DNA from: Allobosea sp. OK403
GTDB taxonomy: Bacteria > Pseudomonadota > Alphaproteobacteria > Rhizobiales > Beijerinckiaceae
DNA length: 64,000 nucleotides
Assembly (NCBI RefSeq): GCF_900113835.1
Contig: NZ_FOQV01000003.1
Span: forward strand, 124,001 to 188,000
Reading direction: 5' to 3'
The notes under the pieces are model-generated. The model saw only the letters and a program-made list of their open reading frames with translations, had not been told where the DNA came from and did no database searches. Shown here piece by piece: positions 1 through 64,000 of the stretch. A program made the position numbers and the translations under genes. The stretch's first letter is position 1. Each line of letters starts with the position of its first letter.

Positions 1-328
1 CGGCGGCAATCTCCGCGCGCGCCGCGCCGGACAGGAGCGCGGCCCGCGCCAGGTCGCCCAGCTTCGGCAGGACGCCATTGGCGGCCAGGCGCTGCATCGC
101 GCCGAGCGGAGCGGCACAGGTCAGGTTCAGATGCAGCCCGAGATCCGCCCTGCCCGCTTGCGCCGCAAAGGCGCCGGCGAAGGACTTCCAATGCGGGCGG
201 TTGGTCATCGCGCCCGCCGCCGAGAGCTTGCCGGCTTCGAGCAAGGACAGGATCGAGCGGCTGACCCCCTCCGTCAGGGCGAAATCGTCGGCGCAGAGAA
301 TGAAGCCGGTCGTCATCTCGTCTGTCAT
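1..328 (-). CDS. ChbG/HpnK (YdjC) family deacetylase, N-terminal part only
   Basis: The gene runs off the left edge, so only about 109 residues are visible. The N-terminus has the metal-binding CADDFALTEGVS motif and, about 45 residues later, GLHLNLT, whose His is a second metal ligand in YdjC/ChbG/HpnK deacetylases. This family removes acetyl groups from N-acetylated sugars or hopanoid-linked sugars; the substrate here is unknown. Two in-frame ATGs exist (328 and 316), neither with a strong Shine-Dalgarno, and I use the longer. It is divergent from the polyprenyl-phosphate glycosyltransferase at 554. Such pairs occur in lipid-linked sugar modification loci, so a joint role is possible (inference). 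Confidence 0.85.
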   Translation of the reverse strand, partial: MTDEMTTGFILCADDFALTEGVSRSILSLLEAGKLSAAGAMTNRPHWKSFAGAFAAQAGRADLGLHLNLTCAAPLGAMQRLAANGVLPKLGDLARAALLSGAARAEIAA

Positions 329-553
329 CCCTGGTTCATCTGCGATCGGATAGTGGCCGCAGCGGCGAGCCGGCCCGGAATAATCGGGTCGCAGGCCGGC
401 AGGCCTCGCTCTCACCGCCCTTGTGAGCGCGCCAGCTTTACGGTTCTGTGCGGAAAGCGTCATCCCTCGTCGCGCAGCGAGCCGCAAGGCCTCGTCGCGC
501 AAGCCCTTGTCGAGCAAGCGCCTATCCAGATCTGCGCCTGAGAGGTTCTGTTC

Positions 554-1588
554 GTGTCCGAGACGTCGCCCATCCCTCCTTCGGAAACCCCGCGCGCCCG
601 GGCCGGCCGGCCGGAATTGTCAATCGTCGTGCCCGTCCATGACGAGGCTGACAATCTGCCGATCCTGGTCGAACGGCTCAAGACGGTGCTGGCGGGCGCG
701 GTCTCGTCCTGGGAGCTGGTCTGCGTCGATGACGGCAGCCGCGATGGCACGCTGTCCGTGCTGAAGCTGCTGAGTGCCAGCGATCCCCGGATCAGCGCCG
801 TCTCGTTCAGCCGCAATTTCGGCAAGGAGATCGCCATCGCGGCCGGGCTCGACCATGCCTCGGGCGATGCGGTCGTGATCATGGATGCCGATCTGCAGCA
901 TCCGCCGGAGACGATCCTGGTCTTCCTGGAGAAATGGCGCGGCGGCTTCCTGAACATCTACGGCCAGCGCGCCAGCCGGGCCGGCGAGGGCGCCCTCAAG
1001 CGCAATCTCGCCAGGGCGTTCTACAAGCTGTTTGCGAGCTTCGGCGAAACCGAACTGCCTGAAGGCGCCGGCGATTTTCGCCTGCTCGACCGCAAGGTGG
1101 TCGACGCGCTGCGTGCCCTGCCGGAACGGGCGCGCTTCTCCAAGGGGCTCTATGCCTGGGTCGGCTTCCCCTCAACCGGCGTGACCTTCGAGGTCGCCGA
1201 GCGCCAGCATGGCGAGACCAAGTTCCGCTTCGGCAAGCTGTTCAGCTTCGCCTTCGACGGATTGTCGTCCTTCTCGACCGTGCCCTTGAAGATCGCGACC
1301 TGGGCCGGCGTCGTGATCGCCGTCATCTCGACGCTTTCGGCCGCCTTCTTCCTGCTGCGCACGGTCTTCTTCGGCACCGACCTGCCCGGCTTCCCCTCGC
1401 TGATCGTCTCGATCATGTTCTTTTCCGGCATCCAGCTGATCTCGCTGGGCATGATCGGCGAATATGTCGGGCGCATCTTCGCCGAGGTGAAGCGCCGGCC
1501 GCTTTATCTGATCGGCGAGCGCGTCGGTTTCGACGCCCGCACCGTCGACCATCCGCGCGGCGATGCCCTGCCGCCCTTGATCCGGTAG
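554..1588 (+). CDS. Polyprenyl-phosphate glycosyltransferase, GT2 (DPM1/GtrB/ArnC type)
   Basis: Predicted 344 aa membrane-anchored family 2 glycosyltransferase that would move a sugar from a nucleotide donor to undecaprenyl phosphate on the cytoplasmic face. The GT-A domain begins with SIVVPVHDEADN (about residue 23), followed by DDGSRDGT (59-66) and the metal-binding DADLQ (111-115). Two C-terminal membrane segments lie near 245-270 and 282-305, as in GtrB/ArnC relatives. I chose the GTG at 554 because GAGAGG stands 8 nt upstream. Family membership is clear; the sugar transferred cannot be told from sequence. Confidence 0.93.
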   Translation: MSETSPIPPSETPRARAGRPELSIVVPVHDEADNLPILVERLKTVLAGAVSSWELVCVDDGSRDGTLSVLKLLSASDPRISAVSFSRNFGKEIAIAAGLDHASGDAVVIMDADLQHPPETILVFLEKWRGGFLNIYGQRASRAGEGALKRNLARAFYKLFASFGETELPEGAGDFRLLDRKVVDALRALPERARFSKGLYAWVGFPSTGVTFEVAERQHGETKFRFGKLFSFAFDGLSSFSTVPLKIATWAGVVIAVISTLSAAFFLLRTVFFGTDLPGFPSLIVSIMFFSGIQLISLGMIGEYVGRIFAEVKRRPLYLIGERVGFDARTVDHPRGDALPPLIR

Positions 1589-1616
1589 ACGGCGAAGCTG
1601 CATGGCCGCACTGGAC

Positions 1617-1656
1617 CATCCTTCGAGACGCCGCTATGCGGCTTCTCAGGATGAGG
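1617..1656. repeat. Palindromic repeat, family F
   Basis: Imperfect inverted repeat with arms CATCCTTCGAGACGCCGC and GCGGCTTCTCAGGATG between the glycosyltransferase and murJ. A closely matching copy lies at 22925-22965, and a half copy near 23134-23150. Confidence 0.75.
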
Positions 1657-1687
1657 GCTGAGGTTCCAGGCCGCCCCAAGGCACGCA

Positions 1688-3214
1688 ATGTTCAGAAAAA
1701 TCCTCTCCGTCGGCGGCTTCACGCTGCTCTCGCGCCTCTCGGGCTTCGTGCGCGACATCGTGCTGGCGGCCGTGCTCGGCGCCGGCCCGCTGATGGATGC
1801 GTTTTCGGTCGCGCTGCGCCTGCCCAACCATTTCCGCGCGATCTTCGGCGAAGGCGCCTTCAACCAGGCCTATATCCCCGCCTATGCCCGGATCAGGCAG
1901 CAGGCCGGAGAGGCCGCCGCCACGCTCTTCGCCGACCGGGTCTTCACCCTGAACCTGATCGTCCAGATCGTCCTGCTCGGGCTCGCCCTGCCCTTCATGC
2001 CCGAGGTCGTGCGCCTGCTCGCGCCCGGCTTCGCGCATGATCCGCAGCGCTTCGAACTCGCGGTTGCGCTGACGCGGATCACCTTTCCCTACCTGCTCTT
2101 CATCACGCTGGTGACGCTGCTCTCGGCCAATCTCAACGCCGTCGACAAATTCGCGGCGGCGGCGGCGGCGCCGATCCTGCTCAATCTCTGCCTGATCGCG
2201 GCGCTCGCCGTTGCGTTCCTGTTCCCCAATGCGGCCTATGCCGCCGCCTGGGGCGTGGTGGTCTCCGGCTTCCTGCAATGGCTCGTGCTGGCGCTCGCGG
2301 CGCGCCGGGCGAATGTCGCGACGGCCGTGGTGCGGCCGCGCGTCGATCTCGACGTCAAGGCCTTCCTGAAGGCGTTCGGGCCGGCCGTCATCGGCTCGGC
2401 CGGTGTCCAGATCGCGCTTTTCGCCGACACGATCATCGCCTCGCTGCTGCCGGCCGGCGCCTATTCCGCGCTCTACTACGCAGGCGGGCTCTACCAATTG
2501 CCGATCGGGGTCATCGCCATCGGCGTCGGAACGGTCCTGTTGCCGACGATGAGCCGCCTGCTCGCGGCAGGCGACGTCGCCGGCTCCGATAAGGCGCAGA
2601 ACCGGGCCGTCGCGCTGACGCTGATCGCGGCCGCCCCTTTCGCAGCCGCATTCCTTGCCGTTCCCGACCTGATCGTCTCAGCCCTGTTCGAGCGCGGGCG
2701 TTTCGACGCTGCCGCGAGCCAGGCGGCGGCGGCCGTACTCTTCGCCTACGCAATCGGGCTGCCGGCCATCGTGATGATCCGCACCCAGGTTTCGAGCTTC
2801 CAGGCGCGCGGCGACACGACGACGCCGATGCTGGTCTCGCTGGCGGCCATTGCCGCGAATGTCGCGCTGAAATTGCTGCTCTGGCGCGACTGGGGCGCGC
2901 CGGGCCTTGCGCTGGCGACCGCGGCGGGCGCCTGGATCAATGTCGGTGCGCTGTTCGTCCTGGGCGTGCAGCGTGGCTGGACACGGCCGGCGCGGGGGCT
3001 GTCGGGCTTTGCCGCCATCGTCGTGCTGGCGGCGGTTCTGGCTGGCCTGGCGGCGCGCTTTGCCGCCCCCTCCCTACTTGCTGCGACGGCGTGGTTTCCG
3101 CTGCAGCCCCGGCTCGCGGCGCTCGCCTGCGTCGGAGCCGTGGCCGCGGCGATCTATCTCGCGATCGCCGCGCTCGGGCTCAAGCTCAGCAGACTGGCGA
3201 GGCTACTGCGCTAG
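1688..3214 (+). CDS. murJ: Lipid II flippase MurJ
   Basis: Polytopic MATE/MVF-fold membrane protein of 508 aa that flips lipid II across the inner membrane during peptidoglycan synthesis. The N-terminus (MFRKILSVGGFTLLSRLSGF) and the following DAFSVALRLPNHFRAIFGEG stretch, including the lipid II-contacting Arg region, are typical, and about 14 hydrophobic segments follow. Length matches the family. AAGG lies 6-9 nt upstream of the ATG. It follows the GT2 gene in the same direction after 99 nt containing a family F palindrome, so it may have its own promoter. Confidence 0.96.
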   Translation: MFRKILSVGGFTLLSRLSGFVRDIVLAAVLGAGPLMDAFSVALRLPNHFRAIFGEGAFNQAYIPAYARIRQQAGEAAATLFADRVFTLNLIVQIVLLGLALPFMPEVVRLLAPGFAHDPQRFELAVALTRITFPYLLFITLVTLLSANLNAVDKFAAAAAAPILLNLCLIAALAVAFLFPNAAYAAAWGVVVSGFLQWLVLALAARRANVATAVVRPRVDLDVKAFLKAFGPAVIGSAGVQIALFADTIIASLLPAGAYSALYYAGGLYQLPIGVIAIGVGTVLLPTMSRLLAAGDVAGSDKAQNRAVALTLIAAAPFAAAFLAVPDLIVSALFERGRFDAAASQAAAAVLFAYAIGLPAIVMIRTQVSSFQARGDTTTPMLVSLAAIAANVALKLLLWRDWGAPGLALATAAGAWINVGALFVLGVQRGWTRPARGLSGFAAIVVLAAVLAGLAARFAAPSLLAATAWFPLQPRLAALACVGAVAAAIYLAIAALGLKLSRLARLLR

Positions 3215-3285
3215 CTTTGCCGGTTTCGCCTGGAAAGACCACCGTCGCCCTGGGCGACCGGAGGTCGTCCCGGTATCCGAAGCGC

Positions 3286-3368
3286 GTCATGGTCGGGCTC
3301 GACCCGACCACCTCGTAAACCAGAGCACTCTGGTCACAAGATTCTCGGGGCAAGCCCGAGAATGACGC
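3286..3368. repeat. Palindromic repeat, family G (gene-end hairpin)
   Basis: Composite palindrome between converging murJ and the class IV aminotransferase. An outer CGTCAT...ATGACG pair encloses GTCGGGCTCGACCCGAC and the perfect 9-bp hairpin ATTCTCGGG/CCCGAGAAT at 3341-3363. No second copy was seen in this window. It may serve as a gene-end structure for both genes. Confidence 0.6.
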
Positions 3369-3402
3369 CCTGGATCCCTGAGCAAGTCCGCAGGCGTCGG
3401 CT

Positions 3403-4269
3403 TCACGCCGCCTTTGTGTGGGCGAAGTCCATGTAGAGTTCGCGAGCGCGGCGGAACATCGGGCCGGGCTGCAGCGTCATGTTGTCGATGCGGGTGACCG
3501 GCATGCATTTGGAATAGTTGCCCGAGATGAATATCTCGTCGGCCTGCTCGAAGTCGCTATAGCGCAGGCTCATCTCCTCGACGGGGATGCCGTCCTGCCT
3601 GAGCAGGCCGATGACGCGCTGGCGGGTGATGCCGTTCAGGAAGGTGCCGTTGGGAGCCGGCGTCCTGACGACGCCGTCCTTGGCCAGGAAGATGTTCGAG
3701 GTTGCGGTCTCGGCGACGTTGCCCAGCATGTCGAGCACCAGAGCATTGTCGAAGCCGGCGGCCTTGGCAGCGCGCAGGATGCGGGCGTTGTTGGGATAGA
3801 GGCAGCCGGCCTTGGCGTCGGTCGGCATCGTCTCCATGGTCGGACGGCGGAACGCGCCTTGCGTCACCGAGAAGCCGTTGGTCGGCTGCGGCATCGGCGC
3901 CTCGAACAGGCAGAGGCAGAACTGCGTCGAATCCGGATCGGGCATGATGGTCGAGGGCCCGTCGGCCTCGCCCCAATACATCGGCTTGACGTAGAGCGCC
4001 GTGCCGGGGGCGAATTTCTTCACGCCTTCATGCGTCTTCTCGATGATGAAGTCCTGCGTCACCGTGGCCTTGAGGCCGAGCGCCACGGCCGAGCGGTTGA
4101 CGCGGGCGGCATGGGCGGCGAGATCGGGCGCGACGCCATCAAAATAGCGGCCGCCGTCGAAGACCGAAGAGGCCTGCCAGAGCGCATGGCTGCGTGGACC
4201 CACCAGGCCGGGGTTACCTTCGTGCCAGGCACCGTCGAACCAGCTCCACGTCTGAGAATACCATGCCAT
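3403..4269 (-). CDS. Class IV PLP aminotransferase (branched-chain aminotransferase-like)
   Basis: 288 aa fold-type IV PLP enzyme resembling IlvE. The PLP-lysine region (TDAKAGCLYPNNARILRAAK) is followed by VLDMLGNVAETATSNIFL and TFLNGITRQRVI, which bind cofactor phosphate in this family. It would exchange an amino group between 2-oxoglutarate/glutamate and a hydrophobic 2-oxo acid. GGAG sits 7 nt before the ATG. The AzlC-AzlD branched-chain amino acid exporter lies upstream on the same strand, which fits branched-chain substrates, but a repeat and about 230 nt separate them. D-amino-acid transaminase or aminodeoxychorismate lyase are less likely alternatives. Confidence 0.88.
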   Translation of the reverse strand: MAWYSQTWSWFDGAWHEGNPGLVGPRSHALWQASSVFDGGRYFDGVAPDLAAHAARVNRSAVALGLKATVTQDFIIEKTHEGVKKFAPGTALYVKPMYWGEADGPSTIMPDPDSTQFCLCLFEAPMPQPTNGFSVTQGAFRRPTMETMPTDAKAGCLYPNNARILRAAKAAGFDNALVLDMLGNVAETATSNIFLAKDGVVRTPAPNGTFLNGITRQRVIGLLRQDGIPVEEMSLRYSDFEQADEIFISGNYSKCMPVTRIDNMTLQPGPMFRRARELYMDFAHTKAA

Positions 4270-4398
4270 AGCGGCGCTCCAATTTGGTCAGTTTTACTGA
4301 CAGACACCGTCTGCCCAGAGATCGTCGGCGTCAACATGGCGCAGGCCGCCAAGCGATGACGGGATGTGATGGAAGCGATCGGAAGCGGTGATCGGTTA

Positions 4399-4501
4399 GA
4401 GCGTTTTCAAGCGAAGTGGATACCGGTTCGTGTGAAGAAAACGCGTTAAAAACAAAGATCTGGAGCAATTGAACGATCCGATCGGATCGGAAATTGCTCT
4501 A
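4399..4501 (+). repeat. Composite repeat, family B: conserved core plus distal hairpin
   Basis: A core with GAGCGTTTTCAAGCGAAGTG and GTGAAGAAAACGCGTT is followed by a hairpin with arms GAGCAATT/AATTGCTC around the inner palindrome ATCCGATCGGAT. The same core, in opposite orientation and with a different hairpin, is at 8070-8170. The 3' end touches the azlD stop codon. Confidence 0.75.
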
Positions 4502-4816
4502 GAAGCCGAGCGCGCGCGCCGCCGAGACCGTCGCCATGCCGACCGCCAAGGCCAGCAACTCGCTGCGCCGCAGCACCATGCTGCCGATCGCCGCGATGAG
4601 TGCGAGTGCGGCGGCGAACCCCAGCCGCTCGATCAGCGGCAGCACGGTCGCGACCACGATCGAGCCCGGCAGCGCCGCAAGCCCACACCGGACGCGCGGC
4701 GTCAGCGGAATGAAGCCCATCATGATCACGCCGGAGATGCGGCAGAGATAGGTCGCCAGCATCATGGCGAGGATGACGAAGGCCGCGCCCCATGGGCCGG
4801 GATCAGGCAGGGTCAT
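4499..4816 (-). CDS. azlD: AzlD-family branched-chain amino acid exporter small subunit
   Basis: 105 aa small membrane protein with about four hydrophobic segments and the family's ATYLCRISGV and IPLTPRVRCGLAALPGSI stretches. Together with AzlC it would form an exporter for branched-chain or related amino acids. A longer reading from 4846 adds ten unconvincing residues; the ATG at 4816 gives the usual N-terminus and overlaps the azlC stop by 14 nt, which implies translational coupling. Confidence 0.85.
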   Translation of the reverse strand: MTLPDPGPWGAAFVILAMMLATYLCRISGVIMMGFIPLTPRVRCGLAALPGSIVVATVLPLIERLGFAAALALIAAIGSMVLRRSELLALAVGMATVSAARALGF

Positions 4817-5534
4817 CGCTGAACGCCCCCGTGAGCGCGCCGGCAAGCGAGCCGACGATGATGAAAGCGTAGCCGTCGATCAGCTTCGCCGTGACCAAGG
4901 CCACAAGCCCTGCGACGACCCAGGGCACGGCCGCCCGCCTGCCGCGCCAGAGCGGCACGATCATCGCGGCGAAGAAGATCGGCATGACCAAATCGATGCC
5001 GTATTGGCGCGGATCGGCCACCAGCGCGCCGAGCAGATATCCCGGGATCGTCGTCGCAACCCAGACGACCCAGAGCATGACGCCGGCGCCGATGATCACG
5101 CCCAGATCACGCCCGCCCTCGCCATGATAGCGTGCGCCAACCAGCCAGCTCGCATCGGTGAAGAGGAAGAGATGGGCGGCGTTGAGCGCCTTGGGATAAG
5201 GCGCGAACCAGGGCTGCAGCGAAGCCCCCTGGAGCACCATGCGCGCATTCACCGTCGCGGTGACGACGGCAAGCCCCGCAATCGCCCCCCAGCTCCATTC
5301 CGGCCGCCACAGCTCCATCGCTACCAGCTGCGCCACGCCAGCATAGACCAGCGCGCTCATCAGCACGGTTTCCAGCAGGCTCAGCCCCTTGGCCGCGGCC
5401 GCCGCACCGAAGGCGACCGCGAAGACGACAATGCCCGGCAGCAGCACGGAAACCCTGCGAACGCCCAGGCGCACGCCCTGCATGGTGAGCAACGGGCGGG
5501 CAGACTCCGAGGTCGGTTCGGGCGAAGCGATCAT
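4803..5534 (-). CDS. azlC: AzlC-family branched-chain amino acid exporter large subunit
   Basis: 243 aa polytopic membrane protein. It has the AzlC-typical segments LPGIVVFAVAFGAAA, SALVYAGVAQLVAMEL, VNARMVLQGASL and FLFTDASWL. In known AzlCD pairs (Bacillus, Corynebacterium BrnFE) the complex exports leucine, isoleucine, valine or analogues. It overlaps azlD and is divergent from the phosphopantetheinyl transferase across a 419-nt repeat-filled gap. Confidence 0.93.
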   Translation of the reverse strand: MIASPEPTSESARPLLTMQGVRLGVRRVSVLLPGIVVFAVAFGAAAAAKGLSLLETVLMSALVYAGVAQLVAMELWRPEWSWGAIAGLAVVTATVNARMVLQGASLQPWFAPYPKALNAAHLFLFTDASWLVGARYHGEGGRDLGVIIGAGVMLWVVWVATTIPGYLLGALVADPRQYGIDLVMPIFFAAMIVPLWRGRRAAVPWVVAGLVALVTAKLIDGYAFIIVGSLAGALTGAFSDDPA

Positions 5535-5663
5535 GGCTCTTCAAGAGCGCTAACGCATCATACCGTCAACAGATGGCAGCACCGGCCGCGCATGAGGCCT
5601 GCGCAGGGCGGGACAAGAGCCGGTCCCGTGCCAGGTGCAAACCATCTTGGCTCGGAACCTCGG

Positions 5664-5813
5664 CGTCATTCCGGGGCTACGCGAAGCGTAGAGCCTGGAA
5701 CCCAGAACCGATGAAACTGGAAAGCAAGCGTCGTCATCGGCCCCGCCTATCTCGTCGTCACCTGCGGTTCTGGGTTCCGGGCTCGATCCTTCGGATCGCC
5801 CCGGAATGACGGC
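5664..5813. repeat. Large palindromic repeat, family C
   Basis: About 150 nt starting GCGTCATTCCGGGGC and ending GCCCCGGAATGACGGC, with inner arms GGAACCCAGAACCGATG and the matching GTTCTGGGTTCC. A second copy is at 26165-26314. The flanking sequence 5535-5663 holds no gene I can support. Confidence 0.8.
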
Positions 5814-5880
5814 GCGGTTCCAAATCAAGCCGTCACACTTTACAGCATCAGACCGAAGCCCGCATTCGGACCGATGCTGT

Positions 5881-5942
5881 AGAGCGTTGATCTGCATCGG
5901 CTCGCCCCGAAAACCGGTTCCCACTTTTCGGGCCGATGCTCT
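5881..5942. repeat. Palindromic repeat, family A (divergent copy)
   Basis: Inverted repeat with AGAGC/GCTCT ends and the central AACCGGTTCCCACTTTT shared by all family A copies (also 34978, 38743, 45219 and 49773). It ends 11 nt before the phosphopantetheinyl transferase start. Confidence 0.75.
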
Positions 5943-5953
5943 AGCCTTACGCC

Positions 5954-6559
5954 ATGCACTGGCTGACCTCTCCCATCGCCGCCCCTGCCCTGCCCGCGAC
6001 CTGGCTGATCGCGACCGGCGCGAGCCCGGCCAACCTCGCCGAGCGCTCGGCCTTGCGGCGCGAGACGGCGCGGACGATCATCGCTGCTCAGCTTAGCCTG
6101 CCGATCGAGGTCATCGCGATCGGGCATGACCAACGAGGCCGGCCCTTGCTGGCTCAGCCGGTCGCGACGGGACTGCATCTCTCGCTCGCGACGCGGGCGG
6201 GCTTCGTCGCGCTGGCGCTGGCGCAGGCTCCTGTCGGCGTCGATGTCGAGCGGGTCGAGCCCCTGGCCACGCCGCCGCTCGCGACCTTGCATCCGCTGGA
6301 GCGGGAGGCGCTGCTCGCCCTGCCCGAGCAGGCGCGGCCGCTGGCCTTCGCACAACTCTGGGCGGCCAAGGAGGCCTATGTGAAGGCGCTCGGAACAGGC
6401 TTTGCCCGCGCGCCGGAGAGTTTCGCAATCACGTTTGCTTCGCTGGAAACCTTCAGCGTCAGCGATCCCGAGCGATCGGCCCCGTGTCTGGGCACGAGCC
6501 GCATCATGAAAAACGGCGACCAGGGGAGCCTGGCCGCCGCGATCGTGGTGCTCGGCTGA
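5954..6559 (+). CDS. 4'-phosphopantetheinyl transferase (Sfp type)
   Basis: 201 aa enzyme that would transfer 4'-phosphopantetheine from CoA to a Ser on carrier proteins. The two hallmark motifs are present: GVDVE (95-99), with the Mg-binding Asp/Glu, and WAAKEAYVKALG (136-147). The size suits a two-half Sfp/EntD-type enzyme rather than the short AcpS. No polyketide, peptide synthetase or carrier protein gene is in the window, so its client is elsewhere. It converges with terC at an 8-nt gap. Confidence 0.93.
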   Translation: MHWLTSPIAAPALPATWLIATGASPANLAERSALRRETARTIIAAQLSLPIEVIAIGHDQRGRPLLAQPVATGLHLSLATRAGFVALALAQAPVGVDVERVEPLATPPLATLHPLEREALLALPEQARPLAFAQLWAAKEAYVKALGTGFARAPESFAITFASLETFSVSDPERSAPCLGTSRIMKNGDQGSLAAAIVVLG

Positions 6560-6567
6560 GCGAGATC

Positions 6568-7308
6568 TCAGCCTGGCTGGTCTGCCGGCTTCTTCTTCAG
6601 CACGTAGGCGACGAGGCAAACGAGCGCAGCGCCGATCGCTGAGGAGACGTAGTGGGGCATGGCGGCCGGACCGATTCCGAGCGCGCTGACATCTTTCGAC
6701 ACAGGGGTGACCCAGCTCGGCATATTGACCTGGAGCCATTGCAGCACCGCGATGTCGCCGATGATCATCTCCGCCGCGATCCAGCCGAGCAGGGCCGCAC
6801 CGAGCCAGACCAGGATCGGGAAGCGCTCGATGATCGAGGTCAGGAGCTGCGCGCCCATAATGATCAGCGGGATCGAGAGCAGCAGGCCGAAGATGAACAG
6901 CTCGGGATGTCCGCGCGAGGCCGCCGCGATCGCGATGACGTTGTCGAGGCTCATCACGGCGTCAGCGATCGCGATGGTGCGCACGGCCCGCCAGAGATTG
7001 TCGCTCGCCTCAATGTCGCTATGGGCTTCCTCCTCGCCCATGGCGAGCTTGATCGCGATCCAGAACAGCAGGACGCCGCCGACCACCTTCAGGAAGGGCA
7101 CGTTCAGCAGATAGCTGACCACCAGCGCGAAGACGATACGCAGGCCGACCGCGGCGCCGGCGCCGAGCCAGATGCCGATCTTGCGCCGGTTTTCCGGCAG
7201 CGAGCGGCAGGCAAGCGCGATGACGACCGCGTTGTCGCCGGAAAGAAGCAGGTCGATCCAGATAATCTGGAGCAACGACACCCAGAATTGGGATGATGAA
7301 AAGTCCAT
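6568..7308 (-). CDS. TerC family integral membrane protein (copy 1)
   Basis: 246 aa membrane protein of the TerC/YjbE group. The first helix contains the acidic LLLSGDNAVVIALACR and a later helix has VMSLDNVIAIAAASRGHPEL, the two Asp-containing metal-site segments of the family. Relatives are linked to Mn or Ca handling and to metalation of exported proteins. It lies 19 nt downstream of a second TerC gene of similar length and arrangement. Confidence 0.92.
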   Translation of the reverse strand: MDFSSSQFWVSLLQIIWIDLLLSGDNAVVIALACRSLPENRRKIGIWLGAGAAVGLRIVFALVVSYLLNVPFLKVVGGVLLFWIAIKLAMGEEEAHSDIEASDNLWRAVRTIAIADAVMSLDNVIAIAAASRGHPELFIFGLLLSIPLIIMGAQLLTSIIERFPILVWLGAALLGWIAAEMIIGDIAVLQWLQVNMPSWVTPVSKDVSALGIGPAAMPHYVSSAIGAALVCLVAYVLKKKPADQPG

Positions 7309-7327
7309 AGGTCGGTCAGTCCCTGTA

Positions 7328-8059
7328 TCAGAGGGCCGGATCTGGCCGGCGAGGTTTCAACCAGTAGCCAAGACCGAGGACGAGAAGCGCCCCCAGCAAA
7401 GCCGCCGGATATTCGAGACGGTGCAACGCATCCGCGCCGAAATGAGTGATGAGCCAGGGATCGCTGTCGAACATCTCGCCAGCGACCCAGCCGAGCAGCG
7501 CCGCCCCGGCCCAGACCAGGATCGGAAAGCGCGTCAGCAGGTTCGTGATCAAGGATGCTCCGAGCACGATCAGCGGGATCGAGATCACCAGCCCGGCGAT
7601 CAGGAGCGGAATCGAATCCTTGGCGACGGCGGCGATGGCCAACACGTTGTCGAGGCTCATGACGATGTCGGCGATCGCGACCGTCTGGACCGCCTTCCAG
7701 AGCTTGCTGCTGGCCGTGATCGAATCCTCGTCGCTCTCGCCATCCTCGATGATCAGCTTCACCGCGATCCAGATCAGCAGCAGCGCGCCAACGATATGCA
7801 GGAAGGGCGCGTTGAGCAGCGAGGCGATCAGCACCGTGAAGACGACGCGCAGAACCACGGCGACGCCCGCTCCGAGCGCAATCCCCTTGGTTCGCTGCGC
7901 GGGCGACAGTGCCCGGCAGGCGAGCGCGATCACTACCGCATTATCGCCGGAGAGGACGATGTTGAGCGCGATGATCTCGGCCAGCTTCCCCCAGATCAGA
8001 GGATCAACGAAGGAAAGCGAAGAGAGATCCATCAAGACAAGCCCTTCCAGAAACGGCAA
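7328..8059 (-). CDS. TerC family integral membrane protein (copy 2)
   Basis: 243 aa paralogue of the neighbouring TerC protein. It has NIVLSGDNAVVIALACRALS and IVMSLDNVLAIAAVAKDS in the same positions, and a Ser/Asp/Glu-rich loop before the fourth helix. The two genes probably form an operon arising by tandem duplication. No tellurite-resistance genes (terZABDE) accompany them, so a metal-homeostasis role is more likely than tellurite resistance (inference). Confidence 0.92.
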   Translation of the reverse strand: MPFLEGLVLMDLSSLSFVDPLIWGKLAEIIALNIVLSGDNAVVIALACRALSPAQRTKGIALGAGVAVVLRVVFTVLIASLLNAPFLHIVGALLLIWIAVKLIIEDGESDEDSITASSKLWKAVQTVAIADIVMSLDNVLAIAAVAKDSIPLLIAGLVISIPLIVLGASLITNLLTRFPILVWAGAALLGWVAGEMFDSDPWLITHFGADALHRLEYPAALLGALLVLGLGYWLKPRRPDPAL

Positions 8060-8069
8060 TTCGAGACTT

Positions 8070-8170
8070 GGAGCGGCTGAGCAACCCGGTCAGGGTCGCT
8101 CAGCCGCTCCAGTTCTTTGTTTCAACGCGTTTTCTTCAGGCGAACCGCAGTTCACGCCGCTCCAAAACGC
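8070..8170 (-). repeat. Composite repeat, family B: second copy
   Basis: Read on the minus strand, the core shares GAAGAAAACGCGTT and AACAAAGA with the copy at 4399 and ends in a 13-bp perfect hairpin GGAGCGGCTGAGC/GCTCAGCCGCTCC (8070-8082 with 8098-8110). It lies between the dehydrogenase and terC, where the hairpin could act as a weak gene-end structure. No T tract follows it. Confidence 0.75.
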
Positions 8171-8223
8171 TTCAGTCAATCCAGCAGCGCTTATCGCGCC
8201 TCGGGATCCGGCCTGCCGGGCCT

Positions 8224-9303
8224 TTAGCCCAGCGCCTGCTCGACCGCCTTGCCCGCGGCTTCGGTATCCAGCGTCCCGCCGAGATCGCGGGTGCGGGTGC
8301 GGGCGTCGCCGAGCGCGCGCTCGATTGCGGCCTCGATGCCCTTGGCGGCTTCGGTCTCGCCGAGATGATCCAGCATCATCGCGCCCGACCAGATCTGGCC
8401 GATCGGGTTGGCGATGCCCTTGCCCGCTATGTCGGGCGCCGAGCCATGGACCGGCTCGAACAGCGAGGGATGATCGCCGGTCGGGTTGATGTTGCCCGAC
8501 GGCGCGATGCCGATCGTGCCGGTGCAGGCCGGGCCCAGATCCGACAGGATGTCGCCGAACAGGTTGGAAGCCACGACCACGTCGAAACGGTCCGGATTCA
8601 GCACGAAATGCGCTGTCAGGATGTCGATATGGTACTGGTCGACGGCGACGCCGGGATAGTTCTTGGCCATCTCCTTCACCCGCTCGTCCCAATACGGCAT
8701 GGTGATCGAGATGCCATTCGACTTGGTTGCCGAGGTCAGCTTTTTCCGCGGACGGCGCATCGCCAGTTCGAAAGCGTATTTCAGCACGCGGTCGACGCCG
8801 ACACGGCTCATCACCGTCTCCTGCATGACGATCTCGCGCTCGGTGCCGGCGAACATCTTGCCGCCGACCGAGGAGTATTCGCCCTCGGTGTTCTCGCGCA
8901 CGACGAAGAAGTCGATATCGCCGGGCTTGCGGCCGACGAGCGGGCCAGGAACGCCCGGCATCAGGCGCACCGGGCGCAGGTTCACATACTGGTCGAATTC
9001 ACGCCGGAAGAGCAGCAGCGAGCCCCAGAGCGAGATGTGGTCGGGCACCTGCGCCGGCATGCCGACCGCGCCGAAATAGATCGCGTCATGGCCGCCGATC
9101 TTTTCCTTCCAGTCGTCGGGAAGCATCTTGCCGTGCTTCTCGTAATAATCGCAGGACGAGAAATCGAACTCGTCGAAGCGCAGTTCGAAGCCGTATTTCT
9201 TGGAAGCTGCCTCGAGCACGCGCAGGCCCTCGGGCATGACTTCCTTGCCGATGCCGTCCCCGGCGATGACGGCGATACGATAGACGCGATTGGTCCCACT
9301 CAT
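8224..9303 (-). CDS. Tartrate / D-malate dehydrogenase (beta-decarboxylating family)
   Basis: 359 aa member of the isocitrate/isopropylmalate dehydrogenase superfamily. IAVIAGDGIGKEVMPEG opens the Rossmann-like core, VRENTEGEYSS is the substrate-loop motif, and NLFGDILSDLG supplies metal-binding Asp residues. LHYFGAVGMP-type and HISLWGSLL stretches favour the tartrate dehydrogenase/D-malate dehydrogenase (TtuC/DmlA) branch over LeuB. The likely reaction is NAD-dependent oxidation and decarboxylation of a 2-hydroxy diacid. The start at 9303 (MSGTNRVYRIAVI) matches the family; the open frame to 9450 overlaps the upstream gene. It follows the hydrolase gene by 19 nt. Confidence 0.88.
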   Translation of the reverse strand: MSGTNRVYRIAVIAGDGIGKEVMPEGLRVLEAASKKYGFELRFDEFDFSSCDYYEKHGKMLPDDWKEKIGGHDAIYFGAVGMPAQVPDHISLWGSLLLFRREFDQYVNLRPVRLMPGVPGPLVGRKPGDIDFFVVRENTEGEYSSVGGKMFAGTEREIVMQETVMSRVGVDRVLKYAFELAMRRPRKKLTSATKSNGISITMPYWDERVKEMAKNYPGVAVDQYHIDILTAHFVLNPDRFDVVVASNLFGDILSDLGPACTGTIGIAPSGNINPTGDHPSLFEPVHGSAPDIAGKGIANPIGQIWSGAMMLDHLGETEAAKGIEAAIERALGDARTRTRDLGGTLDTEAAGKAVEQALG

Positions 9304-9322
9304 AGTTTTTGTCCAAACAAGC

Positions 9323-10234
9323 TCATGGGTTTTCTCCAAAGAAGGCCGTGAATTCGGCGGCGACGAGATCGGGAATCTCCTCCGCCAGATAATGCCCGCC
9401 TGGCAAGGCACGGCCTTGGACGTTCTCAGCGCGCTGCCGCCACAGCGCAAGCGGCTCGAAACATTTGCCGATGATGCCGTTGCCGCCCCAGAGCGCGAGC
9501 AAGGGCTGGGTCAGCTTGCGACCGCCATCCTCATCGTCATGGCGGATATCGATGGTGGCGGCGGCGCGATAATCCTCGCAACTCGCATGGATGGTCTGCG
9601 GATCGCTGAAGCAGCGCAGATAATGGGCGAGAGCCTCGGGCGCGAAGGGCGTCAGCCCGGCCGAGCCGGAGCCGCATTTCTTGCGCCAGTAGGCCTCGGG
9701 ATCGGCCCCGATCATCCGCTCCGGGAAGGGCGCGGGCTGGATCAGGAAGAACCAGTGCCAATAGGCTCGCGCAAAGGCGTCGCTGGTGTTGGCGTACATC
9801 TCGCGGGTCGGCGCGATGTCCAGCGTCGCGAGCTTGGTGACGCGCTCGGCATGGTCGAGCGCCAGGCGATGGGCGACGCGCGCGCCGCGATCATGTGCGC
9901 CGACGAAGAAGAGCTGATGCCCGAGCGCCGTCATCACCTGCGCCATGTCGAGCGCCATGGCGCGCTTGGAATAGGGGAAATGCTCGGCATCGCTTGCCGG
10001 CTTGTCGCTGTCGCCATAGCCGCGCAGATCGGCGCAGACCAAAGTGAAGCGGTCCCGCAAGTGCGCGGCGAGCTTGTGCCAGAGCGCATGCGTCTGCGGG
10101 TAGCCATGGAGCAGCAGGAGCGGCGGCCCCTTCCCGCCCGTCCGGACACGGATGCGCGCACCCGATGTCGCGACATCGAGCAGACGGAAGCCAGGGAAGA
10201 GGCTGTCCTGGACGGGGATTTCGGTGATGGTCAT
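9323..10234 (-). CDS. Alpha/beta hydrolase, haloacetate-dehalogenase-like
   Basis: 303 aa alpha/beta-fold hydrolase. The nucleophile elbow is VGAHDRGARV with Asp115, not Ser, as in haloacetate dehalogenases and epoxide hydrolases. LLHGYPQTHALWHKL forms the oxyanion region, RGYGDSDKP follows, and GGHYLAEE supplies the catalytic His. The cap segment WHWFFLIQPAPFPER strongly resembles fluoroacetate dehalogenases (family knowledge). Such enzymes release halide to give glycolate or another 2-hydroxy acid. The downstream 2-hydroxy diacid dehydrogenase would fit an operon that processes such products, but this is inference. Confidence 0.85.
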   Translation of the reverse strand: MTITEIPVQDSLFPGFRLLDVATSGARIRVRTGGKGPPLLLLHGYPQTHALWHKLAAHLRDRFTLVCADLRGYGDSDKPASDAEHFPYSKRAMALDMAQVMTALGHQLFFVGAHDRGARVAHRLALDHAERVTKLATLDIAPTREMYANTSDAFARAYWHWFFLIQPAPFPERMIGADPEAYWRKKCGSGSAGLTPFAPEALAHYLRCFSDPQTIHASCEDYRAAATIDIRHDDEDGGRKLTQPLLALWGGNGIIGKCFEPLALWRQRAENVQGRALPGGHYLAEEIPDLVAAEFTAFFGENP

Positions 10235-10360
10235 TCGGTGCTGTTGAGGTGAAGCAATCGGGAGCGATTACCCTGAATCCCGGGCGATTACGCCGATGGA
10301 TTATTACACAATCACGATCAATAACCGCATGATCGACAATGTGAGAATCCGATAGCCCTC

Positions 10361-10954
10361 ATGGACGGCCAGGCCCCCCTCATCGACGAGAATGATCCGG
10401 TTCAGAGCGTGTTCGCGCCGGTGCTGGGATTGCCGGCGTGGAGCGTGCAAAAGGGCCAAGGCAGCATGCTCACCTTCGAATTCGGCAATCCATCTCTGTA
10501 TATTCGCGAGCCGATAGAGTCGAAGGAGGCCGCGAGCGCAAAAATCGTCGCGTGGCGCCGCCGCCGTACCGTCAAGCCAATCGGCGAGTGGTGGTTGTGG
10601 ATTTATTGCTGCAACTGGCGGTGCATCGTGCGCGGTCGCGAAACCGCGCATTCGGAATCGACAAGCAAGCGGATCGGCACCGCTGTACGCGAACTCGACG
10701 GGCAATGCCTGTTGTCTATCAGCGTAGATCCCCTCAAGGGGACATCCCGCTTTGTCTTCGACCTCGACACCGTGCTGGAGACATGGCCCTACGAGGACGA
10801 AGACCTCGACGAACAATGGTCGCTGCAGCGCAGGTCCAGCTACATCTTCGCCTATCGCAAGGATGGCCGATACAGCTGGTCGGCGGAGAATGCGAGCTCC
10901 GGCGAGGAAGTCTGGTTACCATTGCCGTCGGGCGCCATCGGCATAGTCGCCTGA
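10361..10954 (+). CDS. Conserved-looking protein of unknown function
   Basis: 197 aa, no signal peptide or membrane segment, rich in Trp and charged residues (GEWWLWIYCCNWRC, and SWSAENAS near the end). Composition and length look like a genuine soluble protein. The segment LDTVLETWPYEDEDLDEQW is strongly acidic. I do not recognise the family. It stands alone between the minus-strand hydrolase operon and the pheT end. The start at 10361 has no clear Shine-Dalgarno. Confidence 0.6.
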   Translation: MDGQAPLIDENDPVQSVFAPVLGLPAWSVQKGQGSMLTFEFGNPSLYIREPIESKEAASAKIVAWRRRRTVKPIGEWWLWIYCCNWRCIVRGRETAHSESTSKRIGTAVRELDGQCLLSISVDPLKGTSRFVFDLDTVLETWPYEDEDLDEQWSLQRRSSYIFAYRKDGRYSWSAENASSGEEVWLPLPSGAIGIVA

Positions 10955-11055
10955 ACGCTACTCCCCCCGCCTGCGGCGGGGAGAGAGCACGCGCCACGTC
11001 CTCTCTCCTTCTCCCGGATGGAAGAAGCGAGGTGGCTCTGCTCGAAGACCAGCCT

Positions 11056-11221
11056 GCGCGGGGAACCCTCTCCCGTAGGGAGAGGGCAGGGTGAGGGGTA
11101 GGCCGTTCGACGCTTTGGTCGCGACCTCACCGCTGCCTCGCTGTGAGGTTGGCGTCTAACTGGTCCAGGGGCCTACACCTCACCCCTGCCCCTCTCCTTA
11201 CAGGAGAGGGGTTCCCCGCGC
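11056..11221. repeat. Large palindromic repeat, family E
   Basis: Begins GCGCGGGGAACCCTCTCCC and ends with the complementary GGGTTCCCCGCGC, with sub-hairpins such as CCCTCTCCC/GGGAGAGGG. It abuts the pheT stop codon. A related half element (CCCCGCC...GGCGGGG) lies at 10965-10983, and 10955-11055 holds no gene. Other copies are at 59717-59876 and inside glyS at 60355-60525. Confidence 0.8.
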
Positions 11222-11222
11222 C

Positions 11223-13661
11223 CTACCCCCGCAGCGCCGCCCCATAGCGCTTGGCCATCTCGGCCACGATCTTGGCGCCGACCGCCTCGATCTCGGCCTC
11301 GGTCAGCGTCTTGTCGACCGGCTGCAGGGTCACAGCCAGCGCGACCGACTTCTTGCCGGCCTCCACGCCTTGCCCTTCATAGAGGTCGAAAACCGCGACA
11401 TCCGCGATCAAAGCCCGGTCGGTGTTCTGCGCGGTCTTCATCATCTCGCCGGCCGCGACCGTCTTTTCGACGATGAAAGCGAAATCGCGCGTCACCGGCT
11501 GGAAGCCCGAGAGCGCCAGCTTCGACTTAACCTTGGTCGGCTTGTACTTCGGCAGCGGCAGCGCATCGAGATGGATCTCGAAGGCGACGAGCGGGCCCTT
11601 GACGTCTAGCGCCTTCAGCACCTTGGGATGCACCTCGCCGAAGGCGCCGATGACGCCCTTAGGGCCGAACCGGAGCGTGGCCGAACGGCCGGGATGCGCC
11701 CAAGCAGGACCACCAGCAGAACTGCCGCCCGCGACGATCTGCAGGCCGCCGACCGGAACGCCAAGCCCCGTCAGCAGGCCCATCAGATCGGCCTTGGCGT
11801 CGAAGACATCGACGGGCTTGGCGGCACCGTCCCAATGGCGGCCAACGCCTTCCAGCCTCGCCGTGCCGCGGCGCAGGCCGGCGGCGGCGATGAACTGCCC
11901 CTCGGGCGTATCATCCTTGAAGACCTGCCCGACCTCGAACAGCGCGACGTCGCCGAGGCCGCGATCGGCATTGAGCTGGCCTGCGCGGATCAGCCCCGGC
12001 AGCAGCGAGGGGCGCATGTCGGAAAGATCGGCCGCGATCGGATTGGCGAGCACGAGCTGGCGCGAGCCGCCGCCGAACAAAGTCGCGGCGTCATGCGAGA
12101 TGAAGGACCATGTCACCGCCTCGACGAGGCCGCGGCTGGCGAGCAGGCGCTTGGCGGCGCGAGTGCGCTTCTGCAGCACGGTGAGGACCGGCTTCACCAC
12201 CTCGCCCTTGATCCGCGGCAACGGCGTCGAGACGACACGGTCGAGGCCGGCGATGCGCACGATCTCCTCAACGAGATCGGCCTTTCCAGCGACATCACCA
12301 CGCCAGGACGGAGCGGCGACCTTGACGCGCTCGCCGGCGCCCGAGACGTGGAAGCCGAGCGAGGTCAGCGCGAGCTTCATCTCGATCTGCGGCAGATCGA
12401 GCCCGGTCAGGCGCTTGACCTCGGACCAGGGGAAATCGATGGCAGAGGCGCTCTCGGGCAGATCGCCCTCGAAGATTATCTCGGAGGCCTCGCCGCCGCA
12501 GAGATCGAGGATCATCGCGGTGGCGAGATCGAGGCCCGGGCGGGTGAAATCAGGATCGACGCCGCGCTCGAAGCGATAGCGTGCATCGGAGTTGATGCCG
12601 AGCGCGCGGCCGGAGCGAGCAATGTTGAGCGGGTCCCAGAGCGCGCTCTCGACCAGCACGTCGGTGGTGGTCTCGTCGCAGCCGGAGGCCTCGCCGCCCA
12701 TGATGCCGGCAAGCGACTCGACGCCATGCGCATCGGCGATGACGACCTGCTCGCTGGTCAGCGTGTAGCTCTTGCCGTCGAGCGCCAGGATCGTCTCGCC
12801 GTCCCTGGCCCGGCGCACCGTGAGATCGCCCTTGACCTTGGCGGCGTCGAAGACGTGCAGCGGCCGGTTGCGGTCGAAGGTCATGAAATTGGTGATGTCG
12901 ACCAGCGCGTTGATCGGCCTGAGCCCGATGGCGCGCAGCCTCGCCTGCAGCCATTCCGGCGAAGGCTCGTTCTTGACGCCGCGCACCAGCCGCAAGGCGA
13001 AGGCCGGGCAGAGGTGCTTGTCCGCCTCGGCGAAATCGAGCGTCACCTTGACCGGGCAGGGATAGGCCCCGCGCACAGGCAGGACCTGCGGCGTCTTGAG
13101 GCCACCGAGCCCGGCGGCGGCGAGGTCACGCGCGACGCCGGCAACGCCGAGCGCATCGGCGCGGTTGGGCGTCACCGCGATCTCGATCACGGCGTCGTCG
13201 AGCCCGACATAGGTGGCATAGGGCTGGCCGACAGGCGCATCCTCCGGCAGGTCGATGATGCCGTCATGATCCTCGGAGAGCTGCAACTCGGCGGCCGAGC
13301 AGAGCATGCCATTCGACTCGACGCCGCGAATGACGCCCTTGCCGAGCGTGATGTCCTTGCCGGGGATATAGGTGCCGGGCGGGGAGAAGACGCTCTTCAT
13401 GCCGGTGCGGGCATTGGGCGCGCCGCAGACGACCTGCACAGGCTCGCCCGCGCCGGTATCGACCATGCAGACGCGCAGCCGGTCGGCGTTCGGGTGCTGC
13501 TTGGCCTCGATCACATAGGCGATGGTGAAGGCCTGGAGAGCCTTCGCCTTATCCTCGACGGCCTCGACCTCGAGGCCGACGCGGGTCAGCGTCTCGGTGA
13601 CGGTGTCGAGCGAATCCGTGGTGTCGAGATGGTCCTTCAACCAAGACAGAGTGAACTTCAT
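11223..13661 (-). CDS. pheT: Phenylalanine--tRNA ligase beta subunit
   Basis: 812 aa beta subunit of the heterotetrameric enzyme that charges tRNA-Phe. The EMAP/OB tRNA-binding domain ([24 protein letters not shown] at about 80) is followed by the B3/B4 editing region, the B5 region, the catalytic-like core and a C-terminal ferredoxin-like anticodon-binding domain. Length is normal. Its ATG overlaps the stop codon of the upstream glycosyltransferase by 4 nt (ATGA), implying translational coupling to a gene unrelated to translation. Confidence 0.97.
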
Positions 13662-14845
13662 GAGTGTCCGTCACTTCTCAGATTGGCATGGGACATCGCG
13701 GGCGACGCAGCGTTGAGCTGGTCGTCCCCATCCGTCCGGATCTTCATGGAATTGCCGCGCCAGGTGACCTCACCGGCGATGAAGGCATAGGCCCAGACGC
13801 CGGGAAAGATCAGATCCCGCAGCAACAGCGCCAGCGGCATGCGCCAGGAGAGATACCAGCCGACGCCATAGGCCAGCGCCATCTCCGCCACATACCAGGG
13901 CAGCAGCACGAGTGCTGGACCAAGCCATGCGGAATATCCGTAGGCCAGCGCAGCGAAGGCCGCACACAGCGCCGGCAGCAGCGGGCCGGACAGGATCTCG
14001 GGCGCGAAGAAGGGCAGGAACGTCACCCGGCGCAGACGCGCCCAGCGGAACTGCCGCTGCACGACGTCATATAAGGAGCGCTCTCCCAAGGGCTGCTCGA
14101 AGGGCTGGCCGACGAGATGGACATGCTTGCCGGCCCGGCGCACCAGCTTGGTGGCGGCGGCATCCTCGGCGATTTCCTCGCCCAGCACGGCAATGCCGCC
14201 ATTGGCGTCGAGGAAGGGCTTGTTCCAGAGCATCGACTTGCCCTGCGCGAAGCCGAAGCCGAGCGCCTCGCCGGCATATTGCCAGCGCGCCTGGAAGGTG
14301 TTGAGGAAGGCGCATTCGAGCTCGGCCCAGAAGCCCTGCGGACGCGAGCCTGCCGGTGTCGAGCAGACGAGCCCGGTGTCGGGCCGCCAGGAGGCCAGCA
14401 TGCGCTGGATGTAGTCCCTCGGCATCAGCACGTTGGAATCGGCCAGGATGACCCATTCGGTCGTCGCCGCCTCCCAGCCCTTGACGCAGTTGTTGAGCTT
14501 GGGATTGGCGCTGACGGCGACATCGCCTGTGATCAGGCTGACCCGCTCCGCGCCGAAGCGGCCGATCAATTCCTCGATCAGCGGCACGATCGGATCATCG
14601 GCATCGGCGACGCAGAAGATCGTCTGATAGCGGGGATAGTCGAGCAGGAGGCCAGACGTCGCCGTCTCCCTGCTGAAGGCCTCGATGCCGCGCACCGGCC
14701 GCACGATCGTCACCGGGGGCTGCGCGTCGAGCAGAGCGCAGCCGGCATCCTTGCGGCGCAGGCGCACGAAGGCGATCGCCTGGCAGAGCAGATTGGTCGC
14801 GACGGCGAGCGCCGCGAACAGGCCAGCTGATGCAGCCAGGCTCAC
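13658..14845 (-). CDS. Ceramide glucosyltransferase-like GT21/GT2 membrane protein
   Basis: 395 aa. An N-terminal membrane anchor (about 5-27) precedes a GT-A domain with [17 protein letters not shown] around 80-83, DSN (136-138) and [11 protein letters not shown] (223-233), then [10 protein letters not shown] (264-273), the (Q/R)xxRW signature of processive and ceramide-type glycosyltransferases. Several C-terminal membrane segments follow. Predicted to glycosylate a lipid such as ceramide or a hopanoid-type acceptor at the inner membrane. It lies between pheS and pheT, 28 nt after pheS and overlapping pheT by 4 nt. Confidence 0.85.
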
Positions 14846-14873
14846 CGCAGCCTCCCCTGATGCCGCGACGTGC

Positions 14874-15956
14874 TCACGACGACAGCCCGCCCGTCAAGGT
14901 CGGCAGGTCGAGCGGCCGGAAGCCGTAATGGGCGAGCCAGCGCAGATCCGCCTCGAAGAAGGGGCGCAGATCCGGCATGCCGTATTTCAGCATGGCGATA
15001 CGGTCGATGCCCATGCCCCATGCGAAGCCCTGGTAGACATCCGGATCGAGCCCGCAATTGCGCAGCACATTGGGGTGGACCATGCCGCAGCCCAGGATCT
15101 CGAGCCAATCCTCGCCCTCGCCGAAGCGGATCTCGCCGCCCTTGCGCGAGCATTGGATATCGACCTCGACCGAAGGCTCGGTGAAGGGAAAGAAGGAGGG
15201 GCGGAAGCGCATCTTGACGTTGTCGATCTCGAAGAACGCCTTGCAGAACTCCTCAAGCACCCATTTCATGTGGCCCATATGGGCCTTCTTATCGATGACG
15301 AGCCCCTCGACCTGATGGAACATCGGGGTGTGGGTCTGGTCGGAATCCATCCGGTAGGTGCGACCAGGGCAGATCACCCGGATCGGCGGCTCCTGCGCCA
15401 TCATGGTGCGGACCTGGACCGGCGAGGTGTGGGTGCGCAGCAGCTTGCGCTCGCCATTCGCATCGGGCGCGAAGAAGAAGGTGTCGTGCATCTCGCGGGC
15501 GGGATGGCCGACGGGGAAGTTCAGCTTGGTGAAGTTGAGGTCGTCGGTCTCGACGTCCGGGCCTTCCGCCACCGAGAACCCCATATCGCCGAAGATCGCG
15601 GTGATCTCGTCGATGACCTGGCTGATCGGATGGATGCGGCCGCGTGCCTCGGGCCCCTCGCGAACCGGCAAGGTGATGTCAACAGTCTCGGAGGCGAGCC
15701 TGGCGTCGAGCGCAGCCTCGCCCAGCGCCTCCTTGCGGGCGGAGAGCGCGCCTTGCACCTTGTCGCGCAGGCCGTTGATCAGCGGCCCCTTGTCCTTGCG
15801 CTCCTCGGGCGTCATCGCGCCCAGCGTCTTGAGCAGCGCCGAGATCGAGCCGGCCTTGCCCAGCGCTGCGATCCTGACCTGCTCCAGGGCGGTCTCGTCC
15901 TGCGCGCCGGCGATGTCGGCAAGGAGGCTCGCGCCCAAGTTATCGATCTCGTTCAT
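14874..15956 (-). CDS. pheS: Phenylalanine--tRNA ligase alpha subunit
   Basis: 360 aa catalytic subunit. It has an N-terminal coiled coil, then motif 2 ([14 protein letters not shown]), [18 protein letters not shown] and motif 3 ([10 protein letters not shown] ... [16 protein letters not shown]), the class II synthetase landmarks. I take the ATG at 15956 ([11 protein letters not shown]) with GAGCAGG just upstream; the open frame to 15983 adds nine residues not usual in PheS. It is first in a pheS-glycosyltransferase-pheT unit. Confidence 0.97.
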
Positions 15957-16084
15957 GCCTGCTCTGGTCCATTTGCGAGGCATCTTCTAGGGTGTCGCCA
16001 GCGGCGAGGCTAGAGGCAATCATGCTGGCAAAGCATCGCTGCGGCGGCAAATCCAGACCGTTTCACCTCGATGAGGGCAGCCAC

Positions 16085-16522
16085 ATGACAATCATGTCTC
16101 AATGGCGGGCGGCACTGGTCGTGAGTTCGTTCATTGGCCTGGCCATACCGGCAGCGGCGCAGGACGGCAGGCGCGTTACCATCACCGGCGAGATCAGCGA
16201 CACCTGGTGCACGATCAGCGGGCTGATGTTCGCCAAGGGAACGGCTCACCATCAATGCGCCATCTGGTGCGCGCTTGGCGGCATTCCCGTCAGCATCCGC
16301 GATGCGAAGGGCAATCTCTACCTCATCCTGAAGATCGGCGACGACGACGACAGCGCGTCCAATCCCAGGGTCGCGCGCATGGCGACGCACGAGGTCAGCG
16401 TCGATGGCGAATTGCTGGAGCGCGACGGGGTGAACTACCTGCTCGTCGACCGTATCGCCGACGACAAGGGCGTCATCACCATGACGCATGAGGAATACGG
16501 CATCCAGCCGTTCGGGAACTGA
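16085..16522 (+). CDS. Exported CX3C protein of unknown function (1)
   Basis: 145 aa with a signal peptide (about 1-26, cleavage after AAA-QDG). The mature part contains DTWC (Cys42) and, after 15 residues, HHQCAIWCALGG with Cys58 and Cys62 as a CX3C pair preceded by two His. The rest looks beta-rich (GNLYLILKIG, THEVSVDGELLERDG). I do not recognise the family. GAGG stands about 10 nt before ATG 16085; the upstream in-frame extension is unlikely. It is 3 nt from the next gene, which resembles it, and upstream of sco. Confidence 0.78.
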   Translation: MTIMSQWRAALVVSSFIGLAIPAAAQDGRRVTITGEISDTWCTISGLMFAKGTAHHQCAIWCALGGIPVSIRDAKGNLYLILKIGDDDDSASNPRVARMATHEVSVDGELLERDGVNYLLVDRIADDKGVITMTHEEYGIQPFGN

Positions 16523-16525
16523 GCG

Positions 16526-17050
16526 ATGCAGGCGCTCTCCACGATACGCCTCGCGCTGATGATTTTTACAGTGTCCGGCGCCACCTCCTCCCTGGCCGCC
16601 GAAGCCTGGAATATCCCGCATGAGAGGGCAGTCGTCCTGAAGGGACGCGTCGTCGACGCGCTGTGCCAGCTCAAGGGCCGCTGCGCGCCCGATTGCGGCG
16701 GCGGCAAGCGGCAGCTCGGCTTGCTGCTGACGGATGGCACGTTCCGGCTCGTGGCCAAGTCCAACATCGATTTCGCCGGATCGATCCCCGATCTGATCGG
16801 CTTCTGCGGCAAGGAGATTGAGGCCGACGGGCTCCTGATCGAGAACCCGGCCATAACCTTGTTCTTCGTGCAGGGTATCAGGACCGATGCGGCTGGATCC
16901 TTCATCCCGGCCGAGCGCTTCAAGGCGGATTGGGAGACGCGCAACGGCAAGGCCGAAGAGTGGTGGCGCGCCGACCCGGAAGCGAACCGAATCATCGCTG
17001 CGGATGGCCCGCTCGGCATCAAGGGCCTGGTGCCCAAGCCAAAGCCCTGA
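16526..17050 (+). CDS. Exported Cys-rich CX3C protein of unknown function (2)
   Basis: 174 aa with a signal peptide (about 1-25, SSLAAEA). It shares layout with the preceding protein: VVLKGRVVDALC parallels VTITGEISDTWC, then CAPDC (Cys53, Cys57) forms a CX3C pair, followed by beta-rich LGLLLTDGTFRLVAK. A fourth Cys is in LIGFCGKE. The pair is probably paralogous (inference from alignment by eye). Spacing of 3 nt upstream and 10 nt downstream to sco suggests one transcript. Confidence 0.78.
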   Translation: MQALSTIRLALMIFTVSGATSSLAAEAWNIPHERAVVLKGRVVDALCQLKGRCAPDCGGGKRQLGLLLTDGTFRLVAKSNIDFAGSIPDLIGFCGKEIEADGLLIENPAITLFFVQGIRTDAAGSFIPAERFKADWETRNGKAEEWWRADPEANRIIAADGPLGIKGLVPKPKP

Positions 17051-17060
17051 GGCCCCCGCG

Positions 17061-17669
17061 ATGACCGACATGATCGCGCGCAGGGGCGTGCTGGCCGGCC
17101 TCGCCGCTTTCGCCACAGGACGCGCCGTCGCACAGGATCAGGCCAGCCATCAGGGCAGCCTCCAGCATGATCGGCTCACGGCGCAGTTCGGCGGAGCTTT
17201 TACCCTCACCGATCACACGGGCAGGCGCGTCAGCAACGGCGATTTTCGTGGCCGCTTCATGCTGATCTATTTCGGCTTCACACGCTGCACCGATACCTGT
17301 CCGGTTGATCTGCCGGTCATCGCGCAGGCGCTCGATGCGGTCGGCCCGCTCGCGGACAAGCTCGTGCCGCTCTTCATCACGGTCGACCCCGGCAACGATA
17401 CGCCGCCGGTCATGGCGACCTATGTCGCTGCCTTCCACCCGCGCCTGATCGGGCTCACCGGCAGCGAAGCGGAGATCGCGGCAACGGCCAAAGCCTACAA
17501 GGTGCATCGCCGCAAGCTGACACAGCCTCACCATGGCGCGGGCGAATATGCGGTCGACCATGGCTCGCTGACCTATCTGATGGGGCCGGACGGGCGCTTC
17601 ATGACGTTGCTGCCGCATAATTCGGGAGCCGAGCGGCTGGCCGCGATCCTGCGGAAATATCTCGCCTGA
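17061..17669 (+). CDS. SCO1/SenC/PrrC family copper chaperone-like protein
   Basis: 202 aa thioredoxin-fold protein. The copper-binding set is complete: CTDTC (Cys76, Cys80) and the distal His167 in YAVDHGSLTYL. SCO proteins deliver copper to the CuA site of cytochrome oxidase or act as thiol reductases outside the membrane. The N-terminus ARRGVLAGLAAFATG has twin Arg before a hydrophobic run, hinting at Tat export. ATG 17061 is the only sensible start. It is third in a run of exported CX3C proteins; no oxidase genes are nearby. Confidence 0.92.
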   Translation: MTDMIARRGVLAGLAAFATGRAVAQDQASHQGSLQHDRLTAQFGGAFTLTDHTGRRVSNGDFRGRFMLIYFGFTRCTDTCPVDLPVIAQALDAVGPLADKLVPLFITVDPGNDTPPVMATYVAAFHPRLIGLTGSEAEIAATAKAYKVHRRKLTQPHHGAGEYAVDHGSLTYLMGPDGRFMTLLPHNSGAERLAAILRKYLA

Positions 17670-17724
17670 GGCGACAGGCCGCGTCTGTGTGGCTATGCAG
17701 GGCATACCCCACAGGACCGATGCC

Positions 17725-18486
17725 ATGGCCGACAACACAGCCCAGAAGACCTCGCCCTCCTATCGCCTGGCCGCGCTCGATCCCGACTTCATCCTCGGCG
17801 ATTCCACGCGCGGGACACGCTTCATGCTCGAATACCAGAAGGCCGAGGACAGCCTGCGGGCGCGCGGCATCGCCTCGACCATCGTCGTCTTCGGCTCGGC
17901 GCGGGTGCGCGAGGGCAATCCCTGGTACGAGGCGGCGCGGGCTTTCGCGCGGCTCGCCTCTGAGCGCGGCGGCGCTCTGGCTCAGGCTGGCAATGAGCAC
18001 CGGCATGTCATCGCCACCGGCGGCGGGCCTGGCATCATGGAGGCGGCCAATCGCGGCGCGACGGAGGCCGGGGCGCTCTCGATCGGCCTCAACATCACCT
18101 TGCCGCATGAGCAGGAGCCCAATGCCTGGTCGACCCCGGACCTGACCTTCCGCTTCCATTATTTCGCGATGCGCAAGATGCATTTCGCCATGCGGGCGGC
18201 CGCACTCGTCGCCTTCCCCGGCGGGTTTGGCACGCTGGACGAATTGTTCGAGGTGATGACGCTAGTCCAGACCGCCAAGATGCCGCCGGTGCCGATCGTG
18301 CTCTATGACAGCGCCTTCTGGAAAAGTTTGGTCAATTTCGACACGCTGCGCGAAGCCGGCTTCATCCGCCCGGAGGACCTGTCGCTGTTTGCCTTTGCCG
18401 ACACGCCCGACGAGGCCTATGCCCGTATCGTCGCGGGCGCCGGCGACGCCTGGGAGCCGGCGGCAAAGGACAGTGTGCAGACGTAG
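17725..18486 (+). CDS. LOG family protein (TIGR00730; nucleotide phosphoribohydrolase-like)
   Basis: 253 aa Rossmann-fold protein. IVVFGSARV opens the nucleotide fold, IATGGGPGIMEAANRG binds phosphate, and FPGGFGTLDELFEVMT is the PGGxGTxxE active-site motif of lysine-decarboxylase-like/LOG proteins, which cleave nucleoside 5'-monophosphates to base and ribose phosphate. I chose ATG 17725 with AGGA upstream; the in-frame ATGs at 17689 and 17695 lack a good site. It may be co-transcribed with sco 55 nt upstream. Confidence 0.9.
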   Translation: MADNTAQKTSPSYRLAALDPDFILGDSTRGTRFMLEYQKAEDSLRARGIASTIVVFGSARVREGNPWYEAARAFARLASERGGALAQAGNEHRHVIATGGGPGIMEAANRGATEAGALSIGLNITLPHEQEPNAWSTPDLTFRFHYFAMRKMHFAMRAAALVAFPGGFGTLDELFEVMTLVQTAKMPPVPIVLYDSAFWKSLVNFDTLREAGFIRPEDLSLFAFADTPDEAYARIVAGAGDAWEPAAKDSVQT

Positions 18487-18610
18487 AGGCGCGCGATTGG
18501 TCGCGATGCACCACCGTCATTCGGTAATCGGTCGGTTTGGGCGCCGGTTCCGACCCGTTGGGGACTTGCGCGCCCACCTGTATTATAGCGTCGATCCCTG
18601 TGGAGGACCT

Positions 18611-18967
18611 ATGAGGCTGGTTTGTATCGTAGTCTGCATAGTCGCGACGGCGACTGTTTGCCGGGCAGACGTGCAAAGCGGTAAGCTTCGGCCCGATGAT
18701 TATCCCTTTCAATGCGGTGCAGTTTTCGGGATCATCGGTCGCGCCTACTCTGACGCTGCGAACGTTAGCGAGGCGACAAAATTCAGCGAGAGAGCTAAAA
18801 AACTTGAGCTACTGGCCCAAGCGGAGTTCGCTAGACGGGGTCGAACCCAGCAAGACGCTGAAAATTATATGCAGAAGCATATTGATCTCACGATCGAGTT
18901 AGCCGCTAGAGAACCGCAGCTGATCGCTAATTTCGTCAGAGCATGCGAGCAGCGATTCCCTGGCTGA
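18611..18967 (+). CDS. Small secreted protein of unknown function
   Basis: 118 aa with a signal peptide (about 1-19, VCRADVQ) and a mainly helical, charged mature part with two Cys (QCGAVFGIIG; RACEQRF) that could pair. TGGAGGA lies just upstream of ATG 18611. Codon use is less GC-biased than in neighbours (AAAAAACTTGAGCTA, GAAAATTATATG). I do not recognise the family. Confidence 0.6.
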   Translation: MRLVCIVVCIVATATVCRADVQSGKLRPDDYPFQCGAVFGIIGRAYSDAANVSEATKFSERAKKLELLAQAEFARRGRTQQDAENYMQKHIDLTIELAAREPQLIANFVRACEQRFPG

Positions 18968-19005
18968 TAAACTCGAGTTCAATGCCAACAATCGCCCCTT
19001 AGCGG

Positions 19006-19365
19006 TCATCCACCGTGAGGGCGCAACCGCTGGCGGATCGAGCTGACGAACATCAATGCAACTTTTTCGTCTTCGCTCAAAAGCGCGTTTCCTCCTGCCC
19101 TCAAGCGGTTGTCCAGGGAACGGAGCGTCAGATCAATGGCTGGTGGCAGTTCGGGAATGATGACAGGAACATCCTTCATCTCACTGTCGCCAAGCGTCCA
19201 ACTAAGAAGGCTACTTTTCCGGTCTAGTGACCATCTTCCGCCAGTCAACATCCGGCGACCGCTCGCCTCATAGCCAGAGACTCGCTCGACAAGGCAGACC
19301 AGAACGGCGGACGCGGCGACCCCAACGATGATGTCGCCCGGCTCAACTGTGATGTCATATCTCAT
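19006..19365 (-). CDS. Hypothetical protein, possible single membrane segment
   Basis: 119 aa from ATG 19365. The N-terminus DIIVGVAASAVLVCLVERV is hydrophobic enough for a membrane anchor, and the remainder is soluble (ELPPAIDLTLRSLDNRLRAG, LSEDEKVALMFVSSIRQR). A longer frame to 19455 adds an Arg-rich stretch that reads like translated repeat DNA. It converges with the small secreted protein gene and sits in the same less GC-biased stretch. No family recognised. Confidence 0.45.
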   Translation of the reverse strand: MRYDITVEPGDIIVGVAASAVLVCLVERVSGYEASGRRMLTGGRWSLDRKSSLLSWTLGDSEMKDVPVIIPELPPAIDLTLRSLDNRLRAGGNALLSEDEKVALMFVSSIRQRLRPHGG

Positions 19366-19470
19366 CCCGCGCACAGCCCTCTTCCTGTCGGAACGTGTCC
19401 GCTTCCCACCCAGAGCGGAAATCGGCCGGCGTCGGTCGCAAGCAATGGGCACCACCGGCCGATAGACCGT

Positions 19471-20700
19471 TTATGCGCCGACGAAGCCAGCCACGGCGAG
19501 GATGGTCGTAAGGCTGGCCGTCATGCCGGATACGCTGGCGGTCTTCTCGGCATCGATCCACTCGGCGAGAGAATGCGCCCGGCCGCCGGTGCCGCCCGAA
19601 CCGATCTTGATCGCGGGTATGCCGAGGCTCATCGGAATATTCGCGTCGGTCGAGGACGCCTCGTGCTTGGGCGCAAAGCCATGTGCCTGAAGCGCTGCGG
19701 TGGCGAACTGGACGATATCGGTGTCCATGGCCGTGTTGCCGGCGGGGCGATCGCCCAGCGTCCTGATATCGACGGTGATCGCTCCTTCGCTGGTCGAGCG
19801 GATCGCGTTCTCCTGTTCCACGGCCGCGGCCACGATCGCGCGGCATTGCGCGTCCAGCCTGGCGAGCTGCTCCGCCGATTCCGACCTGAGGTCGATGTCG
19901 ATCCACGCCTCCTCGGGAATCGCGTTCACCGATGTGCCGCCGCCGACGACGGAGGCGCAGAACGTGGTGCGAGGTGTTTCCGGCACCTCGATGCGGCCGA
20001 GTTCGACGACCGCCTGCGCCATGGCATAGATCGGGTTCACGATCCCGAATGCCTTGAAGCTGTGCCCGCCCGGCCCATTGAAGCGGACGGAGTAGCGTTT
20101 CGAGCCGACGCCGCCGACCACGATCTTGTCCACCTGCGGACTGTCGACGGTGATGAAGGCTTCGATCTGGTCGCGATACCGCCCCTTGGTGAAGAGATGG
20201 CGGACGCCACGCAGGTCGCCGAGCCCTTCTTCGCCGACATCGCCGACGAATAGAATATCGTTGCGGGTTCGGATGGAGGCGGCGTCCAGCGCGCGAATGA
20301 AGGCGAGCAGGACGGCAAGGCTGCGGGTGTCGTCGCCAATTCCCGGCGCATAGAGCTTGGTGCCCTCGCGGCGAACGGTGACGTCGATTCCTTCCGGGAA
20401 GACAGTATCGAGATGCGCGGCGACCACGATCAGCCCGCCATTGCCGGTGCCGCGCCTGACGCCCATGACATTGCCGATCTCGTCCTGCTCGACATCCTCG
20501 AGACCATGCGCACGCAGCATCTCGAGATAGGCTGCGGCGCGCCGCTCCTCCTTGAAAGGAGGCGATGGAATCTCGGTCAGGGTGACAATGTCGGCAACGG
20601 TGCGATCGTGGTCGGCGTCGAGCTTTTCGACCGCGACCTTGAATGTCGGATGGCTGGTGATCGCGGCGATTTCGGAGGCGTGGTCGCGCTGCACTGGCAT
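19471..20700 (-). CDS. M20 family metallopeptidase (peptidase T / dipeptidase-like)
   Basis: 409 aa two-domain zinc hydrolase. Metal and catalytic segments are in order: VAAHLDTVFP (His ligand), GIGDDTRSLAVLL (bridging Asp), GDVGEEGLGDLRG (catalytic Glu pair), VDSPQ, and a C-terminal AHSLAEW (last His). The dimerisation domain contains GPGGHSFKAFG. Likely hydrolyses the amide bond of a small peptide or N-acyl amino acid in the cytoplasm. It is divided from rplT by a strong terminator, so it has its own promoter. Confidence 0.9.
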   Translation of the reverse strand: MPVQRDHASEIAAITSHPTFKVAVEKLDADHDRTVADIVTLTEIPSPPFKEERRAAAYLEMLRAHGLEDVEQDEIGNVMGVRRGTGNGGLIVVAAHLDTVFPEGIDVTVRREGTKLYAPGIGDDTRSLAVLLAFIRALDAASIRTRNDILFVGDVGEEGLGDLRGVRHLFTKGRYRDQIEAFITVDSPQVDKIVVGGVGSKRYSVRFNGPGGHSFKAFGIVNPIYAMAQAVVELGRIEVPETPRTTFCASVVGGGTSVNAIPEEAWIDIDLRSESAEQLARLDAQCRAIVAAAVEQENAIRSTSEGAITVDIRTLGDRPAGNTAMDTDIVQFATAALQAHGFAPKHEASSTDANIPMSLGIPAIKIGSGGTGGRAHSLAEWIDAEKTASVSGMTASLTTILAVAGFVGA

Positions 20701-20864
20701 TTCCCCATCATGCGGTCGGTGGCCTTGCTACGGCGCAAGCTGTGCCGCCAGCCTTAGTGCGGCGCAAGGGCTCCTAGCGAACATCCGATCTGCTTTTGTG
20801 GCGACCGGAGAGCCGATCATGCGCGCTCGTCGTTCGGCTTCCGGGGCTCATCACGAAGCAAAGA

Positions 20865-20892
20865 AAAAGGCCGGCATCGCTGCCGGCCTTTT
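20865..20892 (-). terminator. Rho-independent terminator of rpmI-rplT
   Basis: Perfect 12-bp stem (AAAAGGCCGGCA with TGCCGGCCTTTT) and a 4-nt loop, followed on the minus strand by more T residues. It starts 42 nt beyond the rplT stop codon. Confidence 0.92.
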
Positions 20893-20934
20893 CCTCATTC
20901 AATGAAAGCAAAACCGCTCAAGCAGCCTTGATTA

Positions 20935-21312
20935 TCAGGCAGCCTTGGGCTCGGCGGCGGCGAGCGCGCCCTTGACCGTCTCGACCACGGCAGCGAAGGC
21001 CGCTGCGTCGTCGATGGCCATGGCCGACAGGGTCTTGCGGTCGAGCTCGAGACCGGCCTTGTGCAGGCCGTTGATGAACATCGAGTAGACCAGGCCGTGC
21101 TCACGCACCGCAGCGTTCAGGCGCTGGATCCAGAGCGCGCGGAACGAGCGCTTCCGGTTCTTGCGGTCGCGATAGGCGTACTGCATCGAGCGATCGACGG
21201 CCGCCTTGGCAGCGCGGATCGTATTCTTGCGGCGGCCATAGAAACCCTTGGCAGCCTTGAGTGTCTTCTTGTGCTTGGCATGGGACGTTACGCCCCGTTT
21301 CACGCGAGCCAT
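20935..21312 (-). CDS. rplT: 50S ribosomal protein L20
   Basis: 125 aa. The start [19 protein letters not shown] and the later [14 protein letters not shown] and [19 protein letters not shown] stretches are diagnostic of bL20, which binds 23S rRNA early in large-subunit assembly. It follows rpmI by 28 nt. In many bacteria infC precedes these two genes; here infC is about 14 kb away, and pheS, often next to rplT in alphaproteobacteria, is about 5 kb away. Confidence 0.98.
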
Positions 21313-21340
21313 GTGATGATCTCCGGAAGGTTAGGGGGCG

Positions 21341-21541
21341 TCAGCCGTTGGGGAGGAAGTATTTCTTCACGTTGGCGGCGTCGCCCTCGAAAAGAACGTT
21401 CGTACCCCGGTGATTGCGGAGCTGCTTGTTGGTCCGCTTGATCATCCCGTGACGCTTTCCGGCCTGGGCGTAGAGCACCTTGCCGGTTCCGGTGATCTTG
21501 AAGCGCTTCTTGGCGCTCGACTTCGTCTTGATCTTGGGCAT
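21341..21541 (-). CDS. rpmI: 50S ribosomal protein L35
   Basis: 66 aa basic protein starting [20 protein letters not shown] with [15 protein letters not shown] in the middle, the standard bL35 sequence. It is first gene of the rpmI-rplT unit, ended by the terminator at 20865-20892. The 278-nt gap to the divergent binding-protein gene must contain promoters for both, but I see no clear consensus boxes. Confidence 0.98.
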
Positions 21542-21819
21542 TTCAGCTCCTCATTGGTCGCGGACGCGCGAATTGCGCCGCTTTCAGTTTTGCTTGTTCA
21601 AGAAGTGCTCTTGGGGAAGCAAAGATCGACCGCCACGGCAGCCCTTATCAGCCGGGCGATCGAAGGCCGCGCGTATGACAGAAAAGGGCGGGCATGGCAA
21701 GCGCGGGACGAGGGCTCCGCGACAAGCCGCTTGACGAGATCCGTGGAAGGAGCGTCAACACGTCACGACAACGTCTCACAGGGCTCACAAGAAGCCCACG
21801 CTACCAGAGAGGAAACATC

Positions 21820-22845
21820 ATGCGAATTTCAGTGGCCGGATTCCTTGCCGGCATCGTCCTGAGCGCAGTGGCCAGCGCGCCTGCCCTCGCCCAGTCGACG
21901 CTCGACAAGATCAAGCAACGCGGCCAGATCATCTGCGGCACCAGCGAAGGCGTTCCCGGCTTTTCCCTGCAGGACGCCAACGGCGCCTGGAAGGGCTTCG
22001 ATACCGATATCTGCCGCGCGCTCTCGGCTGCCATCTTCAACGACCCCGACAAAGCCTCCTATCTCTCGCTCTCGAGCAAGAACCGGCTGGTCGCGCTGCA
22101 GAGCGGCGAGATCGACGTGCTGGCGCGCACGACGACCTGGACCCTTGGCCGCGATATCGGCCAGGGCGTCAGCTTCACGGCGGTCAACTATTACGACGGC
22201 CAAGGCTTCATCGTCCGCAAAAAGCTCAATGTGAACAGCGTCAAGGAACTCGACGGCGCCTCGATCTGCGTCGCACAAGGCACGACCACGGAGCTCAACC
22301 TCGCCGATTACGGCCGGACCAACGGCATCAAGTTCGAGACCGTCGCCTTCGCGACGCTCGAAGACACCGTGCAGGCCTATGAGGCCGGCCGCTGCGACGC
22401 CTACACCACCGACCTTTCCTCGCTCGCCGGCACGCGCAGCAAGCTTAAGGCCCCCGAGGAGCATGTCCTGCTGCAACAGGTCATCTCCAAGGAGCCGCTC
22501 GGCCCCTGGGTCCGCAAGAACGACGCGGCCTGGTTCGATCTCGTGCGCTGGACCGTGTTCGCACTGATCAACGCGGAGGAATTCGGCGTCACCAAAGCCA
22601 ATGTCGACGAGATGGTGAAGACCTCGACGAACCCCGAGATCCGCCGCCTGCTCGGCGCCGAGGGCAAGTTCGGCGAGTCGCTCGGCCTCAGCAACGATTG
22701 GGTCGTGCGGATCATTAAAGCCGTCGGCAATTACGGCGAGAGCTTCGAACGGAACTTCGGCGCCAACACCAATAACCCGCTGCCGCGCGGCGCCAACAAG
22801 CTGTGGACCCAGGGCGGGCTGCAATTCGCACCGCCGATCCGCTGA
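21820..22845 (+). CDS. General amino-acid ABC transporter substrate-binding protein (AapJ/BztA-like)
   Basis: 341 aa periplasmic protein. The signal peptide ends at PALAQ, then STLDKIKQRGQIICGTSEG starts a family 3 solute-binding fold. Hallmarks are GFDTDICRALSAAIF, VNYYDGQGF, GASICVAQGTTTELNLADY and EEFGVTKANVDEM, all typical of AapJ/BztA proteins that feed polar or general L-amino acids to a permease. GAGAGGAAAC precedes ATG 21820. No permease or ATPase genes are adjacent, so it must share a transporter encoded elsewhere. It is paralogous to the gene at 33288. Confidence 0.93.
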   Translation: MRISVAGFLAGIVLSAVASAPALAQSTLDKIKQRGQIICGTSEGVPGFSLQDANGAWKGFDTDICRALSAAIFNDPDKASYLSLSSKNRLVALQSGEIDVLARTTTWTLGRDIGQGVSFTAVNYYDGQGFIVRKKLNVNSVKELDGASICVAQGTTTELNLADYGRTNGIKFETVAFATLEDTVQAYEAGRCDAYTTDLSSLAGTRSKLKAPEEHVLLQQVISKEPLGPWVRKNDAAWFDLVRWTVFALINAEEFGVTKANVDEMVKTSTNPEIRRLLGAEGKFGESLGLSNDWVVRIIKAVGNYGESFERNFGANTNNPLPRGANKLWTQGGLQFAPPIR

Positions 22846-22924
22846 CAGCACGATGGCAAGGGGGTGGGGAGGTCCAGTATCGCCCCGCCCCTTCTGCCCT
22901 TCAAAGACAGTTTGATCATTCGAG

Positions 22925-22965
22925 CCCTCATCCTGAGGAGCCGCGAAGCGGCGTCTCGAAGGATG
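22925..22965. repeat. Palindromic repeat, family F (second copy)
   Basis: CCTCATCCTGAGGAGCCGC and GCGGCGTCTCGAAGGATG arms, matching the copy at 1617. It lies in the 358-nt convergent gap 22846-23203, which holds no gene. Confidence 0.75.
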
Positions 22966-23005
22966 GTTCGGAAGGGCGCTGGAGCGCCGTCCACACAGCC
23001 AGAGC

Positions 23006-23094
23006 CGTCATTGCGAGCGCAGCGAAGCAATCCAGGAAGGCGTAGAGCGAGCCCTCCTGGATTGCTTCGTCGCTCACGCTCCTCGCAATGACGG
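23006..23094. repeat. Palindromic repeat, family D
   Basis: Long inverted repeat starting CCGTCATTGCGAGCG, containing CGAAGCAATCCAGGA and its complement TCCTGGATTGCTTCG, and ending CTCGCAATGACGG. Other copies are at 56434-56518 and 59169-59290. Confidence 0.85.
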
Positions 23095-23203
23095 GGTGGG
23101 CGGCCGGTGCCGCAGCCGCCCGGACCACAGACCTCATCCTGAGAAGACTGGCTTGAATGAAGCCATTGAAATCTTTGGTTTTATTCCAGATTTCTCAGTG
23201 GCT

Positions 23204-24088
23204 CTAGACCCGGAAGAAGTCGATGAAAGCCCTGAGCGCCGGCCGCATCTGGCGGCGGCTGGGATAGTAGATGTGGAAGCCGTCGAAAGGCGGGCACCAA
23301 TCTTCCAGCACGCGCACCAGCCGGCCGTCGGCGAGCGCCTCGCTGACATACTCCTCAAACAGGAAAGCGATGCCGGCGCCATCGATCGCGGCCTGCGCGA
23401 TCAGGCGATCCTCGCCCAGGATCAAAGGCCCCTCGACCGGCGGCTCGATGGCGACGCCCTCCTTCTCGAACTCCCAGCGATAGATCACGCCGCTGGAGAA
23501 GCGGAAGCGGATGCAGCGATGAGCGGACAGGTCCTGCGGCCGCTCCGGCCGGGGCCTGCCTTCGAAATAGGAGGGGGCAGCGACCGCCGCGCCCCGCATC
23601 GAAGGCCCGATGCGAACGGCGATCATATCGCGCTGCAGGCTTTCGCCGAGCCTGATGCCGGCATCGAAACCACCCTCGACGACGTCGGAAAACCGGTCCT
23701 CGATCACGATCTCAAGCACGATCTCGGGAAAGGCTGCGGCGAAGGCGCCGAGCTTCGGCTCCAGCACGGTATGAGCCGCCGTGCGCGGCACGGTCAGCCG
23801 GAGATTGCCGGCGGGCTCGTCTCGGGACGCGACCGCCGCTTCCAGCGCAAGATCGATTTCCAGCAGCGCCGGGCGCAGCCGCTCCAGCAACTGGGCACCG
23901 GCTTCCGTGGGTGCGACGCTGCGGGTGCTGCGTGCCAGCAAGCGAACGCCCAGGCCAGTCTCGAGCGCCGATACAGCGTGGCTGACGGCGGAGGGCGCAA
24001 TGCCGAGTTCCTTCGCCGCGTCGCGAAAGCCGCCATTGCGGGCAACCGCCGCCAGGACGGCCAATTGCGAGAGATGGCTGCGGCTCAT
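23204..24088 (-). CDS. LysR family transcriptional regulator (1)
   Basis: 294 aa. The N-terminal winged helix-turn-helix is clear (GGFRDAAKELGIAPSAVSHA, then LETGLGVRLLARSTRSVAPT), and the C-terminal half is the usual effector-binding domain. It is divergent from the aldo/keto reductase with a 96-nt gap, the classic LysR arrangement, so it probably controls that gene and perhaps BKACE downstream. The start is ATG 24088; the much longer open frame upstream to 26131 is antisense noise. Confidence 0.93.
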   Translation of the reverse strand: MSRSHLSQLAVLAAVARNGGFRDAAKELGIAPSAVSHAVSALETGLGVRLLARSTRSVAPTEAGAQLLERLRPALLEIDLALEAAVASRDEPAGNLRLTVPRTAAHTVLEPKLGAFAAAFPEIVLEIVIEDRFSDVVEGGFDAGIRLGESLQRDMIAVRIGPSMRGAAVAAPSYFEGRPRPERPQDLSAHRCIRFRFSSGVIYRWEFEKEGVAIEPPVEGPLILGEDRLIAQAAIDGAGIAFLFEEYVSEALADGRLVRVLEDWCPPFDGFHIYYPSRRQMRPALRAFIDFFRV

Positions 24089-24184
24089 TGCTCTATTTAA
24101 TCGATCAAGCCGTGCAAATTCAAGCCGATTATCGAACGACACCAGCGGCGCTATCTGAGCCTCATCACAGCAGAGGAGCCGGTG

Positions 24185-25180
<996 letters not shown>

Positions 25181-25297
25181 TAAAGACAATGGCGGGAGCG
25201 GCGCATGGCTGCGCGTTCGCTCCCGCCCGACTTGCGTCCGACAAGCCCTGCAGGCTTTATCGCGATCCTGATCACGCCGCGCGAGCCTTGCCCGCCC

Positions 25298-26125
25298 ATG
25301 ACCACGCCCTGCATCATCACCGTCGCCATCACCGGCTCGCTGCCGACCAAGCGCGACAACCCGGCCGTGCCGATCTCGATTTCCGAACAGGTCGAATCCA
25401 CGCAGGCCGCTTTCGAGGCCGGCGCGACCCTGGCGCATTGCCATGTCCGCAGCGACGAGGGCACGCCGAGCTCCGATCCCGAGCGCTTCGGCCGTTTGCT
25501 GGAGGGGCTGCGCCAGCATTGCCCCGGCATGATCGTGCAGTTCTCGACCGGTGGGCGCTCCGGTGCGGGGCGCGAGCGCGGCGGCATGCTCTCGCTGAAG
25601 CCCGACATGGCCTCGCTCTCGACCGGCTCCTGCAATTTTCCGACGCGGGTCTACGAAAACAGCCCCGAGCTGGTCGACTGGCTGGCGAGCGAGATGCTGA
25701 GCTACGGCGTCAAGCCGGAGATCGAGGCCTTCGACCTTTCGATGATCTTCAAGGCGGTCGAGATGGGGGTTGCGGGTGCGATCAAGGGGCCGCTGCATGT
25801 GCAGTTCGTCATGGGCGTAAAGAACGCCATGCCGGTCGACCGCGCCGCCTTCGAATTCTACATCGCGACGCTGAAGCGGCTCGCGCCCGATGCGACCTGG
25901 ACCGGCGCCGGCATCGGCCGCGACCAGATCACCCTCAACCGCTGGTCGCTCGAACTCGGCGGCCATTGCCGCACCGGGCTGGAGGACAATGTCCGGCTCG
26001 ACCGCGACACGCTCGCGCCGTCCAACGCCGCTTTGGTGAAGCGTGTGGTCGATCTCTGCTCCGACTATGGCCGTCGTCCGGCAACAGCCGCCGAGGCGCG
26101 CGCCCTGCTCGGGCTCGCCGCCTGA
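25298..26125 (+). CDS. BKACE family protein (DUF849, beta-keto acid cleavage enzyme)
   Basis: 275 aa TIM-barrel protein. ITVAITGSLPTKRDNPAVP opens the barrel and AGATLAHCHVRSDEG carries the zinc ligands His47 and His49; FSTGGRSGAGRERGGML and GIGRDQITLNRW are also family features. BKACE enzymes condense a beta-keto acid with acetyl-CoA to give acetoacetate and a new acyl-CoA; the founding member, Kce, acts in lysine fermentation. The substrate here cannot be named. The start at 25298 gives the standard N-terminus; the open frame to 25205 is spurious. Confidence 0.9.
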   Translation: MTTPCIITVAITGSLPTKRDNPAVPISISEQVESTQAAFEAGATLAHCHVRSDEGTPSSDPERFGRLLEGLRQHCPGMIVQFSTGGRSGAGRERGGMLSLKPDMASLSTGSCNFPTRVYENSPELVDWLASEMLSYGVKPEIEAFDLSMIFKAVEMGVAGAIKGPLHVQFVMGVKNAMPVDRAAFEFYIATLKRLAPDATWTGAGIGRDQITLNRWSLELGGHCRTGLEDNVRLDRDTLAPSNAALVKRVVDLCSDYGRRPATAAEARALLGLAA

Positions 26126-26164
26126 CAGCAACGGGCTTTTACACCGACTTAAGGCTGAGGCTCT

Positions 26165-26314
26165 CCGTCATTCCGGGGCACGCCGAAGGCGAGAGCCCGG
26201 AACCCAGAACCGATGCGCGTCCTCGTGACGCGGAGCGGCGACCGACGCCTTCCCAAGCAGCGGCATCGGTTCTGGGTTCCGGGCTCGATCCTTCGGATCG
26301 CCCCGGAATGACGG
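26165..26314. repeat. Large palindromic repeat, family C (second copy)
   Basis: CCGTCATTCCGGGGC at one end and CCCCGGAATGACGG at the other, with the inner GGAACCCAGAACCGATG and CATCGGTTCTGGGTTCC arms. It fills the gap between the converging BKACE and CheW-fusion genes. Confidence 0.82.
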
Positions 26315-26332
26315 CGTGTTTAAACCCCGCAG

Positions 26333-28927
26333 CTATTCGGCAGCGCGCAGCAGCGGCGCAGCCGGCTCGCCGTCGAGCCGCGCGCCGAGCCTGTCGACAT
26401 CGAGCAGCATCAGCATGCCCGCCGGCGCGCCTTGCGCATCGCGCGCGGCGACGACGCCGAGCGCCGGGACTTCCAGCTTCGCGGTCAGATCCCGCAAGGG
26501 CTGCAGTTCCGAGACCGGGATTTCCGGTATCGGGCCGAGCGAATCGACGACGAGCCCGAGCGTCCGGCCGGCCTCGCGCACGATGACGATCTGCTGATCC
26601 TCAGCCAGGCCATCGGGAATGCCGAGCAGCCGCGCCAGGCGCAGCACCGGCACGGGGTCACCCTGATGCAGCTTGTAGCCGGCGAGCAGACCGTCTCCCG
26701 CCTGCTTGGCCGACGGCTTCAGGCCGGCAAGATCGACGGCCTCGACGACGTCGCGCGCCTTCACGCCGAGCCAGTGCCGGCCGATATGGAAGGTCGCGGC
26801 CTCGAAGGCCTCGACGCCGTCAGGCAGCCTGCGCGCCGCGATGGCGTTGGCCGCCGCGCTCGGCGGCCGCGCCCCGGCATCAGTGGCGATATCGCCAAGC
26901 GGCACGACGCAGAGCGCCACCACATCGGCATGGTGCCCATCGCTGGTCTTGTATTCGCGATAGCCCTTGGACAGTGCCGCGCCGACCGCGACATGCCTGC
27001 CCTCGAATGCGCGGATGCCGGCGAGGTCGCCGGCATTGGCCAACCCCTGCGGGTCGATGACAATCGGGCTCGGCGCGCCCACAGCGAAGCGCGGCTCGGT
27101 CGAGGAGATGATGCGGCCATCGCCCGCGACGAGCAGCGTGAAAGCGCCGGGCAGCGCCGCGCCGGCTTCATCAGCCGGCAGGGAATCCTGCAGGATCGCA
27201 CCGAATTGCGGCGTCGAGTCGAAGATGATCGCGATGCCGCCGACCGCCTTGCCGCCAACCACCTTGCCCCCAGCCGGGGCCTGGACGGCGGCCGTATAGA
27301 TCAGGGTCGATGCCTCCCCATAAAGCGGCGAAGGCTCGAAGCCCGACACCGCATAATGCTGGTCCGAGCGCAGCGCCAGGGTCCGCTGCACCCATTCCAC
27401 CGCGAGCGTCTCGCCGACCAGATGCGCCTCGGCCGGCTGCGAAACCGCGACGACGACGCCCTTGGCGTCGAACAGGATCAGGTTGCTATAGACCGTATAG
27501 AGCGAATTGATCGTCGCCAGGATCTCGCTGCAATGCCGCGCGCCCTCCGGCGTCGGCTCCGAGAGCACCCGCGCGAAGGTCGCGTTCAGCGCCCACCAGC
27601 GGCAATCATTGGCGCGCTCATAGAGATTGCGATCCATGACGTCGATGGCGAAGGCCGCGCGCGACCGGCATTTCTCCATGATCGCCGCGACCACGGTACG
27701 GTGGAGGTCGCCGATCGAGGCGTCGAAGACGGCCTGCGTCCTGCGACCGGCATTGGAGATTTCCCAGAGCAGTATCTTGGAGAAGGCGGCATTGGCCGCC
27801 GTCGACCCGGCCTGGCGGATCGAGCCGTTCCAGACCGAGCGGTTGAGATCGCGCTGGATCATCGCGGCCTGGCGCGAGACCGTCAGCAGGTCTTCAGAGA
27901 ACAGCTCGGAATGGCCGGTCACCGCCGCGAGCAGGCCAGCGTCGATCCGCGCGCCGAGCGCGCCGTCGCCCTGAGCGAAAGCAGCCTCCAGCGGCAGCAG
28001 GCCGAGCCCGATCCAGCCCGGCCCCATATAGCCCTGATAGCCGGAGCTGCGGCAGGCAACAGCGAGATATTGCCGGCCGCCGAGCTTGAGCACGGGGTCG
28101 CGGCCCTGGAGCGCTGACGGCGACAGGGCAAGCCCCGCCGGCAGTTGAATGGCGCAGGAGCCGGCGATGACCTCGCCCTGCGGCGTGGCGCAGCCCAGGA
28201 TCGTCCAGTCATCCTCCGGCAGCAGCTTGCGGAAGATCCCCGCCATCTCGTCGGCGAGGCGGAAGACCAGCACGAGCACGCCGAGCGGGCGCTTGGCGCG
28301 ATCCTCAACGCGCCAGGCATAGACCAGCGACTGCGCTTCCGAGACGAAATCGACCACGCCGTAATGCTCGACATAGGCGCCGCTCGAACTCAGCGCCTCC
28401 TGGATGATGGCGTGCCGCGCCGTCTCAGCCGGATGGGCCTGGAGCCTCGCCCGGACCGCGCCCTCGCGATCGACCAGGACGATGTCGGAATAGACCGAAT
28501 ATTTCGCGACATAGTCGCGGAAGCGCGCCTCGATCGCCGCGCGGGCGGCGGGCGTCGGCGTCGCCTCCTCCAACATCTCGCGGATGTCGGTGTCGGCGGC
28601 GAGGAAGCCGATATCGGCGGTGCGCTCGAAGAGATTGCGCACCAGCACATCGATGGCGTTCTGCGCCTTGGTCCTGAGATCGCTGACGACCTTGTCGCGC
28701 GTCTCGATGGCGAGATGGTTGAGCAGGCTCCCCGTCAATTCCTCGAAGGCGGAACGTGTGCCCGACATCTCGGTGGCGTTGCCCGAGAGCTGGCCGAGCA
28801 GGGTCAGCGTATCCCACGACGCCTGCAAGCGATCGAAGACCTGCCGATAGTCGTCGATCGCATGCATATGGCGGATGATGCCCGCCAGCGAAGGATCGAT
28901 CGCGATTCCCTTGTGAAGCGTCTGCAA
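26333..28927 (-). CDS. Large soluble double-sensor protein with C-terminal CheW domain
   Basis: 864 aa with no signal peptide or obvious membrane segment. Two similar sensor units lie in tandem: one from about 80 (NAIDVLVRNLFERTADIGFL, then SDIVLVDREGAVRARL) and one from about 435 (FAIDVMDRNLYERANDCRWW, then SNLILFDAKGVVVAVS). Each resembles a Cache/PAS-like ligand domain. The C-terminus (about 705-850; TFHIGRHWLGVKARDVVEAV, PVPVLRLARLLG, LGLVVDSLG) is a CheW fold, which couples receptors to the CheA kinase. No methyl-accepting or HAMP segment is present. No other chemotaxis gene is near. It is divergent from rpiR. Confidence 0.8.
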   Translation of the reverse strand: MQTLHKGIAIDPSLAGIIRHMHAIDDYRQVFDRLQASWDTLTLLGQLSGNATEMSGTRSAFEELTGSLLNHLAIETRDKVVSDLRTKAQNAIDVLVRNLFERTADIGFLAADTDIREMLEEATPTPAARAAIEARFRDYVAKYSVYSDIVLVDREGAVRARLQAHPAETARHAIIQEALSSSGAYVEHYGVVDFVSEAQSLVYAWRVEDRAKRPLGVLVLVFRLADEMAGIFRKLLPEDDWTILGCATPQGEVIAGSCAIQLPAGLALSPSALQGRDPVLKLGGRQYLAVACRSSGYQGYMGPGWIGLGLLPLEAAFAQGDGALGARIDAGLLAAVTGHSELFSEDLLTVSRQAAMIQRDLNRSVWNGSIRQAGSTAANAAFSKILLWEISNAGRRTQAVFDASIGDLHRTVVAAIMEKCRSRAAFAIDVMDRNLYERANDCRWWALNATFARVLSEPTPEGARHCSEILATINSLYTVYSNLILFDAKGVVVAVSQPAEAHLVGETLAVEWVQRTLALRSDQHYAVSGFEPSPLYGEASTLIYTAAVQAPAGGKVVGGKAVGGIAIIFDSTPQFGAILQDSLPADEAGAALPGAFTLLVAGDGRIISSTEPRFAVGAPSPIVIDPQGLANAGDLAGIRAFEGRHVAVGAALSKGYREYKTSDGHHADVVALCVVPLGDIATDAGARPPSAAANAIAARRLPDGVEAFEAATFHIGRHWLGVKARDVVEAVDLAGLKPSAKQAGDGLLAGYKLHQGDPVPVLRLARLLGIPDGLAEDQQIVIVREAGRTLGLVVDSLGPIPEIPVSELQPLRDLTAKLEVPALGVVAARDAQGAPAGMLMLLDVDRLGARLDGEPAAPLLRAAE

Positions 28928-29303
28928 GGCTGGGCTCTTCCATTCGCGCCAATAGCCGCCTGGACGAGGCCCGGCGGCCGAGAAAAGACTGAACTCAACG
29001 CAACCGTTCCAAATCGAACCAAATCATCTGAGCGGCCGATTCGCACCAAGGTCACCCTGCCCGCAGCGCTCAAATTTACGGCAAATGTAACGATCATTCA
29101 CAGGGCCCAGGATTGGCCGGGCGCAAAGCGCGCCGCGACGCCGGAAAGCCGCCTCGCGCTGCGCTTTGTGCAGCCAACGCAGAGCTGCTCTCGCCCCAGG
29201 TCAAAAATGCGCCGCGACCTGCATCGAAATGCGCCATTCGTTTCATAGGATAATTTAAGGATCATCTGTTTCATTCTATCGCGAGTCCCTCTATGATCCC
29301 GCC
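28928..29303. other. Intergenic region between divergent cheW-fusion and rpiR genes
   Basis: 376 nt without a supportable gene. It must hold both promoters. The last 70 nt before rpiR are AT-richer than the surroundings and carry two GTTTCAT words (see next entry). No hairpin or repeat family member was seen. Confidence 0.5.
29240..29274 (+). promoter_or_regulatory. Possible regulator site: direct repeat of GTTTCAT
   Basis: GTTTCAT occurs at 29240-29246 and 29268-29274, 28 nt apart, in an AT-rich patch 30-64 nt before the RpiR gene. Autoregulation is common among RpiR proteins, so this is a plausible operator. The evidence is only position and repetition. Confidence 0.25.
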
Positions 29304-30197
29304 ATGGATCAGATCGGCGTCGCCACCGCCCTGGATGCGCAATTCGATGAGCTGCCTCCGCAGCTGCGCGCGGTCGCGCGCTGGGTGCTCGACCACCCCG
29401 CCGATGTCGCCTTGCTGACCACGCGCGAGCAGGCGCGGCGTGCCGGGCTTGCGCCCGCGACCTTCACGCGGCTGGCGCAACGCCTTGGCCTTCCCGGTTA
29501 CGACGCCCTGCGAACGGCTTATGCGGCCTCGCTGCGCCAGCGGCCCGACGGCTTCGCCAACCGCGCAACCGAATTGCTCGAACGCCATGGTGACGAGGGC
29601 GACAGCGCCATCGCGCAGGACATGTTCGCGGCCTTGGCCGAACATGTCCGGGCCTTGCGGGAGCCTCAATCCGTCGCCTGCCTCGAGCGCGCGGCCGCAT
29701 TGCTGGCGAATGCGCGCAGCGTCTTCTGCTTCGGGCTGCGCTCCGCCTTTCCGGCGGTCTATATGCTCGACTATATCCGCACGCTGATCGGCGCGGAGTC
29801 GGTCCTCGCCGACACAGCCGGCGGGCGCGGCATCGATGCCTTGCGCCGGATCGGCCCGGGCGACGTGCTCTTTGCCATCTCGGTCTCGCCCTATACGCGC
29901 CTGACGCTCCAGGCCGCCGCCTATGCGCGCGACAAGGGCGCCTCGATCGTCGTCCTGACCGACAGTGCGCATTCACCGCTTGCCGCACTCGCCGACGAGA
30001 CCGTGCTGGTGCGCACCGAGACGCCCTCCTTCTTCCACAGCATGACGCCGGCTTTTGCTGCGGTGGAATGCCTGGCGGCGCTGATGACGGCGCGGCGCGG
30101 CAAGCCGGCGCTCGACGCCATCGCCGCCTCCGAGGCCCAACTCGACGCCTTCTCCACCTTCGAGACCCCTCGCCGCGCCAAACGGAGACCATCATGA
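29304..30197 (+). CDS. RpiR/MurR family transcriptional regulator
   Basis: 297 aa. An N-terminal helix-turn-helix domain (PPQLRAVARWVLDHPADVAL, AGLAPATFTRLAQRLGLPGY) is joined to a SIS sugar-phosphate-binding-like domain (SVFCFGLRSAF, DVLFAISVSPYTRLTL, ASIVVLTDSAHSPLAALAD). RpiR proteins sense phosphosugars or related metabolites. It heads a same-direction run of six genes, and its stop overlaps the aminotransferase ATG by 4 nt (ATGA), so the two are translationally coupled. It may be a local regulator of amino-acid use (inference). Confidence 0.92.
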   Translation: MDQIGVATALDAQFDELPPQLRAVARWVLDHPADVALLTTREQARRAGLAPATFTRLAQRLGLPGYDALRTAYAASLRQRPDGFANRATELLERHGDEGDSAIAQDMFAALAEHVRALREPQSVACLERAAALLANARSVFCFGLRSAFPAVYMLDYIRTLIGAESVLADTAGGRGIDALRRIGPGDVLFAISVSPYTRLTLQAAAYARDKGASIVVLTDSAHSPLAALADETVLVRTETPSFFHSMTPAFAAVECLAALMTARRGKPALDAIAASEAQLDAFSTFETPRRAKRRPS

Positions 30198-31543
30198 GCC
30201 ATCTGCTTCACCGCAGCGTCAACGGCGCCTATCCCGTCGCCGTTGGCGGCAAGGGCGTCTTGCTCTTCGACGCCGAGGGCAAGAGTTATATCGACGCCAG
30301 CGGCGGCGCGGCTGTCTCCTGCCTCGGCCATGGCCATCCCGACATCGTTGCCGCGATGCATGCCCAGATCGACAAGCTGGCCTATGCCCATACCAGCTTC
30401 TTCACCTCGGAGCCGGCCGAGGAGCTGGCGGAGCATCTCATCGCCCGCGCGCCTAAGGGGCTGAGCAATGTCTTCATCTGCAGCAGCGGCTCCGAGGCGA
30501 TCGAGGCCTGCCTGAAGCTGGCGCGGCATTATTTCATCGAAAAGGGCGAGAGTCGGCGGACCAACTTCATCTCGCGCCGGCAGAGCTATCACGGCATCAC
30601 AGTCGGAGCACTCTCGGTCGGCGGCCGCATGAAGGACCGCGCGCCGTTCAAGGAGATGCTGCTCACCGGCCACCATATCGCGCCCTGCTATGCCTATCGC
30701 GACCAGCGCACTGAGGAGACGCCCGAGCAATACGGGCTGCGCGTCGCCGACGAGCTCGAGGCCAAGATCCTGGAGCTCGGGCCCGACACCGTCGCGGCCT
30801 TCGTCGCCGAGACAGTCGTCGGCGCGACGCTCGGGGCCGCCACGCCCGCGCCCGGCTATTTCAAGCGCATCCGCGAGATCTGCGACCGCCATGGCGTGCT
30901 GCTGATCCTCGACGAGGTGATGTGCGGCATGGGCCGCACCGGCACGCTGCATGCCTGCGAGCAGGAAGGCGTCGCGCCCGATCTGATGGCGATCGCCAAG
31001 GGGCTGGGCGCCGGTTATGCGCCGATCGGCGCGATGCTGGCCTCGGGCAAGATCGTCGCGGCGATCCGGCAGGGCTCCGGCGCCTTTCCGCACAGCCAGA
31101 CCTATAACGGCCACCCGCTCGCCTGCGCGACTGCGCTCGCGGTGCAGACGGTGATCGAGCGCGACGACCTGCTCGCCAATGTCCGTCTCCAGGGCGCCCA
31201 TCTCGAGCGCCGGTTGAAGGAGCGCTTCGGCAACCACCACCATGTCGGCGATGTGCGCGGGCGCGGCCATTTCTGGGGCATCGAACTCGTCGCCGACCGC
31301 GCCTCGAAGACGCCCTTCGAGGCCAGCCTCAAGCTCAACGCCAGGGTCAAGCAGGCGGCGATGGCGCGCGGCCTGATGGTCTATCCGATGGGAGGAACCG
31401 CCGATGGAACATCCGGCGACCACGTGTTGCTGGCTCCGCCCTTCATCGCCGACGCAGCGGTGATGGACATGATCGTCGAACGGCTCGGAGAAGCCGTCGA
31501 TGCCGCGATCGCCGGCGCCTTGCACGATAGCGCCGGACATTGA
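30194..31543 (+). CDS. Class III PLP aminotransferase
   Basis: 449 aa fold-type I omega-aminotransferase-like enzyme. SSGSEAIEACLKLARHY binds cofactor phosphate, SYHGITVGALS stacks the ring, LLILDEVMCGMGRTG has the Asp that holds the pyridine nitrogen, and AIAKGLGAGYAPIGAML contains the Schiff-base Lys269. This class moves terminal or alpha amino groups of amino acids, diamines or beta-amino acids; the substrate is not predictable. It overlaps rpiR by 4 nt and is followed by an Asp/Glu racemase gene. Confidence 0.93.
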   Translation: MSHLLHRSVNGAYPVAVGGKGVLLFDAEGKSYIDASGGAAVSCLGHGHPDIVAAMHAQIDKLAYAHTSFFTSEPAEELAEHLIARAPKGLSNVFICSSGSEAIEACLKLARHYFIEKGESRRTNFISRRQSYHGITVGALSVGGRMKDRAPFKEMLLTGHHIAPCYAYRDQRTEETPEQYGLRVADELEAKILELGPDTVAAFVAETVVGATLGAATPAPGYFKRIREICDRHGVLLILDEVMCGMGRTGTLHACEQEGVAPDLMAIAKGLGAGYAPIGAMLASGKIVAAIRQGSGAFPHSQTYNGHPLACATALAVQTVIERDDLLANVRLQGAHLERRLKERFGNHHHVGDVRGRGHFWGIELVADRASKTPFEASLKLNARVKQAAMARGLMVYPMGGTADGTSGDHVLLAPPFIADAAVMDMIVERLGEAVDAAIAGALHDSAGH

Positions 31544-31604
31544 CCGAATTGTCGATGCAAAATTTGCATTGGCCATGCGCCATGCGAGCCGGCACAGATG
31601 CGCC

Positions 31605-32318
31605 ATGCAGCACATTCCACATCGGCGGCTCATCGGCGTTCTCGGCGGCATGGGGCCGGCCGCGACGATCGACTTCATGGCGAAGGTGGTGATGCTGACC
31701 CCGGCGCAGCACGATCAGGACCATGTGCCGCTGCTCGTCCATGGCGTGCCGCAGATTCCCGATCGCTCGGCTGCGATCGCCGCGGGCAGCGATGCGCCCT
31801 TCCTGCCGATGGCGGCGGGAATCATGCAGCTGGAGCGCGCCGGGGCGGAGTTCATCGCCATCCCCTGCAACACCGCGCATTACTGGCATGAACGCCTGGC
31901 GCGCGGCAGCCGCGTGCCGCTGCTGCACATCGCCGACGCGGTCATGGCGATGATCGCGGAGATCGAACCACCTGTCGGCGCAGTCGCCCTGATGGCGACG
32001 CGCGGTACCATCGCAGCCGGACTCTACCAGTCGCGCTTCGGCACCAAGGGGCCCCGTCTCATTCTGCCCGATGAGCCGGCGCAGGCCCTGATCGACCGTG
32101 CCATCGCCGCGACGAAAGCCGGCCAGCGCCCGCTCGCTCTTCGACATGCCGAGGAGGCGAGCCAGCGCCTTCTCGACGCCGGCGCGGAGCGGCTGCTGCT
32201 GGCCTGCACCGAACTGCCCCTGGCTTTTGCGGAGAGTGCGTTCCTGCCGCTCGGCATCGACCCGACCGAAGCCCTGGCGCGGGCCTGCATCAACGCTTCG
32301 CTCGGCGAGGCGCGCTGA
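31605..32318 (+). CDS. Aspartate/glutamate racemase family protein (two catalytic Cys)
   Basis: 237 aa cofactor-independent racemase. IGVLGGMGPAATIDFM opens the fold, and both catalytic cysteines are present: Cys88 in IPCNTAHYW and Cys201 in LACTELPLA, the two-base pair for amino-acid alpha-carbon inversion. ATG 31605 gives the normal N-terminus (MQHIPHRRLIGVLGG); an in-frame ATG at 31575 is possible. It sits between the aminotransferase and a LysR gene that begins 1 nt after its stop. The amino acid may be aspartate or another small one. Confidence 0.9.
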   Translation: MQHIPHRRLIGVLGGMGPAATIDFMAKVVMLTPAQHDQDHVPLLVHGVPQIPDRSAAIAAGSDAPFLPMAAGIMQLERAGAEFIAIPCNTAHYWHERLARGSRVPLLHIADAVMAMIAEIEPPVGAVALMATRGTIAAGLYQSRFGTKGPRLILPDEPAQALIDRAIAATKAGQRPLALRHAEEASQRLLDAGAERLLLACTELPLAFAESAFLPLGIDPTEALARACINASLGEAR

Positions 32319-32319
32319 G

Positions 32320-33252
32320 ATGGACATACGCTGGCTCCAGGATTTCCTCACCGTCGCCGAGCGTGGCAACTTCACCCGCGCCGCCGAAGAGCGAAACGCC
32401 TCGCAAGCCGCCTTCAGCCGCCGGATCCAGGCGCTCGAAACCTGGCTCGGCGTCACCCTGATCGACCGCAGCGTGTTTCCGACGCGCCTGACGCCCGAAG
32501 GCGAACGCTTCAGGGAAACCGCGGCCGAGACGCTGCATCAGTTGCTCGATGCCAAGACCGGCCTGTCAGGCCAACCTACGGCGAAACGCGACCAGGTCGT
32601 GATCGCATTGCCGCATGCGCTGGCGACGGGCCGCCTGCCCGGCTGGTGGGCGAGCTGGTCGCAGGGGCGTGCGCTGAGCTGCAAGGTCGCACCCGGCAAT
32701 GTCCACGACACCGTGACGGCACTGGTCTCCGGCGCGGTCGACCTCCTGGTCTGCTTCCACCATGCGCAGCAGCCGATCCATCTCGACGCCGAGCGCTACG
32801 ACCGGCTGGTGATCGGGGTCGAGCATCTGCGCCCCTATGTTGCCGCCGAACACGCCGAACGCTGGCGGCTGCCTGGCAAGGCCAAGGCGCCACTGCCGCT
32901 GCTGATGTATTCCGCCGGCGCCTATCTAGGGCGCATGGTGGATCTCATCATCGAAGCCGCTCCGGAGCCGCTGGCCGGCCATCGCCTGGTCGAGAGCGAC
33001 ATGGCCGATGTCCTGCGCGACATGGCCGTCGCCGGCTACGGCATCGCCTGGCTGCCGGAATGCGCCGCGGAGGCAGTGGGGCCGAAGCTGGTCCCGGCAG
33101 GCGGAGAGACTTGGGCCATGCCGCTCTCGCTCGTCGCCTATCGCGACAGCAGCAACCGCAAACCTGCGCTGCACCGGCTCTGGGCCGGTCTCGCCGGAGA
33201 CCATGAAGAGCGGCAGAATCAAGCCGCCCCAGCGAGCGCCAAAGGCGCCTGA
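32320..33252 (+). CDS. LysR family transcriptional regulator (2)
   Basis: 310 aa. The N-terminus MDIRWLQDFLTVAERGNFTR and the helix-turn-helix AAEERNASQAAFSRRIQALE are canonical, followed by an effector domain. The ATG is 1 nt after the racemase stop, so it is co-transcribed with the genes it may control rather than divergent from them. It is the second regulator in the cluster, after rpiR. The binding-protein gene follows after 35 nt. Confidence 0.93.
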   Translation: MDIRWLQDFLTVAERGNFTRAAEERNASQAAFSRRIQALETWLGVTLIDRSVFPTRLTPEGERFRETAAETLHQLLDAKTGLSGQPTAKRDQVVIALPHALATGRLPGWWASWSQGRALSCKVAPGNVHDTVTALVSGAVDLLVCFHHAQQPIHLDAERYDRLVIGVEHLRPYVAAEHAERWRLPGKAKAPLPLLMYSAGAYLGRMVDLIIEAAPEPLAGHRLVESDMADVLRDMAVAGYGIAWLPECAAEAVGPKLVPAGGETWAMPLSLVAYRDSSNRKPALHRLWAGLAGDHEERQNQAAPASAKGA

Positions 33253-33287
33253 TCAGAACCAAGCACTCAAAAAACAGGGGAACTACG

Positions 33288-34310
33288 ATGACAATCTTCA
33301 AACGCCTGCTCGCGACCGGCCTCGCTTTGGCCGGCACAGCGACCGCCGCTTTCGCTCAGACCAGCACGCTGGAGCGGGTCAAGGCGCGCGGCGAATTGAT
33401 CTGCGGCAACCATATCGCCCTGCCCGGCTTCGGCCTGCAGGGGCCGGACGGGCGCTGGGACGGGCTCGACATTGACCTCTGCCGCGCCGTCGCGGCGGCG
33501 ATCTTCAACGACCCCAACAAGGTTCGCTTCGTGCCGACGACGCCGCAGATGCGCTTCGTCGTGGTGCAGGCCGGCGAGGTCGACATGCTCGCCCGCAACG
33601 CCACCTACACGATGTCGCGCGACACCTCGCAGGGCATGTCCTGGCCGATCATCAATTATTTCGACGGCCAGGGCTTCATGGTGAAGAAGGCGCTCGGTGT
33701 CACCGAGGCGAAGGGGCTGAACGGCGCCTCGATCTGCGTGACGCAAGGCACGACGACCGAGCTCAACCTCGCCGACTTCTTCCGCGCCAATAACCTGAAA
33801 TACGAGATCATCGGCTTCTCCACCAATGAAGAGGGCGTCAAGGCGCTGGAGGCCGGGCGCTGCGACGCCTTCACCACCGATTCCTCGGGGCTTGCCGCCG
33901 AGCGCCTGAAATTCTCAAAGCCGGACGATTTCGTCATCCTGCCGACGCTGATCTCGCGCGAGCCGCTCGGCCCCGCCGTCAAGCGTGGCGACGAGAGCTG
34001 GGTCGCGCTGGTGAAATGGGTGCACTACGCCATGCTCAATGCCGAGGAGTTCGGCGTGACCAAGGCCAATGTCGACGAGATGCTGAAATCCTCGAACCCC
34101 GAGATCAAGCGCCTGCTCGGCGTCGAGGGCAAGTTCGGCGAGGGCCTCGGCCTGACCAATGACTGGGCCTATCGCATCGTCAAGCATATCGGCAATTACG
34201 GCGAGAGCTTCGAGCGCAATGTCGGCATGGGCTCGAAACTGCAGCTCAAGCGCGGCCTCAACGCGCTGGCCTCGCAGGGCGGGCTGCAATATCCGCATCC
34301 GGTACGCTGA
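33288..34310 (+). CDS. General amino-acid ABC transporter substrate-binding protein (AapJ/BztA-like), second paralogue
   Basis: 340 aa periplasmic binding protein with signal peptide ending TAAFAQ. It closely parallels the protein at 21820: STLERVKARGELICGNHI, GLDIDLCRAVAAAIF, INYFDGQGF, ASICVTQGTTTELNLADF and EEFGVTKANVDEM. It presumably delivers an amino acid for the neighbouring aminotransferase and racemases. GGGGAACTACG precedes the ATG. No permease or ATPase is adjacent. Confidence 0.93.
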   Translation: MTIFKRLLATGLALAGTATAAFAQTSTLERVKARGELICGNHIALPGFGLQGPDGRWDGLDIDLCRAVAAAIFNDPNKVRFVPTTPQMRFVVVQAGEVDMLARNATYTMSRDTSQGMSWPIINYFDGQGFMVKKALGVTEAKGLNGASICVTQGTTTELNLADFFRANNLKYEIIGFSTNEEGVKALEAGRCDAFTTDSSGLAAERLKFSKPDDFVILPTLISREPLGPAVKRGDESWVALVKWVHYAMLNAEEFGVTKANVDEMLKSSNPEIKRLLGVEGKFGEGLGLTNDWAYRIVKHIGNYGESFERNVGMGSKLQLKRGLNALASQGGLQYPHPVR

Positions 34311-34330
34311 CGCTGGAAGGAGACCCACCC

Positions 34331-34990
34331 ATGCGGATCGCGCTGATCCATGCGCTGCGCCATTCGCCGCCTCCGATCGAGGCGGCGTTCGCCGAGCTCT
34401 GGCCCCAAGTCAGGCTGATGAACCTGCTCGACGACAGCCTCTCATCCGATCTCGCCCGCGACGGCACGATCACGGAGGCGATGACAGGGCGCTTCCTGGA
34501 ACTCGCGCGCTATGCGAAGGCGACCGGCGCCGACGGTATCCTGTTCACCTGCTCGGCCTTCGGACCCTGCATCGAGGCGGTGCAGCGCGAGCTCGCACCG
34601 CTGCCGGTGCTGAAGCCGAACGAGGCGATGATCGAGGAGGCCGAAAAGGCTGGCGCGCGCATCGGGCTTCTTGCCAGCTTCGCGCCGACGCTGGCCTCGA
34701 TGCCTCCGGAGTTTCCCCCTGCATTGACGATCATGCCGAAGCTGGCGGAAGGGGCGCTCGCCGCCCTCGACCGTGGCGACGGCGCCGAGCACGATCGGCT
34801 CGCCGCAGAGGCCGCGCGCGATCTCACCGGTTGCGACGTGATTGCGCTCGCCCAGTTCAGCCTGGCGCGATCAGCGCCCGCGGTCATGGCCGCGACCGGC
34901 AAGCCGGTGCTGACGACGCCGCAGAGCGCAGTGAGGAAGCTGAGGCGCCTGCTAGAGCCGGATGATATCAAAGAGTTAGAGCAGGATTGA
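34331..34990 (+). CDS. Asp/Glu/hydantoin racemase superfamily protein with a single catalytic Cys
   Basis: 219 aa. The first catalytic Cys is present (Cys74 in GILFTCSAFGPC), but where the second would lie the sequence reads VIALAQFSLARS, with Gln175. One-Cys members of this superfamily include arylmalonate decarboxylase and non-racemase enzymes, so a two-base racemase reaction is unlikely (inference). AAGGAG stands about 10 nt before the ATG. It begins 20 nt after the binding protein and is last in the cluster. The final codons and the stop lie inside a family A repeat. Confidence 0.82.
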   Translation: MRIALIHALRHSPPPIEAAFAELWPQVRLMNLLDDSLSSDLARDGTITEAMTGRFLELARYAKATGADGILFTCSAFGPCIEAVQRELAPLPVLKPNEAMIEEAEKAGARIGLLASFAPTLASMPPEFPPALTIMPKLAEGALAALDRGDGAEHDRLAAEAARDLTGCDVIALAQFSLARSAPAVMAATGKPVLTTPQSAVRKLRRLLEPDDIKELEQD

Positions 34991-35028
34991 TGCGAAAAAC
35001 CGGTTCCCACTTTTTCGCATCCTGCTCT
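34978..35028. repeat. Palindromic repeat, family A
   Basis: AGAGCAGGAT...TGCGAAAAA followed by CCGGTTCCCAC and the complementary TTTTTCGCATCCTGCTCT. It supplies the last codons and stop of the upstream gene and lies between it and the converging aldolase gene. Confidence 0.88.
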
Positions 35029-35042
35029 GGCGTGAGCGCCGG

Positions 35043-35789
35043 TCAGGCCCCTTCGATGCGCCGCAGCGCCTCGAAATGCTTCTCCGACTGAAACACCAGC
35101 ACATCGCGCCAATCGCGCGCGGTTGCCTCGATCTGCTGCTGCGGGATGAGCTTCAGCGGCCGGCCGGTCGACATCGCCAGCACCTGCTGCCGGCAGGCGC
35201 GCTCCAGGAAGTAGAGATCGTCGAAGGCGACCGCCACGGAGGGGCCGCCGATGGTCACGCCGTGATGGGCGAGGAAGGTGATGTCGACATGCTCGTAAGC
35301 CTTGCTGGCGGCGATGATGGCCTCGCCCTCGCTCGCATCGAGCGCGAGCCCGCCGAAATGGTCGACATAATGCGTGCGGCCATGGAAGCGGCAGGCGGTC
35401 TGATGCGCCATCTCAAGCCTACCGCCCTCGACCATGGTCAAAGCGGTGGCGTAGGGCATGTGGACATGCAGCACCGCGACATGGCGCAGATTGGCCTTGT
35501 GCGCGGCGACATGGATGTTGCGGGCGGTGGCCTCGACCTCGCCCTCGCCTTCCAGCACCTCGCCCTTGTCGTCGATCAAGAGCAGGTCGGAGGGCTTCAT
35601 CTCCGACCAGTGCATGCCATAGGGGTTGATCAGGTAGCGCGGCTTGCCGTCGGGACCGTTCGGCAAGGCGACCGAGAAATGATTGCAGATGCCCTCGTTC
35701 AGCTCGAACTTCGCGGCGAGGCGGAGCGCGGCAGCAAGGTCGCGGCGCTGGTTCGTGATGCTGGGCAGGGAGGACATGGGCAAGGACAT
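35043..35789 (-). CDS. Class II aldolase/adducin family protein
   Basis: 248 aa zinc aldolase fold. The metal ligands are visible as HVHMPYATAL (two His) and LAHHGVTIGG (third His); GICNHFSVALP and FYFLERACRQQ-like ends match the family. Members cleave sugar phosphates such as fuculose-1-phosphate, or decarboxylate or otherwise process hydroxy acids. The start is uncertain: ATG 35789 is used, 35777 is possible, and the open frame to 35900 runs through a hairpin. It converges with the aminotransferase/racemase cluster and is downstream of infC. Confidence 0.85.
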   Translation of the reverse strand: MSLPMSSLPSITNQRRDLAAALRLAAKFELNEGICNHFSVALPNGPDGKPRYLINPYGMHWSEMKPSDLLLIDDKGEVLEGEGEVEATARNIHVAAHKANLRHVAVLHVHMPYATALTMVEGGRLEMAHQTACRFHGRTHYVDHFGGLALDASEGEAIIAASKAYEHVDITFLAHHGVTIGGPSVAVAFDDLYFLERACRQQVLAMSTGRPLKLIPQQQIEATARDWRDVLVFQSEKHFEALRRIEGA

Positions 35790-35853
35790 GGAGCAGGGTC
35801 TCTCGATTATCGGAAGCGAACCGGATCGAAACATCGCAGCACCGGATATGACA

Positions 35854-35893
35854 AGGCCCGGCCAGCCTGACATGACAAGGCTGGGCCGGGCCT
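35854..35893 (-). terminator. Strong hairpin downstream of infC
   Basis: Inverted repeat AGGCCCGGCCAGCC / GGCTGGGCCGGGCCT with one bulged G, 30 nt past the infC stop codon. There is no T tract, so it may be a 3' stabilising or rho-assisted structure rather than a classic terminator. Confidence 0.5.
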
Positions 35894-35922
35894 GAGCCAA
35901 ATCGCATAACGGACACCGCCCG

Positions 35923-36465
35923 TTATTTGGGCGCGAGCACCATGACCATCTGGCGGCCTTCGAGCTGCCAGTCGCTCTCGACCTTGGCGACGTCGACTAG
36001 GTCGACCTTGACGCGCTCGAGCACCTTCACGCCGAGATCCTGGTGAGCCATCTCACGGCCGCGGAAGCGCAGGGTCACCTTGACCTTGTCTCCCTCATCG
36101 AAGAAGCCGTGCATGGCCTTCATCTTGACGTCGTAATCGTGCTTGTCGATGCCCGGCCGGAGCTTGATCTCCTTGATCTCGATGGTGCGCTGCTTCTTGC
36201 GCGCCTCGGCCGCCTTCTTCTGCTCGAGAAAGCGGAAGCGGCCATAGTCGAGGATCTTACAGACCGGGGGCTCGGAGTTGGGGGCGATCTCGACCAGGTC
36301 GAGACCGGCATCCTCGGCAATCTTCAAGGCCTCGAAGAACGACACCACGCCACGATTGGCGCCGGTATCGTCGATGAGCTGGACATCGCGGACACCGCGA
36401 ATGTCGCGGTTCGAACGCGGGCCGTCTTTGGTCGGGGTCGGGGCAGCGCGGAAAGGACGACGAAT
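35923..36465 (-). CDS. infC: Translation initiation factor IF-3, probable AUU start
   Basis: 180 aa if started at AUU 36465. The IF-3 N domain ([47 protein letters not shown]) and C domain ([36 protein letters not shown]) are complete. An ATG frame opens at 36522, but its first 19 residues are atypical. AGGAG at 36475-36479 lies 9 nt before ATT CGT CGT CCT, which gives the expected N-terminus RRPFRA. An AUU start on infC is a known device by which IF-3 limits its own translation. Confidence 0.95.
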
Positions 36466-36605
36466 GGGGGTATTCTCCTGTTTCAGGCGCGAGCAGCGCC
36501 GCTGAGCAGACACATTGCACAAAGATGCGCGATGTCAATGTGGGAGGCGGGGAATGACGCAGCAATAGGCATACGCCTACCGCATTCCACCCCCCTGTTA
36601 TGCAT

Positions 36606-37829
36606 TTACCGGCCCAACAGCGCGCAATAGACGTCGAGCGTCTCCGCCACCATCGTCTCCAGCGAGAAATGCCGCTCGACATGCTGGCGCGCACGCCGTG
36701 CCAGGGCATCGCGCGCGGAAGGGCGCAGGGTCAGCGCCTCGGCGAGGCTGGCAGCGAGCGCCGCGGCATCGCCCGGCGGCACGCGCCAGCCGGTGCGTTC
36801 GGCCGGCGTGACCTGCGGCGGAGCCAGGACTGTCTCGGGCACAGCACCGAGATCGGCCACAACGACGGGCGCGCCCATCGCCTGCGCCTCGACCGCGACG
36901 CGCCCGAAGGCCTCGGGCTCGGTCGAGGGCACGGTGACCACGGCCGCCGCGAGCAGCGCCGCCGGCATGTCCGTGCAATGGCCGACGCGCTTGACGCGGC
37001 CTTCCAGCCCCGCCTTGGCGATGAGTTGGTCGAGTTCCTTGACATAGCCGTCGCGGCCCTGCGGGTCGCCGGCCAGGATGAAGGCGGTCTCGGCATCGCC
37101 GCCATCGCGCAAGATGCGGGCGGCCTCGATCAGGACGCGATGCCCCTTCCAGCCGGTCAGCCGGCCGGGCAGCAGCACGATGCGCTGATGCGGCTCGACC
37201 TTCCAGGCCGCGCGCAGGGCCTGGATGCGCTCCGTCCCGACGGCGGCCGGCGAGAAGGCCGAGAAATTGGTGCCGCGATGGACGACCCGGATGCGGTCAC
37301 GCGCAAAGCCATGCTTGGCCAGGATCAGATCGGCCGTATAGCCGGAATTCGCGATCACCACGTCGCCGCGCGCCATCACCGAATTATAGAGCGTCTTCAC
37401 CACCGAGCGGCTGGCATAGGAGCCGTGATAGGTCGTGACGAAAGGCAGTTTCAGCGAACGAGCCGCCGCGAGCGCGACCCAGGCCGGCGCACGCGAACGG
37501 GCATGGATCAGCTCGACGCCCTCATGCCGGCAGAGCAGCGCCAGGCGGCGGACATTCAGCGCCATGGCGAAGGGGTTCTTCGTGGCGGCGGGAAAGGGTA
37601 GCCAGACGCCGCCCTTGGCCTGCAATTCGGCGACGAGGCGGCCACCCTCGGTCGCGACGAGCGCGCGCGCGCCGACATCGGTCAGGCCCTTGGCGATATC
37701 GACGGCCGTCCGCTCGGCCCCACCCGCCTCGAGATCGGGAATGATCTGCAGGATGGTGCGGCCGCTGAGCGGGTGCGTCTCGGTCGAAGGCAGCGACAGA
37801 TGCGCGCCGGGCTGGAAGGACATGCTCAC
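36606..37829 (-). CDS. GT4 family glycosyltransferase
   Basis: 407 aa GT-B glycosyltransferase, probably for lipopolysaccharide or another surface glycan. The N-terminal half has ILQIIPDLEAGGAERTAVD and FVTTYHGSYASRS; the C-terminal half has LLPGRLTGWKGHRVLIEAA and the nucleotide-sugar motif STEPEAFGRVAVEAQAMGAP, an EX7E signature. The start could be 37829 or 37823. It is divergent from the hydrolase at 37933. The sugar specificity is unknown. Confidence 0.9.
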   Translation of the reverse strand: MSMSFQPGAHLSLPSTETHPLSGRTILQIIPDLEAGGAERTAVDIAKGLTDVGARALVATEGGRLVAELQAKGGVWLPFPAATKNPFAMALNVRRLALLCRHEGVELIHARSRAPAWVALAAARSLKLPFVTTYHGSYASRSVVKTLYNSVMARGDVVIANSGYTADLILAKHGFARDRIRVVHRGTNFSAFSPAAVGTERIQALRAAWKVEPHQRIVLLPGRLTGWKGHRVLIEAARILRDGGDAETAFILAGDPQGRDGYVKELDQLIAKAGLEGRVKRVGHCTDMPAALLAAAVVTVPSTEPEAFGRVAVEAQAMGAPVVVADLGAVPETVLAPPQVTPAERTGWRVPPGDAAALAASLAEALTLRPSARDALARRARQHVERHFSLETMVAETLDVYCALLGR

Positions 37830-37932
37830 AGTTTCAGAGAACTCTTTCTACAAACGGCGATACGACCACGTGCGCCGCGCGAGCGCAGCCTATATTCGCC
37901 TCGCAAGGCAGATTCGTCACAGGAGATTTGAC

Positions 37933-38709
37933 GTGGAGCGAGACGCGCCGCAATGGCTGGACCTCGGCGAAGGCGCTGACCGGCGCAAGCTCGCCTATCT
38001 CGCGCAGCCCGGCGATGGCGCACCCGTGCTCTGGCTCGGCGGCTTCCGCTCCGACATGCGCGCGACCAAGGCCGAGGCGCTGGCGCAATGGGCGCGGCTG
38101 GCGGGACGCGCCTTCCTGCGCTTCGATTATGCCGGCCATGGCGAGACCGGCGGCGATTTCGCGCGCTGGACCTTGTCGCATTGGCTCGAGGACGCGCTTG
38201 CGATGATCGCGGCCCGCTGCGGCCGGCCGCCGGTCCTGGTCGGCTCGTCGATGGGCGGCTGGATCGCCTTGCTCGCCGCCCGCAAGCTGCTGGGCACGGC
38301 GCTCGCGCCGGCCGGGCTGGTGCTGATCGCGCCGGCCGTCGATTTCTCCGAGGATCTGATGTGGGCGCAGATGCCGGAGGCGATCCGGCAGACCATCCTG
38401 CGCGACGGCGTCTGGCTGAGGCCGTCCGAATATTCGCCCGATCCGACACCGATCACGCGCGCGCTGATCGAGGACGGCCGCAGGCATCTGATGTTCGGGA
38501 GCGAGATCAGGACCGGCTGCCCGGTGCATATCCTGCAAGGAATGGCCGATCCCGATGTGCCGTGGCGGCAAGCGGTCAAGCTCGTCGAGCATCTCGCCGG
38601 CGATCCCGTCCTGCTGACGCTGATCAAGGATGGCGATCATCGTCTCTCGACGCCGGGCGACATCGCCCGGCTGACGTCAGCAGTCGCCGGGATCACCGCC
38701 CCGGCCTGA
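37933..38709 (+). CDS. Alpha/beta hydrolase
   Basis: 258 aa serine hydrolase with the nucleophile elbow VLVGSSMGGWIAL, LRFDYAGHGETGG before it, and a late ILQGMADPDVPW and KDGDHRLSTP supplying Asp and His. It resembles carboxylesterase or ABHD10-like thioesterases. I chose GTG 37933 because AGGAGA stands 6 nt upstream and the open frame before it is antisense to the glycosyltransferase. It ends in a family A repeat before converging DUF1150. Confidence 0.88.
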   Translation: MERDAPQWLDLGEGADRRKLAYLAQPGDGAPVLWLGGFRSDMRATKAEALAQWARLAGRAFLRFDYAGHGETGGDFARWTLSHWLEDALAMIAARCGRPPVLVGSSMGGWIALLAARKLLGTALAPAGLVLIAPAVDFSEDLMWAQMPEAIRQTILRDGVWLRPSEYSPDPTPITRALIEDGRRHLMFGSEIRTGCPVHILQGMADPDVPWRQAVKLVEHLAGDPVLLTLIKDGDHRLSTPGDIARLTSAVAGITAPA

Positions 38710-38742
38710 GGCAGCGTCCGGCCTGAAGCAGACCCGAGAGCG

Positions 38743-38794
38743 AGAGCAGGATTTTTTGCGAAAAACCGGTTCCCACTTTTTCGCATCCTGCTCT
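38743..38794. repeat. Palindromic repeat, family A
   Basis: AGAGCAGGATTTTTTGCG and the complementary TTTTTCGCATCCTGCTCT around ACCGGTTCCCAC, between the converging hydrolase and DUF1150 genes. Confidence 0.88.
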
Positions 38795-38798
38795 GGCG

Positions 38799-39065
38799 TC
38801 AATGGACGCTGACCATCCTGAGATCGTGCTCCCAGGCATTGGCGGTCGCGGCATCGCGCGAATCGGTCACCAGGATCGGCGCGCCATCGGCCGAGAGCAG
38901 TGCGAAGAGCTGCAGGCCGGGCTGGATCTCGGGCGCCTGCGGAAAGATGCGCAGGAGCTCGTCCGAGGTCATCGGCTTCAGATAGGCGACCTCGCCCGTA
39001 CCAAGCGCCGCGAATTCGGCCTGGGTCAGAGGAGTGGTCTGGATCATCGTTCTATCTTCGTTCAT
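38799..39065 (-). CDS. DUF1150 family protein
   Basis: 88 aa small acidic protein. The sequence TGEVAYLKPMTSDELLRIFP and the late LFALLSADGAPILVTDSRD match DUF1150, a family restricted mainly to Hyphomicrobiales and usually next to a small heat-shock gene, as here. Function unknown. It is 94 nt downstream of hsp20 on the same strand, so the two probably share a transcript. Confidence 0.9.
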   Translation of the reverse strand: MNEDRTMIQTTPLTQAEFAALGTGEVAYLKPMTSDELLRIFPQAPEIQPGLQLFALLSADGAPILVTDSRDAATANAWEHDLRMVSVH

Positions 39066-39159
39066 CGCGCCCTCCTTCAGAGCAGTGCGAGTAGCGGCTT
39101 TCAGAATACGCCTCAGATTATGAACAGATGCAAAAACCGCGCTGCACCTGTTCTGCCGG

Positions 39160-39588
39160 TCAATCCCGGCTCACGATATCGATACGCCGGATGAGACGCT
39201 CAGGTTCCGGCCTCACCAAGTCGATCGCGAGAAGTCCGTTGGAGAGATCGGCTCCCATCACCTGCATTCCGTCCGCCAGCAGGAAGCAGCGCTGAAACTG
39301 GCGCGCCGCGATGCCGCGATGAAGGAACTGCCGGCTTTTGTCGTCGCTCTGGCGACCCCGGATGGTGAGCTGGTTCTCTTCCAGCGTGATCTCAAGCTGC
39401 TCGCGGGCGAAACCCGCTACCGCCAATGTGATTCGGAGCCGGTCAGGCTCGTCGTCGCAGCGTGGCATGCGCTCGATGTTATAGGGCGGGTAGCCTTCGC
39501 TGCCCCCCTTCGTCACCCGGTCGAGCGCGCGTTCGATATCATCGAACCCAAGCAGGAACGGATGCGACAGACTTGGCGTACGCGTCAT
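39160..39588 (-). CDS. Small heat-shock protein, Hsp20/IbpA family
   Basis: 142 aa holdase chaperone. The alpha-crystallin domain spans about 35-125 with YNIERMPRCDDEPDRLRITL, VAGFAREQLEITLEENQLTI and FLHRGIAARQFQRCFLLAD; the short N- and C-terminal arms are typical of class A bacterial Hsp20. GAGGG stands 5 nt before the ATG. A short GGGAGG/CCTCCC hairpin is 64-80 nt upstream. Heat control is likely, but I cannot show a sigma-32 promoter or RNA thermometer. Confidence 0.94.
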   Translation of the reverse strand: MTRTPSLSHPFLLGFDDIERALDRVTKGGSEGYPPYNIERMPRCDDEPDRLRITLAVAGFAREQLEITLEENQLTIRGRQSDDKSRQFLHRGIAARQFQRCFLLADGMQVMGADLSNGLLAIDLVRPEPERLIRRIDIVSRD

Positions 39589-39768
39589 ACGGCCCTCGAA
39601 AGGCGCCCTCTCGGATCATGCGGGGCCCGCTGGTCGCAGCACCCCACCGGTGGGAGGCGAACCCTCCCATCCATCAAGATATGGCGAGAGAAACGGACCG
39701 GTTCAAGAGCCTGCCGGGCGGCGCGTCCGAAGTGCGGTGGTAAAACCGGACTTCGACAATGGTGCGGG

Positions 39769-39845
39769 TGGTACAGCCACCCCGGCTTGAACGGGGGACC
39801 TCTAGATCCACAATCTAGCGCTCTAACCAACTGAGCTATGGCTGC
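39769..39845 (-). tRNA. tRNA-His (anticodon GTG), alphaproteobacterial type
   Basis: 77 nt including encoded CCA. The acceptor stem GCAGCCA pairs with TGGCTGT, giving G1:U72 with discriminator A73 and no encoded G-1. The D arm (GCTC...GAGC), anticodon arm CTAGA-TTGTGGA-TCTAG and T arm CCCCG-TTCAAGC-CGGGG are all intact. Lack of G-1 with A73 and G1:U72 is the known alphaproteobacterial exception to tRNA-His structure. Confidence 0.97.
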
Positions 39846-39994
39846 CCGCACCCGGCGCTTGGCGATCGGTCGAAAAGTCACGATCGGCGGCGGCGCGGAA
39901 CCTAGTGCGGTCGCCAGCCGATTGCAACCGTCGAATTCACGCCGCGCCCAACGGATTTTGGAGCGGCGCTTCGCACTCCCCTCAGCCCTCGCCC

Positions 39995-41173
39995 TCAACC
40001 CCTGCGCAGGGGTGTGCTCGCGATCTGTGCGAGGTCGTTGAGATGGGCCGAATAGGCCTCATAGCCACGGCGGATGGCCTTGGTCTGAAGCACAACGGCG
40101 TCGGCCGCGCTGTCGGTGCGCGCCAGCGTCTCGGCCTCGCCCAGCGTCGCCTTCAACTCCGCGCAGGCATAATCCAGCATGCGGGCCTGCAGCGCCCCGA
40201 AGGTGCGCGCCAGAGCCAGCGTCTGCGTCACCACGGTAGCCGCAGTGACGGTGGCGAATTCCGGCGGCTTCGGGATCAGCTTGGGAACCAGCGCGGTCAC
40301 GGGAGCGGGCGCAGTCGCGGGAGTAGGTGCAGTCTTGCCCGTGAACGTCACGATCTCGGCCGATTTGGCGACAGCCGGCTTCACCGCCTCGACGATCTTC
40401 GGGGCTGCAGGCTTGGGGGCCGCAACCTTGGGGGCCACAACCGCGGAGGCCACAGCCTTGGGGGCCACGGCCTTGGGAGGAGCGACAGGCGCAACCGGGC
40501 TCACGACCTTGGCTCCGGCCTTGGCGGCGCTCTTGGCCGCAGCCTTGATCGCGGGCGTCTTCTCGATACGTGTCTTGGCCGGCGGGATGCGGGTTGCAGC
40601 CGGCTTCGTCACCTTCGCGGCCGGCTTCGCCGGGGCGACCGTTTTCATTGCGGGAGCCGGGCTGGGCGCAGCCTTGGCGGCGGGCTCTGGGGCCTTCACC
40701 GGCGGAGCGATCGGCTTGGGAGCAGCAACCTCGGGAGCCGCAACCTCGGGAGCCGCAACCTTGGGCGTCTCGGCCTTGGGCATCTCGGCCTTGGGAGCTT
40801 CAACCTTGCTGTCGGCGAGCTTGGGAGCCTCGACCTTGGGAGTGGCAGCCTTGGGAGCCTCTACCACCTTGGGAGCTTCCGGCTTCCGCATGATGGCAGA
40901 TGCGCTCGCCACCAGCTTGGGCGCCTCCTTGGGCGCCTCGACCTTTGGCGCGGCGGGCGGCATCGCCGGAGCGACGGCTGCGACCGGCGTGGCCTCGACC
41001 GGCTTGGCCTCGACCGGTTTGGCCTCGACCGGTTTGGCAATGACGGGAGCCGGCGTCTCGGGGATAGGGGGCAACGCCTTCACCGGCGCCAGGCTGATCG
41101 GCGGCTTGGCAGTCGTCTTTGTCGGGGCAGTCGTCTTCACCTGGGTAGGCTTGGTCGGGGTGGATTTGACCAT
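39995..41173 (-). CDS. Phasin-like protein with long Pro/Ala/Lys-rich N-terminus
   Basis: 392 aa. The first 270 or so residues are low-complexity and rich in Ala, Pro, Lys and Val, with repeats such as KPVEAKPVEA and VEAPK. The final 110 residues are helical (ALARTFGALQARMLDYACAE, AVVLQTKAIRRGYEAYSAHL) and look like a phasin domain, which coats polyhydroxyalkanoate granules. GGAGG precedes the ATG. A phasin gene lies directly upstream. The basic tail recalls PhaF-type DNA-binding tails, but is at the opposite end. Confidence 0.75.
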   Translation of the reverse strand: MVKSTPTKPTQVKTTAPTKTTAKPPISLAPVKALPPIPETPAPVIAKPVEAKPVEAKPVEATPVAAVAPAMPPAAPKVEAPKEAPKLVASASAIMRKPEAPKVVEAPKAATPKVEAPKLADSKVEAPKAEMPKAETPKVAAPEVAAPEVAAPKPIAPPVKAPEPAAKAAPSPAPAMKTVAPAKPAAKVTKPAATRIPPAKTRIEKTPAIKAAAKSAAKAGAKVVSPVAPVAPPKAVAPKAVASAVVAPKVAAPKPAAPKIVEAVKPAVAKSAEIVTFTGKTAPTPATAPAPVTALVPKLIPKPPEFATVTAATVVTQTLALARTFGALQARMLDYACAELKATLGEAETLARTDSAADAVVLQTKAIRRGYEAYSAHLNDLAQIASTPLRRG

Positions 41174-41335
41174 CGCGATCCTCCATCAAAAGAGAAAACA
41201 ACGCGCGCAAACGCTAAAACGACGCATGCCGGGCTCATCGCCCGGCCGCTCTGTCTTCATCTCGTCCGCTTCCGGGCGCGGCCAGGGCGCCCGTCGCGAC
41301 TCGGTCGGGCCTTAGTCAGGCCCTTACTTGGGCCT

Positions 41336-41731
41336 TCACTTGGCCTTCGTCGCCTTGGCGGCCGTTTCGGCGACCTTGTTCGCGACATCCTGCGCCGCCG
41401 AGCCCATCTCCTTGAGCTGGCTCTGGAGCGCAGCCATCTGCGACTTCAGGAACTCGGACTGGTGCTGCATGACCTCGGTCAGGTCCTTGGACTTCACCAG
41501 CTTCTGGGCGAGGTCGAAGGCGGCCGCGACATTGGTCTCGGCATAGCTCATCGCCTTGCGGGTCACGTCCTGCGCATTGGCGCGGGCCGACTCGGCCGAA
41601 CCGTGAGCGGTATCCACGGCCTTCTGAGCCGCGCCGATGAAACCGTCGAAAGCCTTGCGGGCCTGGTCGACGCTCTTCTCGGCGAACTCACGCATTTCAG
41701 TCGGCACTTCGTAAGGTGTCTTGCCGTTCAT
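41336..41731 (-). CDS. Phasin
   Basis: 131 aa amphipathic helical protein starting MNGKTPYEVPTEMREFAEKS, with VDQARKAFDGFIGAAQKAVD and the late HQSEFLKSQMAALQSQL typical of phasins that cover polyhydroxyalkanoate granules. AGGAGG lies 9 nt before ATG 41731; an earlier ATG at 41740 would touch the Shine-Dalgarno. It is upstream of the long phasin-like gene on the same strand, with 162 nt between. Confidence 0.9.
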   Translation of the reverse strand: MNGKTPYEVPTEMREFAEKSVDQARKAFDGFIGAAQKAVDTAHGSAESARANAQDVTRKAMSYAETNVAAAFDLAQKLVKSKDLTEVMQHQSEFLKSQMAALQSQLKEMGSAAQDVANKVAETAAKATKAK

Positions 41732-41913
41732 CGGGGGCATCCTCCTGTTGCAATGACTCATGAGCAGACGCGGTCATTGTGCAGTGCAATATCATTGTTG
41801 CGCCGCAATGACAACGGCACGCGGCTCTGCCCACCCGCTCACGTTAACGCTGTTTGTACGAGACGCGGGAGAGCCCGTCTCAGTTCCATGGCTTTGCTAT
41901 CATTTGGGCGCTA

Positions 41914-41928
41914 TTAAAGGTTTGTTAG
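41914..41928 (+). promoter_or_regulatory. Possible CtrA-binding site
   Basis: TTAA-AGGTTTG-TTAG matches the CtrA consensus TTAA-N7-TTAA(C) with exact 7-nt spacing and one mismatch. It is 34 nt upstream of the PdhS-like kinase start. Single-site evidence only. Confidence 0.35.
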
Positions 41929-41962
41929 CCATAAAGGCGTGGACTGAAACGAGCAGGCAAGC

Positions 41963-44900
41963 ATGAGCGAAGCCGGACAGGACTGGGCGCGACTAGGCGC
42001 TGCGGCGGCGCAGGACGCCGGGCTTGTGTCCTTCGCGAACGGCGGGGCCGTGCTGCTATGGGATGCCAAGGCCGGCCGGCCGGGTTTCGCCGATGCCGGA
42101 GCCCAGGCGCTACTGGGCGGCGACGGCCTTTCCGCGAATCTGCCGGCGCCGACGCGGCAGAGGCTCGCTTTGCTGGCTGGAGGCCTTGCGCCGCGCGACG
42201 GCATCAGGCTCGAGCGGCTGCGACTGACCTCGGGCTTCTCCGCGACCATGATCACCTGCGGCTGCCGGCTGCTGACAGGAGCGGATGGGGGCGAGGTGCT
42301 GGCGATCGCCATCCCGGTGGGCGAGATGCGACGGCTCGGCGTAGCCGTGCCTGCGGCCGCGAGCTCGCACCAGACACAAGCCATACCCGCCGCCGAATCG
42401 GCCGTGACGACCGCCACCCCTGCCCCAGCTTTCATTGCCCCGGCTCCCGTGCCGGCCGCGCCGCGCCGCGCCCTGCTGCGCTTTCTCTGGAACAGCGATG
42501 CCGCCGGGCGCCTGACCAGCGTCTCTCCCGATTTCGCCGAGCTCGCCGGGCCGCAGGCCGCGGCCGCTCTGCCCGGCCGGAACTGGGCGCAGATCATCGG
42601 CCACGACCTGATCGACAGGGATGGCGGCCTTGCCCAGCGTCTCGCCAGCGGCACGACCTGGAGCGGCCACCATGTGCTGTGGCGCACCGAGCTGCCGCAG
42701 GAGGGGGCGCGCGTCGAATTGTCGGGCGCGCCCTTCCTGGACGCGGCACGCCAGTTCGCCGGTTTCCGCGGCTTCGGCCTCGCGCGCCTGACGGAACGCG
42801 AGCCGTTTCCTGATACGGCGATCACGCACGCACCCGCAGACGCAATCGAGCCGGTTACGGCCGAGGCTGCGAACGCTGGGCCTGAAGCCGAGCAAAACCC
42901 CGTCGTCGCGGCGGAGCTCCCGGCGGCCACGGAGCCCGTGACGGTCGAGGCCCCTGCCCTGCCCGTCGCTGAGGCTGTGGAAGAGATCGAAGCGCCGGCC
43001 ACCGAGCTGGCGGAGACCGAGTTCGGCTCCGCGCTGGAGGCGGACGAGGCGGCGCTTGAAGGCGAAGACAACGAGGCCGCAGAAGAGGCGCCCGAACCGG
43101 TTCCCGCAGCCGAGGACGCCACCAAGGTTCCAGAAGACACCAAGGCTCCCGAAGCCGCCGCCCCGGCCGTATCCGAGGGTCCCGCCCCCGGCGGCAATAT
43201 CGTGCCGTTGCGCAACGGTCACCTCGCCAGCGTCCGGCCGGTGCTGGAGCCCTCGAAACCCAATCTCAGCTCGGCCGAGCGCAACGCCTTCCGCGAGATC
43301 GCCAAGGCGCTGGGCGCGCGCATCGCCGGCGACGACGAAACCAGCCCGCGCCTGCCCCCCGTCGCGCCGTTGCGGCTGAAGGAGAGCGGCGAGCAGCCGC
43401 TCGCGCCTGCCGTGGAGCCGCGGGATCAGGACGCCGCCCTTGGCCGCCACCTGGCCGAATTGGCGCCGGCCGTCCTGCCTGCCCCGACGCGTGCGCCGAC
43501 TGAGGCCGCACCGACCGAGCCCGCAGCGGAGTCCAGCTCCGAGACCGCGCGGCAGCGGCAGCCCAACTCCCATGCCGACGTGCTCGACAAATTGCCGATC
43601 GCGGTTCTGGTCAATCGCGGCGACGAGGCGCTCTACGCCAACCGCACGCTGCTCGACCTGCTCGACTATGCCGATCTCGATGATCTCAAGGCCGGCGGCA
43701 ATGTCAGCCGCCTGATCAAGGAGGCCTCCCGCACCGATGGCGGCGCGATGATCCTGATCGACCGGCTCAACCATCTCATCAGCGTCAACGCCGTGCTCTC
43801 GAGCGTGTCCTGGCTGGGCGAAGCGGCGACCCTGATGGCATTCCGTCACGCGGATGGCGGCGGCGAGGTCAAGGTGCTGACGCCGGAGGAGGCCGAGGAA
43901 GCCGAGCTCGCGGCGGAGTTCGCGGCCGAGGACGAGGAGAGTGCCGCCCGCGTCAACGCCCTGCGGCTCGATGTCGATGCTCGTGAATCGCGCATCAGCG
44001 AACTCGTCGCGATGCTCGACACGGCAACCGACGGCGTCGTCACCGTCGATGAGCGCGGCCGCGTGCTGTCGCTCAACAAGACCGCCGAGGCGCTGTTCGG
44101 CTACGACCAGCGCGAGGTCACCGGCGAATTGTTCACGCTGCTCTTCGCGGCCGAGAGCCATGCTCCGGCGCTCGACTATCTCGAAGGGCTGAAGGGCGGC
44201 GGCGTCGCCTCGGTGATGAATGACGGGCGCGAGGTCGTCGGCCGGGTGCGGCAGGGCGGCAAGATCCCGCTGTTCATGACCATGGGCCAGATCACGGAAG
44301 GCTCAGAGCGCCGCTTCTGCGCCGTGCTGCGCGACATCACCGCCTGGAAGAAGACCGAGGGCGAGCTGGTCGAGGCGCGCAAGGCGGCCGAGAAAGCCAG
44401 CGCCCAGAAATCCGATGTGCTCGCCAAAATCAGCCACGAGATCCGCACGCCGCTCAACGCCATCATCGGCTTCGCCGAGGTGATGGCGGAGGAGCGCTTC
44501 GGGCCGATCGGCAACGACCGCTACAAGGAATATCTGCGCGACATCCATCAGTCGGGCGGCTACGTCATCAGCCTGGTCAACGACCTGCTCGACCTCGCCA
44601 AGATCGAGGCCGGCAAGCTCGACCTCGACTTCGTCAGCGTCAATCTGAACGAGATCGCCCTCTCGACGGTCGCCCTGCTGCAGCCCGAGGCGCAGCGCGG
44701 CCGCGTGGTGCTGCGTTCGGGCCTCGCGCCGAAGCTGCCGCCGGTCGTCGCCGACCAGCGCTCGATTCGCCAGATCGTGATCAACCTGCTCTCCAACGCG
44801 GTGAAGTTCACCGATGCCGGCGGCCAGGTCATCGTCTCGACGGCGCTGGGCGACCAGGGCGAGGCGATCCTGCGGGTGCGCGATACCGGCATCGGCATGG

Positions 44901-45100
44901 ACGACAACGAGCTCGCGCTCGCGCTCGAACCCTTCCGCCAGGTGCCGACAACGCGCCGCAAGGGCGGCACCGGCCTGGGGCTGCCGCTGACCAAGGCGCT
45001 GGTCGAGGCCAACCGCGCGGCGATGAGCATCACCAGCGTCAAGAAGGAAGGCACGCTGGTCGAGATCACCTTCCCGCCGCAGCGGGTCCTGGCCGGGTAA
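41963..45100 (+). CDS. PAS-domain sensor histidine kinase, PdhS/PleC-DivJ type
   Basis: 1045 aa soluble hybrid-less kinase. Residues 1-175 are a divergent sensory region, about 290-460 an acidic Ala/Pro/Glu-rich linker, then PAS-like units near 535 (DKLPIAVLVNRGDEALYANR) and 680 (DTATDGVVTVDERGRVLSLN). HisKA has phospho-His825 in SHEIRTPLNAIIGFAEVMAE, with LVNDLLDLAKIEAGK following. HATPase has NLLSNAVKF, DTGIGMD and GTGLGLPL. Length, domain order and the HisKA sequence match PdhS of Brucella, which phosphorylates DivK in cell-cycle control. No membrane segment is seen. Confidence 0.88.
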   Translation: MSEAGQDWARLGAAAAQDAGLVSFANGGAVLLWDAKAGRPGFADAGAQALLGGDGLSANLPAPTRQRLALLAGGLAPRDGIRLERLRLTSGFSATMITCGCRLLTGADGGEVLAIAIPVGEMRRLGVAVPAAASSHQTQAIPAAESAVTTATPAPAFIAPAPVPAAPRRALLRFLWNSDAAGRLTSVSPDFAELAGPQAAAALPGRNWAQIIGHDLIDRDGGLAQRLASGTTWSGHHVLWRTELPQEGARVELSGAPFLDAARQFAGFRGFGLARLTEREPFPDTAITHAPADAIEPVTAEAANAGPEAEQNPVVAAELPAATEPVTVEAPALPVAEAVEEIEAPATELAETEFGSALEADEAALEGEDNEAAEEAPEPVPAAEDATKVPEDTKAPEAAAPAVSEGPAPGGNIVPLRNGHLASVRPVLEPSKPNLSSAERNAFREIAKALGARIAGDDETSPRLPPVAPLRLKESGEQPLAPAVEPRDQDAALGRHLAELAPAVLPAPTRAPTEAAPTEPAAESSSETARQRQPNSHADVLDKLPIAVLVNRGDEALYANRTLLDLLDYADLDDLKAGGNVSRLIKEASRTDGGAMILIDRLNHLISVNAVLSSVSWLGEAATLMAFRHADGGGEVKVLTPEEAEEAELAAEFAAEDEESAARVNALRLDVDARESRISELVAMLDTATDGVVTVDERGRVLSLNKTAEALFGYDQREVTGELFTLLFAAESHAPALDYLEGLKGGGVASVMNDGREVVGRVRQGGKIPLFMTMGQITEGSERRFCAVLRDITAWKKTEGELVEARKAAEKASAQKSDVLAKISHEIRTPLNAIIGFAEVMAEERFGPIGNDRYKEYLRDIHQSGGYVISLVNDLLDLAKIEAGKLDLDFVSVNLNEIALSTVALLQPEAQRGRVVLRSGLAPKLPPVVADQRSIRQIVINLLSNAVKFTDAGGQVIVSTALGDQGEAILRVRDTGIGMDDNELALALEPFRQVPTTRRKGGTGLGLPLTKALVEANRAAMSITSVKKEGTLVEITFPPQRVLAG

Positions 45101-45218
45101 GGTTCTCGCTGGGCGAAGTTCTTGCTGGGTAAGGCTCTTGCGCGGCCATAGTTTCGCCGTCTCGGGCGGCGCATAGACGGGGCGCGCGCCGGCGCTTACC
45201 CCCAAGGCCCGGCAGCCC

Positions 45219-45269
45219 AGAGCAGGGTGCGAAAAAGTGGGAACCGGTTTTTCGCATCGACCCTGCTCT
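45219..45269. repeat. Palindromic repeat, family A
   Basis: AGAGCAGGGTGCGAAAAA and TTTTTCGCATCGACCCTGCTCT around GTGGGAACCGG, in inverted orientation relative to the copies at 34978 and 38743. It lies between the PdhS-like kinase and the M23 gene. Confidence 0.88.
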
Positions 45270-45289
45270 AACTCTTAGATGAGAGCGGG

Positions 45290-47248
45290 ATGGGCGGAGC
45301 CGAGTTGAACTTCCTCTACGACGACAGCGCCGAGCCTCTTGCCGATCCATTCGCCACCCCGGCTGGGTTGCCGGTTTCCGAGCACCGCTCGGTCAATTGG
45401 CGCTGGCTCTGCGCCTGCGCCTTAATCGGCCTGCTCGGCGCCGCCCTGATGGGCTCATCGCTTTATGTCTCCGAGGGCGACCACGTCACGGCGCAGCGGC
45501 CGGAAAAGGCCACGCCCGCGCATAATGACGAGACCGCGGTGGGCAAAGCGGCCCATAAGGGCGACAGCCTGGTCCAGCACAGCTTCGCGATCAGCACGAC
45601 GCAGCATTTCCGCGCGCCATTGACGGAAACCTCGGCCGGGCGCGAGATCACCAAGGTGCATGCCTTCGCGCATGTCTCCGTCGCCCTGTCGCCGCTCCCC
45701 GTCGCCAATCTCGAGATTCCGGATTTCGATCCCGCCCGGCTGCTCGCCGGCTCGACGCGTGAGGCGCCGCCTCAGGATGCGACCGACCCCGCCGACGCGG
45801 ATGTCTCGGTCACGCGCCGGGATCTCGCAGCGCTCGTCATCGCCCCCGACGCGCCGGGCCTGTCCGACGCCGCGATCGACGAGCAGATCGCCGAGATGGC
45901 CCGGCTCTCGGCCGGCTCGCCGCAATTGCCGCCCGATTATTCGAATCAGCGCATCCTGTCGCGCACGCTGCGCATGGTCGGCGAATCGGCCAGCGCCGAG
46001 GCCGATGCGGAAGATGCCGGCCGCTTCGGTTCGCTCGATGTCCGGATCATCCCCGAGAATGTCACAGATGTTTCAGCCGGCGCCGATAACCGCGAGCGCT
46101 TCGGCGATGTCGATATCGCACTCGAGCGCGGGCAGACGCTCGCCGCGGCGCTCGCCTCGAACGGTGCCTCCAGCGAACGCGTTGCCGCGATCCTTGCTGC
46201 GCTCGGCAAACGGGCCAGGGGCGATCTGCCCGATGGCCAGCATCTGCGCGTCACGATCGGCCCCGAGGCCGGCGAGCGCACGATCCAGCGCGTCACCCTG
46301 TTCGACGAGAGCGGCCCGCAGCAGGTCGTGGCCCTGGACGATCAGGGCCGCTTCGTCACCGTCGCCCTGCCCGCGCGCGGCCATGATGGCACCGAGGGCA
46401 AGACGGACGCGGATGACGAGGAGGACGACGGCAACAACGCCACGCTCTACCAGAGCGCCTATGCCAGCGCCTTGAAGAGCGATGTGCCGCGCGAGGTGAT
46501 CGACGATGTCATCCGCGCCTTCGCCGCCGGCCTCGACCTCAAGCAGCATGCCGGCAGCGGAGACCGGCTGGAGCTGGTCTTCACCGACGACCAGCCCACA
46601 CCGGCAAACCATCGCGAACTGCTCTATGCGGCGCTGTCCACCGGCGGTGAAACGCAGCAGATCTACCGCTATGTCTCATCGGAAACGGGCGAGCTCGACT
46701 ATCTCGACGATGACGGCGTCTCGCTCAAGAAACTCTTGATGCGAAAGCCGGTGCAGGAGGGGCGGATCAGCTCGCCCTTCGGCATGCGCTACCACCCGAT
46801 CCTGCACTATTCCCGGCTGCATAACGGCGTCGACTGGGCCGCCCCGCGCGGCACGCCGATCATGGCCGCAGGCGACGGCACGGTGACAGCTGCCGGGGTT
46901 CACTCCGGCTACGGCAACCGTGTCGAACTCGAGCACGCCAATGGCTATACCAGCGCCTACAACCACATGGCCAGCATCGCCCGCCGGATCAAGCCTGGCG
47001 CCTCCGTCCATATGGGCGAGATCATCGGTTATGTCGGGACGACGGGCCTCTCGACCGGCCCGCATGTCCATTACGAGGTCACCACGAACGGGCACTTCGT
47101 CGACCCCATGAAGGTGAAGCTGCCCAGCAGCCGCGCCCTTCAGGGCGCGGCGCTGGCCGAGTTCAAGGAGCACAAGAAGCAGGTCGACGATCTGCGCCAC
47201 CATGTCGACGCGACCGTGGCGGTGGCACCGGGCGGGCATCCGACCTGA
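45290..47248 (+). CDS. M23 (LytM) family peptidoglycan endopeptidase
   Basis: 652 aa. The short N-terminal cytoplasmic part is followed by one membrane helix (about 40-62), a long periplasmic region, and a C-terminal LytM domain at about 500-610. The zinc site is complete: GMRYHPILHYSRLHNGVDW and HVHYEV. It would cut peptide cross-links of the wall or activate amidases. Acidic patches (KTDADDEEDDGNN) occur in the linker. The start ATG is 20 nt after a family A repeat. It converges with mgtE. Confidence 0.92.
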   Translation: MGGAELNFLYDDSAEPLADPFATPAGLPVSEHRSVNWRWLCACALIGLLGAALMGSSLYVSEGDHVTAQRPEKATPAHNDETAVGKAAHKGDSLVQHSFAISTTQHFRAPLTETSAGREITKVHAFAHVSVALSPLPVANLEIPDFDPARLLAGSTREAPPQDATDPADADVSVTRRDLAALVIAPDAPGLSDAAIDEQIAEMARLSAGSPQLPPDYSNQRILSRTLRMVGESASAEADAEDAGRFGSLDVRIIPENVTDVSAGADNRERFGDVDIALERGQTLAAALASNGASSERVAAILAALGKRARGDLPDGQHLRVTIGPEAGERTIQRVTLFDESGPQQVVALDDQGRFVTVALPARGHDGTEGKTDADDEEDDGNNATLYQSAYASALKSDVPREVIDDVIRAFAAGLDLKQHAGSGDRLELVFTDDQPTPANHRELLYAALSTGGETQQIYRYVSSETGELDYLDDDGVSLKKLLMRKPVQEGRISSPFGMRYHPILHYSRLHNGVDWAAPRGTPIMAAGDGTVTAAGVHSGYGNRVELEHANGYTSAYNHMASIARRIKPGASVHMGEIIGYVGTTGLSTGPHVHYEVTTNGHFVDPMKVKLPSSRALQGAALAEFKEHKKQVDDLRHHVDATVAVAPGGHPT

Positions 47249-47284
47249 TCACGGAGCCTCGCCCTTGCGCCTGCCATCGATGCG

Positions 47285-48670
47285 TCAGAGCAAGGTCCCG
47301 CTCAGGATCACCGCCGCCACGCCGAAATAGATCACCAGGCCGGTGACATCGACGAGCGTCGCCACAAAAGGCGCCGAGGCGCTGGCCGGGTCGAAGCCCA
47401 GCCGCTTCAGGACGAAGGGCAGCATCGAGCCCATTAGCGAGCCGAAAGTGACGATGCCGATCAACGCGCCGCCGACGGTTGCCGCGATCAGGGCCCAGTG
47501 CTCGCCGTAATTGTAGATGCCGAGCTTCTGCCAGAGCACGATGCGCGCGACGCCGATGGCGCCGAGGATGGCGCCCAGCGTCAACCCGGTCGGCAATTCG
47601 CGCAGTGCGACCCGCCACCAATCCTTCAGGCTGATCTCGCGCAAAGCGAGCGCCCGGATGATCAGCGAGGTCGCCTGCGAACCAGAATTGCCGCCCGAGC
47701 TCATGATCAGCGGAATGAACAGCGTCAGCACGATCGCCTTTTCGAGCTCGCCCTGGAAATACTGCATGGCCGAAGCCGTCAGCATCTCGCCGAGCAGCAG
47801 GATCGAAAGCCAGCCGGCGCGCTTGCGGATCATCCGTGCGAAACCGATCTCGTTATAGGGCTCGTCCAGCGCCTCCATGCCGCCGAGCTTCTGCACGTCC
47901 TCCGTCGTCTCCTCGATCATCGCGTCAATGACGTCGTCGACGGTGACGATGCCGATGACGCGATTGGCGGGATCGACAACGGGCACGGCGAGCAGATTGT
48001 ATTTCGAGATCAGCCGGGCGACGTCCTCGCGATCCGTCGCCGGCGTGACGCTGATCGGCTTACGCGTCGGCACGACAGAGGTGACCACGGCATCGGAATC
48101 GCCGCTGATCAGCCGGCGCAGCGGCACCGCGCAGATGAGCGCGCCCGTCACCGAATCGAGCACATAGGTCGCGTAGACGGTCTCGCGCGAGCGCTCGACA
48201 TGGCGGATATGGTCGAGCGTCTGCGCCACGGTCCAGTTCGCCGGCACGCTGACGAACTCGGTCGTCATGATCGAGCCCGCGCTGTGCTCGGGATAGGAAA
48301 GCAGCCGCGTCAGGGCCGAGCGCGTCTCCTGGTCGACCCGCGCGGTGAGGCGCTCGCGCACGGGCGCGTCGAGCACGCGGACGATGTCGGCGACGCGATC
48401 GGCCGACATGGCGGAGAGGAAAGCCGCTGCACGCTCATCGGTGAGGAGGGTGAGCGCGGCGGGCGCGTCGAACAGCTCGGGCTGGTCCAGGACCTCGACG
48501 GCGCGCTCGAAAGGCAGGGAGACGAGGACCTCGGCGATGGTCGCCGTATCCTGATCGTTCAGCGTCTCGACGATGTCGGCGATGTGTTCCTGCGCCAATG
48601 TGCAGGCCAGCGTCTTGGCCAGCAGATCCGGCGCTGCTGCGCCCCTGTCCTGCGCGACGATATCATTCAC
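47285..48670 (-). CDS. mgtE: Magnesium transporter MgtE
   Basis: 461 aa. N domain (about 20-140), two CBS domains (about 145-275, with VPTRKPISVTPATDREDVAR and NRVIGIVTVDDVIDAM), then five membrane helices with the pore signature MSSGGNSGSQATSLIIRALA. This is a complete Mg2+-gated magnesium channel. The start is GTG 48670. A stable hairpin at 48681-48712 stands 10 nt upstream and may influence initiation. Confidence 0.95.
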   Translation of the reverse strand: MNDIVAQDRGAAAPDLLAKTLACTLAQEHIADIVETLNDQDTATIAEVLVSLPFERAVEVLDQPELFDAPAALTLLTDERAAAFLSAMSADRVADIVRVLDAPVRERLTARVDQETRSALTRLLSYPEHSAGSIMTTEFVSVPANWTVAQTLDHIRHVERSRETVYATYVLDSVTGALICAVPLRRLISGDSDAVVTSVVPTRKPISVTPATDREDVARLISKYNLLAVPVVDPANRVIGIVTVDDVIDAMIEETTEDVQKLGGMEALDEPYNEIGFARMIRKRAGWLSILLLGEMLTASAMQYFQGELEKAIVLTLFIPLIMSSGGNSGSQATSLIIRALALREISLKDWWRVALRELPTGLTLGAILGAIGVARIVLWQKLGIYNYGEHWALIAATVGGALIGIVTFGSLMGSMLPFVLKRLGFDPASASAPFVATLVDVTGLVIYFGVAAVILSGTLL

Positions 48671-49014
48671 GGCTCTGTTCCTTGCGATCGGCCGTCATGG
48701 GCCGGTCGCAAGCGAGCCGGTTACCCGGTCAGGCGCGCGAGGCGGCGGCAGACGGCATCGACTGTCGGCTGGGACTGTCGGTTGGCATTGCGATTGGGGT
48801 TCCTGATTGCGGCCTTCCCCGAAGGTCCGGCGGCGTGGGCGAAGTGCACCCTGCGGCGACGCGCGTCAAATAAAATCTGCATAAGGATCGTGGTGTCGAT
48901 GGCGCTTCGCCCTGGGGCGAATACCCCCCATTGCGCAGCAGCGATTGTTGGCCCGCGCGGCTCGCCCTAAGGTGCGCGCGCTGCCCTCAGCCCCTCTGCC
49001 GAAAGCCTCCGCGC
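48671..49014. other. Intergenic region between divergent mgtE and GST genes
   Basis: 344 nt. It contains the 13-bp hairpin CTTGCGATCGGCC/GGCCGGTCGCAAG (one mismatch, 48681-48693 with 48700-48712) in the mgtE leader. The rest shows no gene or repeat that I can support. Both promoters must lie here. Confidence 0.5.
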
Positions 49015-49677
49015 ATGTCCCTGACGATCTATGGCTGCTACCGCTCGCGCGCCTCGCGCAATATCTGGCTCGCCAACGAGCTTGGTCTCGCCTTCACCCA
49101 TGTGCCGGTGATCCAGGCCTATCGCGTGCCCGATCCGCAGGCGCCGGACGCGCCGCTGCACACGCGCAGCGCCGACTTCCTCAAGGTCAATCCCAACGGC
49201 CATGTCCCGAGCATCGACGATGACGGCTTCAAGTTGCATGAATCGCTCGCGATCAACCTCTATCTGGCGCGCAAGCATGGCGGCCCACTCGCGCCCAAGG
49301 ATGCGCAGGAGGAAGGGCTCGCCGTGATGTGGGCGCTCTGGGCCGCGACGGAATGCGAGACCCATGCACTGACTCTGCAGCAGCATCTCGCCGCCTTCCC
49401 GCCGGAGAAGCGCAAGCCCGAGGTCGCCGCCGCGGCGCTGGCCGCGCTCGCAGCCCCGTTCGCCGTGCTCGATCAGACGCTGGCGCAGGGCGGCGGCTTC
49501 GTCATGGGCAGGCGCTTCACGGTCGCCGACATCAACCTCGCCGAGGTCATCCGCTACGCCAAGCCAGCGACACAGCTCTTCGAGGCCGCCCCGCACGTCA
49601 AGGCCTGGCTCGAGGCCTGCCAGGCGCGTCCGGCCTTCACCGCGATGTGGCAGGCGCGCGACGCCGAAGCCGCATGA
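49015..49677 (+). CDS. Glutathione S-transferase family protein
   Basis: 220 aa cytosolic GST. The N-terminal thioredoxin-like domain has [17 protein letters not shown] (active-site region), [15 protein letters not shown] (cis-Pro) and [15 protein letters not shown] (gamma-glutamyl binding); the C-terminal helical domain includes [11 protein letters not shown], the N-capping box. Role unknown; such proteins conjugate or reduce with glutathione. The start at 49015 matches the family. Confidence 0.93.
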
Positions 49678-49714
49678 TCGGAAAACGGGTGGCGGTCCCC
49701 TGCCGACGCGCCTA

Positions 49715-49758
49715 GATCACGTCGCATTCGGACGGTTCCGTCCGAATGCGACGTGATC
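49715..49758. repeat. Perfect 21-bp inverted repeat
   Basis: Arms of 21 bp at 49715-49735 and 49738-49758, fully complementary, with a TT loop. It lies 37 nt after the GST stop and immediately before a family A repeat. It may serve as a gene-end hairpin, but no T tract follows. Confidence 0.85.
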
Positions 49759-49772
49759 GATTCCTAGAGTTG

Positions 49773-49823
49773 AGAGCATTGCTCCGGCGAAAAACCGGTA
49801 CCCACTTTTTCGCGCAATGCTCT
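49773..49823. repeat. Palindromic repeat, family A
   Basis: AGAGCATTGC...GCAATGCTCT arms around CGAAAAACCGGTACCCAC. It shares the family centre, with ACCGGTACCC instead of ACCGGTTCCC. Located between the GST and DMT genes. Confidence 0.85.
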
Positions 49824-49877
49824 TGCCAGGACGCGACAAGGGAGCGCCAGTGCGCTCCTGCGGACAGGGTTTTCCAG

Positions 49878-50813
49878 ATGACCACCGCCCCCGCCTCCTC
49901 CGGCCCCGTGATGGGCGCGCGTGAATGGCTCCTGCTCCTGGTGCTCTCCTTGCTCTGGGGCGGCTCCTTCTTCTTCGGCAAGATCGCGGTCGCGGAGTGG
50001 CCGCCTCTTGCCGTCGTCCTGTCCCGCGTCAGCCTGGCAGCGGCGGTGCTCTATCTTGTCTTGCGGCTGCGCGGGCTCGACATGGCGGTCGGCCGCCGGA
50101 TGTGGCTTGCCTTCTTCGTCATGGGGTTGCTCAACAATCTCATTCCGTTCTGCCTGATCTTCTGGGGCCAGACCCAGCTCCAGAGCGGCGTCTCCGCGAT
50201 CCTGAACGCCACCACGCCGGTCTTCGGCGTCATCGTCGCGCATCTGTTCGGCAGCCAGGAGAAGGCGACCCCGCTCAAGCTCGCCGGTGTGCTGGCTGGA
50301 CTCGTTGGTGTCGGCATCCTGATGGGCCCCGATGCACTCAGCGGCCTGGGCGGCGCGCTCCTGCCGCAGCTCGCCTGCCTGGGCGCTGCCTTGTCCTATG
50401 GTTTCGCCGGACTTTATGGCCGGCGCTTTCGCGACACGCCGCCGCTGGTGACGGCGGCGGGCCAGCTCACCGCCACGACCGTGATGTCACTCCCGCTCGT
50501 CCTGATCTTCACCCCGCCCTGGAATCTGCCCACGCCGTCCTGGACAGCCGCGGCCGCGCTGGTCGGGCTCGCCTTGATCTCGACCGCGCTCGCCTATGTG
50601 ATCTTCTTCCAGATCATGCGGCGGGCGGGCGGAAACAACGCCATGCTCGTCACCTTCCTGGTGCCGGTCAGCGCCATCATGCTGGGCGTCGGCCTGCTCG
50701 GGGAGACGCTGCTGCCGCGGCATCTCGCCGGCATGGCCGCGATCTTCGCCGGTCTCGCTTTGATTGACGGCCGGATTTTCCGGCGCAGGCCGCAATTCGG
50801 TGCGGCGCGCTGA
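49878..50813 (+). CDS. DMT superfamily transporter, EamA domain
   Basis: 311 aa inner-membrane protein with ten predicted helices in two EamA repeats. Characteristic segments are LLSLLWGGSFFFGKIAV, FLIFWGQTQLQSGVSAILNA and FQIMRRAGGNNAMLVTFLVP. Members export amino acids or metabolites; the substrate is unknown. The ATG at 49878 lies after a repeat; the longer frame from 49746 translates the repeat and is rejected. Confidence 0.92.
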   Translation: MTTAPASSGPVMGAREWLLLLVLSLLWGGSFFFGKIAVAEWPPLAVVLSRVSLAAAVLYLVLRLRGLDMAVGRRMWLAFFVMGLLNNLIPFCLIFWGQTQLQSGVSAILNATTPVFGVIVAHLFGSQEKATPLKLAGVLAGLVGVGILMGPDALSGLGGALLPQLACLGAALSYGFAGLYGRRFRDTPPLVTAAGQLTATTVMSLPLVLIFTPPWNLPTPSWTAAAALVGLALISTALAYVIFFQIMRRAGGNNAMLVTFLVPVSAIMLGVGLLGETLLPRHLAGMAAIFAGLALIDGRIFRRRPQFGAAR

Positions 50814-50950
50814 GTGCCGCCCAGGCATTATTGCTGAAAGATTATGAATTCCTCTAGAGTCGCTTTCGCGACCAGAGCCGCTAGAGGCATGAGGATAGCG
50901 GCTGGAAGATATCGAAAAACGATACGCCAGAAGGGGAGCGGACGAACAGC

Positions 50951-51940
50951 ATGGACGTCAGGCAACTGCGATGTTTCATCGCGGTGGCAGAGGAGTTGCA
51001 CTTCGGTCGCGCAGCCGAACGGCTAGGACTCGCGCCACCCGCCCTTTCCCGCCAGATCAGCGCATTGGAAGATGGTCTCGGGGTCGCCCTGTTCACACGC
51101 ACCACGCGCCAGGTCGCGATGACGCGCGCCGGGCTGATCATGCTCGAGGAGGCCAAGGGCATCCTCGTCAAGATGGAGCACGCCTCGCGCGCCGTGCGCG
51201 GCGCCTCGCTCGCCTCGGGCAAGGTCCTGCGCATCGGCGCGATCGACGCCGCCTCGTCGAGCTTCGTGCCCGAGGCGCTGGCCTATTTCCGCGAGCAGCA
51301 TCCCGGCATCGAGATCAAGTTCGTGGAAGCGATGACGGCCCCGCTGATCCAGATGCTGGAGGCCGGCAAGCTCGATCTCGCGCTGACACGCCCGCCGCGC
51401 AAGCCGACCGACTGCGCCTTCGAGATCCTGCGCGTCGAGCGGCCGCTCGTCGTCCTGAACGAGCAGCACCCGCTGGCGGCGCGCGAACACCTGACGATGC
51501 TCGACCTCGTCGGCGAACCCTTCATCGTTCCCTCCAAGCGCAGCCGGCCCTTCGCCTATGATCTGGTGATGGCCTATTTCGAGAGCGTCGGGGCCGTGCC
51601 CAACGTCTCGATCGAGGCCACCGAAAAGCCGGCGATGATGTCGGCCGTGGCGGCTGGACTCGGCATGGCGCTGGCGCCCGACTGGGTCTCGCGCCTGAGC
51701 TTTCCCGGCGTCACGATGCGCCGCCTGCGCGGTGCGTTGCTCGACCCGCCGCCGCCCGGCGCGCTGGTCGGCGTCGCCTGGCGGCCGCAGCAGAAGCTCA
51801 GCCCGCGCGACGACTTCCTCGCGATCCTGCGCGAAAGCGTCACCCTGATCGACGAACGGCATGTTTTTCCGTTCGTCATATCGCCACCCAAAACGAAACG
51901 CACCGCCCGCGCCGGCGGGCCGCCCACCGGAGGAGCCTGA
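50951..51940 (+). CDS. LysR family regulator next to tricarboxylate transporter
   Basis: 329 aa. HTH: MDVRQLRCFIAVAEELHFGR, AAERLGLAPPALSRQISALE. The effector domain is of the CatR/BenM type (FVPEALAYFREQHPGIEIKF, AAGLGMALAPDWV). Its stop codon shares one base with the tctB start, so it is co-transcribed with tctBAC and probably senses their substrate. This tandem order differs from the usual divergent arrangement. Confidence 0.93.
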   Translation: MDVRQLRCFIAVAEELHFGRAAERLGLAPPALSRQISALEDGLGVALFTRTTRQVAMTRAGLIMLEEAKGILVKMEHASRAVRGASLASGKVLRIGAIDAASSSFVPEALAYFREQHPGIEIKFVEAMTAPLIQMLEAGKLDLALTRPPRKPTDCAFEILRVERPLVVLNEQHPLAAREHLTMLDLVGEPFIVPSKRSRPFAYDLVMAYFESVGAVPNVSIEATEKPAMMSAVAAGLGMALAPDWVSRLSFPGVTMRRLRGALLDPPPPGALVGVAWRPQQKLSPRDDFLAILRESVTLIDERHVFPFVISPPKTKRTARAGGPPTGGA

Positions 51941-52458
51941 TGAGTTTGAACCCTATTGAACAGGCGCAAGGCCTGCGCATTCGCTCGCAGCAGGACATGG
52001 CTGCCGGCCTGTTCATGGTCGTGCTTGGAGTCTTCGCCTTCCTCCTTTCCAGCGACCTGCCGCTCGGCAGCCTCCGCCAGATCGGGCCGGGCATGCTGCC
52101 GAAATCCTTCGCAGTGATCTGCGCCGGGCTTGGCGTCATGCTTTCGCTCGCCTCGCTGCGCTTCAACGGTGAGAAGCTGACGGGCTGGGCCTGGCGTGGC
52201 GTCTTCCTCGTGCTCGGCGGAGCCTGCCTGTTCGGGCTCGCCATCCGTGGCTTCGACATCGGCCCCATCCATATCCCGCAGCTCGGGCTGCTCGTCGCAG
52301 GGCCGCTGGTCATCCTCATCTCCGGCCTGGCCGCCGACGACATGAAATGGAAGGAGCTGATCATCTTCGCCATCGCGATGACGACCGCCTGCGCCCTGCT
52401 CTTCAAATACGCGCTCAGCCTGCCGATTCCGCTGGCGCCCTGGCTCCTGGGGATCTGA
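51940..52458 (+). CDS. tctB: Tripartite tricarboxylate transporter small membrane protein TctB
   Basis: 172 aa with four membrane segments and a cytoplasmic N-terminus. RQIGPGMLPKSFAVICAGLG is the conserved TctB stretch. It pairs with TctA as the small subunit. The ATG overlaps the LysR stop by one base, with GGAGGAG inside the LysR end as ribosome site, and tctA follows after 4 nt. Confidence 0.88.
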   Translation: MSLNPIEQAQGLRIRSQQDMAAGLFMVVLGVFAFLLSSDLPLGSLRQIGPGMLPKSFAVICAGLGVMLSLASLRFNGEKLTGWAWRGVFLVLGGACLFGLAIRGFDIGPIHIPQLGLLVAGPLVILISGLAADDMKWKELIIFAIAMTTACALLFKYALSLPIPLAPWLLGI

Positions 52459-52462
52459 CACG

Positions 52463-53962
52463 ATGGACATGATCGCCAATCTCACGCTCGGCTTCGGCGT
52501 CGCGCTGTCCCTGCAGAATCTGGCCCTGTGCTTCGCCGGTTGCTTCATCGGCACGCTGATCGGCGTGCTGCCCGGCGTCGGGCCGATCGCCACCATCGCG
52601 ATCCTGCTGCCGATCACCTTCGGTGTCGATCCCGTCGGCGCGCTGATCATGCTGGCCGGCATCTATTACGGCGCGCAATATGGCGGCTCGACCACTGCGA
52701 TCCTGGTCAACATCCCGGGCGAGGCGACCTCCGTCGTCACCACGCTCGACGGCCACCAGATGGCCAAGCAGGGCCGCGCCGGCGTCGCACTCGGCGTCGC
52801 AGCGCTCGGCTCCTTCTTCGCCGGCTGCGTCGCGACCGTCTTCATCGCCGCACTCGGCGCGCCCCTGACCAAGCTCGCTTTGCTCTTCGGTCCGGCGGAA
52901 TATTTCTCGCTGATGGTGATGGGCCTGTGCTTTGCCGTCGTGCTGGCGCGCGGCTCGATCCTCAAGGCCTTCTGCATGATCATGCTGGGCCTGCTGCTCT
53001 CGACGGTCGGCACCGATCTCGAAACCGGCCAGGAACGCCTGACCTTCGGCTTCCCACCCTTGTCTGATGGCATCGACTTCGCCGTGCTCGCCATGGGCGT
53101 CTTCGGCTTCGCCGAGGTGCTGCGCAACCTGGAGAACCCCGAGGCGCGCGACGTGGTGAAGGCCAAGATCGGTCGGCTGCTGCCGAACTGGAGCGAGATC
53201 AAGCAGTCGATCAACCCGGTGCTGCGCGGCACCTTCATCGGCGGCATCCTCGGCATCCTGCCGGGCAATGGCGCGGTGCTTGGCCCCTTCGCGAGCTACA
53301 CGATCGAGAAGAAGATCGCCAAGGATCCCTCGCGCTTCGGGCGTGGTGCGATCGAAGGCGTCGCAGGTCCCGAATCGGCCAACAACGCCGGCGCGCAGAC
53401 CGCCTTCATCCCGCTGCTCACGCTCGGCATTCCGCCCAACGCCGTGATGGCGCTGATGGTCGGCGCGATGACGATCCACGGCATCATTCCCGGCCCGCAG
53501 GTCATGACCAAGAACCCGGAGCTGTTCTGGGGCATGATCGCTTCGATGTGGATCGGCAATCTGATGCTGGTCATCATCAACCTGCCGCTGGTCGGCGTCT
53601 GGGTGAAGCTGCTGCAGGTGCCCTATCGCCTGATGTTCCCGGCGATCCTGATCTTCTGCTGCATCGGCATCTACTCGGTGAACAACCAGCCGGTGGACGT
53701 CGCCTTCACCGCGATGTTCGGCCTGTTCGGCTACCTCTTGATCAAGCTCGGCTTCGAGCCTGCGCCGATGCTGCTCGGCTTCGTTCTGGGCAAGCTGCTC
53801 GAGGAGAAGATGCGCCAGGCGCTGATCATCTCGCGCGGCTCGTTCATGACCTTCATCGAGCGGCCTATCTCGGCGGGCCTGCTGATCGTCGCCGTGGTGG
53901 TCCTGGCGATCGCGCTGCTGCCTTCGATCTCGAAGAAGCGCGACGAGGTCTTCGTCGAATGA
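52463..53962 (+). CDS. tctA: Tripartite tricarboxylate transporter large membrane protein TctA
   Basis: 499 aa with about 12 helices. Family signatures: GTLIGVLPGVGPIATIAILL, YYGAQYGGSTTAILVNIPGE near the start, and GILGILPGNGAVLGPF and GPESANNAGAQTAFIPLLTL in the second half. It forms the secondary transport channel for a di- or tricarboxylate presented by TctC. Confidence 0.96.
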   Translation: MDMIANLTLGFGVALSLQNLALCFAGCFIGTLIGVLPGVGPIATIAILLPITFGVDPVGALIMLAGIYYGAQYGGSTTAILVNIPGEATSVVTTLDGHQMAKQGRAGVALGVAALGSFFAGCVATVFIAALGAPLTKLALLFGPAEYFSLMVMGLCFAVVLARGSILKAFCMIMLGLLLSTVGTDLETGQERLTFGFPPLSDGIDFAVLAMGVFGFAEVLRNLENPEARDVVKAKIGRLLPNWSEIKQSINPVLRGTFIGGILGILPGNGAVLGPFASYTIEKKIAKDPSRFGRGAIEGVAGPESANNAGAQTAFIPLLTLGIPPNAVMALMVGAMTIHGIIPGPQVMTKNPELFWGMIASMWIGNLMLVIINLPLVGVWVKLLQVPYRLMFPAILIFCCIGIYSVNNQPVDVAFTAMFGLFGYLLIKLGFEPAPMLLGFVLGKLLEEKMRQALIISRGSFMTFIERPISAGLLIVAVVVLAIALLPSISKKRDEVFVE

Positions 53963-54027
53963 CGGGGTTGCTAGAGCGGCTCGTTCAATCCAGCGTCCAT
54001 CAAAACATCTCAAGGGAGAGATCATCC

Positions 54028-54999
54028 ATGAGGAAACTGACACTTGGCTTGGCGGCCGCGATCACCATCGCGTTCGCTGGCGGCGTCCAGGCGCAAACCT
54101 ATCCGACGCGCCCGGTCACCATGATCGTGCCGTTCGCCGCCGGCGGGCCGACCGACATCATCGCGCGCATCGTCGCCGACCATATGTCGAAGACGCTCGG
54201 CCAGCAGTTGGTGATCGAAAACGTCGCCGGCGCCGGCGGCACCACCGGCATCGCCCGCGCGATCACGGCTGCGCCCGACGGCTACACCATCGCGATGGGG
54301 CATCTGGGCACGTTCTCGGCTGCGCCGGCGACCTATCCCGGCCTGAAATACGACCCGATCAACGGCATGCAGGCCATCGGCCTCGCTGGCGGCACGCCGA
54401 TCCTGATCGTCGCCCGCAAGACTTTCGAGCCGAAGGACCTGAAGGAGTTCGTCACCTATGTGAAGGCGAACTCAGAGAAGGTGAACGAGGCCCATGCCGG
54501 CCTCGGCTCCGTCTCCTGGACGACCTGCACCCTGCTTAAGGCCCAGCTCGGCGTGCCGAAGATCAACGCCGTCGCCTATCGCGGCACCGGGCCGGCGCTG
54601 AACGATCTCGTCTCAGGCCAGGTCGACTTCATGTGCGACCAGATCGTCAGCGTCGCCGAACAGGTGAAGGCCGGCAACATCAAGGCCTATGCGATCGCCT
54701 CGAAGCAGCGCTCGCCGGCCCTGCCCGACGTTCCCACCACCGCGGAAGCCGGGCTGCCGGAGTACCAGATCGAGGCCTGGAACGGCATCGCCGGTCCCAA
54801 GGGCTTGCCCAAGGACGTCGTCGATCGTCTGGTCGCCGCGCTCGACAAGGCGCTGAACGACGAAGGCACCAAGAAGCGCCTGCTCGAACTGGGCACCGTG
54901 ATGCCGACCGCCGAGGAACGCACCCCGGCTGGTTTCGCCGCCTTGATCAAGCGCGACGCCGACAGGCTCAGCCCAGCCTTGTCAGCCGCGCCGAAGTAA
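54028..54999 (+). CDS. tctC: Tripartite tricarboxylate transporter substrate-binding protein TctC
   Basis: 323 aa periplasmic protein with signal peptide ending GGVQAQ. Typical Bug/TctC features are YPTRPVTMIVPFAAGGPTDI, GAGGTTGIARAITAAPDGYT, AYRGTGPALNDLVSGQVDFM and LPDVPTTAEAGLPEY. It captures a carboxylated solute (citrate, tartrate, terephthalate and others in the family); the ligand here is unknown. GGGAGAG precedes ATG 54028. It is last in the lysR-tctBAC unit, followed by a terminator. Confidence 0.95.
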   Translation: MRKLTLGLAAAITIAFAGGVQAQTYPTRPVTMIVPFAAGGPTDIIARIVADHMSKTLGQQLVIENVAGAGGTTGIARAITAAPDGYTIAMGHLGTFSAAPATYPGLKYDPINGMQAIGLAGGTPILIVARKTFEPKDLKEFVTYVKANSEKVNEAHAGLGSVSWTTCTLLKAQLGVPKINAVAYRGTGPALNDLVSGQVDFMCDQIVSVAEQVKAGNIKAYAIASKQRSPALPDVPTTAEAGLPEYQIEAWNGIAGPKGLPKDVVDRLVAALDKALNDEGTKKRLLELGTVMPTAEERTPAGFAALIKRDADRLSPALSAAPK

Positions 55000-55025
55000 C
55001 GGCCTCGAATAGGCAGGATATGGAG

Positions 55026-55052
55026 CGGCGGATCCCCGGATCCGCCGTTTTT
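55026..55052 (+). terminator. Rho-independent terminator of tctBAC
   Basis: Ten-bp stem CGGCGGATCC / GGATCCGCCG followed by TTTTT, 27 nt past the tctC stop. Confidence 0.92.
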
Positions 55053-55225
55053 CGTTTGTGTTCGCGGATCGACCACGCGATTTCGTGAGCGCCGCGACGC
55101 CTTGATATCATGGCGCTTTCGCCATTCCGGTTGCGGATATTCATATCTTGTTACCGCGATTTTCGGAACTCGCGCCAGCGCCAGCCCGTTTCCTTCCCGA
55201 ACGTTCTCTTGGAAGGAGAAAAGCC

Positions 55226-55645
55226 ATGTTCAAGAAACTTGTTCTTATCGCCGCGATCGCCGTCACTCCCGCAGTCGCTTTCGCACAGCAGAATCCGCAA
55301 GGCGCCCAGGGCGGCGCTGTCAGCGGCGGCGCCACCGGCGCGGTCGGCGGAGCGATCGTCGGCGGCCCGGTCGGCGCGGTTGTCGGCGGCGTCGGCGGCG
55401 CGGTGGTCGGCGCGATCATCGGCGACCAGACGCCTCGCTTCCGTCAATATGTCGTCGAGCAGCACGTGCCGTCCTACACCTATGAGGAACCGGTCGTCGT
55501 CGGCACAGTCCTGCCGTCGGATGGCGTGGTCTACCGCGAGGTGCCGCGCGAATATGGTGCGACCGACTATCGCTACACGGTCGTGAACCAGCGCCCTGTT
55601 CTGGTCGACCCGCGCACCCGCCGCATCGTGCAGGTCATCGAATAA
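55226..55645 (+). CDS. Glycine-zipper protein with DUF1236-like C-terminus
   Basis: 139 aa. The signal peptide ends near AFAQQ. A Gly/Ala/Val-rich glycine-zipper segment (GGAVSGGATGAVGGAIVGGP and following, residues 29-66) may insert in a membrane. The C-terminus (PSYTYEEPVVVGTVLP, YTVVNQRPVLVDPRTRRIVQ) resembles DUF1236, found in cell-envelope proteins of Hyphomicrobiales. AAGGAGAAAAG precedes ATG 55226. Function unknown. Confidence 0.85.
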   Translation: MFKKLVLIAAIAVTPAVAFAQQNPQGAQGGAVSGGATGAVGGAIVGGPVGAVVGGVGGAVVGAIIGDQTPRFRQYVVEQHVPSYTYEEPVVVGTVLPSDGVVYREVPREYGATDYRYTVVNQRPVLVDPRTRRIVQVIE

Positions 55646-55710
55646 CGCATGATAGTGCGATCCGCCGGATGCTCGCGCCATTACCAGCCTGATCGTCATG
55701 CCGGATCGTC

Positions 55711-55741
55711 GGCCCGCCCCGGAAACGGGGCGGGCCATTTT
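55711..55741 (+). terminator. Rho-independent terminator after the glycine-zipper gene
   Basis: Perfect 10-bp stem GGCCCGCCCC / GGGGCGGGCC with loop GGAAAC, followed by ATTTTC. It serves the plus-strand gene and separates it from converging upp. Confidence 0.85.
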
Positions 55742-55763
55742 CATGTCGCAGAGCCGTTTCGCC

Positions 55764-56405
55764 TTATCGCGTGCCGAACATCCGGTCGCCGGCATCGCCC
55801 AGGCCCGGCACGATATAGCCGTGCTCGTTCAGCTTCTCGTCGATCGCCGCCGTCCAGATGCGGACATCGGGATGGGCGCCGCGAAACCGTTCGATGCCTT
55901 CGGGCGCCGCCAGCAGGCAGACGAAGCGCAGATCCTTGGCGCCGCGCTCCTTCAACCGGTCGATCGCCGCGACCGCCGAATTGGCCGTCGCCAGCATCGG
56001 GTCCATCACCACCACCATGCGCTCGGCGATGTCGGAGGGGGCCTTGAAATAATACTCGACCGCCTGGAGCGTGTTGGGATCGCGATAGAGCCCGATATGG
56101 GCGACGCGAGCAGCGGGCACCAGTTCCAGCATGCCGTCGAGGAAGCCGACGCCGGCGCGCAGGATCGGCGCGAAAACCATCTTCTTGCCCGCGATGATCG
56201 GCTGCATCGATTTCGTCAGCGGCGTCTCGATCTCGGTCATCTCCATCGGCAGATCGCGCGTGACCTCGTAGCAGAGCAGCATGCCGATCTCGTTGAGGAG
56301 CTGGCGGAAGCTCTTGGTCGAGCGGTCCTTCTCGCGCATCAGCGTCAGCTTGTGCTGCACCAGCGGGTGGTCGACGACGGTGACGCCGTCCTGGCTTTTG
56401 GTCAT
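55764..56405 (-). CDS. upp: Uracil phosphoribosyltransferase
   Basis: 213 aa. PRPP-binding motif [20 protein letters not shown], uracil-binding end [16 protein letters not shown], and [16 protein letters not shown] are all standard. It makes UMP from uracil and PRPP. In this position it is the last gene of the URC uracil-catabolism set (URC1-URC4-upp), corresponding to URC6 of yeast. A family D repeat separates it from urc4, 121 nt upstream. Confidence 0.96.
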
Positions 56406-56433
56406 TCCGTGTGCCCCTATTGCCTCGTCTCAA

Positions 56434-56518
56434 GCCGTCATTGCGAGCGTAGCGAAGCAATCCAGAGCGGCCGCGCGCTACGACTCCTGGATTGCTTCGC
56501 TACGCTCGCAATGACGGC
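56434..56518. repeat. Palindromic repeat, family D (inside the URC gene set)
   Basis: GCCGTCATTGCGAGCGTAGC, CGAAGCAATCCAG and their complements. The most symmetric copy of family D in the window. It lies between urc4 and upp and touches neither coding region. Confidence 0.88.
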
Positions 56519-56526
56519 TCCCTGGT

Positions 56527-57780
56527 TCAAAATACGGTGCCGTCGCTGATGATCGTCAAGGGCGGGCCGCCATCCCCGCGCTTCTCACGGGCGATGCGCC
56601 GGCCGGCCGCCCAGGTGCCGCCCTCCAGCACCTTCGCCAACGGCAGCTCCTCGGCCGTGCGCCCCAAGCGCTTGCGGATCAGCATTCCGATCTCGTCGAG
56701 CAGCGCCACGGTCAGCGCGCGCCATTCCACGACCAGCGCCGAGCCGACCTCATGGGCGCGCGTCGCATCGCTCTCGTCCTTCAGCGCGATCACGCCGCAA
56801 TCGAGGAACAGCCCGCCATTGCGATATTCGGGCAGGCCGGTGAGGTCATCAATGTCGATCACCGCGATCCCGGCCCATTGCAAGGGCTCGATCAGCGAAT
56901 AGGACAGCCATTGCGAGAGCTTGTGGAAGGGCACGAGCCCCGCCGTCGGTTCAGCTTGCGCGATCAGCGGATGCCGCCAGGTATCGCCCAGCGCGACGCC
57001 GGCGACCGTCAGGCGCGAGGGCCAGATGCCGCCGAAGGTGGAGAGAACCTCCGTCAGGATATGCCCGGCGCGCAATGTCCCGGTCTCGGCAGCGCTGACA
57101 AGCCGGTCGAACAGATCGCCGGGGCGCTCCAGGCCCTGACGCTCCAGCTCCTCGCCGAGACGATTCATCAAGGCCGCGCGGCCCTCGACCGCGAGCAGCG
57201 GATTGCCGGGGCCGGCCTGGAAGCCCTGCGCCAACGCCGCGCCATCGAGCCGCTTCAGCGCGGTCGCGTCGACACGCAGCGACTCAGCCGGATCACTGGA
57301 GAACAGGCCGGCCGCGAACATCTCGAGCGAGGCCAGCGCCAGCCCCTCGGATCGGCCGATAGACTGCCCCGAGACCGCGTCGCGATATCGCCAATCCGGC
57401 CCCGCCCCCGCATCCAGCAGCACACTGACCACGGCAAGATCATAGGCCGCGCGACCGCGCGCCCTGGCATCGGGAAAATGCGCGGTCAGGTCGAGCACGC
57501 TCCAGCGATTGACGCCGGCCAGGTTGAAATGCCGCCAGCGGGCGTGGAACGGGATGTCGAGCGTCGGGTAGTTCGCCTTGATCGTGTCGAGGACATAGTC
57601 GGCGCAGCCGTCGAGCCGCGTCGCATCGACGCTGAAATGCAGCAGCTTGCCGGCCAGGCCGAGCGCCAGCATCTCCTGCGCGCGGGCGCGGACGGCAGCA
57701 GGCTTGAGCAAGGCGCGGACGGCGTCGGTATTCTGCTCAGACATCGCGTTCTGGTTAGACATGGCGTTCTGGTTAGACAT
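56527..57780 (-). CDS. URC4/Urg3 family uracil catabolism protein (DUF1688)
   Basis: 417 aa. The sequence matches DUF1688/URC4: GVNRWSVLDLTAHFPDARAR, YRDAVSGQSIGRSEGLALAS, FHKLSQWLSYSLIEPLQWAG and FLDCGVIALKDESD. URC4 is essential for the URC uracil pathway in yeast, with its exact reaction still unclear. The N-terminus contains a tandem MSNQNA repeat, so the true start may be any of three in-frame ATGs (57780, 57762, 57744). It follows urc1 by 8 nt. Confidence 0.88.
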   Translation of the reverse strand: MSNQNAMSNQNAMSEQNTDAVRALLKPAAVRARAQEMLALGLAGKLLHFSVDATRLDGCADYVLDTIKANYPTLDIPFHARWRHFNLAGVNRWSVLDLTAHFPDARARGRAAYDLAVVSVLLDAGAGPDWRYRDAVSGQSIGRSEGLALASLEMFAAGLFSSDPAESLRVDATALKRLDGAALAQGFQAGPGNPLLAVEGRAALMNRLGEELERQGLERPGDLFDRLVSAAETGTLRAGHILTEVLSTFGGIWPSRLTVAGVALGDTWRHPLIAQAEPTAGLVPFHKLSQWLSYSLIEPLQWAGIAVIDIDDLTGLPEYRNGGLFLDCGVIALKDESDATRAHEVGSALVVEWRALTVALLDEIGMLIRKRLGRTAEELPLAKVLEGGTWAAGRRIAREKRGDGGPPLTIISDGTVF

Positions 57781-57788
57781 GGAGCGGC

Positions 57789-59051
57789 TCAGAACTTGTC
57801 GAGATCGCGGCCGACGGTCGCCTTCAGGGCGTTGTCACCGGGCGCGCCGTCGGGCGAGTAATAGCCCGCCGCCTTCTTGGCCTCGATCTCGACGGAGGCG
57901 TCGGGCGGCACAAGCTCGGGCGGGATCGCGACGCGCTCGCCGATCTCGATGCCGCTCTCGACCATGGCGTCGTATTTCATGTTCGACATCGACATCAGCC
58001 GGTCGATCCTGGTGACGCCGAGCCAGTGCAGCACGTCGGGCATCAATTGCTGGAAGCGGGCGTCCTGGACGCCGGCGACGCATTCGGTGCGCTCGAAATA
58101 GGTCGCGGCGGAATCGCCGCCCTCCTGGCGCTTGCGAGCATTGTAGACGAGGAATTTCGTGACCTCGCCCAGCGCCCGGCCCTCCTTGCGGTTATAGACG
58201 ATCAGGCCGACGCCGCCGCCTTGCGCCTCCTTCACCGCCTCCTCGATGCCATGCACGAGGTAGGGCCGGCAGGTGCAGATGTCCGAGCCGAAGACGTCCG
58301 AGCCGTTGCACTCGTCATGGACGCGGCAGGCGACGCTGCGCTTGGGATCGGTGATCGCTGAGACTTCGCCGATGATGTAGCAGGTGATCGAGCCGATCGG
58401 CGGCAGGAAGACGCGCAGATCAGGCCGTGTCACCAGCTCCGGATACATGCCGCCGGTCTGCTCGAAGAGCGTGCGGCGCAAGTCCTGCTCGCTGGTGCCG
58501 AAGCGTTCGGCGATGCCCGGCAGATGCCAGACCGGGTCGATCGCGATCTTGGTGACGCTGATATCGCCGGATTTGTGCAGGATGTGCTCGTCGGGGCTGA
58601 GCCTGTGTCCTGCCATGGCGGCGAGGATTTCGGGCAAATTAAGCCTCGCCTTGGTGATGGCGATGGTCGGGCGGATGTCGATGCCCTCGCCGATCCACTG
58701 GCCGAAATCCTGCGCGACGCGATGGCCGAACGGGTCCATCGAGACGATCCGGCCAGGCGCAAACCATTGCGGCTGCGGCGGAATCTCGGCTGTCGGATAG
58801 GTGTTGGTCAGGTCCGGGCGCTGCGACGGGTTCATGGCGCGCGCCGAAATGGCGAGCGCGCGATAGACCGAATAGGAGCCGCCATGGGCGCCGATGACGT
58901 TGCGGTCTCCCGGCGCCGTGGTCGAGGCGATGACCGGGCCGCGTTCGGCCGGGCTCTCAGCGCCCCAATGGATGGGAAAGCGCGTCGCGGCGTTGCCGGG
59001 CTCGGGATGCGAGGTCAGGCGGATATGGGTCGTGCGGTTCTGCGAGTTCAT
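57789..59051 (-). CDS. GTP cyclohydrolase II-like protein, URC1 type
   Basis: 420 aa, about twice a normal RibA. The C-terminal half has the zinc cysteines of GTP cyclohydrolase II in RVHDECNGSDVFGSDICTC and the active YNRKEGRALGEVTKF segment. The N-terminal extension (RFPIHWGAESPAERGPVIAS, NVIGAHGGSYSVYRALAIS) is specific to the URC1 group. In yeast, Urc1 works on a uracil-derived nucleotide, not in riboflavin synthesis. It is first of the urc1-urc4-upp set. Confidence 0.9.
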   Translation of the reverse strand: MNSQNRTTHIRLTSHPEPGNAATRFPIHWGAESPAERGPVIASTTAPGDRNVIGAHGGSYSVYRALAISARAMNPSQRPDLTNTYPTAEIPPQPQWFAPGRIVSMDPFGHRVAQDFGQWIGEGIDIRPTIAITKARLNLPEILAAMAGHRLSPDEHILHKSGDISVTKIAIDPVWHLPGIAERFGTSEQDLRRTLFEQTGGMYPELVTRPDLRVFLPPIGSITCYIIGEVSAITDPKRSVACRVHDECNGSDVFGSDICTCRPYLVHGIEEAVKEAQGGGVGLIVYNRKEGRALGEVTKFLVYNARKRQEGGDSAATYFERTECVAGVQDARFQQLMPDVLHWLGVTRIDRLMSMSNMKYDAMVESGIEIGERVAIPPELVPPDASVEIEAKKAAGYYSPDGAPGDNALKATVGRDLDKF

Positions 59052-59168
59052 CGCGGGTATCGCCCTGCAAATAGGAAAGGGCCCCGGGACGCTGACTGCG
59101 TCCGGGGCCCTCTGGACCTATGAAAATGTGGCTCAACGCGAGCGCGGCGTCAATCGGGGCCTCATTCC

Positions 59169-59290
59169 CGTCATCGCGAGGAGCGGAGCGACGAAGCAAT
59201 CCAGAGCGGCAGAGCGCTTCAGCCTGGATTGCTTCGCGGAGCCTGTACTTGGGCTTGCCGAAGGCAAGACCCGGGTGCTCGCAATGACGA
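59169..59290. repeat. Palindromic repeat, family D (expanded copy)
   Basis: CGTCATCGCGAGGAGCGGAG and ACGAAGCAATCCAGAGCGGC at one side, CTGGATTGCTTCGCGGAGCC and CTCGCAATGACG at the other. An extra CTTGGGCTTGCCGAAGGCAAG hairpin is nested in the right arm. It lies between the small membrane protein and urc1. Confidence 0.8.
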
Positions 59291-59299
59291 TGTCGGTCC

Positions 59300-59461
59300 T
59301 CAGAAAATGGCGAGGTAGCGCAACAGCGAGATGATGCCGATGACGATGACGATGATCTGGACGACGTTCTTGATCTGCGCATCGAGCGGCAGCATGCGGA
59401 CGAGATAGAGCACGAGGCCGATGACGAGCACCGTGATGAGCAGCGAAATCAGAATGGACAT
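59300..59461 (-). CDS. Small membrane protein, Thivi_2564 type
   Basis: 53 aa, too short for most gene finders. Translation reads MSILISLLITVLVIGLVLYL, then VRMLPLDAQIKNVVQ, then a second helix ending LLRYLAIF. The two hydrophobic helices around a LPLDAQIKNVV turn match a widespread family of 50-65 aa membrane proteins of unknown function. AAGGGA stands 7 nt before the ATG. Confidence 0.82.
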   Translation of the reverse strand: MSILISLLITVLVIGLVLYLVRMLPLDAQIKNVVQIIVIVIGIISLLRYLAIF

Positions 59462-59716
59462 ATGCGAAGTCCCTTGTCGCGGCCGGAAACTGGCCCCCCA
59501 GGGCCCGTGCCACGACGCATTCGCGCCACGTTAGCCCCATGACAGAACGTCGCAGTGTGGGAATAGGTTCCCGAGCGAATGGTGGAGCGCAGGCGCCAGC
59601 CTCGTCGCTACTAAACGAGACTTGCGTCCGGATGGGCGCCCCTCGAGGATGGGGTGGCCCAACTATACGAGCGTCTGAGGGAGCGGGGATAAGTTTTCTG
59701 ATCCCCATCCTTCTCA

Positions 59717-59876
59717 GGCGCGGGGAACCCTCTCCTGTAAGGAGAGGGCAGGGTGAGGTGTCGGCCGTTGGCCGCGTTGGGCTCGCGTCAACAGCCGTGA
59801 GGTCTGCGCTTCATTGCTCCAGGGGCCGACACCTCATCCCTGCCCTTCTCCTTACAGGAGAAGGGTTCCCCGCGCC
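59717..59876. repeat. Large palindromic repeat, family E (second copy)
   Basis: GGCGCGGGGAACCCTCTCC at the left end and GGGTTCCCCGCGCC at the right, with CTCCTGTAAGGAG and CTCCTTACAGGAG sub-hairpins. It occupies most of the 452-nt gap 59462-59913; the left part of the gap holds no gene I can support. Confidence 0.85.
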
Positions 59877-59913
59877 TTTTCGCCGCGAGGCGCGGAGCTC
59901 TCTTCCTCGCGCC

Positions 59914-62418
59914 CTATCCTGCGATACGCCCGAAATCCGCCACGGCGCGGGTCGCTTCGCGGAGCTGGTTGAGCAGCTTCAGGCGGTTGATGCGCAGCGC
60001 CGGGTCGGGATCGTTGACCGTGACCTGATCGAAGAAGGCGTCGACCGCCGGGCGCAATTCGGCCAGCGCCGCCATCGCGCCCTCATAATCTTCCTTCGCG
60101 ACCGCAGCGGAGGCTGCCGGCGTCGCATTCGCCAGAGCGACGGCCAGCGCCTTCTCCTCGATCAGGCCGGCGCCCGCGATCAACTGAAGATCGGCAGCGC
60201 CAGCGAAGGCGCCCTCGCCGTCCTTCTTCTCCTCGGCCTTGAGGATGTTGGCGGCGCGCTTGTAGCCCGCGAGCAGGCTCTTGCCGTCCTGCGTTTCGAG
60301 GAAGCGGGCGAGCGCCGCGACGCGATGGGTGATGAGCAGGAGGTCGTCGGAACCGCCGCCCTGCCCCCTCTCCCCTTGCGGGAGAGGGTTGGGGTGAGGG
60401 GTCGCGCCGCCCTCTCCGGCTTGCGTCTGAAGAGCGTCGACATCGGAAGCGTCGCGCGCCCCCTCATCCGTCACGGCGCTGCGCGCCGCGCCACCTTCTC
60501 CCGCGAGGGGAGAAGGGGAACCACTGGCCCTGTTCAGCCAGTCGGGCAGCGTCGCTTCAATTCCTGGATGCGCCACACGCTCGCCGAGAACTGCATCAAC
60601 GAGATCATGCCGAGCGCCAGTGTCACGCAGCGAAACTTTGAGTCGGTCGTGAAAGAAAGCGAGGAGATCAAAGCCAAGCTTGTGCCAAACGATGGTTCTA
60701 GCGTCACCTCGCGTCGTATCGGGACGCCACCCTATCATTTTATGGCTTAGAATCGGAACTGCGGCGGAGGTGAGTGCCTCAGACAGCGGCAGCCGCGCCC
60801 CATTCTCAACCACCAGCCGGATCACCCCCAGCGCCGCTCTCCGCAGCGCATAGGGGTCCTTGCTCCCGGTCGGCTTCTCGTCGATCGCCCAGAAGCCGAC
60901 CAGCGTGTCGAGCTTGTCGGCGAGCGCAACCGCCACCGAAACCGGATCGGTCGGGACGCGGTCGGAGGGGCCGAGCGGCTTGTAATGCTCCTCGATAGCG
61001 GCGCAGACGCTGGGATGCTCGCCCTGGAGTTCCGCATATTTGCGGCCCATCAAACCCTGCAATTCCGGGAACTCGCCGACCATTTCGGTCGGCAGGTCGG
61101 CCTTGGCGAGCTTGGCTGCGCGCTCAGCGAGAGCGGGATCGGCCCCGACGATCGGCGCGAGTTCGCGCGCCAGCGCCGCGATGCGCTGGACGCGCTCGCC
61201 TTGCGTGCCGAGTTTTGCGTGGAAGACGACGCCGAGCTTGTCGAGCTTGGCCATGCGCTGATCGAGCGGCTTGGTGCGAAACTCTTTGAGACCTAGCTCC
61301 TCGGCGCTCTGAGCGAACGTCTCAAGGTCTGGCAGCGGCCCCTTGTCGGTCGCGAAGAAATAGGCGGCGTCGGAGAGGCGGGCGCGCACGACGCGCTCAT
61401 TGCCGGCGGTGATGACCTTGCCGCCATCGCTGGCGACGAGATTCGCGGTCAGCAGGAAGCGGTTGGAAAGTGGGGCAGTGGGCAGTGGGCAGTCGGCAGT
61501 CGCAACATCGCCCGACTGCCGAGTGCCGATTGCCGACTGCCTCAGCACGAAGCATTTCTGGTTCGTTCGGATGGTGGCGCGGATCGCCTCGCCCGGAATC
61601 TCCAGGAAGCGCTCCTCGAAGGAGCCCATCAGCACCACCGGCCATTCGACGAGCCCCGCGACCTCCTCCAGCAGCCCTTCATCCTCGATCAGTTCGAGAC
61701 CTTGCGCGAAGGCGAGCGTGCGGGCGTCGTTGAGGATGATCTCCTTGCGCCGGTCGACATCGAGCACGACCTTGGCCTTCTCCAGGCTCGGCACGTAATC
61801 GTCGAAACGCCTGGCCGTGATGGCGCCCGGCGCATGGAAGCGGTGGCCGTAAGTGATGTTGCCGGAGACGATGCCGTCAACCTCGAAGGGAACCACCTCA
61901 GGCTCCTCGGTCTCGGCCCCGAAGGTGCACAGAATGGAGTGCAGCGGGCGCACCCAGCGCAGGCTCGCACCGGCCGCGGAGGCAGCGCCCCAGCGCATCG
62001 ATTTTGGCCAGGGGAAGCCGCGGATCACAGCGGGCACGATCTCGGCGATGGCCGCAACCGTCTCCTGGCCCGGCTTCTCGATGATGGCGACGTAGCTGTC
62101 GCCCTTCTTGGGATCGCTGATGATCGTCGCCTGATCGAGCGAGGAAAGCCCAGCCGCCTTGAGGAAGCCCTGGATCGCGGCCTCGGGCGCGCCGACGCGC
62201 GGACCCTTGCGCTCCTCGCGGACATCGCGGCCGCGCACCGGCAGGCCAGCAACATGGAGCGCGAGCCGGCGCGGCGTGGCGAAGGCTTTTGCGCCCTCAT
62301 AGACAAGGCCGCGCTCGACCAGCGCATCGGTGACGAGCTTCTTGAGATCCTCGGCCGCCTTGCGCTGCATGCGGGCGGGGATCTCTTCGGAGAAGAGTTC
62401 GAGCAGGAGATCAGGCAT
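59914..62418 (-). CDS. glyS: Glycine--tRNA ligase beta subunit with two repeat-derived insertions
   Basis: 834 aa, longer than the usual 690-750. The family core is intact: start [37 protein letters not shown], and the late [18 protein letters not shown] and [12 protein letters not shown]. Two stretches do not belong: residues about 293-317 ([20 protein letters not shown]) and about 632-688 (with [14 protein letters not shown] and [15 protein letters not shown]). Both are encoded by palindromic repeat DNA, and both keep the frame. The ATG shares a base with the glyQ stop (TGATG). Confidence 0.95.
60355..60525. repeat. Family E palindromic element inside glyS (in frame)
   Basis: About 171 nt of family E sequence with two hairpins (CCCTCTCCC/GGGAGAGGG at 60366-60389 and CCTTCTCCC/GGGAGAAGG at 60493-60517) reads through without stop in the glyS frame, adding about 57 residues. 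Boundaries are estimated from where GlyS similarity stops. Confidence 0.8.
61468..61542. repeat. Second palindromic insert inside glyS (in frame)
   Basis: Short-unit inverted repeat (CAGTGGGCAGTGGGCAGTCG against CGACTGCCGAGTGCCGATTG) within glyS, encoding [20 protein letters not shown]. About 25 residues are added. The sequence is not related to family E. Confidence 0.7.
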
Positions 62419-63368
62419 CAGGGTCTGTACCCATTATCGATGGCGCTCCCGCCGGCGGTCTTCAGCCAGGCGGCGCCGCAGGCTTTCGCCAGTTCGCGGA
62501 CACGCAGGATGTAGCTCTGGCGCTCGGTGACCGAGATCACGCCGCGCGCATCGAGCAGATTGAAGCTGTGGCCGGCCTTGAGGCACTGGTCATAGGCCGG
62601 CTGGACCATGAGATGGCGCTCGCCGCTCTCGCCCTTTTCGAGCAGGGCCCGGCATTCGGCCTCGGCCTCGGCGAAGCGCCGAAACAAAGCGGCCGTGTCG
62701 GCATGCTCGAAATTATAGCGCGAATATTCCTGCTCGGCCTGGAGGAAGACCTCGCGATAGGTGACCTTCTCGTCCCCTTCGAGCCCGTTGAAATTGAGCT
62801 CCATGATGCTCTCGACATTCTGCAGATAGCAGGCGAGGCGCTCGAGGCCGTAGGTCAGCTCGCCCGAGACGGGCGCGCATTCGATGCCGGCGACCTGCTG
62901 GAAATAGGTGAACTGGCTCACCTCCATGCCGTCGCACCAGCATTCCCAGCCCAGCCCCCAGGCGCCGAGCGTCGGGTTCTCCCAATCATCCTCGACGAAG
63001 CGGATATCGTGCAGCTTCATGTCGATGCCGATCGCCTCGAGCGACTGCAGGTAGAGCTCCTGCAGGTTCGGCGGGTTCGGCTTCAGGATGACCTGGAACT
63101 GGTAGTAATGCTGCAGCCGGTTCGGGTTCTCGCCATAGCGGCCATCCTTGGGCCGGCGCGAGGGCTGAACATAAGCCGCGCGCCAGGGCCTCGGCCCGAG
63201 CGAGCGCAGCATCGTGCCGGGATGGGAGGTGCCGGCGCCGACCTCCATGTCATAGGGCTGGAGGATGACGCAGCCGCGCTCGGCCCAAAAGCGCTGCAGG
63301 GTCAGCAGCAGCCCCTGGAAGGAGCGGGTCGGGTTCATCGCATCGGGCAGAGTGGCAGAAACAGCCAA
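62418..63368 (-). CDS. glyQ: Glycine--tRNA ligase alpha subunit
   Basis: 316 aa catalytic subunit of the bacterial tetrameric enzyme. Motif 2 region ([20 protein letters not shown]), [33 protein letters not shown] and motif 3 region ([15 protein letters not shown]) are complete. Slightly longer than the standard 290-300 aa because of an N-terminal extension; ATG 63335 ([15 protein letters not shown]) is a shorter alternative. It is upstream of glyS with a one-base overlap. Confidence 0.97.
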
Positions 63369-63675
63369 GGCTTGGGCCTTCCGAAAGATCGTGGATCGGC
63401 GCGTGCATAGACCATGATCCGGGAAAGTGGAATGCGGTTTTCGAGCGGGCTTTGACCTAACTCATTGGCGAAAGACGGATTCGCGGGCTAAAATTGTTTG
63501 GTTTAAACCGATCTGGCCGTTGAATCCGTTGCGCCGCCCCCGCATGGCGCGGGAACCTCGACAGACAGCTTTCGTTCATGCAGCAGGAGCTAGGATTTTT
63601 TCGCCCGTAGGGTTCGCGGCGCTCGGGGCGAGCGCTTGATGCCGAACCGGCGGGCTCGTTTGGTAGGAGAAGCCC
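63369..63675. other. Intergenic region between divergent glyQ and secreted-protein genes
   Basis: 307 nt containing no supportable gene. It has the perfect palindrome GGTTTAAACC near 63501-63510 and is relatively AT-rich around 63470-63510, as expected of promoters. No family A-G repeat is present. Confidence 0.5.
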
Positions 63676-63981
63676 ATGCCGTCATCCCGTATCGTCGCTG
63701 CGCTGTTCGGCGCGCTTGGCCTCATCGTCGCAGCCTTCACGGTCGCACCGGCGATGGCCGCTCCTGTATCGGCAGGCACGGCGCAAACCTTGCCGTCGCA
63801 AACTCTGCCGTCGCAAGGGGATCTCGTCCAGCAGGCGCAGTACTATTACGGCCCGCGCCGCTATTATGGACCGCGCCGCTTCTACGGCCGCCCCGTATAT
63901 CGTCCGCGCTGCTTCTTCGCCAACAGGCGCGTCTGGACCGGTTATGGCTGGGTCATCCGCCCGGTGCGCGTCTGTCGCTGA
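63676..63981 (+). CDS. Small secreted Tyr/Arg-rich protein
   Basis: 101 aa. Signal peptide to about residue 28 (AMAAPVS), then a TLPSQ tandem and a Tyr/Arg/Pro-rich tract (YYGPRRYYGPRRFYGRP), ending with CFFANRRVWTGYGWVIRPVR and a second Cys. AGGAGAAG precedes the ATG. Small exported proteins with such tracts are frequent in Hyphomicrobiales but of unknown role; the Cys pair probably forms a disulphide. Confidence 0.8.
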   Translation: MPSSRIVAALFGALGLIVAAFTVAPAMAAPVSAGTAQTLPSQTLPSQGDLVQQAQYYYGPRRYYGPRRFYGRPVYRPRCFFANRRVWTGYGWVIRPVRVCR

Positions 63982-64000
63982 GCCGCCGAAATGTGGCCGT

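Follow-up and report, generated by a model that had tools for sequence, protein, structure and literature searches.

The window analysed here, a stretch of 64,000 nucleotides, carries the genes for both subunits of glycyl-tRNA synthetase (GlyRS), glyS and the adjoining glyQ (Table 1). In the GlyS protein, Pfam places tRNA_synt_2f (PF02092) at residues 4-611 and DALR_1 (PF05746) at residues 717-821, and the reading frame is uninterrupted over the whole gene. A profile search of the genome to which the window belongs (G000; 6.64 Mb, 24 contigs) left the model of dimeric GlyRS below its cut-off and gave a single GlyS match at 1e-30; glyS is therefore the sole GlyRS found. The GlyS proteins of two Bosea genomes are 85% and 88% identical to that of the window, by which the organism is taken for Bosea or a very close relative. 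Rfam, at gathering thresholds, returned nothing but a tRNA from the whole window.

Table 1. Features of the glyS region and related repeats (window positions)
Feature	Position	Strand	Evidence
glyS, glycyl-tRNA synthetase beta subunit, 834 aa	59914..62418	-	ORF list; Pfam PF02092 and PF05746; NCBIfam TIGR00211
glyQ, glycyl-tRNA synthetase alpha subunit	62418..63368	-	Pfam PF02091
Site 1 insert, dispersed in-frame palindrome of 72 nt (residues about 293-316)	61470..61541	-	genome matches
Site 2, hypervariable non-palindromic segment, residues about 545-588	60655..60786	-	GlyS alignments
Extra non-palindromic stretch beside the site 3 element, ~20 residues (about 614-633)	60520..60579	-	alignment with L034/L035
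Site 3 insert, ~155-nt palindromic repeat, residues about 634-685	60365..60519	-	L049 match; L034/L035 comparison; folding; pLDDT
Intergenic palindromic repeat downstream of glyS	59718..59886	.	repeat search; pairwise BLAST
Second copy of the 59718 repeat	11056..11232	.	repeat search; pairwise BLAST (81% over 167 nt)

Two palindromic repeats in frame in glyS

The original prediction placed an in-frame repeat at about residues 632-688 of GlyS. That a palindromic repeat lies there in frame in this essential gene, and that it is dispersed in its own genome, is confirmed in substance; its limits are now somewhat narrower (Table 1), drawn where the L049 element matches (C12:184365-184519). The insert is preceded in GlyS by HDLVDAVL, and only a few residues stand at this place in the nearest relatives, L034 and L035 (core identity 96.0% and 95.4%), both of which lack it, so that the proposed alignment of related GlyS proteins did yield a pattern of presence and absence. 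The predicted folding energy of the insert is -105.1 kcal/mol, compared with -82.5 +/- 4.5 for 200 mononucleotide shuffles (shuffle minimum -96.6). Its longest perfect inverted repeat, 9 bp, was reached by 14 of 60 codon shuffles and is thus no longer than expected from them, because the arms are imperfect. The genome holds 31 matches to the insert at E<=0.001, the self-match included; an example of a longer match is C19:105874-106032, with 74% identity over 156 query bases. At E<=1e-12, the L049 element has copies in 34 of the 41 genomes of the genus, its own included.

A second in-frame repeat, of another family, was missed by the original prediction. This site 1 insert has 46 matches in its own genome, both strands counted. 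Among the glyS loci of the genus, a similar insert was found at site 1 only in L033, and in L041 a repeat of this type occupies site 3. The proposal that the copies at 11056 and 59717 represent the same element as the site 3 insert is rejected as stated: in pairwise BLAST, matches better than E 0.1 span only 24-38 nt of hairpin at 74-84% identity, and a hairpin module of ~30 nt is all that these copies have in common with the insert.

Recurrence at the same two sites in Hyphomicrobiales

A set of 128 distinct Hyphomicrobiales GlyS was assembled from 50 loci (from 61 related genomes) and 80 named loci, less two duplicates (L031 and L095) and one broken gene, with the window gene counted once. 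Palindromic inserts were found in 22 of these (27 inserts), leaving 106 without any. Ten inserts lie at site 1, after QKCFV, and 17 at site 3, with five genes occupied at both. A test for perfect palindromes against codon shuffles was passed by 23 of the 27 inserts, compared with 2 of 56 control windows. The four that failed include the site 3 insert of the window; three of them have counterparts among the dispersed repeats of their respective genomes, and the last, at site 1 of L066, resembles the site 3 copy of the same gene. Left uncounted were L100 and L140, which are long and non-palindromic there; L067, a glyS broken across three frames in a draft genome (G034); possible shorter remnants, such as L054 (site 3) and L143 and L157 (site 1); and L175 (G062), a partial locus outside the 128 in which an insert is present.

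On a FastTree phylogeny from which the site columns were left out, parsimony requires 16 changes for the 17 carriers at site 3 and 10 for the 10 carriers at site 1. For 25 of the 27 inserts, that site is vacant in the closest relative within the set; only L135 and L166, each nearest to the other, depart from this pattern, both at site 3. Conservation of the site 3 stretch in distant GlyS, which would have counted against the original prediction, is not seen: 111 of the 128 proteins have no palindromic insert at site 3. Among the other families of the class, 48 GlyS were examined (of 54 matching genomes) and none held a palindromic insert (Fisher p=5e-4); one of them, L361, is longer by 15 residues at site 1, with no palindrome.

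The peptide types look lineage-specific: SPLAGEGG in Bosea, ISPLVGEM...ISPTRGEIG in Mesorhizobium, Aquibium and Aureimonas, and HLPLEGGGR in Rhizobium. In the genomes searched for it, the insert type is again dispersed, with 74 genomic matches to the glyS insert in Mesorhizobium SOD10 and, for one R. tubonense insert used as query, 47 matches in R. tubonense, 13 in R. tropici and 15 in R. rhizogenes. Different repeat families are inserted within a few codons of each other, and the junctions differ by several codons between species. In L065 (the glyS of G019), near-identical elements occupy both sites 1 and 3, and the site 1 element has an extra piece within one hairpin that keeps the frame, apparently a nested insertion.

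A non-palindromic variable segment at site 2

Site 2 is no part of the palindromic phenomenon. Segments of at least 40 aa are present there in 77 of the 128 GlyS (seen in L032-L172) and fall into 64 dissimilar clusters (blastp 1e-4). These species-specific segments have a GC3 of 0.60, compared with 0.83 in the first 540 GlyS residues. Site 2 was considered as a further palindrome site and dismissed, since inverted repeats of at least 9 bp occur in 5 of the 128 and only L144 has the look of a dispersed repeat. One of 47 site 2 peptides scanned against Pfam (of 71 listed) gave a match, a marginal one (E 0.0084). The glyS of Enterovirga aerilata (L144) has repeat-like segments at all three variable sites, that at site 2 being of the type GLDPAIQ...GLDPRVKPEDDG. 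In the window gene, the 23 codons after site 2 (about 60598-60666) have a GC3 of 0.52, compared with 0.84 in the first 540 residues, which hints at local exchange.

Predicted structure of the loops

An AlphaFold model of the window GlyS, built with 62 sequences, has a mean pLDDT of 86.6 and scores at least 90 for 604 of the 834 residues. Values under 50 are confined to residues 308-312, 615-618 and 631-688, that is, to the inserts and an edge, and the 10-residue blocks from 631 to 690 score 30-44. The model puts site 1 in a loop between strands 290-294 and 317-325, and site 3 in a loop between helices 604-611 and 693-707, before the anticodon-binding region. The inserts are predicted to lie outside the GlyS fold, solved relatives of which include E. 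coli GlyRS with tRNA (7yse). In a second model, that of L093, site 2 was of low confidence.

Other genes carrying inserts

A survey of 170 element loci, some overlapping, located the element deep within glyS of several species, ileS (G004) and uvrC (G018); in Mesorhizobium it also lies in pyruvate dehydrogenase (PDH) E2, in the linker between the lipoyl and E3-binding domains. The survey over-counts glyS and gives no ranking of genes, because the queries were glyS inserts. Frames with weak matches, near-start frames and non-gene frames were set aside by eye (L002, L003, L005, L086, L091, L186, L205 (+ frame), L217-L219, L230, L231, L238, L275, L294, L306 and L317, and the second frames of L175, L191, L253 and L257). 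In the search for copies within other genes, as originally proposed, glyS is the only clear case in the window's own genome (25 loci); the ileS, uvrC and PDH E2 cases come from other genomes. The implied restriction of the insertions to glyS does not hold.

Thirty ileS and 30 uvrC loci of the same set of relatives, out of 60 genomes each, served as controls. Three ileS genes have different inserts at one site, two of which are significant palindromes; the ileS of the window's genome is slightly long at this site and non-palindromic there. The linker of uvrC contains repeat-like segments of several kinds, and 14 of 30 are significantly palindromic. Sorted by eye, the Bosea UvrC linkers (L410-L439) show the types SPHPEEAAxAAVSKDAPEGDGAS, SPPPCGEELEVGG and SPLAGEG in varied states of decay. 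Inverted repeats that are perfect over at least 13 bp were counted across 79 named loci: 12 fall in glyS (176 kb), 6 in other coding DNA (409 kb) and 38 in the remaining DNA (186 kb). The difference between glyS and other coding DNA (p=0.0015) is slightly biased towards glyS, because hits close to the ends of the other genes were left out. Of the 12 in glyS, sites 1 and 3 account for eight, site 2 for one (L144) and the rest of the gene for three. Thus, glyS is favoured but is one of several targets, with the uvrC linker hit especially, and the ileS and uvrC controls rule out glyS as a unique target.

Architecture and probable mobility of the element

A consensus of 83 Bosea copies outside glyS, the ileS and uvrC copies included, has sharp edges and takes the form CCCTTCTCCCC..GGGAGAAGG - hairpin - GGATGAGGGGG - spacer - CCCCCTCATCC - hairpin - CCTTCTCCC..GGGGAGAAGGG. 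By eye, the inner stems are CTCGGC/GCCGAG and GGCGC/GCGCC with 3-nt loops, and CGTC adjoins one of the inner hairpins on the reverse strand, the other being without it. Terminal inverted repeats, a feature of MITEs, are present both as arms of the consensus and as perfect arms of up to 27 nt in glyS inserts. The element may resemble RIME1.

Direct repeats of at least 5 nt near the junctions of 71 copies, the ileS copy included, were found at a frequency of 4%, compared with 6% in shuffles, so that no target-site duplication was detected in them. A RAYT as the mobiliser found no support around the only Y1_Tnp match in the window's genome: its surroundings hold no hairpin of at least 8 bp, and of six 7- or 8-mers of the element just one GATGAGGG occurs near that gene. 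Since neither a target-site duplication nor an element around the single Y1 transposase was seen, we infer mobility from distribution.

Age and reading phase of the inserts

The site 3 inserts of L049 (G006) and L175 are 94% identical, with a dS of 0.065, compared with 0.72 in the rest of glyS, a figure that takes in the unalignable site 2. The corresponding values for the R. rhizogenes and R. tropici insert are 0.072 and 0.69, so that divergence within these shared inserts is roughly a tenth of that in the gene. These low insert values stand for 10 and 9 nucleotide differences only and may partly reflect constraint on the palindrome; dN of the inserts is 0.061 and 0.091, respectively. Between L049 and L175, third positions are 93% identical within the insert, the compared blocks that lie outside site 2 give 57-77%, and the flanking codons differ (AGSP..GEGQP versus AGAGSP..GEGQVGA). 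Inserts shared by such pairs are read as recent, separate insertions of closely related copies, with segment exchange or a constrained palindrome as possible alternatives.

Nine in-gene peptides of Bosea are all read in a single phase, whereas open frames outside genes are spread 79/70/12 over the three phases in 159 oriented Bosea element sequences, which comprise both orientations of the same copies and exclude the glyS, ileS and uvrC copies. Were the peptides independent, agreement on one phase would have a chance of 0.435^9, or about 6e-4; the nine were hand-picked and are not all independent, and their phase was computed for five genes and assigned by peptide for the rest (by eye for L066). 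Arginine and lysine make up 6.1% of the in-gene peptides, compared with 17-21% of the open frames outside genes, and cysteine and tryptophan are absent. The bias of phase and composition fits a filter for bland, disordered peptides. The idea of an element that evolved to code was rejected on the copies outside genes, which are no more often open than shuffled sequence: of 81 such copies, 26, 31 and 1 are open in the three forward phases, compared with a fraction of 0.49 of shuffled frames.

Discussion

We propose, with a probability of roughly 85%, that selfish palindromic elements insert widely and that those in genes survive only in permissive loops and in a phase that gives a bland peptide. 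The site 3 segment would be a copy of a non-autonomous palindromic element of about 155-170 nt, made of two inverted hairpin-bearing arms, which is dispersed mainly between genes in Bosea and appears to have entered a surface loop of GlyS with the reading frame kept. Insertion would be widespread, with those events that disrupt a protein removed by selection; the survivors in essential genes would then be those in disordered loops or linkers that keep the frame and fall in a harmless phase, probably one that yields a hydrophilic Pro/Gly-rich peptide with little Arg or Lys and no Cys or Trp. As GlyS seems to offer two permissive loops, lineages could independently have acquired their own repeats there. 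The mechanism would presumably be transposition, and the insert is likely to be translated in mature GlyS and to be nearly neutral. The originally suggested coding repeat in Hyphomicrobiales, akin to the Rickettsia palindromic elements (RPEs), is supported by the presence/absence pattern, the open frame, the dispersed copies, the recurrence at loops and the ileS, uvrC and PDH E2 cases, to which the low divergence of shared inserts and the bias in phase and composition can be added; the loop location itself is as modelled.

Two other explanations start from the same recurrence. If the loops of glyS were physical hot spots, the insertion machinery would prefer their local DNA sequence or structure beyond what protein tolerance accounts for, as might be suggested by different families landing within a few codons of each other and by the repeat of site 1 type at site 3 of L041. 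Distinct families would then need a common preference, the junctions are several codons apart between species, and no target duplication was seen, which makes a hot spot unlikely. Alternatively, the inserts might be adaptive, the disordered peptide or the mRNA hairpins altering the activity, assembly or expression of GlyRS in a way that selection favours. The same two loops recur, with at least 26 changes on the tree; glyS is denser than nearby coding DNA in perfect inverted repeats of at least 13 bp (p=0.0015); and both loops are filled in five genes (p=0.0038, taking species as independent). Permissive loops account for the same pattern, however. In both shared pairs the inserts have a dN close to their dS, uvrC linkers and ileS are hit likewise and 106 of the 128 GlyS do without inserts, and we regard selection for the inserts as quite unlikely. 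A related and more speculative idea, which we hold to be very unlikely, is that sites 1 and 3 of GlyS, the UvrC linker and an IleS loop, all in essential housekeeping enzymes, are docking sites where mobile repeats keep supplying new protein segments. On this view the whole of GlyS may be under diversifying pressure, since a third site holds low-GC segments that are unlike one another in most of the compared species; repeats would be raw material for the diversification of protein surfaces and not tolerated junk.

Assembly or annotation might have produced the open frame by chance, or the insert might be bypassed or spliced and so missing from the mature protein, a reading that finds a parallel in the split glyS of L067; yet a single open GlyS frame is present in 49 of 50 and 80 of 80 glyS loci (one ended by a contig edge), inserts recur in independent assemblies and a second GlyRS was not found, so that this appears highly improbable. 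An origin in the opposite direction, with the insert ancestral in glyS and the intergenic repeats derived from it, can hardly be entertained: intergenic copies in several genomes do resemble the glyS insert, but for 25 of 27 inserts the closest relative has none at that site, the other families of the class show none in 48 GlyS, and shared inserts are far less diverged than the gene.

Protein-coding palindromic repeats have precedents in Rickettsia and in scattered intragenic REPs. In the present case, two loops of one essential enzyme have been filled repeatedly by different local repeats within one order. With empty close relatives as controls, this repeated filling makes the passage from selfish DNA to protein testable in culturable organisms, where the boundaries, ages, reading phase and fitness effect of inserts are measurable. 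It also carries a warning for annotation, in that length variants of GlyS, UvrC and IleS in these bacteria may be repeat insertions and not frameshifts. In the literature searched, which most subscription papers lay beyond, no earlier description of a repeat in glyS was found, and a search on words of the insert peptide gave nothing.

Intragenic GTAG/CGTC REPs were reported in 2013, in a paper that we take to be by Di Nocera. In the part of that paper available to us, they are arranged as head-to-head pairs and are mostly intergenic, with some in uvr genes and tRNA synthetases; the CGTC type is found mostly in alpha-Proteobacteria with no tie to transposases, and a case at the same site is given for recB in two Xanthomonas (PMC3733652). 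The elements described here are likewise palindromic, mostly intergenic and found in uvr and tRNA synthetase genes. They differ in being longer (about 120-170 nt), in having extra outer hairpins and in recurring at the same sites across a whole order, and their inner stems of 5-6 bp with 3-nt loops contrast with the 8-9 bp and 4-5 nt that the available text gives for CGTC REPs (PMC3733652). RPEs, according to the part consulted of a review of MITEs, are about 150 bp long, with 44 insertions in R. conorii, nearly half of them in genomic ORFs (PMC10969869). Compared by description, RPEs and the present elements are palindromic, about 150 bp long, dispersed, and located both between genes and in frame within unrelated genes, the in-frame hosts here being glyS, ileS, uvrC and PDH E2. 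Unlike RPEs, the present elements have Hyphomicrobiales and not Rickettsia as hosts, belong to several sequence families, recur at homologous loops across an order and are not preferentially open outside genes. In how they work, the present elements resemble both groups. Because the stems and loops differ from those of CGTC REPs and the hosts are not Rickettsia, the elements are set apart from both.

Enterobacterial RU repeats are small mobile repeats whose open frames are fused to genes (Delihas 2007, PMC2759123); they belong to Enterobacteria, and as far as the accessible sections of that paper go, recurrent homologous loops are not mentioned, the comparison again being by description. RIME and Br-REP are described, in the excerpts at hand, as dispersed intergenic palindromic repeats of rhizobia, whereas by the same kind of comparison the elements here also occur in genes (PMC2573895, PMC5082802). 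Elsewhere in the window, palindromic repeats at 5646-5829 and 26161-26321 (...GGGTTCCGGGCTCGATCCTTCGGATCGCCCCGGAATGACGG) look by eye like the Br-REP2 consensus of Bradyrhizobium as given in the portion consulted (PMC5082802). A further dispersed family, with the core GCGAAAAACCGGTTCCCACTTTTTCGCA, has five copies in the window (5905, 34991, 38757, 45228 and 49786), one of which is inverted.
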